A stretch of DNA of 64,000 nt from Corynebacterium amycolatum (GTDB lineage: Bacteria > Actinomycetota > Actinomycetes > Mycobacteriales > Mycobacteriaceae), in the NCBI RefSeq assembly GCF_016889425.1, contig NZ_CP069513.1, positions 682,001 through 746,000 of the forward strand, given 5' to 3'. Of this stretch, positions 1 to 64,000 are shown piece after piece. Numbering within the stretch: the stretch's first letter is position 1; each line of letters opens with the position of its first letter. The position numbers were made by a program, and so were the translations under genes. The notes beneath the pieces were generated by a model. It worked only from the letters and a program-made list of their open reading frames with translations, was not told the origin of the DNA and did no database searches.

Positions 1-959
1 CGGAGGTCAGCTTTGGCGATGATCCCCTGCGCATGCTGCGTGCCTGCCGCTTCGCATCCCAGCTCGGGTTCGACGTGGCACCGCGCGTACTCAAGGCGTT
101 GAAGGAAATGTCCAGCGAAATTGACCGCATCACGGTTGAGCGCATCTCCACTGAGCTGAACAAGCTCATCCTGGGGGCAGATCCCAGCCGTGGTATCGAC
201 CTGATGGTGGAATCGGGGTTGGCCGACCGCGTGCTGCCGGAGATTTCCGATATGCGCATGACGCAGGATGAACACCGCCAGCACAAGGATGTCTATCAAC
301 ACTCCCTGCAGGTCATGCGGCAGGCCATTGACCAGGAAGAACCCGGTGAACCGGACCTCGTGCTGCGCTGGGCGGCACTGCTGCACGACTGTGGTAAGCC
401 CGCTACCCGCGCCTACAACGAGCAGGGCAATGTCACCTTCTACCAGCACGAGGTCGTCGGTGCGAAGCTGGTGCGTCGCCGCCTGCGCAAGTTGAAGTTT
501 CCGAAGAAGATCAGCCATGAAATCTCCCAGCTGGTCTACTTGCACATGCGCTTCCACGGCTATGGCGAAGGCAAGTGGACGGACTCGGCGGTGCGACGTT
601 ATGTCAACGACGCCGGAGATTTGTTGGAACGACTCAACAAAATCGTGCGGGCCGACTGCACGACGAGAAACCGTCGTAAAGCAGCACGCCTCGCACGAGC
701 CTGCGACAACCTGGAAGCGCGAATCAAGGAGCTCGCTGAGCAGGAGGACCTCGCACGCGTCCGCCCCGATCTGGACGGCAACGAAATCATGGAAATTCTG
801 GACCTGAAGCCTGGCAAGGAAGTCGGACAGGCCTGGAATTACCTGAAAGAGCTGCGATTGGAGTCCGGTCCGCTGGAGCGTGAGGATGCTATCTTGGCGC
901 TGAAGAAATGGTGGTACGAGCAGTCCGGTGAGCAGGCTGAAAGCGAAAGTGAGAGCTAA
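1..959 (+). CDS. cca: CCA tRNA nucleotidyltransferase, 5'-truncated
   Basis: The reading frame is open from base 3 and enters from outside the window, so the N-terminal nucleotidyltransferase catalytic part is missing. The first visible residues, SFGDDPLRMLRACRF, are the family motif that links the catalytic head to the neck domain in class II CCA-adding/poly(A) polymerase-type enzymes. Further on there is an HD-domain signature (LLHDCGKPAT, followed by YQHEVVGA), as in CCA enzymes with a C-terminal HD phosphohydrolase module. The enzyme adds or repairs the 3'-terminal CCA of tRNAs in the cytosol. The stop TAA overlaps the next ATG (TAATG), which indicates translational coupling. The symbol is by family; pcnA is used for the same gene in some corynebacterial annotations. 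Confidence 0.95.
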   Translation, partial: EVSFGDDPLRMLRACRFASQLGFDVAPRVLKALKEMSSEIDRITVERISTELNKLILGADPSRGIDLMVESGLADRVLPEISDMRMTQDEHRQHKDVYQHSLQVMRQAIDQEEPGEPDLVLRWAALLHDCGKPATRAYNEQGNVTFYQHEVVGAKLVRRRLRKLKFPKKISHEISQLVYLHMRFHGYGEGKWTDSAVRRYVNDAGDLLERLNKIVRADCTTRNRRKAARLARACDNLEARIKELAEQEDLARVRPDLDGNEIMEILDLKPGKEVGQAWNYLKELRLESGPLEREDAILALKKWWYEQSGEQAESESES

Positions 960-1600
960 TGGCATCGATTAATCCGGAAAATCTCTATGGCGACCGGCTT
1001 TTTACCAGCCTCGAGCGCAACGACCCGGCCGCCGGTATGCTGCTGCTCGCAGCACCCGGCATGCTCTCGCCGGAATTCGCTCGTTCGGTGATTTTCCTCA
1101 TTGAACACGATGAGCACGGCACCCTTGGTGTCGATCTCACGCAGCGTTCGCAGACGCCTGTGCACAATGTGCTCGAGCCCTGGGCGTCACTGATGACTAA
1201 GCCGCCGGTGCTCTACGTCGGGGGTCCGGTCAACCAGACGCAGCCAATCTGCATTGGTGTGGTGCGAAATGGCGCTACCCTCCCAGAGGAGACCGACAGT
1301 ATTACCGGTGCACCGCTGATGGAACGCATCGCCCATAGGTTTGCGCTGGTCAACCTCGGCGCGGAGCCGGAGGATGTACGCGACCGCATCGATGGCGCGC
1401 GTATCTTCGCCGGTTACGCGGGCTGGGATCCAGGGCAGCTGGAAGAAGAGCTCGATCGCGGTGATTGGTACGTCGCCCCTGCCCTGCCCTCTGATGTACT
1501 CGCGCCTGCTGCCGCTGACATCTGGGGTGATTGCATGCGCCGTCAGCCCTGGCCGCTGCCGCTGTATGGCACCTACCCCGTAGATGTACGTGACAACTAG
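959..1600 (+). CDS. YqgE/AlgH family protein (UPF0301)
   Basis: A 213-residue soluble protein. It begins with the typical family pattern: a short leader, then GMLLLAAPGMLSPEFARSVI, and a central LYVGGPV segment. Family members are about 185-215 residues, so this one is full length. The biochemical function is not established, despite the AlgH name taken from Pseudomonas alginate regulation. The ATG overlaps the cca stop by one base, and the TAG stop lies directly against the ATG of the following azlC-like gene. The gene is therefore in the middle of a tightly packed, probably co-transcribed run. Confidence 0.9.
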   Translation: MASINPENLYGDRLFTSLERNDPAAGMLLLAAPGMLSPEFARSVIFLIEHDEHGTLGVDLTQRSQTPVHNVLEPWASLMTKPPVLYVGGPVNQTQPICIGVVRNGATLPEETDSITGAPLMERIAHRFALVNLGAEPEDVRDRIDGARIFAGYAGWDPGQLEEELDRGDWYVAPALPSDVLAPAAADIWGDCMRRQPWPLPLYGTYPVDVRDN

Positions 1601-2377
1601 ATGAGTGAGCACATCAATGCCGAAGGAAACAGTGCCGCAACTAGTGACCGCAGCGACATAGCTGCCGGCATTCGGCAGACACTGCCCGTCGGCATGGGTC
1701 TCATTCCGCTGGGGCTCGCATTCGGCCTACTCATCGCACAGACTGGCTTAAGTTGGTGGTGGGCACCCATCTTCTCCTTCGTGGTCTACGCGGGGTCGAT
1801 GGAATTCCTCGCTGTCGGCCTGGTTATGGCCCATACGGGTCTGCTCGGCTGTGCCGTGACCTCGTTTATGGTCAACTTCCGCCACGTCTTCTACGGGCTG
1901 ACGTTCCCCCGCGACCGGATACAGTCTCGTCTCGGCCGCGCATACTCCACATACGCGCTTACCGACGAGTCGTATGCCATCGTCTCTGCGGCAAATCCGG
2001 CTGAAAAGATGTCGGGCCGCCGCCTGCTGACGATTCAGATTCTCTGCCAGTTGCTGTGGGTGGGCTCCGGTATTGTCGGGGCGCTAACCGGTGCAGCATT
2101 GCCCGAAGGGATCCGCGGTGCCGAGTTCGCACTGGTGGCGCTCTTTACGGTGCTGGCCATGGACGCGTTTGAGACCTCCAAGGATTGGTCACTGCCCCTG
2201 GCCGCTATCGTCTGCACGTTGGTCGGGTGGCTGATTAACCCGAACCAGATGCTGGTCATCGGGTTGTTGATGTACTTCGGCATGCTGCTGTTGCGCGTGT
2301 GGTCACCACGAGTAGATCGGGTGATGCGCATGACGTCGTCAAGCAATCAGCGTGTAACGGAGGGAGAGCGAGCATGA
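1601..2377 (+). CDS. AzlC-family branched-chain amino acid exporter, large subunit (BrnF-type)
   Basis: A 258-residue membrane protein with several hydrophobic segments. The first, around residues 30-70, contains PVGMGLIPLGLAFGLL, and a MVNFRHVFYGL motif typical of AzlC follows at about residues 89-99. AzlC/BrnF works with the small AzlD/BrnE subunit to export branched-chain amino acids; in C. glutamicum BrnFE also exports methionine (family knowledge). The partner follows at once with an ATGA stop/start overlap. No Lrp-type regulator, which commonly lies next to brnFE, is visible here. The start is the ATG directly after the preceding stop. Confidence 0.92.
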   Translation: MSEHINAEGNSAATSDRSDIAAGIRQTLPVGMGLIPLGLAFGLLIAQTGLSWWWAPIFSFVVYAGSMEFLAVGLVMAHTGLLGCAVTSFMVNFRHVFYGLTFPRDRIQSRLGRAYSTYALTDESYAIVSAANPAEKMSGRRLLTIQILCQLLWVGSGIVGALTGAALPEGIRGAEFALVALFTVLAMDAFETSKDWSLPLAAIVCTLVGWLINPNQMLVIGLLMYFGMLLLRVWSPRVDRVMRMTSSSNQRVTEGERA

Positions 2378-2724
2378 CCGCGATGCCCGATTCCGGCTAT
2401 GTGCTAGCCGCGCTCTTTGCGATGGGCGCAGTGACAGTTGCGTTGCGCGCACTGCCGTTTGCGTTCGTGCGGACCCTGAAGGGCTCTCCCCTGTTCGAAT
2501 TCCTCGGCACGACCATGCCTGTTGGAGTCATGATGGCGCTGGTGGTTTACACCGTCTTTGGACGGTTGGGGCTCAGCGGTGAGGGTGGCGACCCCGGCGC
2601 TGCCTGGGCCGTGCCTGTGGCGCTGGTCGTCACCATCTTCCTGCACTGGTGGCGGCGCAACACCGTGATCTCGATATTCGTAGGCACGGCGCTGTATATG
2701 GCCCTCGTGAACCTTGTCGCGTGA
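2374..2724 (+). CDS. AzlD-family branched-chain amino acid exporter, small subunit (BrnE-type)
   Basis: A 116-residue hydrophobic protein with about four membrane segments (residues near 8-28, 40-62, 70-90 and 95-115) and the ALRALPFAFVR segment characteristic of AzlD. I chose the ATG that overlaps the azlC stop (ATGA) because a clear GGAGGGAG ribosome-binding site lies 5-12 bases upstream. The open frame extends further upstream inside azlC but has no such site. It forms the two-component exporter with the preceding gene. It is the last gene of the run; the next gene is convergent. Confidence 0.9.
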   Translation: MTAMPDSGYVLAALFAMGAVTVALRALPFAFVRTLKGSPLFEFLGTTMPVGVMMALVVYTVFGRLGLSGEGGDPGAAWAVPVALVVTIFLHWWRRNTVISIFVGTALYMALVNLVA

Positions 2725-2777
2725 GGTGCGCTGCGTAAGCGCTGTGTGAGACGGTGCCAGCGGCTAGCGGTCAGTGG

Positions 2778-3692
2778 CTAGAACTGCGCCGGTACCTGGC
2801 CTGTGAAGTTCGGCAGCCCCGGAATCTGCGGCAGCTGCGGGGATTCCGGCAAGTTCAGTAGTTCGCCGAGATTCGGGCTCTCGGACAGATTCGGGACGCC
2901 TGGGATGTTGGGCAGGCTCGGGCTGTCGGGCAGACCAGGCAGTGGTGGAGTGCCCACCGTGCCACCGAACGCATTCTGAACATCGCTGGTGTGAGCTTCC
3001 TTGGTGCCGTAGGTGTTAGCAGCGACGCTGAAGTCAGGACCAATGGACGCCGAGGCGTGAACGCTCTGACGGTCATCGGACCAACCCCACTTTGTGCCAA
3101 TAACACCAGGCAGCGTGGCGGTGCCGTAATCCTGACGGTAGCCATCCGCTGCCACAGGTGACGCGGTGCTCATAGCAACCAGCACCGGGTCGGAAGGGTT
3201 CTCGCGCTTCTTGGCCTCCAGGAACTTCACGGTGTCAGCGCTGGAAGTCGTGGAATTGCCCCAGTGGCCCGCACCGTGGGTGTTGCTGAGGCCGTACTCA
3301 CGCGCCGTGGCGTTAATGGAGTCCGGGTAACGGCCGTAGAGCTCGCTGGCAATGTTGTCATCGGAGTAGCGAATCATCTGTGTGGCCTTCGCCTTGTCCG
3401 CTTCGGTGCCGTGCTTGAAGACGTAGTCGGCAATGTAGAGCTTGACAATCGACAGCCCCGGACGAGCTTCATTCTCGTTGGCCGTACCGTAGTGAGCGCC
3501 GGTCGGGGTGTGGGTAAAGCTGATCTGGGTGCGCCCCGGAGCATCAATAGTGCCCTGTGGAGTCAGTTTCGGCTGCGGAGCCGCAGCGACGTTCCCGGCT
3601 GCCAGCGGAAGGCTGGTGACAGCGATGACACCGGTAAGCCCCAGGCGAATCGCGCGAGATGGTCGCGGAGTAAGACGATGACGAGCGTTCAT
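2778..3692 (-). CDS. Secreted SxxK serine hydrolase, beta-lactamase/PBP-like
   Basis: 304 residues from the ATG giving MNARHRLTP. The N-terminus has a positive stretch followed by a hydrophobic segment (IRLGLTGVIAVTSLPLAAG) and an AxA-type cleavage site near residue 38, so the protein is probably Sec-exported. The body resembles a class A beta-lactamase fold: SIVK at residues 81-84 fits SxxK, YSDDN near 109-113 is in the place of SxN, and KWG at about 201-203 stands where KTG/KSG is usual. The C-terminal 70 residues are a low-complexity Pro/Leu/Asn/Ser region with repeated P-x-LP units. It is a paralogue in style of the protein at 23790-25091. Whether it is an active hydrolase, a D,D-peptidase or an inactive relative cannot be told. 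The longer open frame would overlap the upstream gene. Confidence 0.72.
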   Translation of the reverse strand: MNARHRLTPRPSRAIRLGLTGVIAVTSLPLAAGNVAAAPQPKLTPQGTIDAPGRTQISFTHTPTGAHYGTANENEARPGLSIVKLYIADYVFKHGTEADKAKATQMIRYSDDNIASELYGRYPDSINATAREYGLSNTHGAGHWGNSTTSSADTVKFLEAKKRENPSDPVLVAMSTASPVAADGYRQDYGTATLPGVIGTKWGWSDDRQSVHASASIGPDFSVAANTYGTKEAHTSDVQNAFGGTVGTPPLPGLPDSPSLPNIPGVPNLSESPNLGELLNLPESPQLPQIPGLPNFTGQVPAQF

Positions 3693-3706
3693 AACAAAAA
3701 ACCAAT

Positions 3707-4837
3707 CTACACGCGCAGGTGGCCGACGCGCTGCCAAGCTGGATCGTAAGCGGTGTCGACAACGTGCTCTCCGTCGGTCCACGTCTGCGCAACAGCTCGC
3801 AGACCCGCCTCCGCATCAGATGCCGGGTCAATAAAGAAGTGCAGCAGAGCCATACCGTCGGACTGCTCAGTTGCGACAAAAATACCCTTGTCCTCAGCGA
3901 TGGCTTCAGCGGCAGCGGTATTGAACTCGGAGAGGGATTCCTTCGACTCGTCCGTCGGCAAGCCCTTGTCGTCAATGTGAGCGAGCATGAGCTGAATCAG
4001 CACATGCTGCGTCATAGTCGGGCTCACCAGCTGCGTAATCGGAGCGCGAGTAGCGACGACGAGCGGCTGGCCGTTGGCTTCGGCATCAATGGTGAGCCAC
4101 TCCGGGCACTCTTCCGCGAGCTGCTCGACGACACCGCCCAGCTCCGGTAGCGGGATAGCATCTTCCGGCTCCTCGCCAGCGAAGGCGAAACCGCGCAGCC
4201 ACAGGCCGAAGTCCTCCTCTCCCAGAGCCAGCTGCAGCAGTGTGAAACCTAGCTGAGCTACCAAGCGCTCACCGTCCTCCAACTGAGCAATTGCCGGGAA
4301 CAGCGGGTGGAATAGGCGAACGTCCACTGCCCCATGACCACTGCTAACAGCCACGCGGGCGTCTGCCGGATCGACCTCGGCGGGAGCATCGGCCTCGAGA
4401 GCACCCTGTGCAACCAACGTAGCTGCGACATCCCCCAGCGACAGCTTCATCGCCGGATCCGCCTGGCGGAGGTCGGTGAAAGACCACACCGCGCCGTCGT
4501 CAGGCGCGGCCTCCAGCCAACGGCGAGCGACCGGGCGCAGCTCTGGATCGCCGGCAGCGCTCACAGTCAGAAGATGGCGAGAATACGGAGCGCCAGCCTC
4601 AAACCCCCAGATGAGCCGGTCATTAATGGCGGCGATGCGCCCGCCGACCTCCTTCTGGACATCAATAATGTCCACATCGGCGGCGTTCGGGGCACCATCG
4701 ATACCGAGTTGGACACTAAACATAGAGTCGAGCGCATCGGCGCCAAAAGAGTTCCACCACGACCAGAACTCATTGATCGCGGTCTCTTCTGCGGCGCGCT
4801 GTTCCGGAGAGAATGGAGCCGGATTCTCGTTAGCCAT
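3707..4837 (-). CDS. Unrecognised acidic cytosolic protein
   Basis: A 376-residue protein without signal peptide or membrane segments, rich in Ala, Glu and Asp. I do not recognise the family. It starts MANENPAPFSPEQRAAEE and contains Trp-rich FWSWWN near the N-terminus. The middle is built from alternating hydrophobic and acidic stretches. The end (AQTWTDGEHVVDTAYDP) resembles a small alpha/beta module of the DUF695 type, but that is a guess. I chose the ATG at 4837 over an upstream in-frame GTG (4849). It lies 14 bases before the secreted hydrolase gene and may be co-transcribed with it. Confidence 0.7.
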   Translation of the reverse strand: MANENPAPFSPEQRAAEETAINEFWSWWNSFGADALDSMFSVQLGIDGAPNAADVDIIDVQKEVGGRIAAINDRLIWGFEAGAPYSRHLLTVSAAGDPELRPVARRWLEAAPDDGAVWSFTDLRQADPAMKLSLGDVAATLVAQGALEADAPAEVDPADARVAVSSGHGAVDVRLFHPLFPAIAQLEDGERLVAQLGFTLLQLALGEEDFGLWLRGFAFAGEEPEDAIPLPELGGVVEQLAEECPEWLTIDAEANGQPLVVATRAPITQLVSPTMTQHVLIQLMLAHIDDKGLPTDESKESLSEFNTAAAEAIAEDKGIFVATEQSDGMALLHFFIDPASDAEAGLRAVAQTWTDGEHVVDTAYDPAWQRVGHLRV

Positions 4838-4945
4838 ACTGAATCTCACACTTTCGTTTGCTCGTTTAAAACCGAACCTTATGTTGTGCGCCCCAGTATA
4901 TGTGCCAAGCCGGATTCGCCCCTCGGTTCCATGCCCTAGACCGCG

Positions 4946-5935
4946 TTAAGCGGGTTGTGGCTCCGGCTCAGCTTCTGCTTCCTTGCCCCAGCGAGCGGCG
5001 TAGACCGCACAGATCATCAGCTGAATCTGGTGGAAAATCATCAGCGGCAAAATGTAGAGGCTGGCATCGGCACCGAAGATAACGGCGGCCATTGGCAGGC
5101 CAGTGGCCAGGGACTTCTTCGAACCGCAGAACTGAATGGCAATGCGGTCCTTGCGGTCGAAGCCCATCTTCTTTGCGACGAAACCGGACAGCCGCAAAAC
5201 GAATTCCACCAGCACTACCGAGAGCACACAGAGGATGACGATGTCGCCGGCCGGCACCTTCGACCAAATGCCCTGCACCATGCCCTCGGAGAACGCGGCA
5301 TAGACAACCAGTGCGATGGAAAGTCGGTCAACGTTCTTAGTCGTCTTCGCGGCGGCAAACTTCAGGGTCCAACGGCGAGTGAGCTGGCCGATTGCGAACG
5401 GCAGCAGCAACTGCAGCGAAATATCCAAGAACACCGACGAATCCACATGAACGCCGCCACCAGTGGCCATCAACAGCATCACGAGCACCGGTGTGACGAC
5501 GATGCCCAGCAGGTTAGAAGCCGAGGCACTGACGATTGCGCCGGCGACATTGCCCTTGGCGATGGAGGTGAAGTTCACACTCGACTGCACCGTTGACGGG
5601 GCCAGCGTCATGTACAGAATGCCCAGGTAGAGGCCAGGAGAGAGAAACCAATCCAGGGGTTTCATCAGCAGGCCGAGGATTGGGAACAGCACGAATGTGA
5701 AAGCCAGAATGGTTATGTGCAGCCGCCAATGCTTAACGCCGGCCAACGCATCCTGCGGACTCAAACGCGCACCATAGAGGAAGAACAAGAAGCCGATGGC
5801 GATCTTCGTTGCCCAGCTGAAAACCTCAGCGGTAGTGCCGCTTGCAGGAAAAAAAATCGCCAGTATCGCTGCAGCAACGATACCGACGATGAGGGGATCT
5901 GGACGCCAACTCACAATTCGTTGCCACATGGACAA
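4946..5935 (-). CDS. Bile acid:sodium symporter-like transporter (SBF-like)
   Basis: A 329-residue polytopic membrane protein with roughly nine or ten hydrophobic segments. It begins with a short cytosolic WRPDPLIVG stretch, which is common in the SBF-like (YfeH-type) branch. The segments FFLYGARLSP and LAPSTVQSSVNFTSIAKGN match the two conserved regions of that branch, and the second lies in the crossover region that binds sodium in the wider family. The substrate is unknown; bile acid transport itself should not be assumed. The gene lies 65 bases downstream of the SdpI-family gene and may be on the same transcript. Confidence 0.88.
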   Translation of the reverse strand: MSMWQRIVSWRPDPLIVGIVAAAILAIFFPASGTTAEVFSWATKIAIGFLFFLYGARLSPQDALAGVKHWRLHITILAFTFVLFPILGLLMKPLDWFLSPGLYLGILYMTLAPSTVQSSVNFTSIAKGNVAGAIVSASASNLLGIVVTPVLVMLLMATGGGVHVDSSVFLDISLQLLLPFAIGQLTRRWTLKFAAAKTTKNVDRLSIALVVYAAFSEGMVQGIWSKVPAGDIVILCVLSVVLVEFVLRLSGFVAKKMGFDRKDRIAIQFCGSKKSLATGLPMAAVIFGADASLYILPLMIFHQIQLMICAVYAARWGKEAEAEPEPQPA

Positions 5936-6000
5936 ATAGTTTAGTGGGCAACCAGAAGTTGTCTTACTATTTTGCAGAAGCTTTTCTCTGCAATAATTTT

Positions 6001-6612
6001 TTACTTCTTCTGCTCAGCTGCCTTGCGCAGCGCATCCTTGTCCACAGGCTTGAAAGCGGCATTCGCGGATGAGCCCTTGTCCGTGCACAGTCCTTCCAGG
6101 CCACAGGAGCTGCAGCCACCGGAGACACCGCAGTCTGCTGCTGGGTTGTCGGAGCAGCAGGCATCATCAGCTGCAGTGTCGGCGGCATCAGTGGTGGCGG
6201 AGCCACAGCCACAGCCGCTGTCACCGTCACCGCACCCACAACCGGAGCCGGACTCCGCGGAGACCTTGGCGTCGTAAAGCGCGATGGTGTGCGAGCCGAT
6301 CGCCGCACCAACGCCGAGCATGGCGATACCGGCGAGCAGAGCGACGGCGTACCACAGCCACATCCAACCAGAGGCCTCCGGGCGGATGGCGAGGAAGGCG
6401 AGCATGGCGGCGCCGAGGAAAGCGACGGCGGACACAGCCCACGGCGGCCCGGCAACGCGGTGCGTAATATCCCAGTTTTCCTGGGACTTTCGAGCCTCGG
6501 GCGCACGAATTCCAATCCAGTTATTACCCGGCAGCTTCGCCGACCATGCCAAACCAGCGACAACGGCTATGCAAACAGCCAGAACCAGGGTAATTACAGG
6601 GATGACAATCAT
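6001..6612 (-). CDS. SdpI-family membrane protein with cysteine-rich C-terminal tail
   Basis: 203 residues. Three hydrophobic segments lie near residues 2-24, 58-76 and 84-108. Between the first two is [18 protein letters not shown] followed by DITHR, the SdpI-family signature. In Bacillus, SdpI gives immunity to the SdpC toxin; here only family membership is claimed. The C-terminal 90 residues are unusual: ten cysteines (125, 127, 134, 136, 152, 153, 161, 167, 170, 176) in a Gly/Ser/Asp/Ala background, then a basic end. The gene is divergent from leuS with only 60 bases between the two starts. A TATATA sequence lies a few bases before its ATG, so its transcript may have almost no leader. Confidence 0.85.
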
Positions 6613-6621
6613 GCTTCCAAT

Positions 6622-6661
6622 TTATATAGGTGGTTGGGCACGTGCCAAACGCACCTATTAG
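6622..6661. promoter_or_regulatory. Shared divergent promoter region with inverted repeat, SdpI-family gene / leuS
   Basis: The 60-bp gap has a TATATA on the minus strand just before the SdpI-family ATG and a TATTAG (6656-6661) on the plus strand 11 bases before the leuS ATG. Between them is an imperfect inverted repeat centred on CACGTG (6639-6644). Its inner arms are GTTGGGCA/TGCCAAAC and its outer arms are TAGGTG (6627-6632) and CACCTA (6652-6657). The -10 positions imply short or absent leaders on both sides, which fits the lack of a good ribosome-binding site before leuS. It may be an operator or simply an RNA/DNA hairpin. Confidence 0.5.
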
Positions 6662-6672
6662 ACTGTGAGACC

Positions 6673-9591
6673 ATGACCAACAGCGAAAAGTCCTCGTCCT
6701 CGGCAGAAGCCACTGAATACCGCTACTCCCCCGAGCTGGCGACTCAGCTAGAGGGAAAGTGGCAGGCGTATTGGAAAGATAACGGCACCTTCTACGCCCC
6801 CAACCCGGTGGGCGATTTGGCAGCTGCCGACGGCTCGACTCCGCCGAAAGACAAGCTTTTCGTCCAGGACATGTTCCCGTACCCGTCAGGCGTCGGTCTG
6901 CACGTAGGCCACCCACTGGGTTACATCGCCACCGACGTCTTCGCGCGCTTCCACCGTATGCAGGGCGCAAACGTGCTGCACACCCTGGGCTACGACGCCT
7001 TCGGTCTGCCGGCGGAGCAGTTCGCAATCCAGACCGGTACGCACCCGCGCGTGACGACGGAAGCGAATATCGCCAACATGGAGCGCCAGCTGGGCCGCCT
7101 GGGGCTTGGCCATGACCGCCGTCGTGTTTTCGCGACCACTGACCAGGACTACTACAAGTGGACGCAGTGGATTTTCCTGCAGATTTACAACGCCTGGTTC
7201 GATGAGGATCAAAAGAAGGCCCGTCGTATCGATGAGCTGATTCCGCTGTTGGAGTCCGGCGAGATGGCTACCAAGGACGGTCGCGTCTACGCTGAGCTCA
7301 GCGAGGCTGAGCAGCGCGAAGCTGTGGATGAGTTCCGCTTGGTCTACCAGTCGAATTCGATGGTCAACTGGTGCCCGGGCCTCGGCACTGTGCTGTCCAA
7401 CGAGGAAGTGACCGCCGAAGGTCGTTCGGAGCGCGGTAACTTCCCGGTGTTCCGCAAGCGGCTGGGCCAGTGGATGATGCGCATCACCGCTTACGCCGAC
7501 CGCCTGGTCGATGATCTGGAGCTGCTGGACTGGCCGGACAAGGTCAAGTCCATGCAGCGTAACTGGATCGGTCGCTCCCGCGGTGCTGAGGTCGACTTCG
7601 CAGCTGAGGTCGGCCCGAAGGTCTCCACCAAGATCAGGGTCTTCACCACTCGCCCGGACACTCTCTTCGGAGCCTCCTACATGGTGCTCGCTCCTGAGCA
7701 CGAGCTGGTGGATCAGCTGGTCGAAGCCGGCAGCGGTTCCTACGAGGGTGTGGATGAGCGCTGGACCTTCGGCAAGGAAACCCCAGCTGAGGCCGTCGCC
7801 GTTTACCGCGCCGCAATTGCCTCCAAGTCCGACCTGGAACGCCAGGAGAACAAGGAGAAAACCGGCGTCTTCCTGGGTGCTTACGCCACCAACCCGGTCA
7901 GCGGCGAACAGGTGCCGGTATTCATTTCCGACTACGTCCTGATTGGCTACGGCACCGGTGCCATCATGGCTGTCCCGGCCCACGATGAGCGCGACTACGA
8001 GTTCGCCACTGCCTTCGGTCTGCCAATCCGCGAGGTCGTTGAAGGCGGTGACATTGCAAAGGAGGCGTACGTCGGTAACGGTACGTGCGTGAACTCCGCC
8101 AATGACTCCGGCCTGGACATCAATGGCCTGGACAAGGACACCGCCATCGCCACCGTCATTGAGTGGTTGGAGAAGGAAGGTACTGGCCACGAGAAGGTCC
8201 AGTACAAGCTGCGCGACTGGCTGTTCGCCCGCCAGCGCTACTGGGGCGAGCCCTTCCCCATCGTCTACGACGAGGACGGTCACGCCCACGCACTGCCCGA
8301 GTCCATGCTTCCGGTCGAGCTCCCGGAGGTCGAGGACTACAAGCCGGTCACATTCGACCCGGACGATGCCGACACCGAGCCAAAGGCCCCACTGGACAAG
8401 GCCACTGACTGGGTCAACGTCGAGCTCGACCTCGGAGACGGCAAGAAGAAGTACCGCCGAGACACCAACGTCATGCCGAACTGGGCAGGTTCCTCCTGGT
8501 ACCAGCTGCGCTACATCGACCCGAACAACGCTGAAAAGTTCGTTGACCTGGAAAACGAGCGCTACTGGACCGGCCCCCGTCCGGAGACGCACGGCAAGGA
8601 CGATCCAGGCGGCGTCGACCTCTACGTCGGCGGCGTCGAGCACGCGGTGCTGCACCTGCTCTACTCCCGCTTCTGGCACAAGGTCCTCTTCGACCTCGGC
8701 TACGTGACCTCCAAGGAGCCGTACCGCCGTCTGTTCAACCAGGGCTACATTCAGGCCTACGCCTACACCGATGCTCGTGGTGTCTACCAGCCGGCGGATC
8801 AGGTAGTTGAGCGCGATGGTAAGTTCTTCATTCCAGGTGGCGCCGAAGACGGCTCTGACCTGGAGGTTTTCCAGGAGTACGGCAAGATGGGCAAGTCTCT
8901 GAAGAACGCCGTCTCCCCCGACGAGGTCTGCGACAACTACGGCGCCGACACCTTGCGCGTCTACGAAATGGCCATGGGCCCACTCGACACTTCCCGCCCG
9001 TGGGCGACGAAGGACCTGGTCGGCTCGCAGCGCTTCCTCCAGCGCGCTTGGCGTCTGGTGGTCAATGAGGACTCCGGTGAGCTCGCCGTCACGGACGCAG
9101 CGCTTTCCGACGACGACCTCAAGGCGCTCAACCGCACCGTGGAAGGGGTTACCTCTGACTACGCAGAACTGCGTGACAACACGGCCGTCGCAAAGCTCAT
9201 TGAGTACGTCAACTACCTGACCAAGACCTACGGATCGGCCGGTGCACCGCGCGCCGCTGTGGAGCCGCTGGCTCTCATGCTGGGCCCGGTGGCACCGCAC
9301 ATCGCGGAGGAAATGTGGAGCCGCCTCGGCCACTCCGAGTCCCTGGCGCACGGTCCGTGGCCGGCAGTTGACGAGAAGTGGCTGGTCGATGACACCGTTG
9401 AGCTGCCAGTTCAGATCAACGGCAAGGTCCGTGCCCGCATTGACGTGGCTACCGATGCTTCCCGCGAGGATATCGAGGCCGTCGCGCGTGCCGACGAAAA
9501 GGTTGTCGCAGCGGTGGAGAGCGCCGGTGGCAATATCGTGAAGGTCATTGTCGTTCCGGGCAAGATGGTCAACCTGGTTGTGAAGAAGTAG
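6673..9591 (+). CDS. leuS: Leucyl-tRNA synthetase
   Basis: A 972-residue class Ia aminoacyl-tRNA synthetase that charges tRNA-Leu. The HIGH-type motif appears as [16 protein letters not shown] near the N-terminus. The CP1 editing domain lies in the first half, with the threonine-rich [13 protein letters not shown] region and the [19 protein letters not shown] segment. KMSKS appears as KMGKSLKNA, a variant common in Actinobacteria. The length suits an actinobacterial LeuRS, with an insert of roughly 90 residues before the late catalytic part. I chose the ATG giving MTNSEKSSS, which follows a -10-like TATTAG by 11 bases. The open frame extends upstream through the divergent gene but is not used. 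Confidence 0.97.
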
Positions 9592-9613
9592 CCAGGGAGG
9601 CCAGTGCGTACAA

Positions 9614-9684
9614 GAAAGTGTCTGGGGTTATGGCAGTTTAAGGCCTAAAATCGGCTCAAATTTGCCATAAGCCCAGACACTTTC
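9614..9684. repeat. 71-bp palindromic element, copy A
   Basis: Two 22-base arms (9614-9635 and 9663-9684) are inverted repeats with one mismatch. They start GAAAGTGTC and end TTATGGCA, and a 27-base loop separates them. Four bases before (CAA-A type) and TCGC after are shared with copy B at 26111-26181. It lies between the convergent ends of leuS and the small membrane protein gene. It could act as a bidirectional terminator, but there is no T-run on either side. Confidence 0.8.
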
Positions 9685-9747
9685 TCGCTTGAGGCGTTCT
9701 CGCAAAAACCTCAAGAGGGTGGCGTCGAGGCTGGCCGCCTCTTACCC

Positions 9748-10164
9748 CTACTTAACGCCCAGAATCAGGACGCCGAATGTGGAGAGCATCCACATCAAAG
9801 TGAAGGGCATGAGCACCCAGCACATGGCGAGCCACGGGCGCCAGTTGCGGAAGTTCTTCCACTCCACGTAGGTCTGCCAGAAACCAAAAAGGCAGCCAAC
9901 CAGGGAGATTACGCCTGGAACAACGGGAAAAAGAATCTCCCACGTGCGGGAGCAGAGGAAGCTGGACTTATCCGCATCACAGGTGGGGCCACCGACAATC
10001 GCGCCAGCGATGCCGATAATGAGGCCCGCGAGCAGCGTAGTAAGAATCACACCCGCGGTGTAGATGTAGGCGCGCCTGCCGGAATACATCTTGCGCTCAA
10101 GCTCGTCGAAGATTTCATCCTCGCTGCGCTCCGGTTTACTGTGCCCCGGTGCGTTATCCACCAT
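9748..10164 (-). CDS. Small membrane protein of unknown function
   Basis: 138 residues. The N-terminal 30 residues are charged and cytosolic (SKPERSEDEIFDELERKMYS). Hydrophobic segments follow near residues 34-58, 77-97 and 110-137. Between the first two is a short loop with two cysteines (PTCDADKSSFLCS) that could form a disulfide if it faces outward. I do not recognise a named family; corynebacteria carry similar small membrane proteins. The ATG has a strong GAGGGGAG ribosome-binding site. It follows the USP gene by 43 bases on the same strand and may be co-transcribed with it. Confidence 0.72.
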   Translation of the reverse strand: MVDNAPGHSKPERSEDEIFDELERKMYSGRRAYIYTAGVILTTLLAGLIIGIAGAIVGGPTCDADKSSFLCSRTWEILFPVVPGVISLVGCLFGFWQTYVEWKNFRNWRPWLAMCWVLMPFTLMWMLSTFGVLILGVK

Positions 10165-10207
10165 CTGCTCCCCTCGCCTCTAAATCCCTTCTGATGTGCT
10201 TGCCATA

Positions 10208-11140
10208 CTAGGCCGGAGTAATCAGCATTGGCACCGGGCTGTGGCGAACGATGTGGTTAGTCGACGATCCGATGAAGATTCGTCCGAATGGGCCAAGAGT
10301 AGACGAACCCAAAACGAGCAAGTCCCCCTTCTTCCATTTGATGGACTGAATGGCCTCTTCCCAACCGTTGCCGGAGGCCACGTCCGCATCGATGGACAGA
10401 TCTGGGTAACGGGTATGCGCGCGGTCGGTACCGCGGTCGAGCAGCCCCATCGCCTGCTCGCGCCACTCAATCATCAGGTCCGAGGAGGGGCCGTAGCCGT
10501 TCTCCGTCGGGTACATGGTCGCACCGCGGGGCGTAAACGAGACCAGACGCAGGGGAACTTCCCAACGGTGTGCCAGGTCAGCAGCCTTATTCAATGCGTG
10601 GTGCGACTGCGGAGTGTCAATGTAACAAATGCTGACACGGGTCACACCATGCTTAGAAAGTTTCGCGCCGGGGATAGCCAGCCCCAGTGGAGTTGGCGAG
10701 TAGTGCAGCAGCGCATCCGAAGTCGACCCCGCGGTAAAGCGACTGCGGTTCTTGGCGGCCCAGTCCTTGGTATTGCTTCGGCGCGTGCCAAGCAGAACCA
10801 TATCAGCTTCGAATTCTTCGGCCTCGTTGCAGATAGTTGTAGATTCGCTGGAGGATTCGATGATCCGCACGGCATCGTCGTCAAGCATGCCCTTGCGCAG
10901 GCCAGCGAGCTTTAGCTCATCCTTGATGATTTTTTCAAGAGACTCGGTTTCGTGGGCAACCCAGGAGTCATTGGTGCTCAGCCGAGCCAGTGAGGTCAGC
11001 GGCCAGCCGCGCGACAGTGCGCTGACGATGCGAATCTGCACCTTCGTGGTGCGAGCTAACCAAGCGGCGTAAGCAAGCGTTTCGGTGCCGTACTCGCCTG
11101 GACGCCACGCAATCATGATACGAAGCGGGCGGGAAGCCAT
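10208..11140 (-). CDS. Tandem-domain universal stress protein
   Basis: 310 residues made of two UspA-like domains. The first runs to about residue 160 and ends with MVLLGTRRS. The second, from about residue 165, carries LLVLGSSTLGPFGRIFIGSS, close to the G-x2-G-x9-G(S/T) nucleotide-binding motif; the first domain's version is degenerate. USPs of this type are cytosolic, often bind ATP, and are induced by stress. An AGGAGG ribosome-binding site precedes the ATG. A second tandem USP with better motifs lies at 49723-50622. Confidence 0.85.
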   Translation of the reverse strand: MASRPLRIMIAWRPGEYGTETLAYAAWLARTTKVQIRIVSALSRGWPLTSLARLSTNDSWVAHETESLEKIIKDELKLAGLRKGMLDDDAVRIIESSSESTTICNEAEEFEADMVLLGTRRSNTKDWAAKNRSRFTAGSTSDALLHYSPTPLGLAIPGAKLSKHGVTRVSICYIDTPQSHHALNKAADLAHRWEVPLRLVSFTPRGATMYPTENGYGPSSDLMIEWREQAMGLLDRGTDRAHTRYPDLSIDADVASGNGWEEAIQSIKWKKGDLLVLGSSTLGPFGRIFIGSSTNHIVRHSPVPMLITPA

Positions 11141-11238
11141 CGCTAATCCTCCTGTGATTACTCAGAAATATCCAAGTGGTGCTTCTGGGTAATAGCCTAC
11201 GTGGATAGGCGGGCATATATAAAACGGCACTGATGACG

Positions 11239-11290
11239 TGTAAAAGCTATGTACCCTGCCTGTGGGCTTAAAGAGGGCAGGGCTAAGCTG
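11239..11290 (-). terminator. Possible terminator after the MarR gene
   Basis: Just past the MarR stop on the minus strand there is a hairpin with arms CCCTGCC and GGCAGGG around an approximately 13-base loop. T-rich sequence lies nearby but there is no clean run. It is weak. Confidence 0.35.
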
Positions 11291-11299
11291 AAAAAGAGA

Positions 11300-11791
11300 C
11301 TAGACGCTTGGGTTTGTCTTTGGATGCTCCGGGTAGTTTTCGAGAATCTTGGACAGAATCGTCTCAAGACCAGCGCCAAATTCCAGCTCTTCCTGGGTCA
11401 GCGTGCTGAACATTTCAGCCATCTGCTGATTGCGCTCTTCAGAAACACGGTGCAGTTCTTCACGGCCACGGTCGGTCAGTTCAACGCGGACGCCACGGCG
11501 GTCTTTGCTGTCGCGGACGCGCTCCACCATGCCGGCGACCTCCAAGTGGTGCACGGCGTTGGAGGCGGTGGGCATGCGGATGGCCTCGGCCTCAGCCAAC
11601 TGGCTGATACGGCAGGCGCCCAGTGCCTCCAGGGTCATCATGATGGACAGCTGCGCACGACTGAGCTGGGACTCCGAGGAGCGGCGGCTGTAGAGCAGCT
11701 CAGCGCGAGTCAGGAGAGGGCGAATGCGCTTAGCGAGCGACAGAGGAGTAACGGCATTAGGATTGCCAATCGAGCCCGAAGATAATGTCAT
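11300..11791 (-). CDS. MarR-family transcriptional regulator
   Basis: A 163-residue winged-helix protein. Helices in the region LSRAQLSIMMTLEALGACRI, then SQLAEAEAIRMPTASNAVHH, form the helix-turn-helix. The wing contains DSKDRRGVRVELTDRGRE, the usual D-x-R-D/R-x-R...T-x-G pattern of MarR. The target is unknown. The nearest neighbours are the USP gene downstream and ino1 about 520 bases upstream. The sequence TTGCCAAT occurs twice near the start (11763-11770 in the coding region and 11822-11829 upstream), but this is too little to call an operator. Confidence 0.88.
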   Translation of the reverse strand: MTLSSGSIGNPNAVTPLSLAKRIRPLLTRAELLYSRRSSESQLSRAQLSIMMTLEALGACRISQLAEAEAIRMPTASNAVHHLEVAGMVERVRDSKDRRGVRVELTDRGREELHRVSEERNQQMAEMFSTLTQEELEFGAGLETILSKILENYPEHPKTNPSV

Positions 11792-12216
11792 AGCGACGAT
11801 GTTATATGCGAACAGCGCTAGTTGCCAATACGAAATTTATTTGGGGTGCTATTTATTTTTCTACAACTGGTGATTTCGGCAATGAAATCATTAGGAATCC
11901 TCCATCGATCATCTAAAACCCCAGTACAAAGCATTAAACCTATCTGCGTATAAGGTTTTTTCGGCGCTGGCAGAAACCCCCTAAAGTGTCACTTCTTCTG
12001 TACTTAGAACGTTGGCTTGGAGGTAGCCATCCGGCTACTCTCGCGAATACTTTCGGCTTGCGATATATCTCGCGAATCAATCCTCTCGGATGTATTGCTG
12101 TCAGCTTTACGACGACTGCAGCGCACGCATCCATGGCAGGGACGAGGTGGGCGCAGCAGCGAGTAGGGCGAGGAGGGCGTGGAAGGAAACGGGGAGGATA
12201 GGGGATAGAGGAGCAC
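11792..12216. other. Intergenic region, MarR gene to ino1 terminator
   Basis: No gene seen. The first 150 bases are AT-rich and probably carry the MarR promoter. Bases 12160-12212 form a purine-only-like G/A tract on the plus strand with four G-runs (near 12167, 12176, 12191 and 12202). Confidence 0.4.
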
Positions 12217-12260
12217 AAAAGCGCCAGCGGCTACTGCATGGGTAACCGGCTGGCGCTTTT
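12217..12260. terminator. Bidirectional terminator downstream of ino1
   Basis: A 12-bp perfect stem (AAAAGCGCCAGC at 12217-12228 with GCTGGCGCTTTT at 12249-12260) encloses a 20-base loop. In the minus direction it ends in a T4 run 54 bases after the ino1 stop, so it suits ino1. Confidence 0.8.
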
Positions 12261-12313
12261 CAAGGAACATGCTCTCGGAGCTGCTCGCTTGTACTTTTGA
12301 GTGCTTGTACCTT

Positions 12314-13399
12314 TTAGTCTTCGCCCTTAATAAATGCTTCGAGCTGTGCTCGCGCAACATCGTCGGCAAGCTGCTTCGGCGGGGACTTCATCAGGTAGGA
12401 AGAAGCGGCGTAAACCGGGCCGCCGATGCCGCGATCCTTGGCGATTTTGGCCGCGCGAACAGCATCGATGATGATGCCGGCGGAGTTCGGGGAGTCCCAG
12501 ACCTCGAGCTTGTACTCAAGGTTCAGCGGCACCTCGCCGAAGGCCTTGCCCTCGAGTCGGACGTAGGCCCACTTGCGGTCATCCAGCCAGTCCACCCAGT
12601 CCGACGGGCCGATGTGGACGTTGCGGTCATCGATCTTGCCGGCCAGCGGACCGGTGAGGTTGGAGGTGACAGCCTGGGTCTTGGAGATCTTCTTGGACTC
12701 GAGGCGGTCGCGCTCGAGCATGTTCTTGAAGTCCATGTTGCCGCCGACGTTGAGCTGCAGGGTGCGCTCGAGGCGAACACCGCGGTCTTCAAACAGCTTG
12801 GCCATGACGCGGTGGGTGATGGTTGCGCCGACCTGGCTCTTGATATCGTCGCCGACAATCGGAACGCCCGCGTCTTCGAACTTCTTGGCCCACTCCGGGT
12901 CGGATGCGATGAAGACCGGCAGGGCGTTGACGAAGGCCACACCAGCGTCAATGGCACACTGTGCGTAGAACTTGTCGGCCTGCTCGGAACCGACCGGCAG
13001 GTAGGAGACCAGGACATCGACCTTGGCGTCCTTCAGCGCCTGAACTACGTCGACCGGTTCAGCCGGGGATTCGTCGATGGTGTCCGCGTAGTACTTGCCA
13101 ACGCCGTCCAGGGTCGGGCCGCGCTGAACCTCAACGCCGAGAGTCGGGACATCGGCAATCTTGATGGTGCAGTTTTCGGAGGAAACAATGGCCTCGGAGA
13201 GGTCCTTGCCGACCTTCTTGTCGTCAACGTCGAAAGCTGCGACGAACTCGACATCGGAGACGTGGTAGTCGCCGAAGACGACGTGCATGAGGCCAGGAAT
13301 GGTCTCATCGGGCTTTGCATCGCGGTAGAACTCGACACCCTGCACCAGGGAAGAGGCGCAGTTGCCGACGCCGACGATAGCGACGCGAATTGAACTCAT
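12314..13399 (-). CDS. ino1: Inositol-3-phosphate synthase
   Basis: A 361-residue NAD-dependent enzyme that converts glucose 6-phosphate to inositol 3-phosphate. This feeds phosphatidylinositol, PIMs and mycothiol in Actinobacteria. The Rossmann motif is at the N-terminus ([16 protein letters not shown]). The actinobacterial form is much shorter than the eukaryotic one, and this length fits. The segment [12 protein letters not shown] and the following catalytic lysines ([10 protein letters not shown]) match the family. AAGGAG lies before the ATG. Its upstream region carries a 13-bp degenerate tandem repeat. In C. glutamicum ino1 is controlled by the LacI-type regulator IpsA; no such gene is in this window. 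Confidence 0.95.
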
Positions 13400-13444
13400 T
13401 TAGTAATTCTCCTTGAAACTATGTGCTCGGAGGCTTTGACCTCG

Positions 13445-13522
13445 CGCCGGGAACTCACACCGGGAACTCGCATCAAGACCTAGCATCAGAACCCCGCACC
13501 AGGACCTTGCGCCAGCGGTGCG
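13445..13522. repeat. Degenerate 13-bp tandem repeat upstream of ino1
   Basis: Six consecutive 13-base units can be laid out, starting cgccgggaactca, caccgggaactcg, catcaagacctag and catcagaaccccg. Each starts C-A/G-C/T-C. The unit length is not a multiple of three and no frame with a good start crosses it. Confidence 0.6.
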
Positions 13523-13547
13523 GCCGTGAGTGGGCGCGCGCATTGAG

Positions 13548-13570
13548 GTAACGAGCGTGACGTTATACCT
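13548..13570. promoter_or_regulatory. Inverted repeat between ino1 and the DUF5318 gene
   Basis: TAACG (13549-13553) and CGTTA (13561-13565) face each other across 7 bases, with partial extension (AGG / CCT). It sits in the divergent intergenic region and could be an operator. Low certainty. Confidence 0.3.
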
Positions 13571-13668
13571 TTATGCGTTTTTTGCCGATGCCCGAACCGT
13601 GAGGGGGCATGTGTTTACCGATAAAGCGGGGGTGAAACCAGCCCGCACGAGCCTGCTAATCTGTCTTC

Positions 13669-14043
13669 GTGATGACATGGCAGGGCGAGATTGATCACTC
13701 CTTGCTCAAGAAGCAGTTATTGGAGCAGTGGCGTGTAGGGGAGATTTCACGGAAATCACTCTGTGATGCCGATGCTCGGCTGGTCGCTGCCGCGCGTTTT
13801 CACGGCAGAAAGTCCCAGGAAGAGTGCCCAGTATGTCGCAAATTCCATCTCCGACTCGTATTCTGGGTGTTCGGAGAAAACTTGGGCCGTCGTTCCGGCT
13901 CTGCTTGTACTGAAAACGAATTATCCGCAATAGTTAATGAATATGGTTCGTGCACCGTCAAAGAAGTTGAGGTGTGCCCCGACTGCAAGTGGAGTTTCCT
14001 GACCCGGACACTTCAGGCAGCTCGAGAAGAGTCAGAAAACTAG
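13669..14043 (+). CDS. DUF5318 family protein
   Basis: A 124-residue small protein with two CxxC pairs, CPVC near residue 54 and CPDC near residue 103, spaced as in a zinc ribbon. The surrounding text (RFHGRKSQEECPVCRKF and VEVCPDCKWSFL) matches the DUF5318 family, which in mycobacteria and corynebacteria stands directly before the class A PBP gene. The function is unknown. It is 11 bases from ponA on the same strand, so it is almost certainly co-transcribed, which suggests but does not prove a link with wall synthesis. Confidence 0.85.
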   Translation: MMTWQGEIDHSLLKKQLLEQWRVGEISRKSLCDADARLVAAARFHGRKSQEECPVCRKFHLRLVFWVFGENLGRRSGSACTENELSAIVNEYGSCTVKEVEVCPDCKWSFLTRTLQAAREESEN

Positions 14044-14054
14044 GGAGAGCACCC

Positions 14055-16535
14055 GTGAGCAATGATCGACCCGATAGCCCAGGCGGTCCTAACAGCCCTC
14101 ACGAGGGCCAGGGTTCTAATTCATCAGACGAGTGGTGGGATCAGCCGGATGCTGATTCCTTCAATACGCACGCACGCTCCGATGACGCATCGCTTGACGA
14201 CGATTCCAGCGACAGCATTGATGCTGTTTCGGTCGGTGGCAATGACGAGGGTCTGGCCACCGATTCAGAGATGACGTCGGCAAGCGAGCTGGACCCGGCG
14301 AAGGGGCAGTACGCCCCAGATGACCATGAACCAGATGACCATGAAGAGGAAAGCTCGATGGCACAGGAAGAACAGCCGACTGATAATAAGCGGCGAATTT
14401 TAGCGTGGCTCGGTCTAGCCGTGGCGTTGGTCGTGCTGTTGCCGGTAGTTGTGTTCGGTGTTGCTTATGCGACAACGGACGTGCCGGAGCCAGAGGAGTT
14501 GGCCAATAGCCAGATTGCGGTGATTTATGACCGTACTGGTGAAAAGGAAATCACGCGCATCGTCCCCGAGGGCGGTAACCGAAGCAACATCACAATCGAC
14601 AAGGTGCCGGATGCTGTACGCAATGCAGTGCTGGCAGCCGAGGATCGTGATTTCTATACCAACCCGGGTTTCTCCCTGACCGGTTATGGCCGTGCGGCTC
14701 TGGGAGTCGTGACTGGTAATTCCAGTGCCGGTGGCGGATCGACCATTACGCAGCAGTACGTCAAGAATGCTGTGGTGGGCAATGAGCGCACGCTGACCCG
14801 TAAGGCCAAGGAATTGGTGATGTCGGCGAAGATGGCGCGGGAGTGGACTAAGGACGAAATCCTTGAGGCCTACCTCAACACGATTTACTTTGGTCGTAAC
14901 GCATACGGTATCGCGGCAGCGTCGAAGGCCTACTTCGGTAAGGAAGTCGGTGAGCTGAATGCCGAAGAGGGTGCTGTGCTGGCGGCCTCGATTCAGCGTC
15001 CATCCGCACTGGATCCGTGGACTAACCGTCCAGAGGCGGAGCAGCGTTGGAACTACGTCCTCGATGGCCTGGTGGAGATGAACATCGTCTCGCCGCAGGA
15101 CCGCGCGGGAATGCAGTACCCGGAGACCATCGATCCGGCGTTGGCGCCGAAGCAGGCTCCGGAGCCCGGCCCGGCTGCCATGATTAAGAATCAGGTGCTG
15201 GCTGAGTTGGAGCGCGAGGGAATCTCCGAGCAGGAGGTCAACACTGGCGGCCTTCGCATTACGACGACCATTGACCCGACGGTGCAGCAGGCTGCCCTGG
15301 ATGCGATGGAGAACTACGTCGACCAGTCAACAGGTCTGCGCGCCGCCATCGTCTCGGTGGAGCCGAAGACCGGTGCTGTCCGCGCCTACTACGGTGGCGA
15401 TGATCCGACTGGTTGGGACTACGCGAACAGCGGTCTGCAGACCGGTTCTACTTTCAAGATCTTTGCGCTGGCAGCAGCGCTTGATCAGGGCATTCCTCTG
15501 ACCGCGCAGTACTCTTCGGCACCTGTCCAGTCCGGTAACGCTACTCTGTACAACTCCGGTGGCGCCGGCGGTGGTGTTCTCCCGATTTACGAGTCCCTGA
15601 AGCAGTCGCTGAACACCCCGTTTATTCGCCTGCAGCGTGACCTGAAGAATGGCCCGGATGACACCGCCAAGATGGCTCATCGCCTGGGTGTGGCCGAGTC
15701 GATCCCGGGTATTGAAAAGACTCTGATGGATGACAATGGCCACTCGCAGGACGGCATCACCCTGGGTCAGTACCTCTCACGTCCGCTGGATATGGCTGTT
15801 GGTCTGGCTACGCTGACTAATGACGGCGTCTACCAGCAGACGCACTTCGTAGAGAAGGTCGAAAACTCCAAGGGTGAGATCGTTTACGAGTCCAATGCCG
15901 ACAAGGGTGACCGTCGAGTCTCTAAGGCAGTGGCCACCAACGTGATATCAGCCATGGAGCCCATTGCGGGCTACAGTAACAAGCCTTTGGGCGGTGGTCG
16001 CCCGTCGGCTGCCAAGACCGGTACTACGCAGTTGGGTGACACCGGCCAGAACAAGGATGCGTGGATGATTGGTTCGACCCCGCAGCTGTCGACCGCAGTA
16101 TGGGTTGGCAACGTCGATGGTTCGGCGCTCTACAACTCCTACGGTGGAGTCATGTATGGTGCCCAAACCCCGGGTGATTTGTGGAAGTACACCATGGATA
16201 ACGCACTGGCTAACGAGGACTTTGAGTACTTCACTAAGCCGGAACCAATCGGCGGTGTCGCAGGTGCACCGCAGTACCAGGCGCCGTCGACCTCTGACTC
16301 TAACTATGGCCAGGACTATGCCCCGGAGACCACCGAACAGGAGTCATCCGAGGAGTCGACCCCTGAGTCCTCCAATGAGCAGCCTGCACCACTTCCGCTT
16401 CCGGGCGGCGACGGCGGCGGTGGTGGCGGTGGCGGAATCGCTGACCTGCTGCCCATCCCGCTTCCAGGGGGCGGTGGTCTCGGTGGTGGCAATGAAGGCG
16501 GCGGAGACCCTGGTAACTCTGGGGGTGGACAGTAA
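14055..16535 (+). CDS. ponA: Class A penicillin-binding protein (transglycosylase/transpeptidase)
   Basis: 826 residues from a GTG start with GGGAGAGC upstream. The cytosolic N-terminus (about 115 residues) is acidic and Ser/Asp-rich, followed by one membrane anchor (WLGLAVALVVLLPVVVFGVA). The GT51 domain contains AAEDRDFYTNPGF and GGGSTITQQYVKNA. The transpeptidase domain has STFK (from QTGSTFKIFALAA), an SLN triad (KQSLNTPF) and KTGTT. The C-terminus is a low-complexity Pro/Gly/Ser tail with a long Gly run. It builds peptidoglycan at the outer face of the membrane. The length fits actinobacterial PonA1-type proteins. The upstream in-frame ATG inside the DUF5318 gene is rejected in favour of the GTG. 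Confidence 0.95.
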   Translation: MSNDRPDSPGGPNSPHEGQGSNSSDEWWDQPDADSFNTHARSDDASLDDDSSDSIDAVSVGGNDEGLATDSEMTSASELDPAKGQYAPDDHEPDDHEEESSMAQEEQPTDNKRRILAWLGLAVALVVLLPVVVFGVAYATTDVPEPEELANSQIAVIYDRTGEKEITRIVPEGGNRSNITIDKVPDAVRNAVLAAEDRDFYTNPGFSLTGYGRAALGVVTGNSSAGGGSTITQQYVKNAVVGNERTLTRKAKELVMSAKMAREWTKDEILEAYLNTIYFGRNAYGIAAASKAYFGKEVGELNAEEGAVLAASIQRPSALDPWTNRPEAEQRWNYVLDGLVEMNIVSPQDRAGMQYPETIDPALAPKQAPEPGPAAMIKNQVLAELEREGISEQEVNTGGLRITTTIDPTVQQAALDAMENYVDQSTGLRAAIVSVEPKTGAVRAYYGGDDPTGWDYANSGLQTGSTFKIFALAAALDQGIPLTAQYSSAPVQSGNATLYNSGGAGGGVLPIYESLKQSLNTPFIRLQRDLKNGPDDTAKMAHRLGVAESIPGIEKTLMDDNGHSQDGITLGQYLSRPLDMAVGLATLTNDGVYQQTHFVEKVENSKGEIVYESNADKGDRRVSKAVATNVISAMEPIAGYSNKPLGGGRPSAAKTGTTQLGDTGQNKDAWMIGSTPQLSTAVWVGNVDGSALYNSYGGVMYGAQTPGDLWKYTMDNALANEDFEYFTKPEPIGGVAGAPQYQAPSTSDSNYGQDYAPETTEQESSEESTPESSNEQPAPLPLPGGDGGGGGGGGIADLLPIPLPGGGGLGGGNEGGGDPGNSGGGQ

Positions 16536-16727
16536 GTGGATACGTGGGTGATTTTCACCATCGTCTGCGTCGCGATTGGCTTCCTGATGTTCGGCACGGC
16601 TTTTTGGGGCTTCATGCAGAAGTGGAAAACAGCAATCATTTGGGTTCTGTGTCTGGCAGCTTTCCTGTTCGCGACAGTCATTCCGGTGATTATTGCGTTG
16701 GCGCATGCTTCCTCGACAGCAATGTAG
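16536..16727 (+). CDS. Small two-helix membrane protein
   Basis: 63 residues from a GTG that lies directly against the ponA stop (TAAGTG). Two hydrophobic segments (about residues 3-25 and 33-57) are joined by a short QKWKT loop. The tight spacing and the clean membrane pattern suggest a real gene translationally coupled to ponA. There is no recognised family and no ribosome-binding site separate from the ponA end. Confidence 0.6.
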   Translation: MDTWVIFTIVCVAIGFLMFGTAFWGFMQKWKTAIIWVLCLAAFLFATVIPVIIALAHASSTAM

Positions 16728-16795
16728 GACGCAGGCCTGATAGTTAGTTGTTAGAGCGCTAACTGCCCACCAAGCACGCGACAACTTCACAATTT

Positions 16796-16832
16796 AAAGA
16801 GACGCACGCAGTAGCTCTGTGTGCGTCTCTTT
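16796..16832. terminator. Terminator of the DUF5318-ponA operon
   Basis: A 12-bp perfect stem (AAAGAGACGCAC with GTGCGTCTCTTT) encloses a 13-base loop. It is extended by AT pairs and ends in TTTGAATT. Confidence 0.8.
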
Positions 16833-16916
16833 GAATTCGGCGCCCCGACGCCGCTTGCCAGTACTGCTTGCCGACGGCGCCTGCGATTAGGACATATACC
16901 TCTGCCTGCGGTACCC

Positions 16917-17038
16917 TGGCAGGGTTGCTTGACGCAACGATCCTCCTGCTGCATAGCGGCTGGCATGAAAGATAGTGCCAGCGCACCACGCTGTGTAGCC
17001 GAAATACAAGAACTAGACCATAGGAGGTGATGAGGTCC
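16917..17038 (+). promoter_or_regulatory. rpsF leader with stem-loops
   Basis: The region before rpsF contains a perfect 7-bp hairpin GCTGGCA/TGCCAGC (16959-16965, 16976-16982) with a 10-base loop, and a smaller TTGC..GCAA hairpin near 16924-16936. Then comes the consensus ribosome-binding site AGGAGG (17022-17027), 11 bases before the GTG start. It may be an autoregulatory ribosomal protein leader, but I could not fit it to a known structure. Confidence 0.4.
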
Positions 17039-17326
17039 GTGCGTCACTACGAAGTAATGATTATTATCGATCCGTCTCAGGATGAGCGCACCGTAGGCCC
17101 GTCCCTGGAGAAGTACCTCGACGTTGTCCGCAAGGAGAACGGCAAGGTGGAGAAGGTGGACATCTGGGGTAAGCGCCACCTCGCCTACCCGATCGAGAAG
17201 AAGGAAGACGGCATCTACGTTGTCGTCGACCTCACCTGCGAGTCCGCAACCGTGCTGGAACTCGACCGTCGTCTGAATCTGAACGACAGCATCCTGCGCA
17301 CCAAGGTGCTGCGGGTTGATCGTTAA
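17039..17326 (+). CDS. rpsF: 30S ribosomal protein S6
   Basis: 95 residues beginning [18 protein letters not shown], the canonical S6 N-terminus, with [19 protein letters not shown] in the middle. I chose the GTG at 17039, 11 bases after AGGAGG. The ATG at 17030 is only two bases after it and would add a non-canonical tail. The protein binds 16S rRNA with S18 in the platform. ssb follows 121 bases downstream. rpsR, often in this operon in other bacteria, is absent, as is usual in corynebacteria. Confidence 0.96.
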
Positions 17327-17447
17327 TCTGCGTCATATTTGCGTATCCAGAGTGCTCGAATGGGGCACACCGGTAATGCGAAAGCCGTAGGATAGCGGGC
17401 GAAAGCCCCATCATCAGCTCGACAGAATACAACCGAGGAGAAGAAGC

Positions 17448-18014
17448 ATGGCTCAGGGAGACGTACAAATCACAGTGGTTGGCAACCTGGTTGCTGACCC
17501 GGAGCTTAAGTACACCCAGAACGGCACCGCCGTGGCGAATTTCCGCGTCGCGTCGACTCCGCGGGTGTACCGAGATGGCCAGTGGGTTGACGGCGAGGGC
17601 ATGTTCCTCACCTGCAGCCTGTGGCGTGAGGCAGCGGAGAACGCTGTCGAAAGTCTCTCCAAGGGCATGCGTGTCATCGTCCAGGGTCGTCTGCGCCAGC
17701 GCAGCTACGAGACCCGCGAGGGCGAGCGTCGTACCGTCTTTGAGGTTGAGGTCGATGAGGTGGGTCCGTCCCTGAAGTTCGCTCGAGCTCAGGTCACGCG
17801 CACTCCACGCAACGGCGGTGGAAACTTTGGCGGCGGTAACCGCGGCCAAGGTGGAAATGCCGGTGGTGGTTTCGGCGGTGGCTTTGGTGGAAACCAAGGC
17901 AACCAGGGTGGACAGAGTGATCGCGGTTTTGGTGGCGGAGCTCCTGCGGAAGATCCGTGGAACTCAGCTCCTCCGGCCGGTGGCGGCTTCGGCGGCGATG
18001 AGCCTCCGTTCTAA
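17448..18014 (+). CDS. ssb: Single-stranded DNA-binding protein
   Basis: 188 residues. The N-terminal OB fold (about 1-115) starts [20 protein letters not shown] and includes [15 protein letters not shown] and [14 protein letters not shown]. The rest is a flexible Gly/Asn/Gln-rich linker with repeated GGGFGG-type units. The last residues, GFGGDEPPF, are the acidic tip that binds partner proteins in replication and repair. GAGGAGAAG precedes the ATG. Confidence 0.97.
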
Positions 18015-18114
18015 GCTCCTTCCAGCCACGGCACTACGTGACTAGTTTGCAGCAGATTTAGCATCCACAATTCTCATAATCTTTTAAAGACATATCCAGC
18101 GAAAGGCAGGGATC

Positions 18115-18567
18115 ATGAAGCTGATCCTCACCGCCGACGTTGACAAGCTCGGTGTCGCAGGCGACATCGTTGAGGTCAAGGCCGGCTACGGACGTAACTA
18201 CCTGCTTCCTCGCGGACTGGCAATTGTTGCCACCCGCGGCGCAGAAAAGCAGATCGAGGGCATTCGTCGTGCCCAGGAGGCTCGCGCTATCCGCGACCTC
18301 GACCATGCACGTGAAGTCAAGCAGAAGATTGATTCGCTCGACAACGTCTCCGTTGCTGTGAAGGCTTCGGAAAATGGCAAGCTGTTCGGTTCCGTCACCA
18401 AGGGTGACATCGCCGATGCAGTTCGTAAGGCTTCCGGTCAGGCTATCGACAAGCGCGCAGTCGTGCTTGCTCCGAGCCAGATCAAGTCCCTTGGTAAGCA
18501 CACCGTTGACATCGCGCTGCACCCGCAGATTACCGCGCATGTTTCCGTACAGGTCGTCGCCGCGTAA
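18115..18567 (+). CDS. rplI: 50S ribosomal protein L9
   Basis: 150 residues. The N-terminal domain [20 protein letters not shown] with [16 protein letters not shown] is the L9 signature, joined by a long charged helix to the C-terminal domain. It binds 23S rRNA near the L1 stalk. A clear GAAAGG-type ribosome-binding site precedes the ATG. A strong terminator follows, so dnaB has its own promoter. Confidence 0.97.
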
Positions 18568-18663
18568 GTTCGCGGTTTAAAGTTTTTACTTTGACGGCGG
18601 CCGACGAGCGCCGCGCCTAAGGATGTGCGCGGGCTCTGAGGCCCAATGACAACAGCACACGTG

Positions 18664-18700
18664 AAGCTCTGATCTTTCGTAGTGAAAGGTCGGGGCTTTT
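18664..18700 (+). terminator. Terminator after rplI
   Basis: A 15-bp stem (18664-18678 with 18684-18698, three G-U pairs), a 5-base loop GTAGT and a T4 tail. Confidence 0.85.
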
Positions 18701-18758
18701 CGTGGTTTAAGGCTGGCTTAAAGCCTTTTACGCAGGTGCTGGAAAGAGCATCTACGAC

Positions 18759-19094
18759 TTGTCCACAGGCTAACGATGATTGTTGTGGATAAACCTGTGG
18801 GTAACTTGCCTGGCTGCCGTGGATAACTTTTCTGGAGAACGCGAGATTTTTATTAATTCATCGTTAATAATCTCCGCATGAGCAGCATCGATGCTAAAAG
18901 GGCAACAGAGGATTACATTTGTGCAGGATTAAGGCAAATATGTACTGACCTGCGTAGATAGAATATTTTCGGGTTGAAACTCCGCTACCCCCGTTAACAT
19001 TCAAGCGGCGGTTTAGGGTTACGGACCGTTCACCTGGACTTTTCTTGATTGTGCACATGTTCTCCCCAGGCCTATCCACAGGTGCTGTGGATAA
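18759..19094. promoter_or_regulatory. DnaA-box-like cluster and AT-rich inverted repeat upstream of dnaB
   Basis: Six 9-mers match or nearly match the actinobacterial DnaA box. On plus: TTGTCCACA at 18759-18767 and CTATCCACA at 19072-19080. On minus: TTATCCACA at 18784-18792, TTACCCACA at 18796-18804, TTATCCACG at 18818-18826 and TTATCCACA at 19086-19094. Between the groups, 18850-18881 is AT-rich and nearly palindromic (GAGATT...AATCTC around TTATTAA/TTAATAA). The 735-bp gap contains no gene. It could be a DnaA-responsive dnaB control region or an origin-like element. Confidence 0.6.
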
Positions 19095-19303
19095 CTTCGG
19101 GGATAAACGCCGTAGAAGATTGTTTTCTGGGGCCTTCAAGGGTACTTTTACAGGTCCGTCAATCCGCTCGAACAGGTATAACTGCGGTAGGTAGTCAGGT
19201 GTCCAGTGCTGGCGGTCGGAACAGACATATTGAATGTGACGGTCAGTCAGCAACAGGGTTGAAAAGGCACCTAAGTGGTCCAGAAGGGGAGGAGCTGCTC
19301 ACG

Positions 19304-20896
19304 ATGAGTCAGCCTGTAGGTGATGGTGGTCATTCAGGAGCAGGGGACGAGGCGTCGTCCTACTCGGTAAGTTCCCACGATGATTCTTTCGATGACGTTC
19401 CGCTGCCCCCGGAACCGCCGGTAGAGGATGCTCCACCGGAGGAGTATTCTTTCTCGCAGAGCTCGGGCAACGGATCGTCGGCAAGCGGATCTGGGGCGCG
19501 GGACTGGGAGCGAGACCGTGGTCGTGGCGCTCGTGCGAGTGCGGTCGCTGGCGCGACTTTTGAGCGCACGCCGCCGCACAATATCGAGGCGGAGCAGAGT
19601 GTGCTCGGCGCGATGCTGCTGAACTCAGAGGTCGTTGCGGATGTGTACGAGCAGCTGACACCGGAGGATTTTTACCGACCGGCGCACCAGACGATTTACT
19701 CGGCGATTTTGCACCTCTACGGTGAGTCCTCGGAAATTGACCCCATTTTGCTGGCAGGTCGTCTGGATCGAACTGGAGACCTGGAGCGCATCGGTGGTCC
19801 GCTGTACCTGCACACCTTGGCCTCCCTGGTGCCAACGGCGGCGAATGCGCAGTTCTATGCCCGCATTGTTGCGGAGAAGGCGACAATCCGTCGCCTGGTA
19901 GAGGCCGGCACGAAGATCGCCCAGATCGGCTATGCGGGCGCGGAGGACACGGAGCCGGAGCAGCTGGTGGATGAGGCGCAGCAGCTCATCTTCAGTGTTG
20001 GACGTGAGAACACGAAGAATGACTACGTTCCCATCGCCGATGTCCTGGATGACACGCTGGAGGAACTGGATCTTATTACCCAAAACGGCGGTCTGGCGCA
20101 GGGTGTGCCGACGGGGATTACCAACCTGGACAAGCTGACAAACGGTCTTCACCCAGGTCAGATGGTGATTATTGCGGCTCGCCCGGGTGTGGGTAAGTCC
20201 ACGCTGGCGATGGACTTCATGCGTTCGGCCTCGATTCGCAACGGCATGACCAGCGCAATTTTCTCGTTGGAGATGTCGCGCAATGAAATCATGATGCGCA
20301 TCATGTCCGCAGAGGCGAAGATCAACATGGCATCTTTGCGCTCCGGTGACCTGGATGAGCGGGACTGGACCAAGTTGGTCGAGGTCGGCGACAAGATCCG
20401 CGATGCTCCGCTGTTTATTGATGACTCGCCGAACCTGACCATGATGGAGATTCGCGCGAAGGCACGTCAGCTGAAGCAGAAGCACGATCTGAAGATGATC
20501 GTGGTCGACTACCTGCAGCTGATGAGCTCGGGTAAAAAAGTCGAGTCCAGACAGCAAGAGGTCTCGGAGTTCTCCCGTCAGCTCAAGTTGTTGGCGAAGG
20601 AACTCGAGGTACCGCTGATTGCAATTTCGCAGCTGAACCGTGGTCCGGAAGCTCGCACGGATAAGAAGCCACAGGTCTCGGACCTGCGTGAGTCGGGCTC
20701 ACTGGAGCAGGATGCCGATATCGTCATGCTGATTTACCGGCCGGACTCGCAGGAGGCTGACCATGAACGTGCTGGTGAGGCGGATATTATCGTCGCAAAG
20801 CACCGTGGTGGACCGACCGGAAGCATTGCTGTGGCCCACCAGCTGCACTACTCCAGGTTCGCCAACCTGGCGGAGGAGCCCAGCGGTTCTCTCTAG
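19304..20896 (+). CDS. dnaB: Replicative DNA helicase DnaB
   Basis: A 530-residue hexameric helicase that unwinds DNA at the fork. The first 85 or so residues are a Ser/Pro/Asp-rich extension. The N-terminal collar domain then starts at PPHNIEAEQSVLGAMLLN. The RecA-like motor has Walker A ARPGVGKSTLAMDF, Walker B-type LKMIVVDYLQLM and the motif ISQLNRGPEARTDKKP. No intein interrupts it. The ATG follows GGGGAGGAGC; the open frame upstream of it is non-coding. Confidence 0.96.
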   Translation: MSQPVGDGGHSGAGDEASSYSVSSHDDSFDDVPLPPEPPVEDAPPEEYSFSQSSGNGSSASGSGARDWERDRGRGARASAVAGATFERTPPHNIEAEQSVLGAMLLNSEVVADVYEQLTPEDFYRPAHQTIYSAILHLYGESSEIDPILLAGRLDRTGDLERIGGPLYLHTLASLVPTAANAQFYARIVAEKATIRRLVEAGTKIAQIGYAGAEDTEPEQLVDEAQQLIFSVGRENTKNDYVPIADVLDDTLEELDLITQNGGLAQGVPTGITNLDKLTNGLHPGQMVIIAARPGVGKSTLAMDFMRSASIRNGMTSAIFSLEMSRNEIMMRIMSAEAKINMASLRSGDLDERDWTKLVEVGDKIRDAPLFIDDSPNLTMMEIRAKARQLKQKHDLKMIVVDYLQLMSSGKKVESRQQEVSEFSRQLKLLAKELEVPLIAISQLNRGPEARTDKKPQVSDLRESGSLEQDADIVMLIYRPDSQEADHERAGEADIIVAKHRGGPTGSIAVAHQLHYSRFANLAEEPSGSL

Positions 20897-20904
20897 GTTC
20901 CTGG

Positions 20905-20942
20905 CCTAGCCACCCAGAATTAGTGCAATCCGGGTGGCTAGG
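20905..20942. terminator. Hairpin after dnaB
   Basis: An 11-bp perfect stem CCTAGCCACCC/GGGTGGCTAGG with a 16-base loop, 8 bases past the dnaB stop. There is no T-run, so it may be a terminator or an mRNA-end stabiliser. Confidence 0.6.
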
Positions 20943-21038
20943 TAAGGTGAGTGACAGTCAATGGGGCGAGTTTTCGTGTGTTGACGGTTTTGAAGGTTTT
21001 GAGGGTTACGCGGAGTCGTCGGGAAGCGGGGAAGCACT

Positions 21039-22235
21039 ATGTCACCAACTGCCGCTCCCGCGGCAGCGGAAGCCAAAGCTAAAAGGCATAAGAGTGCGCC
21101 GAAACAGCGCGTCGGCTGGGTAGATGCGGCCAAGGGGCTGTGCATTCTATTGGTTGTGCTTGGCCATGCCATCACAGAGCTGCAAGCGCACGGTTACTAC
21201 ACGGCGCAGTGGGCGGGGATTAACTTCTTCCTCGGACCAATCCGTATGCCGCTGTTTTTCCTGCTATCTGGTCTGTTCGCCGGCAAGGCACTCAAGGAGT
21301 CGTGGCATAAGTTGGCCAATCGCCGAATCTGGGTGATGGTCTATCTCTACGTGATTTGGGTTCCACTGCGTGACTTCGTGCTTTTCCTCATGCCATATAC
21401 GCACGTGGATGCCGATGGCATCGTGTCTCCGCCGTCGATTGCGGACCGCGGCGCGTGGGGGCCGCGGATTTACAACACGCTTCACGCGGTCATCGAGCCA
21501 ACTTCTTACCTGTGGTTCCTGTGGGCGCTGGCGCTATTTGCAATTCTCACACGAGCATTCCGCTGGGTACATCCGGTGATTCAGCTCATCGTTTCAGGCC
21601 TCATTAGTGCATGGGCGCCTTTTGCCTCATCCAGCTGGTCGTGGGACTTTGTCAGCAAGATGCTGTTCTTCTACGTGCTGGGCATGTACGGTGCGCCCTG
21701 GATCTTCCGGATGGCACAGCGTCGCAGCGGCCTCTCACTGCTAGTGACGCTGACGGCGTTCCTGTCGGTGGCAATCTGGGTGCAGGCGACCTACGCGAGC
21801 TTTAACGAAGGCAACGTCGGCTTCACCCACGTGTACCTGTCCACCACTGGCGCACTGGCTGCAATCAATGTTATGGCGATGCTGCAGAACACTCGCCTAG
21901 TTGTGCCCTTTGAAAAGATTGGCGGCCGAACGCTGCCTATCTTCCTCATGCACATTCCAATGTTGGTTGTGGTCATGATTATTTGCGACCTCATCCTGCC
22001 GAAGGACCCACACTTGGTCATCATGACGCCGCTGGTGGCCATCATCGCGGCGATGCTGTGTCTCGGTCTGCACAGGTTGCTGCTTGCCATCGGTGCCGGA
22101 TGGCTCTTCGTCCGTCCTGCTTGGGTAGTGCGCATGACTACGCCGGGACAGCGTGCTCTTCAGCGCAGCCAGAATCTTCCCTCCCAGCCTGAAGGCGAGG
22201 CTCTGCGTCAACCAAAGAGCGAACCTGCTTCCTAA
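21039..22235 (+). CDS. Acyltransferase 3 family membrane protein
   Basis: A 398-residue polytopic protein with about ten hydrophobic segments. The N-terminus RVGWVDAAKGLCILLVVLGH carries the family histidine, and FFLGPIRMPLFFLLSGLFAG is the second conserved block. Such enzymes acetylate or acylate sugars and other envelope components. In corynebacteria they may modify arabinogalactan, lipoglycans or exported metabolites; the substrate here is not deducible. GGGGAAGC precedes the ATG. The N-terminal Lys/Ala-rich 25 residues are cytosolic. Confidence 0.88.
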   Translation: MSPTAAPAAAEAKAKRHKSAPKQRVGWVDAAKGLCILLVVLGHAITELQAHGYYTAQWAGINFFLGPIRMPLFFLLSGLFAGKALKESWHKLANRRIWVMVYLYVIWVPLRDFVLFLMPYTHVDADGIVSPPSIADRGAWGPRIYNTLHAVIEPTSYLWFLWALALFAILTRAFRWVHPVIQLIVSGLISAWAPFASSSWSWDFVSKMLFFYVLGMYGAPWIFRMAQRRSGLSLLVTLTAFLSVAIWVQATYASFNEGNVGFTHVYLSTTGALAAINVMAMLQNTRLVVPFEKIGGRTLPIFLMHIPMLVVVMIICDLILPKDPHLVIMTPLVAIIAAMLCLGLHRLLLAIGAGWLFVRPAWVVRMTTPGQRALQRSQNLPSQPEGEALRQPKSEPAS

Positions 22236-22324
22236 TTCAGCTCAACAAGGCGGTAGCGTGGAACCGAGAGCCGATCAGGCGGCAGAAGTGACACAGAGAA
22301 TAGCCATAAAGAAATGAGAAAGCC

Positions 22325-23173
22325 ATGCGTCTAGCAACGTTGCGATACCAGGGTGCAACCCGCGCCGCTGTTCTCGGCGACGGCGTAGCGGTCCTTTTTG
22401 ATGACCACTGTCTCGGAGATGTGTTAGCGCGGCCAACGTGGCGTCGTGAAGCGGAAGAACTCTTGGCGGAGGCGGGGGACAACCCTGACAACGTCATGGC
22501 GGAGAGCGCGTGGGCGTTCGCACCGCTGATCACGCGGCCGGGCAAGATCGTCTGTGTTGGCCTGAACTATGCCGCGCACATCGATGAGATGGGACACCAG
22601 CGCCCCGAGGTGCCGACGCTATTCGCGAAGTTTGCCGATGCCGTCGCCGGTGCGAAGGATGATATCCGAGTGCCGGAGGCCTGCGCGGAAAAGCTCGATT
22701 ATGAAGGCGAACTCGCGGTTATCGTCGGCGAGACCTGCTTGCGGGTGTCGGAGGAGCAGGCGCAGGACGCTATCGCTGGGTACGCGATTATGAATGACTT
22801 CACCCAGCGCGATTTCCAGTACGCCACCGCGCAGTGGCTACAGGGGAAGACGTTGCAGCGCGCCAGTGCTTTCGGTCCGTGGATGCTCACAGCCGATGCT
22901 TTCGATGCGGACTCCGCACGGGTGCGCACATATGTCGACGGAGAGCTGCGCCAGGATGCCCCGATTGCGGACCTTGTTTTCTCCCCGGCGATGTTAATCG
23001 CCTACATCTCACAGTTCGTGCAGCTGAACCCGGGCGATGTCATCTCCACGGGAACGCCGGCGGGTGTTGGCCACGGCATGAGCCCGCAGACCTACCTTCA
23101 GGATGGTCAGGAAATGATTATCACCATCGATGGCCTGGGTAAACAGATCAACACCGTCCGCATCAACCACTAG
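22325..23173 (+). CDS. Fumarylacetoacetate hydrolase family protein
   Basis: 282 residues. A short N-terminal domain (MRLATLRYQGATRAAVLGDG) precedes the FAH fold, with VCVGLNYAAHIDEMG and the metal-binding region LDYEGELAVIVGE. The catalytic C-terminal block includes PGDVISTGTPAGVGHGMSP. Such proteins cleave or isomerise 2,4-diketo acids, or decarboxylate oxaloacetate. The exact substrate is unknown and no aromatic degradation genes lie nearby. Confidence 0.9.
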   Translation: MRLATLRYQGATRAAVLGDGVAVLFDDHCLGDVLARPTWRREAEELLAEAGDNPDNVMAESAWAFAPLITRPGKIVCVGLNYAAHIDEMGHQRPEVPTLFAKFADAVAGAKDDIRVPEACAEKLDYEGELAVIVGETCLRVSEEQAQDAIAGYAIMNDFTQRDFQYATAQWLQGKTLQRASAFGPWMLTADAFDADSARVRTYVDGELRQDAPIADLVFSPAMLIAYISQFVQLNPGDVISTGTPAGVGHGMSPQTYLQDGQEMIITIDGLGKQINTVRINH

Positions 23174-23315
23174 CACGCGCCGCTTTACGACGTCCCCGCG
23201 AACCCGGCGGGAATGAATCGACCCCCGCGTGCGTTGTGGGAGACTAACGGGTAAAAACCTACGTAAAGAACGTGAAGTTAGAACACGACGTTAAAGAGTA
23301 AGAGGAGTTAGACCC

Positions 23316-23696
23316 ATGGCAACTGTTGATATTACGAACGAGACTTTCGCTGAGACTATTCAGAACAACGACATTGTGCTCGTTGATGCCTGGGCATCCT
23401 GGTGCGGTCCGTGCCGCCAGTTCGCCCCGATTTATGAGAAGGCTTCGGAGAAGCACTCAGAGGTAGTGTTCGCAAAGCTGGACACCGATGCCAACCAGGA
23501 GGTTTCGGCCGCCCTGGGCATTCAGTCGATTCCGACGCTGTTTGTTTTCCGCGAGGGAATCCTGCTGTTCCAGCACTCTGGTGTGCTGCCTGAGACCGCT
23601 CTGAGCGACCTGGTTGGCCAGGCTTCGGAGCTGAACATGGATGATGTCCGTGCGCAGATTGCCGAGCAGGCCGCACAGGATAGCGCTACCGAGTAA
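23316..23696 (+). CDS. Thioredoxin family protein
   Basis: 126 residues with a thioredoxin fold and the active site WCGPCRQFAP at about residues 30-39. The conserved cis-proline region QSIPTLFVFREG follows. The C-terminal tail is about 15 residues longer than in E. coli TrxA. No signal peptide, so a cytosolic disulfide reductase. AGAGGAG precedes the ATG and a strong terminator follows. Since the main trxA in corynebacteria is usually beside trxB near oriC, this may be a secondary thioredoxin. Confidence 0.93.
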   Translation: MATVDITNETFAETIQNNDIVLVDAWASWCGPCRQFAPIYEKASEKHSEVVFAKLDTDANQEVSAALGIQSIPTLFVFREGILLFQHSGVLPETALSDLVGQASELNMDDVRAQIAEQAAQDSATE

Positions 23697-23752
23697 ATTC
23701 TGCGATTTAGTCCGCATACTGTGCGTTTTCCAACTTGGAGCACTGCCGGATA

Positions 23753-23786
23753 AGCCCCCGCGCCTCAAGCCCGCGGGGGCTTTTTG
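23753..23786 (+). terminator. Terminator after the thioredoxin gene
   Basis: A 10-bp GC stem AGCCCCCGCG/CGCGGGGGCT (23753-23762, 23772-23781) with a T5 tail. Confidence 0.92.
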
Positions 23787-23789
23787 TAT

Positions 23790-25091
23790 CTAGTCCGCGC
23801 GCTGGCCACGAATGAGCCAGCCAATACCAAAGCCAGCGAGTGCCGCTACTAGTGCCCACAGGGCTGGAGCGACTTTGTTTGAGTCCTCCTCAATCGACAG
23901 TGCCGCGCTGGTGCGGGCATGCTTTGTCTCCTTCTCACCTGTTGGCAGAACCTGCCCGCCCGGGAACACGTGCTTGACAGCTTCGGTGAGGTCGTTGGCG
24001 GTCAGGTTTTTGCCCAGAACCGCGATAGCGTAACGGTCATCGTCGCCAAGGAATCCGGCAGTGGTGTGCTGCTCTTCGTACCAACCGGATTTGTTGGCAA
24101 TCGTTTCCTTCGGTAGCGCTGCACGCAGACCGAAGTTCTGGTCTGCATCGCCGTAGGAGTAGCGCGGCAGTGAGTACATCAGCTGACGCATGTATTTGGT
24201 CTCCGTGTCGCTCAGTCCGCCTTCTTCGCTCAGCATGCGGTCAAAGTAGGCGACCATGTCGGCTGGCGTACTAGTGGTGGCTCCCCACATAGGCGAGCCG
24301 ACGGTCTTATCCGACAGGCCGTAGCGCTGCCGGACATTGTCAACGATGCGTACACCGCCGTAGGAATCCCACAGCTCGTCAGTTGCTTCGTTGTTGGAGT
24401 ATCGAATCATGTCGTCGCGCAGCATGGCGTCAGGGTTGCCCTCAACCGGCATATCGCCCTGGCCAGCGACGATCTCGTCCTTCTTCGGCTGTGTGTAGTT
24501 GGAGTAGGCCACGACATCGGCGATGAATACCTTCATCAGGCTGGCGAGGCGAAAAACATCATCACAGTGTGCGTTGCAGATGAACTCACCGGTCTGGCGA
24601 TCCAGGATGCCCATGCCGAGCATGCCGCCCTTAGCATCAAACTCCTCGGTCACTTGGTCGAGACGAGTTTGGACGCCAAGGCCCCACTGGGTCTTCGCCC
24701 CCGGCACAAGTGGGGGAAACGCCTTCGGCTCACTTTTCGCAGTGCTTTCCGACGGCTCCGTTGAGGACGTTTCCGATGTCGTTGAAGAGGTTTTCTCAGT
24801 CGACTTCTCAGGCGACTGTTCCGCCGACTTCTCTGTGGTTTTTCCTGTGCTCTTCTCGGGAGTCTTTTCAGCTGGCTTTTCGGTGGTCTTCTTGGTTTTT
24901 GCGTCGGAGGGCTTAGTCGGCTCCGTTGAGGATGGAGCTGCGACGACTACCTGCGAAAATGCGCCGGTATCGGTGGAGTCAGCAGTTGCGGTGACTGTCG
25001 CGTTAGCCAGCGGCGCAGTTGCTGACAGAGTAATTACCGCGGCGAGACTCGCGGCAAGTCCGCGGTACGCGCGTTGAGGGCAATGAACCAT
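23790..25091 (-). CDS. Secreted, membrane-anchored SxxK serine hydrolase (beta-lactamase-like)
   Basis: 433 residues. An N-terminal signal sequence (about residues 1-32) is followed by a low-complexity Thr/Glu/Lys/Pro/Ser region (about 55-125) with repeated TTEK and PEKS units, likely a wall-spanning stalk. The hydrolase domain has SLMK at 184-187 (SxxK), YSNN at 231-234 (SxN) and KSG at 334-336, the three class A beta-lactamase/PBP motifs. A single hydrophobic helix near 404-425, then RGQRAD, anchors the C-terminus. The order of features suggests an envelope enzyme facing outward. It could be a beta-lactamase or a D,D-peptidase; the Glu of the omega loop could not be assigned. Confidence 0.8.
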   Translation of the reverse strand: MVHCPQRAYRGLAASLAAVITLSATAPLANATVTATADSTDTGAFSQVVVAAPSSTEPTKPSDAKTKKTTEKPAEKTPEKSTGKTTEKSAEQSPEKSTEKTSSTTSETSSTEPSESTAKSEPKAFPPLVPGAKTQWGLGVQTRLDQVTEEFDAKGGMLGMGILDRQTGEFICNAHCDDVFRLASLMKVFIADVVAYSNYTQPKKDEIVAGQGDMPVEGNPDAMLRDDMIRYSNNEATDELWDSYGGVRIVDNVRQRYGLSDKTVGSPMWGATTSTPADMVAYFDRMLSEEGGLSDTETKYMRQLMYSLPRYSYGDADQNFGLRAALPKETIANKSGWYEEQHTTAGFLGDDDRYAIAVLGKNLTANDLTEAVKHVFPGGQVLPTGEKETKHARTSAALSIEEDSNKVAPALWALVAALAGFGIGWLIRGQRAD

Positions 25092-25164
25092 GTTTAGAGA
25101 GTTTACAACTCTGGGGGAGTCTTGCTTGTCGGTAACCAGCTCTTTCCGTTTGCCGAGAGAGAGC

Positions 25165-25183
25165 GAGCTAGCTCACGTACAAT
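25165..25183 (+). promoter_or_regulatory. Palindrome and -10 upstream of pspA-like gene
   Basis: The perfect palindrome GAGCTAGCTC (25165-25174) is followed by a -10-like TACAAT (25178-25183), about 70 bases before the PspA ATG. The arrangement suggests regulated transcription, but the regulator is not identifiable. Confidence 0.35.
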
Positions 25184-25252
25184 TTTTTAAGAGATGGAAT
25201 CTTCTCGGTTCCGATTAGTTATTCCGCATATGTTGAGGAAGGTTGGATTTGC

Positions 25253-26080
25253 ATGGCTAATCCATTTGCCAAGGGCTGGAAGTACATGATGTCTTCGTTC
25301 GATAAGAAAATCGAGGACAATGCGGATCCGAAGGTTCAGATTGCACAGGCAGCTGAGGCCGAGCGTCAGCGCCATCAGGAGATTCAGCGTCAGGCTGCGG
25401 CTATCATCGGCAACCGCAATCAGCTGGAAATGCAGCTGGGGCGGTTGACCTCCGAGCGTGACAAGATTACCGAGAACACCCGCCAGGCACTCGCCAATGC
25501 GGATCAGGCTCGTGCCAAGGGCGATGAGGCCACTGCACAGAAGATGGAAAGCACTGCTGAGGCGTTTGCCACCCAGCTGGTGAATGTTGAAAAGGAGCTG
25601 GAAAATACTACGCAGCTCCACCAGCAGGCCGTATCTGCTGCTGAGGAGGCACAGCGTCAGGCGCAGCAGTCGCAGGCTCGCTACGAGCAGATTAAGCAGG
25701 ATATCCGCAAGCTGGAGTCGCAGGCGGATCAGGCCAAGATGCAAGAGACCGCGTCGAAGACTCTCCAGAGCATGCAGGGTATTTCCGAGGATCCGAATGT
25801 GCCGACTTTAGATTCGGTCCGTGAGAAGATTGAAGGTCGCTACGCCAATGCGTTGGGCGCTCAGGAGCTCGCGGAATCCTCACAAGCAGGTCGCATGGCT
25901 GAGATCGAGACTTCGACTCGCGATGCCGCTGCCGACATGCGCCTGGCCGAAATTCGTGCCCAGATGAATAATGAAAGCGCTGCTCTCGAATCCGGTTCTG
26001 CCGCGAAGGATAATGCCGGCGAGCTGGAGTCCGCCGAGGCCGTTGAGGACACCACAACGGACGCAGACGAAGCGAAGTAG
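25253..26080 (+). CDS. pspA: PspA/IM30 family membrane-stress protein
   Basis: A 275-residue, almost entirely helical coiled-coil protein rich in Gln, Glu, Ala and Lys. It begins MANPFAKGWKYMMSSFDKKI, including the amphipathic N-terminal helix and the EDNADPKVQIAQAAEAE segment typical of actinobacterial PspA. These proteins assemble on the inner membrane face and protect it under envelope stress. The tail (last 30 residues) is acidic. GAGGAAGG precedes the ATG. The gene is convergent with the NYN-domain gene, and palindromic element B lies between them. Confidence 0.9.
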   Translation: MANPFAKGWKYMMSSFDKKIEDNADPKVQIAQAAEAERQRHQEIQRQAAAIIGNRNQLEMQLGRLTSERDKITENTRQALANADQARAKGDEATAQKMESTAEAFATQLVNVEKELENTTQLHQQAVSAAEEAQRQAQQSQARYEQIKQDIRKLESQADQAKMQETASKTLQSMQGISEDPNVPTLDSVREKIEGRYANALGAQELAESSQAGRMAEIETSTRDAAADMRLAEIRAQMNNESAALESGSAAKDNAGELESAEAVEDTTTDADEAK

Positions 26081-26110
26081 CCTTCACCAGTTGCCAACAA
26101 TCGCCAACAA

Positions 26111-26181
26111 GAAAGTGTCGGGGTTTATGGCAGTCTGAGCGGGAAAAACCATCCTAAAATGCCATAAACCCCGACACTTTC
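26111..26181. repeat. 71-bp palindromic element, copy B
   Basis: Perfect 22-base arms (26111-26132, 26160-26181) start GAAAGTGTC and end TTATGGCA, with a 27-base loop, the same geometry as copy A at 9614-9684. The tenth arm position is a G-C pair here and T-A in copy A, a compensatory change. It lies in the convergent gap between the pspA-like and NYN genes. Confidence 0.85.
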
Positions 26182-26258
26182 TCGCGTCAGCCGCACCAGC
26201 AGCGACAGTAGCGCCAGTAGTGCTGAAGCCATCGAAACTGCCGAAGCCGTGAGGCGCG

Positions 26259-27830
26259 CTACTTCTCCAATTCGCCGTTCTTCCGCGCGAGCAGCACCCC
26301 GCGGATACCGGCGTGGAAACCATCGCGCAGATTGACGCGCTGCGTCTCCGTCAGCGTGTATTCGTGCAGGGTTTCGCACGCAAACTGCAGCAGCGGACGA
26401 TCAATGTCCGGCGGCAGCCCACCACCAGAGAGCAAGTGGGCACTATCGCGCGCCTGCTCGTTCGCAATATTCTCGTACCACCAGTTCGCGTACTGCTGTC
26501 CCACATCGAACGGCGTCTGGAAACCCGCGGATGCCCACACCTCGTTCGGCAGGGGCACGTATCGACTACGCAGCTTCCTCCTTGGCGCCATCATCGAAGG
26601 ATTCGGCCGCGGGCTTGGTTTCGGTGGACTCGCGTTGGCACCGTCTTCGCTTGCCGACGGCTCCGTCGCCGACTCCCCACTGCCGGTTGCAGTCGACGAC
26701 GCGGAATCGGAGGCAGACGCGCTTGCATTCTCGGCTCCGATGTTGTTCGCAGTGTCGTTACCAGCCCCACTGCCAGTATTGACTGTCGCGCCGGGCATGG
26801 CCGCTGGAGAAGGCTGCGCTGGCTGCGCTGGCTGCGTTGGCGAGTCAGCCGAAACGCCCGAAGCAGCGGAATCCACCTGTGTAGCTTCCAAACCGCCGGT
26901 GCGCTCTACCTCAGCGCGGTGCTCAGCCTGCGCCGGGATTTCCCGGGCACCCATCTTAGCCGCGTGCTCGACTTCGTTGAACTTCGGCGAGTCGGCCTTG
27001 GCCGTCGGCGTGGCTGCGGCATTGTCTTCGCTGCGACAGTCGGAGTCGCGGTCAGCCGTGGGGGATGGCACAACGCGCTGGTCCTGCGGAACCTCCGGAG
27101 TGCCGGCCTCCGGCGAAGCAACGTCACCGTCGGCAGCGGAGGGAGTGTTCTCCGTGCCGTCGTCAAGCGAGTCCTCGCCCGGAGGAGTGATGCGCGTATC
27201 CGGTACGCAGGTGGCGCCGAGATCTTCGATTGGTTCGGCATCGCCCAGCGGCTTATTCGTGCGGACGACCGGTGGGATTGGACCCTCGAGGACATTGAGC
27301 TGCATGGCGTCGGCGAAGTCCTCGCGGGGATCGAGGATTGTCGTCGAATCGCAGGCATGGCGAAGTGCACCGGACATGGAGTCCCAGCCGAAGCCGTAGA
27401 GATGCACGCGCACACCGGCGGCCGAAGCCTCAGCGACGCCGGGCAGCATGTCCGCATCGCCCGAGACCAGCACGATATCGGAAACTTGGTTGCGCAGGCC
27501 GGCGACAACCATGTCTGCGACGAGTCGCGTATCGACGGCCTTCTGCGTCCGTCGGTCACCCCATTCAATGAGCTGACCTGCGCGCAGCTGCACACCATCA
27601 ATCGTGCGCAGTGAGCGCTGGTAACGATGCGGCCCCGACTCCGGGATGCCGTCGTACCAAAGTTGCCGCTGAACTGGCTGGTTCAGCTGCTGGTTAATCA
27701 TTCGGTCAAGGACACTAACTACTTCTCTAAGGTCGATTTCTAATTGCCCGCGGGCTCCGGTTTCCCACGAGTTGTAAAAGCTCGCCAGTAAATATGACGT
27801 ATCGACGAACACCAATGTGCGTTCAAGCAT
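26259..27830 (-). CDS. NYN-domain protein with long disordered linker
   Basis: 523 residues. The N-terminal 180 residues are a NYN (PIN-like) domain: LVFVDTSYLLASFY has the first acidic residue, RRTQKAVDTRLVADMV the second, and VLVSGDADMLPGVAEASAAG the third acidic group. These predict a metal-dependent RNase. About residues 185-410 are low complexity (Ser, Ala, Glu, Thr, Pro), likely disordered. The last 100 or so residues form a conserved-looking domain (RSRYVPLPNEVWASAGFQTP to the end) with many aromatic residues. The target RNA is unknown. The product is translated alone, and no antitoxin is adjacent. Confidence 0.82.
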   Translation of the reverse strand: MLERTLVFVDTSYLLASFYNSWETGARGQLEIDLREVVSVLDRMINQQLNQPVQRQLWYDGIPESGPHRYQRSLRTIDGVQLRAGQLIEWGDRRTQKAVDTRLVADMVVAGLRNQVSDIVLVSGDADMLPGVAEASAAGVRVHLYGFGWDSMSGALRHACDSTTILDPREDFADAMQLNVLEGPIPPVVRTNKPLGDAEPIEDLGATCVPDTRITPPGEDSLDDGTENTPSAADGDVASPEAGTPEVPQDQRVVPSPTADRDSDCRSEDNAAATPTAKADSPKFNEVEHAAKMGAREIPAQAEHRAEVERTGGLEATQVDSAASGVSADSPTQPAQPAQPSPAAMPGATVNTGSGAGNDTANNIGAENASASASDSASSTATGSGESATEPSASEDGANASPPKPSPRPNPSMMAPRRKLRSRYVPLPNEVWASAGFQTPFDVGQQYANWWYENIANEQARDSAHLLSGGGLPPDIDRPLLQFACETLHEYTLTETQRVNLRDGFHAGIRGVLLARKNGELEK

Positions 27831-27914
27831 GGCTCCTAATTCCTGATTCTTTATTAACTAAATAAGCAAACCGGTTACATCGACAAGGATGCCCGAATAA
27901 TTCATTCTATGCGC

Positions 27915-27926
27915 TAAACATGTTTA
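27915..27926. promoter_or_regulatory. Palindrome TAAACATGTTTA in the NYN/MFS divergent gap
   Basis: A perfect 12-bp palindrome about 85 bases before the NYN start and 165 bases before the MFS start. It is a possible operator but may be chance. Confidence 0.3.
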
Positions 27927-28091
27927 ACTTCAGGGACTATTCTTAATAAGCCGCATTGCTTTGACCGTTCTTCGCGGGTTGGCAGAAGTGCGAGCCGACG
28001 AGAAAACACCGATCAATTTAGGTATTGACGTGCAAAGAAATCACCCCGCGAAGAGTGCGACCACACAGGAGAAGGGGAGTTGCAAACAGGT

Positions 28092-29369
28092 ATGAGACGC
28101 TGGTTCGGCCTATTGGTTCTCATTACTGTGTTGGGGCAAGCGGTTTTCAACGGCGGTCGCGTGCTGCTTTCTTGGCGAGTCCTCGATTTTGGCGGTTCCG
28201 CCGCCACCGTCGGTTGGTTCACTGCCGCATTTTCACTTGTACCTCTTATTATTGCGCTTCCCGCCGGCAAGCTTGTCGACAGCCATCGTGCCACCGAAGT
28301 CATGTACTCCGGTCTCGTCGCCACCGTCATCGCTGCGGCAGTAATGGCGCTCTCGCCGAACCTACCTATTCTTCTGCTCGGCTACGTGGCCCTGGGTTTT
28401 GCCCACATGACCACGCTCATCGCCGCTCAAGGCATGGTTTCGCACCTGCGTGGCGGCGTCGCCGGGCTTGATAGCCTCTTTGCATACTTCACGCTTGGAA
28501 TCTCTGTCGGGCAGTTCCTCGGCATCGTCGGTGCGGGTCTGCTCACTCCCAACCACGACGGCAGCGCCATGACCGCCACCACTTCCGCGCTCTGGGCGAT
28601 GACGGGAATCGGTGCGATCGCCCTGGTCATCGGCTGGCCGGTCGCAACTGCTTATCGACGGCACGAAGCGAATGCAGCCGCCGAAGTGCAAGCTGCTAGC
28701 TCAACTGAGTATTCTCCGGCGTCGACTGTTAGCGACCGCAGCCGGATGGAGGAGAGGCGACCGGCGCAGGCCGAAGCCAGTGGCGCATCGGTCTTAAGCA
28801 TCCTGCGTATCGATGGCATGTCCAGCGCCATGGCTGTCTCAATTGCGGTCATCGTGGCCATTGACCTGTTGACGGCATATGTGCCGGTGCTGGGACGTGA
28901 ACTGGGCTTTAGTGTTGCCGAGGTGACGGCGATCCTTGGTGCGCGTAGTGGTCTTGCGATTATTTCCCGAGCCCTCATGCCGACTGTTTTGCGCAAAGCT
29001 AACCGCAATCGGGTCCTTATCATTGCAGTTTGTGCCGGTGTCCTGCCGCTTTTGGCAATGCCGTGGCTACAGAGTGCGTGGCTGATGGTTATCGCGGTTG
29101 GTATCTGTGGCTTGGCGTGGGGCTTTGTCATGCCTATGTCGATGACGTGGGTGAGCTCCCTGGTGGATGCCGAGGTGCGTGCTCAGGCGCTATCCATCCG
29201 GCTGATGGGTAACCGCTTGGCGCAGGTCATCCTGCCGCCGGTTGCTGGTTTGGGTGCTACCGCGATGGGTGCGGGCAGCGTGTTTCTGGGGGCGGGTGCG
29301 CTGATGGGTGTCGCGTCTGCCACTGCTTGGCGACGACTCGCAGGTGACAAGGCGGCTCTGACTAAGTAA
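28092..29369 (+). CDS. Major facilitator superfamily transporter
   Basis: 425 residues with about twelve hydrophobic segments. Between the first halves lies the loop LPAGKLVDSHRATEV, the motif A-like region of MFS drug and metabolite efflux pumps. A central cytosolic loop of about 45 residues is rich in Glu, Ala and Arg. The substrate is unknown. The start could be the ATG at 28092 or the in-frame TTG at 28080. AGGAG at 28067 suits the TTG better by spacing, while the later GGGGAG suits the ATG. Confidence 0.87.
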   Translation: MRRWFGLLVLITVLGQAVFNGGRVLLSWRVLDFGGSAATVGWFTAAFSLVPLIIALPAGKLVDSHRATEVMYSGLVATVIAAAVMALSPNLPILLLGYVALGFAHMTTLIAAQGMVSHLRGGVAGLDSLFAYFTLGISVGQFLGIVGAGLLTPNHDGSAMTATTSALWAMTGIGAIALVIGWPVATAYRRHEANAAAEVQAASSTEYSPASTVSDRSRMEERRPAQAEASGASVLSILRIDGMSSAMAVSIAVIVAIDLLTAYVPVLGRELGFSVAEVTAILGARSGLAIISRALMPTVLRKANRNRVLIIAVCAGVLPLLAMPWLQSAWLMVIAVGICGLAWGFVMPMSMTWVSSLVDAEVRAQALSIRLMGNRLAQVILPPVAGLGATAMGAGSVFLGAGALMGVASATAWRRLAGDKAALTK

Positions 29370-29477
29370 TTGGTCGGTTGCTGAGTTGCTGACAAGTAGC
29401 GACCGAGCCTTAGGAAGTCTCTGATTTGGCGTACGGGGTTAACTAAAGTGAATTGTTTTCATGGTTCTACCAGCGGA

Positions 29478-29507
29478 TTCGCTTAAATAAGGGCGTGTGT
29501 GTAATGT
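29478..29507 (+). promoter_or_regulatory. rrn operon 1 upstream promoter (P1)
   Basis: TTCGCT (29478-29483) lies 18 bases from TAATGT (29502-29507). The same arrangement, TTCGCG-18-TAATGT, occurs before operon 2, although the surrounding sequence differs. The conservation supports the call. Confidence 0.55.
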
Positions 29508-29600
29508 ATTCAGAGGTCAGCGCGGCCAGGCAGTTTATGTGTTTGGTTGGCTGATGTGGGGGAAATGTTTTCGTGCGGTTAGCCGCTGGGAGTCGTTGGT

Positions 29601-29630
29601 TTGACTTTCTGGTTAATTGTTTGTTAATGT
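29601..29630 (+). promoter_or_regulatory. rrn operon 1 downstream promoter (P2)
   Basis: TTGACT (29601-29606) lies 17 or 18 bases from TTAATGT (29624-29630). Operon 2 has TTGACT-17-TAAAGT at the same distance from the start of the repeated block. Confidence 0.65.
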
Positions 29631-29690
29631 TTTCTCTCGCTGCTCGCGGGGTGGCTGCTGCTTGGTTGTGGTGGTTGTTTTGTGGGTGTG

Positions 29691-29716
29691 TGTTGTGTGA
29701 GAACTCAATAGTGTGC
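29691..29716 (+). promoter_or_regulatory. rrn leader boxA-like antitermination site, operon 1
   Basis: The segment TGTGTGAGAACTCAATAG in the leader matches the actinobacterial rrn boxA-type element. A related sequence recurs in the 16S-23S spacer. It probably loads the Nus antitermination complex. Confidence 0.6.
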
Positions 29717-30066
29717 CGATGTACTAACTAATACTTTTTTGGGAAAGTGCTTGTTTGGTTGTCGTTTGCGTGTGTGTTGCTGGTGGGTGCCGGGGCCTTT
29801 GTTTGTTTTGGGTCCTTTTGTGCTTGCGGGTGATGGATTGCGTGGCGGCGCCTTGTTTGGGTGCTTTTCGCGTGGTTTTTTCATTTGTGGGAAAGATCAT
29901 GGTTTTGTTCCTTTTTCTTTTGGCCTCGTCGGTTCGGGAGAGGGAACGTTTTTTGGATAACGGCCAGGCCGCATGCAATTGGTGTTGTGTGTGGTGGTTG
30001 TTTGTTTTGTTTTTGTCAGGTTTTTGGGCCTTTCATTGTTTTGTGATTCTTCTGATTTGAAGGGTT

Positions 30067-35070
<5,004 letters not shown>

Positions 35071-35170
35071 TGTGAAAAATTAGGGTTTTTGCTCGCGTCT
35101 ACTGTTCAGTGTCTGGCATGACACCACCCACCCGAAGTTTTGTGGTGGGGTTGGTTGTTGCCTGGTTTTT

Positions 35171-35288
35171 GTCGGTGGTGTTAGCGGTGGGGTCACGCCC
35201 GGTCCCATTCCGAACCCGGAAGCTAAGTCCACCAGCGCCGATGGTACTGCACTCGGGAGGGTGTGGGAGAGTAGGTCGCCGCCGGCAT
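35171..35288 (+). rRNA. 5S ribosomal RNA, operon 1
   Basis: About 118 bases from GTCGGTGGTGTTAGCGGTGG to GGTCGCCGCCGGCAT, with the conserved CCCGGTCCCATTCCGAACCC loop. The ends are estimated to a few bases. Confidence 0.95.
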
Positions 35289-35378
35289 GAATATTTTTTG
35301 TTTGTGGGTCGTGGTTGCTCCCCTTTGTTGTTGTGGGGTGGTGGCTGCGGCCCGCTTTTGTTTTACCCACAAGTAAAC

Positions 35379-35824
35379 AACATTCAATCGATAGATGTCG
35401 TAGCTTATGTTTCGGTGATAGCCATTGATTTTGCTTGGTGGTGGGTATTTGGAAGGGGCCCGGTGCGCAGTAGACCGGTCGCGGAGGCTCCTCGAATTCT
35501 GGCACTTAGCTTGTTGGTGTGTGCGATTCATCTATTGCACTTCTGTGACTATCACCGCCACTTATCCCTACATACTGATACCTCGGTCTCAATTGAGGCT
35601 TTATTACCAAGCTGTCCAAATAGAGAGACATACGCTTACTTAGTAGTCAGCTCTGATTTTCGACTCGTACCTACGAGATGCTGTGGCGGCTTCCTCGATC
35701 GCGCCAAAAGAAAATCCCGTATAGGTGAGGTATTGCCTGCGCCCATACGGGAGGGTGTCGTATTTAGTTAGGTTAGCCCTGTCTGGGATTAAGCTATGCA
35801 GTCGCGCTAATCAAAGTACCGAGG
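35379..35824. other. Unique spacer between rrn operon 1 and the permease
   Basis: 446 bases with no convincing gene. A reading frame on the plus strand crosses it from the 5S side but has no coding character. The only clear structure is the permease terminator at 35706-35752. Confidence 0.5.
35706..35752 (-). terminator. Terminator after the NCS2 permease
   Basis: On the minus strand CCCGTATGGG and CCTATACGGG form a stem around a 16-base loop, followed by ATTTTCTTTT, about 75 bases past the permease stop. Confidence 0.7.
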
Positions 35825-37273
35825 TTAGTTATTACTGCTCGGCTTAGCCGACGGGACGTCTCCGTAGCCGTCGTGGTCCTTATCTTCCGAGTTAATACCT
35901 CCGCGGAAGGTGTCGTGAGCACTCGGAGTAACGGCGTGCGGTGCACGGTCGGCGGTGTTGAACAAAAGATTCAAGATGATAGCAGCGACGGAACCTACGC
36001 AGATACCTGAAGCCATAAACGTTTGCGCCCATGCCGGTAGTCCGGAGAATAGTTCGGGCGATACAGCAGGAAGTAATGCCAATGCCAACGGAATACCCAC
36101 GACAATCACGTTGGATTCAGTGAACTTAACCTTGGATAGAGTGCGGACGCCCGATGCTGCGACCATACCGAACAAGGCAATACCGGCACCTCCCAAAACT
36201 GGAGCTGGGATAGCGGCAACGAGAGCGGCCGTCTTTGGAATCAAACCCAGAATCAGCAGCATTCCACCTGCAGCTGCGGTAACCCATCGGGAACGTACGC
36301 CCGTGATGGATAGGACGCCAATGTTCTGGGCAAACGCCGTGTATTGGAAGGTATTGAAAATACCGCCAATTACGGTCGCAGCACCGTCGGCACGCAGTGT
36401 GTCGGCAATACGGTGATTATCAATCTCGGATTCGGTAATCTCGCCGATTGCAAGTACGTCGCCAGTCGCTTCGACCATAGTCACAAGCGAAACAATGCAC
36501 ATGGCAAATACAGCGGAGAGGACGAATTCAGGCATGCCAAAGTAGAATGGATGCGTCAACCCGAAGACTGGTGAGTCCTTAGTTCCAGACCAATCCACCA
36601 TTCCCAATGGAATGCATAGCAGCAATCCGGAGATCATGCCCACTAGAACGGCAATGCGGGCGAGCCATTCTGGTGCCCATCGCTCAATACTGAGAATTAA
36701 GGCCAACACAAACGCAGCTACTGCCAAGTTTTGAGGTGCGCCGAAATCTGGAGTGTCCTTGACTTCAGCACCGCCACCAACCCAGTCGGCTGCGACTGGC
36801 ATAAGCGTCGTGCCGATAATCAATAGCACCGTGCCAGTGACCAACGGCGGAAATAGGCGTAGAAGCGACGCAAAAAGCGGTGCAAAGAGCATCATGAAAA
36901 TGCCCGATGCAATCACCGAACCGTAGATTGCGGGTACGCCGTATTGCGATCCGATAGTAACCATCGGAATCGCGGCAGAGAAGGTACAGCCCTGAATCAG
37001 TGGTAGTCGCACACCAAATCGCCAAATACCCACCGACTGTACGATGGTGGCGATGCCTGCAACAAACAGGTCCGCAGCAATTAGGTGCGGAATATCGGAT
37101 GGGGACATACGCCCGGCATCCACAAGTGCCCAGCCCACGAAAAGCGGGACTGCCACCGCGCCTGCATACGCGGCGAGCACATGTTGAAAGCCGAGTACAA
37201 GCAGTTTCACATGGCCCGGATACTCATCGACCGGATGAACCGTCTGAGTATCGGTCTTCGTTGATGTAGTCAC
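35825..37273 (-). CDS. NCS2-family purine (xanthine/uric acid-type) permease
   Basis: A 482-residue polytopic protein with about twelve to fourteen hydrophobic segments. The N-terminal block GFQHVLAAYAGAVAVPLFVG and the family signature QNIGVLSITGVRSRWVTAAA identify the nucleobase:cation symporter-2 family. The Q-N-x-G-x4-T-G form is seen in bacterial xanthine/urate carriers. It lies alone, on the opposite strand, between the two direct rrn repeats, a position that would lose it by recombination between them. No purine riboswitch was recognised upstream. Confidence 0.88.
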   Translation of the reverse strand: MTTSTKTDTQTVHPVDEYPGHVKLLVLGFQHVLAAYAGAVAVPLFVGWALVDAGRMSPSDIPHLIAADLFVAGIATIVQSVGIWRFGVRLPLIQGCTFSAAIPMVTIGSQYGVPAIYGSVIASGIFMMLFAPLFASLLRLFPPLVTGTVLLIIGTTLMPVAADWVGGGAEVKDTPDFGAPQNLAVAAFVLALILSIERWAPEWLARIAVLVGMISGLLLCIPLGMVDWSGTKDSPVFGLTHPFYFGMPEFVLSAVFAMCIVSLVTMVEATGDVLAIGEITESEIDNHRIADTLRADGAATVIGGIFNTFQYTAFAQNIGVLSITGVRSRWVTAAAGGMLLILGLIPKTAALVAAIPAPVLGGAGIALFGMVAASGVRTLSKVKFTESNVIVVGIPLALALLPAVSPELFSGLPAWAQTFMASGICVGSVAAIILNLLFNTADRAPHAVTPSAHDTFRGGINSEDKDHDGYGDVPSAKPSSNN

Positions 37274-37511
37274 AGTTCGACTTTAGTTCCCTAGTCCAGG
37301 TTTTCCTCACTGGAGCTTTCTATTGGGGTGGTTTCGCTCCATCTCGCTTTACGACGAGGCGATCGGGCCACGCCACTTTGCTGAGATAACTCGTGAGTGT
37401 GCGTGGGAGGCCACTGAACGAATGCATTGCGGAACAGCTTTAAGCGAGACTCTAGGGTTATGGTTTTCTATTAGCTCGGAAATACACTAGAAAGGCCTTG
37501 TGACCTGCAGG

Positions 37512-37541
37512 TTCGCGTTATGTGTGAAGTGTGTGTAATGT
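37512..37541 (+). promoter_or_regulatory. rrn operon 2 upstream promoter (P1)
   Basis: TTCGCG (37512-37517), 18 bases, then TAATGT (37536-37541), followed by a GGTCAGCGCG stretch also seen after P1 of operon 1. Confidence 0.55.
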
Positions 37542-37622
37542 AGCCGGGGTCAGCGCGACAGGGCGATGTGATTGCTTGTTGTGGTGATGTGGGGGAGAGT
37601 TTACTTTGTATTCACGGTCGGT

Positions 37623-37651
37623 TTGACTTGTGTTTGTAGTGAAGGTAAAGT
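37623..37651 (+). promoter_or_regulatory. rrn operon 2 downstream promoter (P2)
   Basis: TTGACT (37623-37628), 17 bases, then TAAAGT (37646-37651), immediately before the repeated block. Confidence 0.7.
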
Positions 37652-37711
37652 CTTCTTTTGCTGCTCGCGGGGTGGCTGCTGCTTGGTTGTGGTGGTTGTT
37701 TTGTGGGTGTG

Positions 37712-37737
37712 TGTTGTGTGAGAACTCAATAGTGTGC
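37712..37737 (+). promoter_or_regulatory. rrn leader boxA-like antitermination site, operon 2
   Basis: The same sequence as in the operon 1 leader (TGTGTGAGAACTCAATAG core). Confidence 0.6.
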
Positions 37738-38084
37738 CGATGTACTAACTAATACTTTTTTGGGAAAGTGCTTGTTTGGTTGTCGTTTGCGTGTGTGTTG
37801 CTGGTGGGTGCCGGGGCCTTTGTTTGTTTTGGGTCCTTTTGTGCTTGCGGGTGATGGATTGCGTGGCGGCGCCTTGTTTGGGTGCTTTTCGCGTGGTTTT
37901 TTCATTTGTGGGAAAGATCATGGTTTTGTTCCTTTTTCTTTTGGCCTCGTCGGTTCGGGAGAGGGAACGTTTTTTGGATAACGGCCAGGCCGCGCACTGT
38001 TGTGGTGTGTGGTGGTTGTTTGTTTTGTTTTTGTCAGGTTTTTGGGCCTTTCATTGTTTTGTGATTCTTCTGATTTGAAGGGTT

Positions 38085-43090
<5,006 letters not shown>

Positions 43091-43190
43091 TGTGAAAAAT
43101 TAGGGTTTTTGCTCGCGTCTACTGTTCAGTGTCTGGCATGACACCACCCACCCGAAGTTTTGTGGTGGGGTTGGTTGTTGCCTGGTTTTT

Positions 43191-43308
43191 GTCGGTGGTG
43201 TTAGCGGTGGGGTCACGCCCGGTCCCATTCCGAACCCGGAAGCTAAGTCCACCAGCGCCGATGGTACTGCACTCGGGAGGGTGTGGGAGAGTAGGTCGCC
43301 GCCGGCAT
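43191..43308 (+). rRNA. 5S ribosomal RNA, operon 2
   Basis: About 118 bases, the same sequence as the operon 1 copy, at an offset of 8020. Confidence 0.95.
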
Positions 43309-43519
43309 GAATATTTTTTGTTTGTGGGTCGTGGTTGCTCCCCTTTGTTGTTGTGGGGTGGTGGCTGCGGCCCGCTTTTGTTTTACCCACAAGTAAACGA
43401 CATAAACTAGCGTAAGTGTTTTAACACTGTATCTTTTTGTCGGCATGTTTATTCCCATACAGCACTCTTGGTCGGCGCCGTTTTAATTGCCTGAACCAGT
43501 CAGCTGTATCTTGGAAATC

Positions 43520-44290
43520 ATGCGAGTGGGAATCGTGACTGGAGCATCTCGTGGCATAGGTGCCGTCTTCGCCGATAGGCTCGGGCAGCTACGTCCAGAC
43601 CTAGATGAAATCTGGTGTATCTCTCGTAGCTACAACGATGATCCTTCCAGCGAGGCCGCTGAACACTCTAGGACCCAAGGTCCGCGTCTTCGATATCTTC
43701 GTCTAGACCAGTCCGATGATGATTTTGGCGATAGGCTCCGGAATCGTGTTGAGCGCCATCACGCGACGATAGTTTATTTAATCCTCAATGCCGCGTACGC
43801 GAATTATGGCGATGTTAATACCCAGGATTTTTCGCGGGCTGATCAAATGATACAGATGAATATTCGCGGAACGGTCGCAGCGGTTTACTCTCTAAACGAT
43901 CTATTCGAAGAGAATGGCCACATTATTCTGGTTTCGTCGATCTCTGCTGTAGCACCAACTCCAGGGCTCGCAGTGTACACAGCGTCGAAGGCGTTTATTC
44001 GGCATTGGGGTATCAGCCTTAGGGATGAATTAAAGCCTAATGGTGTAACTGTAACTATTTGCTACCCGGGAAAGGTTAAGACCAAGGCGCTCCGGGACGT
44101 CGTGAAGCAGGCGAAGTCGGTGAAGTTGCGTCTTATGCCTGATCAGAATCTCAGTTATCTGGTGGAGGGCACGTTACGTGCAGCGGAGAGCGACCGAGCG
44201 GAGGTCGCACCCGGTCTATATGGTCTGGTGATGGCTCTATTTAAGGCTGTGCCGAAACGTGTGGTGGCTCGATTCGCGCGGTTAGTTTGA
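43520..44290 (+). CDS. SDR-family oxidoreductase
   Basis: A 256-residue short-chain dehydrogenase/reductase. The cofactor motif TGASRGIG is at the N-terminus, LNAAYANYG replaces the usual NNAG, and the catalytic set is SSIS then YTASKAF (YxxxK). The substrate is unknown; the family form is close to DltE/YdfG-like general reductases. I chose the ATG giving MRVGIVTGASRG. An upstream TTG in frame would add eleven residues. The gene follows the 5S of operon 2 by about 210 bases. Confidence 0.87.
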   Translation: MRVGIVTGASRGIGAVFADRLGQLRPDLDEIWCISRSYNDDPSSEAAEHSRTQGPRLRYLRLDQSDDDFGDRLRNRVERHHATIVYLILNAAYANYGDVNTQDFSRADQMIQMNIRGTVAAVYSLNDLFEENGHIILVSSISAVAPTPGLAVYTASKAFIRHWGISLRDELKPNGVTVTICYPGKVKTKALRDVVKQAKSVKLRLMPDQNLSYLVEGTLRAAESDRAEVAPGLYGLVMALFKAVPKRVVARFARLV

Positions 44291-44380
44291 GGCCCTCTAG
44301 TTTCGCGGTATCAAACTTTCGTTTAACCCCCTGGGTTTAGTCCATGTAGAAGCCAGTGTTTTCTGAGTAGGCTACGAAGT

Positions 44381-44824
44381 ATGCGTAAGTTATTCACAGC
44401 CGCTTCGGTCTACCTCGGTCTTGGTCTGTTTTCTGGCGTTTTCTATCGTGAATTTACCCGTGCGATGGATTTTGGCGATAAAACGCAGCTCAATACGCTG
44501 CACACGCATTTCCTTGTCCTTGGCACGATCTTTTTCTTGGTTGCGCTGGCATTGGATGGTCAATTCAATATTTCAGCTGTCAAGGGCTTTGATCGCTGGT
44601 TCATTGTTCAGAATGTCGGCATTGTTTGGACGATCGGCATGATGGTGGCAAACGGTATTGTCCACGTTGTTTCAGGCCCGGAGGCCTGGGGTCCGATGTA
44701 CTCGGGAATTGCAGGACTCGGCCACATTATCCTGACGGTTGGCTTTGTGTGGTTCTTTATGCTTCTCAATAAGGCGCTGAAGAATCGTGAACGCGTGGAT
44801 CGCAAGGCCAACGCAGCCGTATAA
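44381..44824 (+). CDS. DUF2871 family membrane protein
   Basis: 147 residues with four hydrophobic segments (near 5-22, 40-60, 77-97 and 105-128). The segments FYREFTRAM and LNTLHTHFLVLGTIFF fit DUF2871. The histidines HTH in the second segment are conserved-looking. The function is unknown. A strong hairpin follows. Confidence 0.85.
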   Translation: MRKLFTAASVYLGLGLFSGVFYREFTRAMDFGDKTQLNTLHTHFLVLGTIFFLVALALDGQFNISAVKGFDRWFIVQNVGIVWTIGMMVANGIVHVVSGPEAWGPMYSGIAGLGHIILTVGFVWFFMLLNKALKNRERVDRKANAAV

Positions 44825-44886
44825 ATTTCCAGTGGAAATGCGTGAGTCGGATAGCTGATACCGCCTAGGCGATAAGGCGAAATAAA

Positions 44887-44923
44887 ACCCCGTGCAGAAA
44901 CTATATCTGCGCGGGGTGCTTTC
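44887..44923. terminator. Bidirectional terminator, DUF2871 gene / FtsX permease
   Basis: A 12-bp stem ACCCCGTGCAGA/TCTGCGCGGGGT (44887-44898, 44906-44917) with a 7-base loop between convergent genes. TTTC lies on the plus side and TTTTATTT on the minus side. Confidence 0.85.
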
Positions 44924-44935
44924 ATATAGCGGCGA

Positions 44936-47560
44936 CTATTCGTCTGCGATAGCGGCCAGAGGTGGTGTCTTTGCGGCCTTCTGACCAGGTCCGAGAGCAG
45001 CAATAACGCCTACAAGCGCAGACCCAAGCAGCATGAGAACAACCTGCAGCCACGGTACCGCAATAGTATTCAGGCCCTCATCCTTCAGCACGGTCAGCAG
45101 TGACCAGCCAAGGAACAAGCCGAGGACAATACCCACAACCGCGCCGAAAATGGAGATTTCCACAGATTCCAGGCGAATCATCCGGCGAATCCCTGAGCGC
45201 TGCAGGCCGACGGCTCGAAGCATGCCAATCTCCTGGCGGCGCTCGACAACTGAGAGCGCGACAGTATTGATAATTCCCAGAATCGAAATGATGACCGCCA
45301 GTGCCAGCAGTGCGTACACGATTCCCAGCATGACATCGATAGAGGCATTAGCCAGGCCCGCGAACTCCTTGGCAGTCATCACTTGTACTACAAGGTAGTC
45401 TGCAACGGCGCCGCTAAGCTTCTGTTTCATCTCAGCCATGGCGCTGTCATCTGCTGCGATGGAATCGGAGACATCGACGTAGGTCTGGAAGGGCAACAGG
45501 TGGCTGCTCTTGACATATTTATGGGCGGCTTCGTAGGAGACAAAAATCGACTGGCCTGGATCTCTTGTATCAGCAAAAATGCCGGTGACAGGGAGCCGTG
45601 TTACGCCGCCTTTGGAAACCACTGCAAGTTCAGTGTCAACGTTCCAACTATTCTTTTTCGCCGTTGATTCGCTGATGACAATTCCCGCATCTGGCTTGGC
45701 TAGATTAAGGGATCCTTGGAGGGCGCGAGTGCCGTACCATTTGCCGACGTTGGAGTTGAAAACCGACACATTGCTAGATTCCGGTCCGACTTCAGTTTGT
45801 TCGCCGTCGGCAGTCATCATCGTGGCGGCTTCTTCAGGCGGGATCACCAGTAGGGCACCAATCGACAACGTTGCGGTGTCTTCGACACCATCGATACCCT
45901 TCACCGCGTCCTCGACACCAAGAGGCAGGGCCGAATGCGCAGTCAGAGGCGGTGAGAGCACGAAGTCAGCCGTCAGATTGGTCTCTGACCACTCATTGAC
46001 CGCTTCCTTCATGGACACGCCGAACATGCCGATCACAGTCACCAGCGCAAGTCCGAGCGTCAGTGCAAACGATGTGGTTCCCGTTCTGCGCGGATTGCGG
46101 TGAGAGTTCGTTGCCGCAAGCTTGCCGACGGTTCCAAAAGGCGCACCTACGACGCGCCCCAGTCCTCCGATCAGAGGCATGGACAGTGCAGGGCCGACAA
46201 GCCAGACGGAGGCTACGGCCATCACCGCACCGACACCAACGAAGATGGCGCGAATCTTGGTTTCCGCGTCGTTCCACTGCAATGCCCAGGCAATGATTGC
46301 AATAGCAGCGGATGCCAGCACTGCGCCGGTCCACGTCCGAGCACTGAGACTATTGCTGGTTGTTTGATCTCCAGAGCGCATGGCTTCCACAGGAGGGACC
46401 GCGCCAGCGCGGGCGGCCGGCGTCCAGGCGGCAATCATGGTAATTACCACGCCGACAATGAGCGGCACGATAACTGCCACCGGTTCGAATGTCAGGCCGT
46501 CGCCGGGCATGGAGATACTCATGGCATCGAGAAGCATGAATAGCCCCTGGCTCAGCCCAAATCCCGTGATTACACCTAGTGCGGAACCGATGAGGCCAAC
46601 AATGAATGCCTCCAAGAGGACTGACCCAGTGAGCTGCCGTCGTGAAGCACCGAGGGCGCGGAGGAGAGCGAATTCCTTCATGCGCTGAGTGACCAGCATG
46701 GTGAAGGTATTGGAGATGATGAAGATGCCGACCAGCAGACCGATGAGCCCAAAAGCGATGAGGAAGTAGTTAACAAAGCTTAAGGCGGAGGAGACACGTT
46801 CGGAAGCCTCGTCGGCGAGCGTAGAGCCGGCCTCTACCTTGAGCTCGGGGAACGCGGCCGCGACGTCACGGGTGAGTGCGGCGGCGTCGGTGGTGGAATC
46901 GGCAGCGAGGGTGAACATGTCCATATGGCTGTCCGCGCCGTAGAGCTCTCGCCACTGATCTTGGGTGAAAAAGACTGTGAGATAGCCGGTTTCGTCGATG
47001 GAGGTATCAGCGATGCCGACAACCTTCACCGTCGCCCGCTCGAGACGGGTGGCCACCTTGATTTCAGTGCCGACGTGGAGGTTGCCGAGTTCGGCGGTGG
47101 TGGAATTGACGACCACCTCACCTGGTGCTTCCGGTGCGTGTCCCTCGGTAATCGTGACCTTGTTGCCCACTGCTTCGGCCGCTGGATAGTAGGGAAGACC
47201 CAACGATGGCGAACCATTGGTCTGAATCGGCTTGCCATCGGCTCCCGTGGCCGTAATGCTGTTGTTGGGATTGCCGATGTTGAGGGCGCGCACCCCAGGG
47301 AAGTTCTCTACCTTCTGTTCAGTTTCTTTGGTGAGCGCACCGGGATTGTCAGCAGGGGCCGTCACCACCACGTCGACACCGTCATAAGCGGTACTCATTG
47401 CGCCCTTAAAGGCCTTGTCCAGCGATGATGTGAACACAAATGCGCCGGTGATGAAGGCCGTGCCCAGCACGACCGAAATAATTGTGAGCACGAGGCGCAA
47501 CTTGTGCGAGGTGATGTTGCGCCAGGCGACGCGGCTCAGCGTGGAAGACGATGATGCCAT
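44936..47560 (-). CDS. ABC transporter permease, FtsX/MacB family
   Basis: 874 residues. A first membrane segment (SHKLRLVLTIISVVLGTAFI) is followed by a large extracytoplasmic domain (about 50-250), three membrane helices (about 265-385), a second set of helices, a second extracytoplasmic domain (about 535-720) and a final trio of helices (about 735-865). This is the tandem FtsX arrangement of actinobacterial lipoprotein or antimicrobial-resistance type exporters. It ends 20 bases downstream of its ATPase gene, with which it forms an exporter complex. Confidence 0.92.
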   Translation of the reverse strand: MASSSSTLSRVAWRNITSHKLRLVLTIISVVLGTAFITGAFVFTSSLDKAFKGAMSTAYDGVDVVVTAPADNPGALTKETEQKVENFPGVRALNIGNPNNSITATGADGKPIQTNGSPSLGLPYYPAAEAVGNKVTITEGHAPEAPGEVVVNSTTAELGNLHVGTEIKVATRLERATVKVVGIADTSIDETGYLTVFFTQDQWRELYGADSHMDMFTLAADSTTDAAALTRDVAAAFPELKVEAGSTLADEASERVSSALSFVNYFLIAFGLIGLLVGIFIISNTFTMLVTQRMKEFALLRALGASRRQLTGSVLLEAFIVGLIGSALGVITGFGLSQGLFMLLDAMSISMPGDGLTFEPVAVIVPLIVGVVITMIAAWTPAARAGAVPPVEAMRSGDQTTSNSLSARTWTGAVLASAAIAIIAWALQWNDAETKIRAIFVGVGAVMAVASVWLVGPALSMPLIGGLGRVVGAPFGTVGKLAATNSHRNPRRTGTTSFALTLGLALVTVIGMFGVSMKEAVNEWSETNLTADFVLSPPLTAHSALPLGVEDAVKGIDGVEDTATLSIGALLVIPPEEAATMMTADGEQTEVGPESSNVSVFNSNVGKWYGTRALQGSLNLAKPDAGIVISESTAKKNSWNVDTELAVVSKGGVTRLPVTGIFADTRDPGQSIFVSYEAAHKYVKSSHLLPFQTYVDVSDSIAADDSAMAEMKQKLSGAVADYLVVQVMTAKEFAGLANASIDVMLGIVYALLALAVIISILGIINTVALSVVERRQEIGMLRAVGLQRSGIRRMIRLESVEISIFGAVVGIVLGLFLGWSLLTVLKDEGLNTIAVPWLQVVLMLLGSALVGVIAALGPGQKAAKTPPLAAIADE

Positions 47561-47580
47561 GGGGGAGATGACCTGCCTTC

Positions 47581-48375
47581 CTAAAGATTCTCAATATCTG
47601 CCATGCGCGCCAAGATATCGGCGGGCGTGGGATTGCGAAGCTCGTCAACCACGCGGCCATCCGCGAGGAACACAACACGGTCTGCGTAGGACGCGGCGGT
47701 GGCATCATGCGTCACAATGACGACGGTTTGGCCGATGTCATCAACCGCATCGCGGAGAATCGTCAATACCTCACGAGATGAGTTCGAGTCCAAGTTGCCC
47801 GTCGGCTCATCGCCAAAAATGATCTCCGGCCGGCTGACGATGGCACGCGCACAGGCGACACGCTGCTGCTGGCCACCGGACAGTTCCGAGGGGCGGTGCG
47901 TAAGCCGTTCTTTAAGCCCGAGGCGTGTGGTGATTTCCTCGAACCACTGCTTATCCACCTTCCGACCAGCGATATTGATAGGCAGGGTGATGTTCTCTGC
48001 CGCCGTCAACGTCGGCACCAGGTTGAAGGACTGGAACACAAAGCCCAGGCGATCACGCCGCAGCGCCGTGATTTCCTTGTCCGACAGCTTCGACAGATCC
48101 GTCGTGCCGATGTACGCGCTTCCCGACGTCGCGGAGTCCAAACCGGCCATGCAGTGCATCAATGTCGACTTACCGGACCCGGACGGGCCCATAATCGCGG
48201 TGAACTCACCAGCGGCAAAAGAGATATCGACATGGTCCAGTGCAGTAACAGCGGCATTGCCGACACCGTACTTCTTGGTGAGCCTCTCAGCGTAGGCCGC
48301 CGCTGGTGGGGCGGAATGCTCCAAAGAAGATTCAGCGGATGATTTAGCGGATTGTTGTGCATGCTTGGCAGACAT
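47581..48375 (-). CDS. ABC transporter ATP-binding protein (LolD/MacB type)
   Basis: 264 residues with Walker A (GPSGSGKSTLMH), signature (LSGGQQQRVACARA), Walker B (IIFGDEPTGNLDS) and H-loop (VIVTHD). The first 30 residues are a Ser/Ala/Gln extension. It energises the downstream FtsX permease. Its ATG is 18 bases past the pseudouridine synthase stop. The gap is C-rich (CCCCCTCCCCC) and has no recognisable ribosome-binding site, so translation may depend on coupling. Confidence 0.94.
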   Translation of the reverse strand: MSAKHAQQSAKSSAESSLEHSAPPAAAYAERLTKKYGVGNAAVTALDHVDISFAAGEFTAIMGPSGSGKSTLMHCMAGLDSATSGSAYIGTTDLSKLSDKEITALRRDRLGFVFQSFNLVPTLTAAENITLPINIAGRKVDKQWFEEITTRLGLKERLTHRPSELSGGQQQRVACARAIVSRPEIIFGDEPTGNLDSNSSREVLTILRDAVDDIGQTVVIVTHDATAASYADRVVFLADGRVVDELRNPTPADILARMADIENL

Positions 48376-48393
48376 GGGGGAGGGGGTTCTCTT

Positions 48394-49425
48394 CTAATTA
48401 GATTTGATCAACGGCGAATTAATATCCGGCAGCGAAAGCGGATTGAAAACGCTGCGGCGGGAATGGAACGTTCGTTGTTCACCAGTCACGGGGTCAGCGA
48501 AACTCATTTCTACACAGACCAGGTGCAGGGGCTCCGAGGTATTCTCGGCCTCCAGCGGCAGAATCTCCGGGTAGTACTGGTCGCCCAGGATGGGAAAGCC
48601 CAGCTCACTCAAGTGCAGCCGTAGCTGATGAGTGCGTCCGGTGATGGGTTTCAATTGCCACAGCGCAACGCGACCACTGTCGGCAGCGAGGTCGTCGGCG
48701 TCCGAAGGCACGTCGACAAGCGAAATGTGCTCGATGATGGTGTGGGCGTTTGGCTCGCCCTCGAGAGTATAAGCCTGCATCTGGCCAGCAACTTTGTGCT
48801 GTCGTGTGCGCAACTCCAGCGGGGTCTCGGGCAGGGCTTCGCTGGTCGCGCCAGCGATGGGTGTGGGCGATGTCAGCGCGTGATAGCGCTTAGTAACTTC
48901 CCCAGATGCGAAAAGCCCCTGGTAGGCGCCACGAACTTCGCGCCGGGCGGTAAAGATGAGCAACCCCGACGTCAGTCTGTCGAGGCGATGCGCGGGAACC
49001 AACTCCGGATTTCCCAGCTCCCGCCGCAGGCGTACGACAGCGGTTTCCGTGATGTGTCGGCCGCGTGGCATCGTTGCCAAAAACGACGGCTTGTCGACGA
49101 CCACAAGGTTGTCATCTTGAAAGACAATCGGCATCGGCCCCGCGATTGTGCGCTCCGGTGCCGGGGTGCGGTAAAACCACATTTCCGCGCCGGGCTTCAC
49201 CATGTCATCTGGACTGTACGGCACTGAGTTGGCGCGAACGACGAGTCCATCTGCAAAGCGTTTAGCTACGGCCGCTTCATCATCGTCCGGGTGGCGATGG
49301 GTTTGACCTGCGATAGCGCCTGCGAGCAGAACCCACGCACGGGTGGGGGCATCGCCATGACGCCCGGGAGCGGCGATGCGGGATGGGTTGAGCCCATCGC
49401 GAATGGGCAGTGGCATGCGACGCAT
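48394..49425 (-). CDS. RluA-family pseudouridine synthase
   Basis: 343 residues from the ATG giving MRRMPLPIRDGL. The longer open frame upstream has no coding character. The catalytic motif HRLDRLTSGLLIF contains the invariant Asp that attacks uridine. FQDDNLVVVDKPSFLATMPRG is the other family block, and RTHQLRLHLSELGFPILGDQYYP is the conserved late block. An N-terminal S4-like region is not evident. It modifies rRNA or tRNA; the site is unknown. It is the first gene of a minus-strand run with the ABC exporter. Confidence 0.9.
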   Translation of the reverse strand: MRRMPLPIRDGLNPSRIAAPGRHGDAPTRAWVLLAGAIAGQTHRHPDDDEAAVAKRFADGLVVRANSVPYSPDDMVKPGAEMWFYRTPAPERTIAGPMPIVFQDDNLVVVDKPSFLATMPRGRHITETAVVRLRRELGNPELVPAHRLDRLTSGLLIFTARREVRGAYQGLFASGEVTKRYHALTSPTPIAGATSEALPETPLELRTRQHKVAGQMQAYTLEGEPNAHTIIEHISLVDVPSDADDLAADSGRVALWQLKPITGRTHQLRLHLSELGFPILGDQYYPEILPLEAENTSEPLHLVCVEMSFADPVTGEQRTFHSRRSVFNPLSLPDINSPLIKSN

Positions 49426-49722
49426 ACGGCTGACTTTAACAGGTGCCCCGGATTCATCTGGCAGGCAAGCGGAGTTGCTGTGGCAGAGCGGTGTTGGTAT
49501 CGCCCCCAATGGCGTAGGTGGACAACATTCTGCCCTGTCGGTCGCAACATAATGGGGGTAGGGTGGAGGTGAAAGTAATAAAAGGGTTGGCTCGGAAGAG
49601 CTGACCATATAGCAACGCTTGTCCATTAAAATGGCGTCCAAGCAGGTGCGATAGGTGTAGCTGCGTTGCGGTCTGGCCGCGGAGAGCCAATTTTTATGGA
49701 TCGCATAATAAGGAGGCAATCA

Positions 49723-50622
49723 ATGCCAAGGCAGAACATCATTGTGTGCGCGGTCGACGGCTCAGAGGCGTCCAAGACCGCCGTCAAGTGGGCCGCTAAC
49801 ACCGCAGTGAAGCGCGGTGAGCCACTCCGTCTGGTCAGCAGCTACTCCATGCCACAGTTCCTCTACGCAGAGGGCATGGTTCCGCCGCAGGAGCTTTACG
49901 ACGATCTTGAGGCCGAAACCCTGGAGAAGATTAACGAGGCCAAGAAGATTGCCCTCGACTTCGCACCGTCGGTAGATGTCAGCCACCAGATTGAAGAGGG
50001 CAGCCCGATTGACATGCTGCTCGACCTGTCTGAGCAGGCAACCATGGTGGTTATGGGCTCTCGCGGTCTGGGTGGGCTCTCTGGCATGGTCATGGGTTCG
50101 GTTTCCGCCGCTGTTGTTTCCCACGCATCGTGCCCGGTTGTTGTTGTCCGCGAGGACAACCTGGTCACCGATGAGACCAAGTACGGCCCGGTCGTTGTCG
50201 GCGTCGATGGCTCCGATATTTCCGAAAAGGCAACGGAGTACGCATTCCGTGAGGCCGATGCCCGTGGTGCAGAGCTGATTGCAGTTCACACCTGGATGGA
50301 CATGCAGGTACAGGCTTCCCTGGCCGGTCTTTCTGCAGCTCAGAGCCAGTGGCAGGTTGTGGAAGAGGAGCAGAAGGCTCTGCTCGGCCACCGCCTGGAG
50401 AAGTACGCTAAGAAGTACCCGGACGTGGCCATCAAGAAGGTCGTTACCCGCGACCGCCCGGTTCGTGCTCTGGCTGATGCCTCGGAAGGCTCGCAGCTGC
50501 TGGTCGTCGGCAGCCACGGCCGCGGAGGCTTCAAGGGCATGCTGCTCGGCTCCACCTCGCGTGCACTCCTGCAGGCGGCTGCTTGCCCGATGATGGTCGT
50601 CCGCCCGGAGACTGACGCCTAA
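49723..50622 (+). CDS. Tandem-domain universal stress protein
   Basis: 299 residues with two UspA domains. Each has the ATP-binding motif: GSRGLGGLSGMVMGSVS in the first and GSHGRGGFKGMLLGSTS in the second. It begins MPRQNIIVCAVDGSEASKTA. AAGGAGG lies 6 bases before the ATG. Tandem USPs are common in Actinobacteria and respond to hypoxia and starvation. The gene is divergent from the pseudouridine synthase gene. Confidence 0.94.
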   Translation: MPRQNIIVCAVDGSEASKTAVKWAANTAVKRGEPLRLVSSYSMPQFLYAEGMVPPQELYDDLEAETLEKINEAKKIALDFAPSVDVSHQIEEGSPIDMLLDLSEQATMVVMGSRGLGGLSGMVMGSVSAAVVSHASCPVVVVREDNLVTDETKYGPVVVGVDGSDISEKATEYAFREADARGAELIAVHTWMDMQVQASLAGLSAAQSQWQVVEEEQKALLGHRLEKYAKKYPDVAIKKVVTRDRPVRALADASEGSQLLVVGSHGRGGFKGMLLGSTSRALLQAAACPMMVVRPETDA

Positions 50623-50966
50623 AGCGCCCTTCGAGGAGGCTGAGAAAAGACGCCGGTGCCGGTCGTGGAGGTGCGTTTAGCGCCGAGAACAGAAACCGTT
50701 ACCGAATATTTATAAGTAGAACCTAGCCGGTTTCCGACATGTCTCGGAGATCGGCTTCGGTTTATATAAATGGGGCCTCTCGTCTGCATAAACCCCGTTT
50801 TCATGCAGAAAGTACAGATTCTATAAGGGTTTTCCTGTGGTTATCCGACTGTTATCTCGCTAGTTTCCCAGTGGCCGAAATGGCCTGATAGTGCTTGCAG
50901 TAGGTGCAAGATATTTTGGAAAGCCTTATAGTTGAGTCAGAACGATTTCGGAAAGGAATATCTATC
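50623..50966. other. Intergenic region with two inverted repeats
   Basis: 344 bases without a gene. A 12-bp stem with two G-U pairs lies at 50725-50736/50745-50756 (8-base loop). A 7-bp stem TCTGCAT/ATGCAGA lies at 50783-50789/50803-50809. The first may end the USP transcript, though there is no T-run. A small RNA is possible but unproven. Confidence 0.45.
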
Positions 50967-51260
50967 ATGAACGAGATTCTTCTTGCTGCCTCCTTTAGCC
51001 CCTCTCTGGGCTTCTTCGGCTGGATTATCATCGGTGGCCTTGCCGGTTGGATTGGTTCCAAGATTATGGGCACCGATGCTTCGATGGGTGTCGTCCTGAA
51101 TATCGTCGTCGGTATTGTCGGTGGCTTCCTCGGCGGTTGGCTGCTCACCCTGTTCGGCGTTGATGTCGCCGGTGGTGGAATGATCTTCAGCTTCCTTACG
51201 TGTCTGCTCGGCGCCGTGATTTTGCTGTGGATTGTCGGCCTGGTTCAGAAGCGTAAGTAA
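50967..51260 (+). CDS. GlsB/YeaQ/YmgE-family membrane protein
   Basis: A 97-residue, very hydrophobic protein with three membrane segments (about residues 15-35, 42-65 and 70-92). The glycine-rich blocks GWIIIGGLAGWIGSKIMG and GIVGGFLGGWLL are typical of the family. It is linked with envelope stress in other bacteria, with no known biochemical role. GGAAAGGAA precedes the ATG. Confidence 0.9.
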   Translation: MNEILLAASFSPSLGFFGWIIIGGLAGWIGSKIMGTDASMGVVLNIVVGIVGGFLGGWLLTLFGVDVAGGGMIFSFLTCLLGAVILLWIVGLVQKRK

Positions 51261-51333
51261 ACCAAGAAAAACAGCACAGCTCAGCACAAAGCGTCGTAAC
51301 GCTGCTATCTACTGGATAGTGAGCTAGAGCGCG

Positions 51334-51366
51334 GGGCATCTCATTAACATTGAGATGCCCTTTTTC
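51334..51366 (+). terminator. Terminator after the GlsB-type gene
   Basis: A 10-bp stem GGGCATCTCA/TGAGATGCCC (51334-51343, 51351-51360) with a T5 tail. Confidence 0.9.
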
Positions 51367-51635
51367 TTGTGTGGTTGTCGTGAAGTAGGCGTTCTGCGGT
51401 TGTCGCGACATCTGTTGGGGGCAGTAATCATCGCACGCTAAAGTAGGACTAGAGGCTGAAAGACTGACTAGTTTGTTCTTTTACAAAATCACAGTCGCAG
51501 ATGCGCCTACAATGGAATATCACAAACTATAAACGCTCTGCTCAGTGTTGCGAAAGCAATGACGCGAATGCCGATATTTGCGAGTAAGCAGCTGTTATAA
51601 CGGGGTGTGACTTTGGAAGGACGAGAGGTACTGCC
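51367..51635. other. Intergenic region before the TetR gene
   Basis: No gene seen. The last 120 bases are AT-rich and probably hold the promoter. No clear operator was recognised. Confidence 0.4.
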
Positions 51636-52256
51636 GTGGCAGAAGCGACAACGGGCAAGGGCGCAAAAGGCGGCCGCGCTTCCTCTCGCCGTCGTAACCG
51701 CCCCAGTCCGCGGGAGCGCCTCCTGACATCAGCGACAGCTCTGTTTACAACGGAAGGCATCCGCGTTGTCGGCATTGACCGCATCCTGCGGGAAGCTGAT
51801 GTCGCCAAAGCCAGCCTGTACTCGTTGTTTGGATCCAAGGACAAGCTGGTCATCGCGTATCTGCAAGACCTCGATGCCAAATGGCGGGAGGCTTGGGAGC
51901 AGCGAGTGGCCTCGTTGGATACCCCGGCGGAGAAGATTCTCGCTTTCTTCGATCAGTGTATTGCGGAGCAGCCGGCAATCGACTTCCGTGGTTCACACTT
52001 CCAGAATGCGGCTAGTGAATATCCACGGCCGGAAACGGAGTCGGAGCAGGACATCCGCCAGGCCGCAGCCGATCACCGCTCCTGGGTTTGGCAACAGCTA
52101 CACACGCTGCTGACTGAAAATGAATCTAGTATGCCGTCTGCTCACGCAAATATGCTGTTGCTCTACCTCGACGGCGGCCTCGCGGGTGCCAAGATGTCCA
52201 AAGACCTGAACCCGCTGCAGATGGCGCGCGACCTGGCCCGTGACTTGGTCACGTAA
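51636..52256 (+). CDS. TetR-family transcriptional regulator
   Basis: 206 residues. A basic N-terminus (GGRASSRRRNRPSPRERLL) precedes the TetR helix-turn-helix (FTTEGIRVVGIDRILREADV then AKASLYSLFGSKDKLVIAYL). The ligand-binding part is helical and lacks a recognised ligand motif. It stands alone. The nearest gene is the convergent YidC-like gene downstream, so the target cannot be inferred. Confidence 0.92.
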   Translation: MAEATTGKGAKGGRASSRRRNRPSPRERLLTSATALFTTEGIRVVGIDRILREADVAKASLYSLFGSKDKLVIAYLQDLDAKWREAWEQRVASLDTPAEKILAFFDQCIAEQPAIDFRGSHFQNAASEYPRPETESEQDIRQAAADHRSWVWQQLHTLLTENESSMPSAHANMLLLYLDGGLAGAKMSKDLNPLQMARDLARDLVT

Positions 52257-52308
52257 ATACCTAATTCCCTTTTTTAACGCGCCCTAGTTCTCGCCTTTTG
52301 CTCACGGG

Positions 52309-53667
52309 CTAATCCCGGAAGCGTTTCCAGTCCGACTCCTTTGAGCCGGTGGCTTTCTTAACCATATTCTTCGTATTCTGGCCGAGCAGCATTCCCAGGT
52401 TCTTTGCAATCAGAATTGGTTTCGGCCGCTTCTGCGCCTTTTGTGCTTTCTCGGCTTGTCGTTTCATGTCTGCCCGCACTTTGGCCAGGCCGGGAAGCGG
52501 CGGAACTATACCCGAGGAAATCTTCATATCCTGCGTCAGGGACGGCAAATTGTCCTGAGCGCCAGGCCTCATCTGGGTCACCATGTAGCGAACCTTCGCA
52601 ATTTTCAAAGCCTGGGCATATTCTTCGTCCTGCTTTGCTTTACGACGGTCCCGCGATTCCTTCTCAATAGCGGCATATTCGCTCTTATACTGCTTTATTT
52701 TCCACGGAGCGAATGCGGATTTGATATAAAAGCGACGCTTGGCCTGCTTTAACTTCTTCTTTTCCTCCCGCTCCGATTCGTATTCACCCTTTTGGTGGTT
52801 TTGAAGAGTTCGGAAATCGTCCGTGAGCGGGTAGGTCTTTTCTACATAGCGGGTAAGAATAATATTTTGGGTCAGTGTCCAGAAGTTATTGGTGACCCAG
52901 TAGACAATTAGAGCCACAGGTGTTGGGCCAAAGAACCCCGCGAAGAGGATCATCAGCGGTGCGTAGATAAGCATTACGCGCATGAATTTGCTGAGGAATA
53001 CACTGACGCTATTGGAATAGTCGAGAGTGCGCTGCAACCGGCGGTAGGAAATGACCAAGTTAAAACCGGTGAAAATGGCCGCTGCCACGATGCCGATAAT
53101 GCAGAAAGCTAACAGCGAATCATGATCGCCCCCAAGGATTTGTAGTTGCTCCCGGTCCATGCGCAGATACGCGGGTAGAGGCTGCCCCAAGAATGTCGCA
53201 CTCAGAAAGTCGGAAATCTCATCCTTAGAGATGAATCCGACATTATGAGACGCAGGCAGCCCAGGCCCCTCAGACGCCCGCAGCATGTGCCTCAGCATGC
53301 GAACAAGGCCCATAATCACGGGAATCTGGACGAAGAGGGGCGCCAGCATTACGGAGGTCTTAATACCTTCGGCTTTGCGCATTTCCTTGCTGGCAAAGTT
53401 TACGTATTGTGGCGAGTTCGGCTCGATGCTCCTGCGGTAGCGCTCCTTGAGTATAAAAAGCTGCGGCCGTAGGTTGGCCGTCTTGCGCGCCGAGATAAAT
53501 TGCTGGAACGCGAGAAACGCCAGAGCGCCACGCACCGTAAACACCAGCAGGAAGAGAGAAAGCGTCCAGGACAGAGAAGATGGCAGGTGAAACACTGAGG
53601 CCAGTAAAAGGTGCCACGCCTTAAGGACAAACGAGACCAGCCAAACAAATGGTTCCAAAATAACCAC
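52309..53667 (-). CDS. YidC/Oxa1-family membrane protein insertase
   Basis: 452 residues from a GTG start that follows GGAGGAG by 7 bases. The first helix is near residues 5-25, the Oxa1 core spans about 40-290 (FLLVFTVRGALAFLAFQQF, then MLAPLFVQIPVIMGLVRML). The long, basic, charged C-terminal extension (about 320-452) is rich in Lys and Arg and resembles ribosome-binding tails. It is not next to rpmH/rnpA, where the principal yidC lies, so it may be a second insertase. An upstream in-frame ATG adds a non-conserved stretch and has no ribosome-binding site. Confidence 0.86.
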   Translation of the reverse strand: MVILEPFVWLVSFVLKAWHLLLASVFHLPSSLSWTLSLFLLVFTVRGALAFLAFQQFISARKTANLRPQLFILKERYRRSIEPNSPQYVNFASKEMRKAEGIKTSVMLAPLFVQIPVIMGLVRMLRHMLRASEGPGLPASHNVGFISKDEISDFLSATFLGQPLPAYLRMDREQLQILGGDHDSLLAFCIIGIVAAAIFTGFNLVISYRRLQRTLDYSNSVSVFLSKFMRVMLIYAPLMILFAGFFGPTPVALIVYWVTNNFWTLTQNIILTRYVEKTYPLTDDFRTLQNHQKGEYESEREEKKKLKQAKRRFYIKSAFAPWKIKQYKSEYAAIEKESRDRRKAKQDEEYAQALKIAKVRYMVTQMRPGAQDNLPSLTQDMKISSGIVPPLPGLAKVRADMKRQAEKAQKAQKRPKPILIAKNLGMLLGQNTKNMVKKATGSKESDWKRFRD

Positions 53668-53777
53668 GGGCCGACTCCTCCATGTCAAGGATAAGAAAAG
53701 TAAGACAACCGGATTAGGCCGGTGTGCCAATTCCAGCCGCTATCCTAGCGACTCGAATCACCTGCCCCAACTTTAAA

Positions 53778-53805
53778 ACAGGGCCCCGCTGTGGCGGGAC
53801 CCTGT
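53778..53805. terminator. Terminator after lsr2
   Basis: The stem ACAGGG-C-CCCGC/GCGGG-A-CCCTGT (one mismatch), loop TGTG, with TTTTAAAG on the minus side about 60 bases past the lsr2 stop. Confidence 0.8.
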
Positions 53806-53863
53806 CTTTAAGATAGTGAAGCTGGATGACATCCAGTGGAAGGCAAACGAACCTGGGTGAGAA

Positions 53864-54217
53864 CTAGTTAGCGCTCTCGTACTTTTCAATAATGTGCTTT
53901 GGCAGCGCACCGCGGTCTGCAACATCCATGCCATTCTCTCGTGCCCACTGGCGAATCTTGCGATTGCGATCACGGGCCTCAGCGGCATTGGGATTAGCGG
54001 AAGAGCGCTTACGCGGAGCTACAACCGTGCTGTGATCAATAGAAGCGTTCGCAATATACGGTTCTAATACCTGCTCGAACTTCTCAGCATTTTCCTGAGA
54101 GAGGTCGAGAATGTAGTTCTTACCGCGGAAAGAGAAACGAACGACTTGGTGATCTGCGGAATCAAGCGGAGTCCCATCAAGGTCGTCGATGTACTGAATT
54201 AGTTCGCGGCGTGCCAT
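53864..54217 (-). CDS. lsr2: Lsr2-family nucleoid-associated protein
   Basis: 117 residues. The N-terminal dimerisation domain (IQYIDDLDGTPLD to about residue 60) and the C-terminal DNA-binding domain (IRQWARENG to the end) match Lsr2, the actinobacterial xenogeneic silencer that binds AT-rich DNA. The position of the RGR minor-groove motif reads RGA (DRGALPKH): the second Arg is Ala, which could weaken DNA binding. AGGGA precedes the ATG. Its upstream region contains a 16-bp tandem repeat and is AT-rich. Confidence 0.92.
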   Translation of the reverse strand: MARRELIQYIDDLDGTPLDSADHQVVRFSFRGKNYILDLSQENAEKFEQVLEPYIANASIDHSTVVAPRKRSSANPNAAEARDRNRKIRQWARENGMDVADRGALPKHIIEKYESAN

Positions 54218-54266
54218 AGAATCCCTGCCTAAGCTTGGTGCTGAACTTGTAATAATGAAGAAGGCT

Positions 54267-54298
54267 TACGGTGAAACTTCAATACGGTGAAATTTCAA
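54267..54298. repeat. 16-bp tandem direct repeat upstream of lsr2
   Basis: Two adjacent copies of TACGGTGAAA(C/T)TTCAA (54267-54282 and 54283-54298) with a single C/T difference, 50-81 bases before the lsr2 start. Confidence 0.8.
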
Positions 54299-54445
54299 AT
54301 TAATATCAAGCCCTGTTTTCTTTCCCTCACAGTATAAGTGCAAAGAAATTTAATGTCTATTGACGATAATTGAGCTAGATTGTGCAACTTATATCGAATA
54401 CATGGTTTGTTAATAATTCGATTAATTGTGCACAAGAACTTGGGG
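54299..54445. other. AT-rich lsr2 upstream region
   Basis: No gene seen. Strongly AT-rich for this genome (AATTTAATG, TTAATAATTCGATTAATT). A plausible site of Lsr2 autoregulation by inference only. Confidence 0.35.
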
Positions 54446-54482
54446 TAATAAAAAGACGGCCCTGCATGTTGTGCAGGGCCGT
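54446..54482 (-). terminator. Terminator after phoD
   Basis: An 11-bp perfect stem ACGGCCCTGCA/TGCAGGGCCGT (54456-54466, 54472-54482) with a CTTTTTATTA tail on the minus strand. Confidence 0.92.
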
Positions 54483-54565
54483 CGTGAACAGCAACTACGC
54501 TACTGAGGGCGCAATGCGGGGTGCGCTCTCAGTGGTCGTCGGAAAGCGAAAGGATGAGAAAGCGC

Positions 54566-56332
54566 TTAAGCCTGGGTCATGCCCTCACCAGGCTTGCCTC
54601 GGTAGGTAGCGGCGACGAAAAGTGGCTGGTTCGGTTCCTCCTTGAGCTCGACGAGGCGGTACTCAGAGGTAACGTCCTCGCGGCCGAAGTAGACAGCGGT
54701 GTAGCCGTGGCGGTCGAACTCGAGGTAGTTGACGTACGGGTTCGCAGCCTTGAGTCCAGCGGTAGCAGCCAAGGAAATCGGGTTGTCCTGAGGCAGCTTC
54801 ACAATGTCATCGATGTTCGGGGCGCTGACGGAAGTACAGACAATCTCAATGGCGGCAATACCGGCACTCGGGTACTGGCCCGGGACCTTCGGTACGTTGC
54901 AGTTCCAGGAGGAGTGAATATCGCCGGTGAGGAAGACAACGTTGTCGTAGCCCTCCTTACCCATGATGTCAATCAGCTTACGACGCTCAGCAGCGTAGCC
55001 ATCCCACTGATCCAAGTTGTACGGCAGGCCGTCCTGAGGCAAGCTCAGCAGCTCAGTGACAGCGCGAGTGGCCTCCGGATCCAGCGGCGGAACCAGCACT
55101 GGAGTGAACATGACGGAGTTGCCCACGATACGCCACTTTGCGCTCGAGGAACGCCACTGGCCGAGCAGGTAATTGAACTGCTCAGAGCCGAGCATGGAGC
55201 GACTCTCATCATCGGTCTCGCCAGCGCGGATGAACTTCAGCTGCTGGTCACGGTAGGTGCGCAGGTCCAGCATGGTCAGGTCGGCGAGATCGCCGAAACG
55301 GAAGCTGCGGTAGAGCTTGCCGCCCTGGGAGAAGGGGACAGCGCGAACTGGCAGCCACTCCAGGTAAGCCTGGATAGCGGCGTCGCGGCGGGCAACGTAG
55401 TCGCCTTCGGTCTCCGGGTCGTGGTTCTCAGCGCCACTGTGCCAATCATCGTTGGCGACCTCGTGGTCATCCCAGGTCACAATCCACGGCTTTGCGCGGT
55501 GAGCTTCCTGCAGGTCCGCATCGGTGCGGTAGGTGGCGTAGCGCAGGCGGTAGTCAGCGAGAGAAATAATCTCGTGAGCCGGCTTGTGGTCACGAACCGG
55601 GCCCTTGCCGGAGTAGCCACCGGCCTCGTACTCGTAGATGTAGTCACCGACACACATAATGATGTCGATGCGGTCATTTTCCGCCATATCGCGGTAAGCG
55701 GAGAAGAAGCCACTTTCCCAGTTAGCGCAGGAGGTCAGCGCGATGCCCAGGTGATCTGGCGAGGAGTTCACCGGCGGCGCAGTGCGAGTCTGGCCAATCG
55801 GGGAAACCTGGCCCGCGTGATTACCAGCGGTGACGGTAAAGCGGTAGAAGTAGTAGGAATCAGCGGAGAGACCCTTGACATCGATCTTGACGGTGTTGTC
55901 AGCATCCGGGTCGGTGTTCAGGGCACCAGAGGCAACGATGTTGCCGAAGCCCTCATCAGAAGCGACTTCCCACTTCAGTGCAACAGGGCGGCCCTGGTTT
56001 GCACCTGCGGTGTCGCCTGGGTGCGAGGTCACACGAGTCCAGATAAGAACGGAGTCCGGCAGTGGATCGCCAGAGGCCACACCGTGTTGGAAGACCTGAA
56101 AACCGCCAGAACCGCCAGCATTAGCTGGAGACTGTGACTCAGGATTGGCCCCCGCACTAGTAGCGGTCGCCAGGCCGATGGCGCCAGCAGCAGCACCGGT
56201 AGCGCCGGCACGCAGTACGGCACGACGAGAAGGGGTGAATGGCTTTTGGGCTGTTGCGTCGCTATTCGAGACCGCGCCGTTCAGATCCGAGGCTGCAGTC
56301 TGAGATTTATCTGAAGATGGCATAGCCCTCAT
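54566..56332 (-). CDS. phoD: Alkaline phosphatase D-type phosphodiesterase, Tat-exported
   Basis: 588 residues. A long N-terminus carries SRRAVLRAG (residues 35-43), the twin-arginine Tat motif, then a hydrophobic stretch and an Ala-rich cleavage zone. The PhoD N-terminal domain (FQHGVASGDPLPDSVLIWTR) precedes the metallophosphoesterase core, with CVGDYIYEY, VTWDDHEVANDDW and LTGDIHSSWN. PhoD acts outside the membrane on phosphodiesters under phosphate limitation. M1 or M4 may be the start. A Pho box was not recognised. Confidence 0.93.
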   Translation of the reverse strand: MRAMPSSDKSQTAASDLNGAVSNSDATAQKPFTPSRRAVLRAGATGAAAGAIGLATATSAGANPESQSPANAGGSGGFQVFQHGVASGDPLPDSVLIWTRVTSHPGDTAGANQGRPVALKWEVASDEGFGNIVASGALNTDPDADNTVKIDVKGLSADSYYFYRFTVTAGNHAGQVSPIGQTRTAPPVNSSPDHLGIALTSCANWESGFFSAYRDMAENDRIDIIMCVGDYIYEYEAGGYSGKGPVRDHKPAHEIISLADYRLRYATYRTDADLQEAHRAKPWIVTWDDHEVANDDWHSGAENHDPETEGDYVARRDAAIQAYLEWLPVRAVPFSQGGKLYRSFRFGDLADLTMLDLRTYRDQQLKFIRAGETDDESRSMLGSEQFNYLLGQWRSSSAKWRIVGNSVMFTPVLVPPLDPEATRAVTELLSLPQDGLPYNLDQWDGYAAERRKLIDIMGKEGYDNVVFLTGDIHSSWNCNVPKVPGQYPSAGIAAIEIVCTSVSAPNIDDIVKLPQDNPISLAATAGLKAANPYVNYLEFDRHGYTAVYFGREDVTSEYRLVELKEEPNQPLFVAATYRGKPGEGMTQA

Positions 56333-56401
56333 TACAGTAGTTCTCAGTCCGTAGCGCCATCGGAGGGAGAAAATAGCCCGATACGGGGGTAATAAGAGCG
56401 A

Positions 56402-56437
56402 AAGCGCGACTATTGCTGCTCAACAACAGTCGCGCTT
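56402..56437. terminator. Terminator after the DUF6474 gene
   Basis: A 14-bp stem with one mismatch (AAGCGCGACT and AGTCGCGCTT core) between the phoD start and the DUF6474 stop; CTCTTATT follows on the minus side. Confidence 0.75.
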
Positions 56438-56483
56438 AGTTCGACGGATCTCGGCGAGTGGCCTTAACCCGAAGCGGCCAGGT

Positions 56484-57263
56484 TTACGCGCCCAGCTCCG
56501 AAATGATCTGGCGATCCAGAGAATCCAGCTCTGCGGTAATGGAGTGGTGTGCGCGACGACGCTGCTCCGGGGTCATCTTCTCGGCAGTGTTAATGGCATC
56601 AGTCATGACATCCAGACGCGAGTTGGCGTCCTTGATAAAACCATCGGTACCCTTGACGCCCGACTTACGCAGCTCTGTCAGTGAACCACGAGTGGCCTCA
56701 ATGCGGGCCAGCAGCGGCGCACCGTGCCCCTGGTAACGAGCGGCATCATTAGCGGAAACACCGAACTTCTGCGCGGCCGAAGAGTGTTCACGGCGCTGAA
56801 TGGCAGTGATGGCGCGGTAGGCCAGCGGAACCAGCACCGGTACCAGCAGGCGTGCGCCACCGATCCACGACTTTGCCTTGTCCTTGTTGAAGCCCTGGCT
56901 GCGCTGCTGTTGCAGGATCTTCTCGGCCATCTTGGTCTGGTGACGCTGCTTGGCGGCCAGCGCCTTCTTCTCGTCCTTGGCACTTGCCTTGCGGATCTTT
57001 TCCGCGCGCTTCAGAGCACGGTTTTCCAGCTTGAGTTCCTTCTTACCGAGCTTTTCCTCAGAACGAACGCGGCCAGCGGCCTCCTTCAGCTCCAGCTTGT
57101 GCTGGTGCTTCTGGTCGCGCTTAGCGGCCTTGACCTCAGCCTTATGTGCCTTGCGATTAAGTCGAGCTGCGTGGCGAGCCTCTTCCTTAGCCTTCGCCTT
57201 GGCAGCCTTCACCTGCTTGGCGGTTTCGCGCCGACGCTCACGGATGTCACCCAAGAAGCTCAT
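56484..57263 (-). CDS. DUF6474 family basic coiled-coil protein
   Basis: 259 residues. The first 135 are almost wholly Lys, Arg, Ala and Glu with heptad-like spacing, predicting a long, basic coiled coil. A short hydrophobic stretch (LLVPVLVPLAYRAI) follows near 140-152, then a helical C-terminal domain (about 175-259). This matches actinobacterial DUF6474. The function is unknown. The hydrophobic stretch may be a weak membrane contact. Confidence 0.85.
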   Translation of the reverse strand: MSFLGDIRERRRETAKQVKAAKAKAKEEARHAARLNRKAHKAEVKAAKRDQKHQHKLELKEAAGRVRSEEKLGKKELKLENRALKRAEKIRKASAKDEKKALAAKQRHQTKMAEKILQQQRSQGFNKDKAKSWIGGARLLVPVLVPLAYRAITAIQRREHSSAAQKFGVSANDAARYQGHGAPLLARIEATRGSLTELRKSGVKGTDGFIKDANSRLDVMTDAINTAEKMTPEQRRRAHHSITAELDSLDRQIISELGA

Positions 57264-57436
57264 TTTTTCCTTCGCCTAGTTGCTCGCAGATAGTCCCTCC
57301 GGAAAAGCGGGGCGGAAAACCCGTAAACCCCACCGCGCCGGAGTGCGCTTGCCAGATGCAGTGGCTGCATCACGATTCTTGCTATCCAAGCTTAACGTGA
57401 AACTTCCTACCGAGTGGCGATACGCTAATTCTCATT

Positions 57437-59257
57437 GTGACTGATTCATCCGTTTCGCGCCCGCTTCTCCACGCGAGCGACCTCATCGGCTGCCGCTACC
57501 GGCTGAGCCTCGACCTCCGCGAGGGGCGGCTAGTCGAACCTGCTTCTCGCCATGAGCACCGCTTGCCGACGTCCATCGCGTCCATCCCCGGCCTGTACAC
57601 AGTGGCCCCGGGGCCGGACGCTCACCTGGATACCCTTGAGGCCATCGCCCGCGGAGAAAGCGTCATCGCCGGTGGCGTGCTCATGCATGAGCGTCCGATT
57701 CCCGGTGGGGTGTACTCGGGAATCGACGAGATTTGCCACCCCGATCTGCTGGTCAAGGTCGATGATTCACCACAGACGACCTCACCGACGTACATGCCGG
57801 TCCTGGTTGTCACACGGCACTTGCTCTCTGCGCGCAAACCGGGCCGGCGGCGTAAGCCGTCGTCAAGCAATGCGGCGCGTGCGGCGGCGATGCAGGTGCG
57901 ACTGCTGGGCGTTGACCGGCTCGGACGTGCTGGCGTGATGGGGCGGACCCTGCGTCAGGCGATGGTTGTCACGGACGAGTGGAAGCTACGGCATTACGGA
58001 CCCGATGCTGTGAAGCTTGGGCAGGCAGCGGCGATACTGCACCGCCTGGGCGTATCCTGTGGTCTGGTGGGGGCGATTAGTGCCACCGGGATGAACCTGG
58101 ATACACGGCATATTGTCATTGCCGATGAAGGTTCGCGCGTGGCCTCGTACCGGATGGCGTTGCGGGACGCGCGTGATGCCGTCGCTGCCACTCAGGGGCG
58201 ACCGTCACGGTTTACGCCAGGCACCTGGCCGCTGGCGCCACGGCGCATCCGGGAGTGCCGAACCTGCCGTCACCACGACCTTTGCTTGGCTGAGCTGACC
58301 GCAAGTGACGACATTTCCCTCCTCCTACCTGGGGATAAGTCCATGCGGTTGCGCAGTGTGGGCATCGACACGGTCACGGCACTGGCGCAGGCGAGTACCA
58401 ACACTTCGCACGTCAGCAAGGAGCAGGTGTGGATGGCGAGGGCGCGGCTTGCCGACGTCGATGCGCTCCGGGTAGCCGCTAAGACATCGGCCCCGCGTGG
58501 CGATGTTGAGATGGATATCGATATGGAGGCGTACCCCAACGATGGCGCCTACCTGTGGGGAACGTGGGTGCCTGGGGAGGACTACCGCGGGTTTATCACC
58601 TGGGAGCCACCGGGGCCAGAAGGGCTCGGTGGCACGGCGGAGGCCAGGAACTTTGCGATTTTCTGGGATTACCTGATGCGGCGTCGAAATGCGGCGCATG
58701 AACAAGGCAAGACCTTCCGCGCCTATTGCTGGGCGGCAGAGGGTGAGAACTATTGGCTGCGTCAGAGCGCCACCCGGTTCGGCGGCCAGGAATTTGTGGT
58801 GCCCGCAGATTCGGCGGAGCTGGCTACAGGCGATGCGGCTGGTTCCAGTTCCGAGGCAGCTGGCCCGACAAAGATTGTGCGGGTGCCGACCCGCGAAGAA
58901 GTGGACAAGTTCATTGCCTCGGAGGACTGGGTGGACATGCTGAAGGTCGCCCGTCGCCAGATCCTCTCCACCGTCGGTATGGGGCTTAAAGTCGTGGCCC
59001 CGTGGTCGGGCTTCCACTGGCGCGACGCCGATGTTGACGGCGAGGCATCGCTGGATCTGTATCGCATTGCGACGGCCACTGACCTCGACTTTGTCGCGGA
59101 ACAGTCCTTTGAAAAGCTCACGCAAGCCGAGGCTCGCGCCATGCTGCTGCGCTACAACGGCGATGATTGCCGATCGGTAGCCCACGTCCGCGACTGGCTG
59201 GATTCACAGCGCGCGGCCGCGGACCTGCCGCATGGGGATGACCTGCCGGTTCCTTAA
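57437..59257 (+). CDS. TM0106-family RecB-like nuclease with RNase H-like domain
   Basis: 606 residues. Cys19 (LIGCRYRL) and the later cluster C274, C277 and C283 (CRTCRHHDLC) give the one-plus-three cysteine arrangement of an iron-sulfur RecB/Cas4/AddB-type nuclease. The C-terminal part from about residue 355 is an RNase H-like 3'-5' exonuclease domain with D361, D363 and E365 (DIDMEAYP). Together these match the TM0106 family. The role is presumably DNA end processing, but this is not established. There is no CRISPR array or cas gene nearby. The start is ambiguous. Confidence 0.85.
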   Translation: MTDSSVSRPLLHASDLIGCRYRLSLDLREGRLVEPASRHEHRLPTSIASIPGLYTVAPGPDAHLDTLEAIARGESVIAGGVLMHERPIPGGVYSGIDEICHPDLLVKVDDSPQTTSPTYMPVLVVTRHLLSARKPGRRRKPSSSNAARAAAMQVRLLGVDRLGRAGVMGRTLRQAMVVTDEWKLRHYGPDAVKLGQAAAILHRLGVSCGLVGAISATGMNLDTRHIVIADEGSRVASYRMALRDARDAVAATQGRPSRFTPGTWPLAPRRIRECRTCRHHDLCLAELTASDDISLLLPGDKSMRLRSVGIDTVTALAQASTNTSHVSKEQVWMARARLADVDALRVAAKTSAPRGDVEMDIDMEAYPNDGAYLWGTWVPGEDYRGFITWEPPGPEGLGGTAEARNFAIFWDYLMRRRNAAHEQGKTFRAYCWAAEGENYWLRQSATRFGGQEFVVPADSAELATGDAAGSSSEAAGPTKIVRVPTREEVDKFIASEDWVDMLKVARRQILSTVGMGLKVVAPWSGFHWRDADVDGEASLDLYRIATATDLDFVAEQSFEKLTQAEARAMLLRYNGDDCRSVAHVRDWLDSQRAAADLPHGDDLPVP

Positions 59258-59261
59258 CGCG

Positions 59262-60107
59262 CTAACCACGCGCCCACGTGCCGCGCCGGGCGAACTTAGG
59301 TGAGACCTTCTTCATCGCAGCATCGCGAATAATGGCCGTGTTCTTGCGGGCTAATAGCAGCAGCTGCTGTGTGCGCTCGGCACGGAATGTTGCGCGAGGA
59401 GAGCGGTGCACATCGCGGAAAAGCCGCTTCGTCGCCGCCAGCTGATCCGGCGAGCGTGTCGCCAGCTGTGCCAACTTCTCCTTGGACAGCTCAAGTGCAG
59501 CGTCCTCCGTGTCCACGGCCCACGTCGCCAGACCAATCTCAGTTGCTTCCTTGCCGTTGAGTTCTTCGCCAGACATGGTCAGCCAACGTGCAGTATCGGC
59601 GCTGACCTCATCGAGGATGGTTCGCATACCGGACATATCCGGAATCAGTCCCCACTTCGCTTCGAGGATTGACCACTTGGCATCGCTCGTAGTAATGCGG
59701 AAATCAGCACCTAGTGCAATCTGTAGACCACCGCCGTAGCAGTGCCCATGCACTGCCGCGATGACCGGCACCGGCAGGCGTCGCCAGTCCCAGCAGGCGC
59801 GCTGGAACAGGTTCGTGCCGTGGATATCGGGGACGAATGAGCGCAGGATGCGCGAGGGCTTCTTAAATGCCGAGGCGAAATCGAGTCCAGCGCAAAACGA
59901 TTTGCCCTCGCCACGTAGGATCACGCCACGCAGATCACGGTCAGCTGCCAGTTTCCGGGCGACGGCGGACAGCTCGGTCAGCATCTCAAGTGTTAGACCG
60001 TTGAGTTTGTCTCCGCGGTCCAAACTGACGACAGCGATTTTCGCCGCCTCTGAATCAGCTACGACGAGGTATTCATAGGCGACGTTGACATTGTTGCTGG
60101 TGTTCAT
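59262..60107 (-). CDS. Enoyl-CoA hydratase/isomerase (crotonase) family protein
   Basis: 281 residues from the ATG at 60107; an in-frame GTG two codons upstream is also possible. The crotonase oxyanion-hole blocks are LRGEGKSFCAGLDFAS and AAVHGHCYGGGLQIALGADFR. The second catalytic acid, seen in true hydratases as E in the EAKWGL region, is present (SILEAKWGLIPDM). The reaction could be hydration or isomerisation of acyl-CoA. No other beta-oxidation gene lies nearby. It is convergent with the RecB-like gene, with 4 bases between the stops. Confidence 0.9.
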   Translation of the reverse strand: MNTSNNVNVAYEYLVVADSEAAKIAVVSLDRGDKLNGLTLEMLTELSAVARKLAADRDLRGVILRGEGKSFCAGLDFASAFKKPSRILRSFVPDIHGTNLFQRACWDWRRLPVPVIAAVHGHCYGGGLQIALGADFRITTSDAKWSILEAKWGLIPDMSGMRTILDEVSADTARWLTMSGEELNGKEATEIGLATWAVDTEDAALELSKEKLAQLATRSPDQLAATKRLFRDVHRSPRATFRAERTQQLLLLARKNTAIIRDAAMKKVSPKFARRGTWARG

Positions 60108-60175
60108 GGGCACTAACGCTAAACGACGGATACGTGTGCCGCCCGGGAAATACCAAAAGTGGTCTCAAACAAGAC

Positions 60176-60219
60176 ACAAAAAACCGACCCGCTGAGGGTA
60201 AGTCCCGTCAGCGAGCCGG
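60176..60219 (-). terminator. Terminator after sodA
   Basis: On the minus strand a 12-bp stem with two G-U pairs (60208-60219 with 60184-60195) is followed by a T6 run (60178-60183). A second, 10-bp hairpin without a T-run lies just upstream at 60232-60266. Confidence 0.8.
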
Positions 60220-60277
60220 TAAGCCATCTTTAGCGCGCGGCAGGGACGCGTAAAAAGCCGCGCGCTGTTAGCTGAAA

Positions 60278-60874
60278 TTACTTGGCAGCTGCGAACAGCT
60301 CTGCAGCGTAATCCCAGTTGAAGACGTTCCAGACAGCCTTGACGTAGTCAGCCTTGACGTTCTTGTACTGCAAGTAGAAAGCGTGCTCCCACATATCCAG
60401 CAGCAGAACCGGCTTCAGGTTGATGGACAGGTTGCCCTGCTGATCAGTCATCTGCTCAATAACCAGGCGCTCTGCAATGGTGTCGTAACCCAGAACAGCC
60501 CAGCCGGAGCCCTGCAGGCCCAGAGCAGCAGCGTTGAAGTGAGCCTGGAACTTCTCGAAAGAGCCGAAGTCGCGCTCGATAGCCTCAGCCAGCTCACCGG
60601 TCGGCTGGCCGCCACCGTTCGGGGACAGCAGCTTCCAGAACAGGGAGTGGTTGGTGTGGCCACCCAGGTTAAAGGCCAGGTCCTTGGACAGGCCGGTAAC
60701 AGCTGCGAAGTCGCCGGACTCGCGAGCAGCAGCGAGCTTCTCCAGAGCAGCGTTGGCGCCGTTGACGTAATTAGCGTGGTGCTTGCTGTGGTGCAGCTCC
60801 ATAATCTCGCCGGAGATGTGCGGCTCCAGAGCGTCGTAAGCGTAATCCAGCTCAGGAAGTTCGTACTTAGTCAT
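60278..60874 (-). CDS. sodA: Superoxide dismutase (Mn/Fe family)
   Basis: 198 residues. Metal ligands are visible: H27 region ([15 protein letters not shown]), [15 protein letters not shown] and the late [13 protein letters not shown] with Asp and His. It disproportionates superoxide. The choice of Mn over Fe cannot be fixed by eye, although corynebacterial SodA is a Mn enzyme. No signal peptide is present. GAGGAGGAA precedes the ATG. Confidence 0.96.
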
Positions 60875-61010
60875 TAGGAAAATTCCTCCTCAACACGTTT
60901 TTAGGTTGTGCCGTTGATGGTACTCAAGATGAGCGGATGCGCAACCATTTAAGCAATACAATTAATGCGAAATTCATAAAAAATGCTGTTCAGGGATATC
61001 TGTCACAAGT

Positions 61011-62987
61011 TTATGAACGTGGCGGCTGAGTGCGGCGAATCCACTTACTCACGCGCTTGAAGCGCATTCCGGCTGCGCCACCCAGGTCGTCGTCAAGCGG
61101 AATGTCGAGGATGGAAGCCCACGTTGGCAGCATTTCTTCCTCGTACCGGTGGCCGTGACCACCGGGGACGGTGACGGAGGCGAGGCCGTCGATAAGCACC
61201 TGCCAGAAGGTGACGAACGGGTGCCAGCGCATGGAGGGGAGAACATCGCGGCCGACGCGCTCTGCAAGCCAGTCGGGGCGGCGCCAGGCCAGTGGGTAAT
61301 CCCACCAGACGATGGGGTCAGAGGCATGCTGCAGGAATGCGACGCGCGGGAATTCCCACGGCCCGAACTTGGTGACATAGAAGGAGTGGTACAGCTCGTC
61401 GGGGCGCGTAGCGAAGCGGATGTTTCGCCCCTCGTCGATGACCGGAGCGATTTCCGGAGACCCCTTTGTCCGACGGTGCGTCAGCTCTTTCCACATTGCG
61501 GAGAACTGTGGTGCGCCCGTCCAGACAGCACCGTCGACGCGTGCGAGCATGTCAGCGGAATTCTCGAATGCGCCGAGACCGCCAAACCCGCCGAGGGATT
61601 CACCGGCGACGTAGACCTTTGGCCGGTCGTTCTCCGGCATCTTGTCGACTTCCTGCAACACCCGATGGATAAGGGTGTGGCCAGCCGCGATTGGGGTTTC
61701 GTGGTCCGTTAGCCATGCCACTGGGGAGGGGAGGTCAGAGTACTGCAGAGCGACAGTGGCGCAGTTGCCAAGGGTCAAGAACTCTGCAGCCTGCGCCGAC
61801 CACGGTGGCACCCAACCGGTGCCGGTGGTGGTGAAGACAACCAGATGATCGCGCCGGAACGCGCCGGTGCGGTGCATCTCGCGGATGATGAGCTCCGCCT
61901 GTTCCCGCAGAGAACGACCTGGCACCTTGCCCGCATAAATGCGGATGGGTTCCTGCAGTTCGGAGAGCGGCTTGCCAGTGACCACCGCCAAATCTCGGGC
62001 ACGGGGGCCTTCGGCGACGAAGACGCGCCCCTCGGCGCCGAGTGCGTACCACGGCTCCAAAGACCATGGACTTCCGGAACGTTCCGGCTCCCAGGGCTGC
62101 ATGCGGCCTGGAACTACCAGGGTATTCAGGTATCGGGACTTCTTGGCGATGGACTCCAAAGTCCGACGGATAAGCAGTCGGTCAATGCTGGCGGCCACGG
62201 CACCACCGACGATGGCACCGCTGAGAACCGGGGCGAGACCGCGCGGCAGCCAGGGGCGGAGGTTGTCCCGCAGTAAGTCATAGCCGCGATTGGCCAGCGC
62301 GGAGAGCCCCCGAGTGGTCAGGTAGAGACCACTGGCAATCATTGTGGAAGCGAACTGGCTGCGTGCGGATTCCTGCTCATCCTTGCCCACCAGTCGGCCA
62401 ATTTCGCGCTGCTGGGAAATAGAGCGCAGCCACAGCGCCGCGGTGGTGGCCGTGGTGGCAACATGCCAGGTCACGGCCAGTGCGCGCTCGTGTCGAGGTG
62501 CCGGCGCAAAGCGGTTGAGCGGAGTGCTGGCCAGACGCCGCATCGTCGTGTTGTAGCCATAGCCGATAGCCACCCCGGTGACATGGCCCGCCAACTGTGC
62601 CAGGAAGGTCACAGTAACGGTGGCGGTCCGAGTACGCGGCATCAGCGAGGGGCTAAAGGCAGCCCATGACGCAATTTCTGCACCAATTAGACCGGGGTTG
62701 GAGGGGATGCCCGCCCGCAGTGCGCTGCGGATAGTGCCAGGGCCGGTACCTAGGAGGCGTTCGCGAAAGACTTTGGTAGCCATCAGACTGCCGGTGCCGA
62801 CTGCGCCCAGCGCTTTGGCCATGCCAGCTGTGCCAGCGACTCTTGCAATTCCCGTTCGCGCTGCTCGTGCAGCTCGCACTGTCCTGGTGGTTTCGATTGG
62901 CTGAGCTACAGGTGTGTTGCCCGTAGACGCAATCGAGGGCGCAATCGAAGTAAATGCGCGACGCAGGAATCCCATAACTCCCATCAT
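61011..62987 (-). CDS. Abhydrolase_9-type membrane serine hydrolase
   Basis: 658 residues. The N-terminal half (to about 270) has several hydrophobic helices (near 100-115, 122-142, 170-190, 212-225 and 250-268). The alpha/beta-hydrolase domain follows, with the nucleophile elbow [13 protein letters not shown] (Ser464), the oxyanion-type [14 protein letters not shown] and a late histidine segment [12 protein letters not shown]. This pairing of an N-terminal membrane region and a catalytic C-terminal part is seen in an actinobacterial family of unknown substrate. The start may be the first Met or Met5. Confidence 0.85.
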
Positions 62988-63097
62988 GGCAAATTTTTTC
63001 CTCGGGGTTTATTCATCTCGCGCCAGTTTTCCGCACAAAGCGTAGCCTGTGGGGTGTCGCAACGTTTTCCGAATCGGTTGAGAAGGATCCGAGGGTT

Positions 63098-64000
63098 ATG
63101 AAGCTATCCACAGGAAATAAGGTCGTGCTGATCGGCGCTGGCGACGTCGGCGTGGCATATGCGTACTCGCTGGTCAACCAAGGCACTGTCGACCATTTGG
63201 CAATCATTGACATCGACGAAAAGAAGACGATGGGCAACGTCATGGACTTAAACCATGGCGTCGTGTGGGCGTCGTCGCGCACCAAAGTCACTCAGGGCAC
63301 GTACGCCGACTGTGACGATGCCGCGCTGGTAGTCATCTGTGCAGGCGCAGCACAAAAGCCCGGCGAGACTCGCCTACAGCTGGTGGACAAGAATATGAAA
63401 ATTATGAAGTCCATCGTCGATTCCGTCATGGCCAGCGGTTTTGATGGGCTCCTACTGATCGCCTCCAACCCCGTCGACGTACTCACATACGCCGCGTGGA
63501 AGTACTCCGGGCTGCCACACAACCGTGTCTTCGGCTCCGGCACCATCTTGGACTCCGCACGTTTCCGTTACATGCTGGGTGAATACTACGATGTTTCCCC
63601 GATGAGCGTGCACGCATACATCATTGGTGAACACGGCGACTCCGAGCTGCCGGTGTTGTCCAGCGCCAACGTTGCAGGCGTCAGTCTGTCCAAGCGCCTC
63701 GCCGCCGACCCCGCGCTTCACGACGAGCTGGAGGACATCTTCATCCGAACCCGTGATGCCGCCTACGAGATTATCGATGCCAAGGGCTCCACTTCCTACG
63801 GAATCGGTATGGGTCTGGCCCGCATTACGCGCGCCATTTTCCAGAACCAAGAGGTAGCTCTGCCGGTCTCCGCATACTTGCAAGGTGAATACGGTCATGA
63901 GGACGTGTTCATCGGAACACCCGCCATTGTGAACCGTCGAGGAATTCGCCGCGTTATCGAGCTTGAGCTGGACGAATACGAAAAGAAGCAGCTGGACAAG
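63098..64000 (+). CDS. ldh: L-lactate dehydrogenase, 3'-truncated
   Basis: The first 301 residues run to the window end without a stop; corynebacterial LDH is about 315 residues, so only the last helix is missing. The NAD motif [14 protein letters not shown] is at the N-terminus. The catalytic block is [12 protein letters not shown] with the active-site His, with the arginine loop [17 protein letters not shown] and [17 protein letters not shown] in between. It reduces pyruvate to L-lactate with NADH. GAGGGTT precedes the ATG. Confidence 0.96.

What the first reader, a model, noticed from the sequence alone, without database searches (positions are those of the whole stretch)
18759..19094. Origin-like cluster of DnaA boxes and an AT-rich palindrome in front of dnaB
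Six DnaA-box-like 9-mers lie in 336 bases. TTATCCACA occurs at 18784-18792 and 19086-19094 on the minus strand and TTGTCCACA at 18759-18767. TTACCCACA, TTATCCACG and CTATCCACA are single-mismatch forms. Four of the six are within 70 bases, on both strands. An AT-rich inverted repeat (18850-18881) lies between the groups, as an unwinding element does at an origin. No gene is in the gap and dnaB follows. The corynebacterial chromosomal origin is expected at dnaA-dnaN, not here. Likely alternatives are DnaA control of the helicase gene, a DnaA-titrating site, or an accessory origin.
Basis: partly seen in the sequence, partly recalled or inferred. Interest (0 to 1): 0.72.

Follow-up and report, generated by a model that had tools for sequence, protein, structure and literature searches.

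The report
Conserved DnaA-box control cluster before dnaB
Beside its replication-helicase gene, this Corynebacterium carries an ordered cluster of sequence motifs for the replication initiator DnaA that is kept across the genus and likely controls how much initiator (and perhaps helicase) is free to start chromosome copying.

Summary
Confirmed: six DnaA boxes (at most 1 mismatch to TTATCCACA) lie at 18759-19094 in the rplI-dnaB gap, well above chance. The origin is elsewhere: GC skew turns at dnaA-dnaN, 39 kb away. In 464 kb of this genome only three other places hold at least 4 boxes in 400 bp: dnaN-dnaA, upstream of dnaA, and the ppiA-pabA gap. A cluster of at least 3 boxes is present in 88 of 90 Corynebacterium genomes examined, with recurring geometry (plus boxes 11 bp apart, terminal +/- pair 14-15 bp apart) and, in 31 of 88, a dyad TGACCTGC-N13-16-GCAGGTCA (only half kept here). 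The counterpart site is published in mycobacteria: Hicks et al. 2020 (PMC7738170) found DnaA bound upstream of dnaB in vitro and in vivo. In 3 of 88 genomes the cluster no longer leads into dnaB, twice lying between convergent genes, yet keeps its boxes. So it is probably not only a dnaB operator. Best reading: a DnaA-sequestering or DnaA-regulating site that also tunes dnaB where adjacent; plain dnaB control is a close rival. Function is inferred. The AT-rich palindrome is conserved only in nearest relatives. New member of a known kind.

The parts
18115..18567 (+). rplI (ribosomal protein L9), left neighbour
   Evidence: ORF; RplI relatives in 149 of 151 genus genomes
18759..18767 (+). DnaA box TTGTCCACA (1 mismatch)
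18784..18792 (-). DnaA box TTATCCACA (exact)
18796..18804 (-). DnaA box TTACCCACA (1 mismatch)
18818..18826 (-). DnaA box TTATCCACG (1 mismatch)
18843..18874 (.). AT-rich inverted repeat (arms 18843-18852 / 18865-18874), kept only in nearest relatives
18946..18953 (+). left half-site TGACCTGC of the conserved dyad TGACCTGC-N13-16-GCAGGTCA; right half degenerate in this strain
   Evidence: offset -140 from the terminal box; no dyad match in G000
19060..19068 (+). weak DnaA box TTCTCCCCA (2 mismatches), outer member of the terminal palindrome
   Evidence: inverted repeat 19060-19081/19085-19106
19072..19080 (+). DnaA box CTATCCACA (1 mismatch), inner member of the terminal inverted pair
   Evidence: +/- pair at 14-15 bp in 36 of 75 dereplicated clusters
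19086..19094 (-). DnaA box TTATCCACA (exact), terminal minus box
19098..19106 (-). weak DnaA box TTATCCCCG (2 mismatches), outer member of the terminal palindrome
19177..19182 (+). possible dnaB -10 element TATAAC (by eye, conserved in the nearest relatives)
   Evidence: not found by the consensus scan; inference
19304..20896 (+). dnaB, replicative helicase (DnaB N and C domains)
   Evidence: PF00772, PF03796; start from Shine-Dalgarno and alignment

Best explanation
The rplI-dnaB gap holds an ordered, genus-wide conserved cluster of DnaA boxes that is predicted to be filled by the initiator DnaA and that likely works as an origin-proximal DnaA control site, holding back or regulating DnaA so that oriC fires on time, and would also tune dnaB where it abuts that gene. 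Shown here: the boxes, their recurring geometry, their retention in 88 of 90 Corynebacterium genomes, box columns kept over spacers in close relatives, and their persistence in three genomes where they no longer lead into dnaB. Shown by others in mycobacteria: DnaA binds the counterpart site upstream of dnaB in vitro and in vivo. Inferred: that DnaA binds here, that a cooperative complex spans the minus-box group, the plus-box group and the terminal inverted pair, and that its main effect is on DnaA supply or activity. The step from binding to initiation timing is untested.
For: Density. 88 of 90 genus genomes hold at least 3 boxes within 500 bp in the interval or beside rplI or dnaB; the reversed-pattern control in the same DNA never exceeds 2. 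In the 750 bp after rplI alone, 65 of 90 have at least 4, control at most 2. Geometry in 75 loosely dereplicated clusters: plus-plus at 11 bp in 31, plus-minus at 68 bp in 27, plus-minus at 14 or 15 bp in 36; in 200 randomisations no single spacing is shared by more than 8, and 14/15 by at most 7. Box columns are kept over spacers in L013, L041, L042 and L160. Independence from dnaB: G011 and G073 hold the cluster between convergent genes with the geometry and an exact dyad; in the G073-type arrangement L090 and L093 share 45/45 box columns against 272/358 spacer columns; in G149 a response regulator, a kinase and an opposite-strand gene separate it from dnaB. Origin-proximal in 39 of 39 genomes with rplI and dnaA on one chromosome-size contig (39-183 kb, circularity assumed). 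Precedent: DnaA binding upstream of dnaB in two mycobacteria (PMC7738170, passages); DnaA-box clusters near oriC said to restrain initiation in B. subtilis and S. coelicolor (PMC4585315, PMC5295017, passages).
Against: In 85 of the 88 genomes the cluster still sits 5' of dnaB or of a co-directional unit with dnaB (ORF picking by heuristic), which fits plain dnaB control. The three uncoupled cases are few, and G011 and L090 are metagenome assemblies. Hicks et al. report that a DnaA variant binding less at the dnaB promoter also under-expresses dnaB. PMC5295017 reads the B. subtilis clusters as having no significant role in control. No binding, ATPase or initiation data exist here. The window's own copy lacks the -68/-79 plus boxes and half of the dyad. 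The dyad was defined on alignments of some of the same sequences, and 57 of 88 clusters lack it at the stated spacing.
Confidence: 0.5

Rival explanations
1. The cluster is first of all the DnaA-responsive operator of dnaB: DnaA bound upstream of the dnaB promoter likely activates (or represses) helicase synthesis so that helicase supply follows initiator level.
For: Cluster 5' of dnaB or of a co-directional unit ending in dnaB in 85 of 88 genomes. Boxes upstream of dnaB in the class: at least 3 in 500 bp in 14 of 29 loci, control at most 2, with +/- pairs 14-15 bp apart in families f17 and f18. Published: mycobacterial DnaA binds upstream of dnaB, and one variant binds less there and under-expresses dnaB (PMC7738170, passages).
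Against: Geometry and dyad kept between convergent genes in G011 and G073, and box columns 45/45 identical between L090 and L093; the 1.5 kb upstream of dnaB has no boxes in G011 and G149 and one in G073. No sigma-70-type promoter found by the scan.
Confidence: 0.35
2. Accessory or former replication origin: DnaA would open the AT-rich stretch and load DnaB here.
For: Six boxes on both strands; lowest GC per 40 bp is 0.30, as in dnaN-dnaA (0.30); minus-left and plus-right orientation resembles origin layouts (recalled).
Against: Cumulative GC skew is lowest at 658-660 kb (dnaA-dnaN) and is rising at 701 kb. The AT-rich inverted repeat is not conserved beyond nearest relatives. Three exact parS-type sites lie at 666-668 kb beside dnaA.
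Confidence: 0.05
3. Chance or relict cluster without function.
For: Box number and order vary between species; the window's copy lacks some genus-typical boxes; G058 has lost the cluster.
Against: Retention in 88 of 90 genomes, shared spacings far above randomised ones, box columns kept over spacers, shuffle expectation 7.6 against 28 in the window.
Confidence: 0.03

Closest known systems
Mycobacterial DnaA site upstream of dnaB (Rv0057 region), Hicks et al. 2020, PMC7738170 (passages read)
   Same: Same place (between rplI and dnaB by recalled gene order), a DnaA-bound site outside oriC. The same paper lists oriC, rpmH-dnaA and Rv0010c-Rv0011c, which match the three other box clusters of this genome (dnaN-dnaA, upstream of dnaA, ppiA-pabA gap); the last match rests on recalled gene order.
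   Different: Binding is shown there, only predicted here. The geometry, the dyad and the uncoupled cases are not in the passages read. By recalled map positions the locus is on the other side of oriC in Corynebacterium.
B. subtilis oriC-proximal DnaA-box clusters (DBC; Okumura 2012, known via PMC5295017) and the S. coelicolor DnaA-box cluster (Smulczyk-Krawczyszyn 2006, known via PMC4585315)
   Same: DnaA-box clusters near oriC but outside it, proposed to restrain initiation.
   Different: No deletion data here; gene context was not compared; neither original paper was held.
E. coli datA and DARS1/DARS2 (PMC4585315, PMC5295017, passages)
   Same: Non-coding DnaA-box arrays with constrained spacing and, in datA and DARS2, sites for a second protein; the dyad between box groups is a possible parallel.
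   Different: No IHF or Fis site identified, no ATP-hydrolysis or exchange activity known, nearer to oriC.
oriC of the same genome (dnaN-dnaA, G000:C1 660959-661056)
   Same: Same 9-mer boxes, equally low GC dips.
   Different: GC skew turns there, not here; five boxes there against six here.

Membership tests
Mycobacterial-type DnaA site upstream of dnaB | DnaA-box cluster in the rplI-dnaB interval | tested here: met
   (88 of 90 genus genomes); sister genera: 12 of 26 loci with at least 4 boxes (TTATCCACA or TTGTCCACA, 1 mismatch) within 500 bp after rplI, control at most 1
Mycobacterial-type DnaA site upstream of dnaB | DnaA bound in vitro and in vivo | not testable with these tools
   shown for M. 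tuberculosis and M. smegmatis in PMC7738170, not for Corynebacterium
oriC | lies at the GC-skew switch, next to dnaA-dnaN | tested here: not met
   skew minimum 658-660 kb, cluster at 700.8-701.1 kb
oriC | AT-rich unwinding element next to the boxes, conserved | tested here: inconclusive
   lowest GC 0.30 per 40 bp, but the inverted repeat is kept only in nearest relatives
oriC | autonomous replication | not testable with these tools
   needs a plasmid assay
datA / DARS | DnaA boxes with constrained order and spacing, outside oriC | tested here: met
   (75 dereplicated clusters); relatedness not fully removed
datA / DARS | site for a DNA-bending partner (IHF, Fis) among the boxes | tested here: inconclusive
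   dyad with spacer 13-16 in 31 of 88 clusters, 0.3 expected, binder unknown; half-site only in the window
datA / DARS | promotes DnaA-ATP hydrolysis or nucleotide exchange | not testable with these tools
   biochemistry needed
B. subtilis-type oriC-proximal DnaA-box clusters | clusters outside oriC but near it | tested here: met
   rplI-dnaB and ppiA-pabA clusters in this genome; rplI and ppiA on opposite sides of dnaA in 38 of 39 genomes on one chromosome-size contig
B. subtilis-type oriC-proximal DnaA-box clusters | removal makes initiation early | not testable with these tools
   needs deletion in a laboratory strain
DnaA-regulated dnaB promoter | cluster leads into the transcription unit holding dnaB | tested here: met
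   met in the window and in 85 of 88 clusters; not met in G011, G073, G149
DnaA-regulated dnaB promoter | promoter between cluster and dnaB | tested here: inconclusive
   no consensus promoter; conserved TATAAC at 19177 by eye

The most novel reading that the evidence does not exclude
Corynebacteria and their sister genera carry an actinobacterial DnaA switch: two conserved DnaA-box centres on either side of oriC (rplI-dnaB and ppiA-pabA), the first with a fixed box geometry and its own nearly locus-specific dyad for an unknown partner protein, which together set the level or nucleotide state of DnaA as datA and DARS do in E. coli, independently of dnaB transcription.
Probability: 0.2. Interest if true: 0.8.

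Novelty: new member of a known kind. Interest (0 to 1): 0.5.

Why it matters
How Actinomycetes time replication initiation is poorly known. A DnaA-box site that is kept genus-wide with recurring geometry, survives loss of its link to dnaB and in many species contains a nearly locus-specific second motif gives a defined target: delete it, watch initiation, and fish for the protein that binds the dyad. It also ties published mycobacterial DnaA peaks of unclear role to conserved elements in corynebacteria, where safe laboratory strains exist.

Tried and rejected
Accessory origin: rejected on GC skew. RNA element: no Rfam family matches 18000-19600 even at E up to 1. The dyad as an RNA hairpin: among the dyads I saw arms that change on one side only and no clear compensating pairs, so a protein site is preferred; this was by eye. 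AT-rich inverted repeat as a conserved part: not kept in L042 or L046 and weak in L041. Cluster tied to rplI rather than dnaB: rejected, since in 20 genomes other genes separate it from rplI. Cluster as dnaB operator only: weakened by three uncoupled genomes. Wider conservation, 29 class-level loci (the best DnaB matches of 59 other genomes): 14 have at least 3 boxes in 500 bp and 7 at least 4, control at most 2; 15 have fewer than 3; four loci reach less than 1.5 kb upstream.

Results against the reading, and rows dropped: G058 has no cluster (at most 1 box in 500 bp of the interval, 3 scattered upstream of dnaB) and G103 ends 1 kb after rplI; both are counted in the 90. The 90 genomes are the 30 best RplI matches plus about every second of the other 119; 59 were not fetched. 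For G038, G070 and G125 the DNA upstream of dnaB was used in place of the DNA after rplI. Family-level loci are the 26 best RplI matches of 76 non-corynebacterial genomes; 14 of 26 have fewer than 4 boxes and one reaches only 55 bp. ppiA loci are the best 30 of 151, read over 1450 bp; L322 has 1 box only. In alignment A1 rows L012, L015 and L161 were cut from a wrong start; L012 and L015 (fewer than 36 box columns) were dropped from the counts. Distant rows L046 (32/51 box against 98/259 spacer columns) and L161 (32/42 against 96/250) align poorly. One search counted repeated pairs within a cluster against a control that did not; one search recounts both alike, and its numbers are used. One search searched dyad spacers 6-24 (38 of 88); the spacer 13-16 count (31 of 88) is used. 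A first gap finder failed on most loci and was replaced.

Full report
WHAT IS THERE. The boxes at 19072 and 19086 form an inverted pair, and with the weak boxes at 19060 and 19098 they make an imperfect palindrome with 22-nt arms, 73% complementary. The AT-rich inverted repeat is at 18843-18874. The window has 28 such 9-mers against 7.6 expected; outside the cluster the rate is 0.116 per 336 bp, so six in 336 bp has P of about 3e-9 per position.

WHERE IT IS. The window is bases 682001-746000 of a 2,474,943-bp single-contig genome whose RplI matches that of C. amycolatum SK46 at 100%. The one DnaA gene found is at about 661-663 kb, and over the 404 kb read the cumulative GC skew is lowest at 658-660 kb and is rising at 701 kb. 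So oriC is at dnaA-dnaN, and the finding is 39 kb away. In those 404 kb four places have at least 4 boxes in 400 bp: 643019-643423 (8 boxes, between ppiA and a glutamine amidotransferase gene of pabA/trpG type), 660959-661056 (5, dnaN-dnaA), 663049-663202 (4, upstream of dnaA) and 700759-701094 (6, the finding); a 60-kb control at 1.88-1.94 Mb has none above one. Exact TTATCCACA occurs 40 times in the genome against 7 for the reversed pattern. The rest of the genome was examined only through that exact list and stretches around its pairs.

CONSERVATION IN THE GENUS. RplI was found in 149 of 151 Corynebacterium genomes. I read the DNA after rplI in 90 of them (30 best matches plus 60 spread over the other 119). 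In the first 750 bp, 65 of 90 have at least 4 boxes, one has 3 and 24 have 0 or 1; the reversed pattern gives 0 in 82, 1 in 6 and 2 in 2. The low group is mostly explained by extra genes: when the rplI-dnaB interval, or the DNA upstream of dnaB, is read, 88 of 90 genomes have at least 3 boxes in 500 bp; the reversed pattern reaches 2 at most (68 genomes 0, 18 one, 4 two). The exceptions are G058, which has none, and G103, whose contig ends.

GEOMETRY. Relative to the last minus box, plus boxes recur at -14/-15, -68/-69 and -79/-80 and near -168, and minus boxes at about -250 to -300. In 75 loosely dereplicated clusters, plus-plus at 11 bp is found in 31, plus-minus at 68 bp in 27, and plus-minus at 14 or 15 bp in 36; in 200 randomisations no single spacing is shared by more than 8 clusters, and 14/15 by at most 7. 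57 of 75 run minus...plus...minus; the median span is 283 bp. A stricter dereplication to 66 clusters gives the same picture. The window's copy is a variant, +---+-, without the -68/-79 boxes. A second motif, TGACCTGC-N13-16-GCAGGTCA, lies among the boxes in 31 of 88 clusters at no more than 3 mismatches against 0.3 expected from mononucleotide shuffles. I picked this motif from alignments of some of these sequences, so the count is partly circular. Fourteen genomes chosen because they carry it have 24 distinct places genome-wide, 14 of them at this cluster. In the window only the left half (18946-18953) is kept, and G000 has no match anywhere.

SELECTION. Against the window, L013 keeps 52/54 box columns but 191/282 spacer columns, L041 and L160 50/54 against 151/281, and L042 40/45 against 123/262. 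L043 is too close to tell (53/54 against 267/282). Distant rows align poorly and show less (L046 32/51 against 98/259; L161 32/42 against 96/250).

IS IT TIED TO dnaB? Of 90 genomes, 51 have dnaB directly after the cluster, 14 have a glycosyl-hydrolase-15-type gene reading in the same direction between cluster and dnaB (one confirmed by Pfam; the others by length and N-terminal sequence), and 20 have other genes between rplI and the cluster with dnaB still downstream (in G125 a contig break lies between). Three are uncoupled. In G011 the cluster lies between rplI and TatD- and ThiF-type genes on the opposite strand, and dnaB diverges from the ThiF gene with no boxes in the 1.5 kb upstream. In G073 it lies between rplI and an opposite-strand rhodanese-type gene, while dnaB is 9.3 kb away on the other side of rplI with one box upstream. 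In G149 a response regulator and a kinase follow, then an opposite-strand gene, then dnaB with no boxes upstream. G011 and G073 keep the geometry and an exact dyad. So selection on the boxes seems to go on where no co-directional gene follows the cluster, at least in that lineage. These are few events, two of the assemblies are metagenomic, and gene calls were by a simple heuristic.

DEEPER. Of 26 sister-genus loci 12 have at least 4 boxes (either TTATCCACA or TTGTCCACA, 1 mismatch) within 500 bp after rplI, control at most 1. Of 29 class-level loci 14 have at least 3 such boxes within 500 bp upstream of dnaB, control at most 2; families f17 and f18 show plus/minus pairs 14-15 bp apart. In 39 genomes with rplI, ppiA and dnaA on one chromosome-size contig, rplI lies 39-183 kb from dnaA, and in 38 it is on the side opposite to ppiA. 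The 1450 bp downstream of ppiA has at least 4 boxes in 29 of 30 genomes examined, control at most 2.

PRIOR WORK. Hicks et al. 2020 (PMC7738170, passages) mapped M. tuberculosis DnaA in vitro to five regions (oriC, Rv0010c-Rv0011c, Rv0057 upstream of dnaB, Rv3843c-RVnc0040, rpmH-dnaA), found homologues of the same five by ChIP-seq in M. [quoted passage not shown] They discuss titration or nucleotide exchange for DnaA binding outside oriC. Four of the five have a box cluster here; that ppiA-pabA corresponds to Rv0010c-Rv0011c rests on gene order recalled from memory. The fifth was not looked for. PMC4585315 (passages) says that B. subtilis and S. [quoted passage not shown] PMC5295017 (passages) describes early initiation when six B. 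subtilis clusters are removed, but reads their role as small. Ten paper searches showed no title on this cluster in Corynebacterium; I saw listings, and passages of PMC13270200, PMC7738170, PMC4285127, PMC5295017 and PMC4585315.

HOW IT PROBABLY WORKS. Predicted: DnaA fills the strong boxes, the phased plus boxes and the terminal palindrome seed a cooperative complex, and a second protein at the dyad (where present) may bend or regulate it. Because the site lies near oriC it is replicated early, and its doubling would take up DnaA or change its nucleotide state soon after initiation. Where a dnaB promoter adjoins (possible TATAAC at 19177, by eye only; the scan found none), the same complex would also set dnaB expression. 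The binding step is well supported by analogy; the consequence is not shown. Plain dnaB control remains a close rival.

Noticed in passing
G000:C1:643019-643423 (L002 2520-2924), outside the window: Eight DnaA boxes in the gap between ppiA and a pabA/trpG-type gene, the densest cluster in the 464 kb examined; at least 4 boxes in the 1450 bp downstream of ppiA in 29 of 30 Corynebacterium genomes read. Likely counterpart of the mycobacterial Rv0010c-Rv0011c DnaA site.
   Followed up: partly
L002 2867-2884 (G000:C1:643366-643383): Palindrome TGTTCACCTAGGTGAACA inside the ppiA-pabA box cluster; a half-like GTTCACCTGG occurs in the rplI-dnaB gap at 19028-19037.
   Followed up: no
window about 29900-43400: Box-like 9-mers recur at about 8.02-kb intervals (29952/37973, 30996/39014, 33760/41778, 33832/41850, 35363/43383), which suggests an approximately 8-kb tandem duplication; the GC skew there reaches 0.26.
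   Followed up: no
G000:C1:665796, 666716, 668163: Three exact parS-type 16-mers within 6 kb of dnaA (motif recalled).
   Followed up: no
G000:C1:405939/405957, 889420/889460, 1301356/1301382, 2106243/2106261, 2412538/2412564: Pairs of exact TTATCCACA 18-40 bp apart away from the origin; two of the pairs have the same 18-bp offset.
   Followed up: partly
genome-wide: Exact TTATCCACA is skewed in strand: 10 forward and 30 reverse.
   Followed up: no
G066 (L189, L267): The only one of the 39 genomes with rplI on the same side of dnaA as ppiA (42 kb), so the locus can change sides yet stay near the origin.
   Followed up: no
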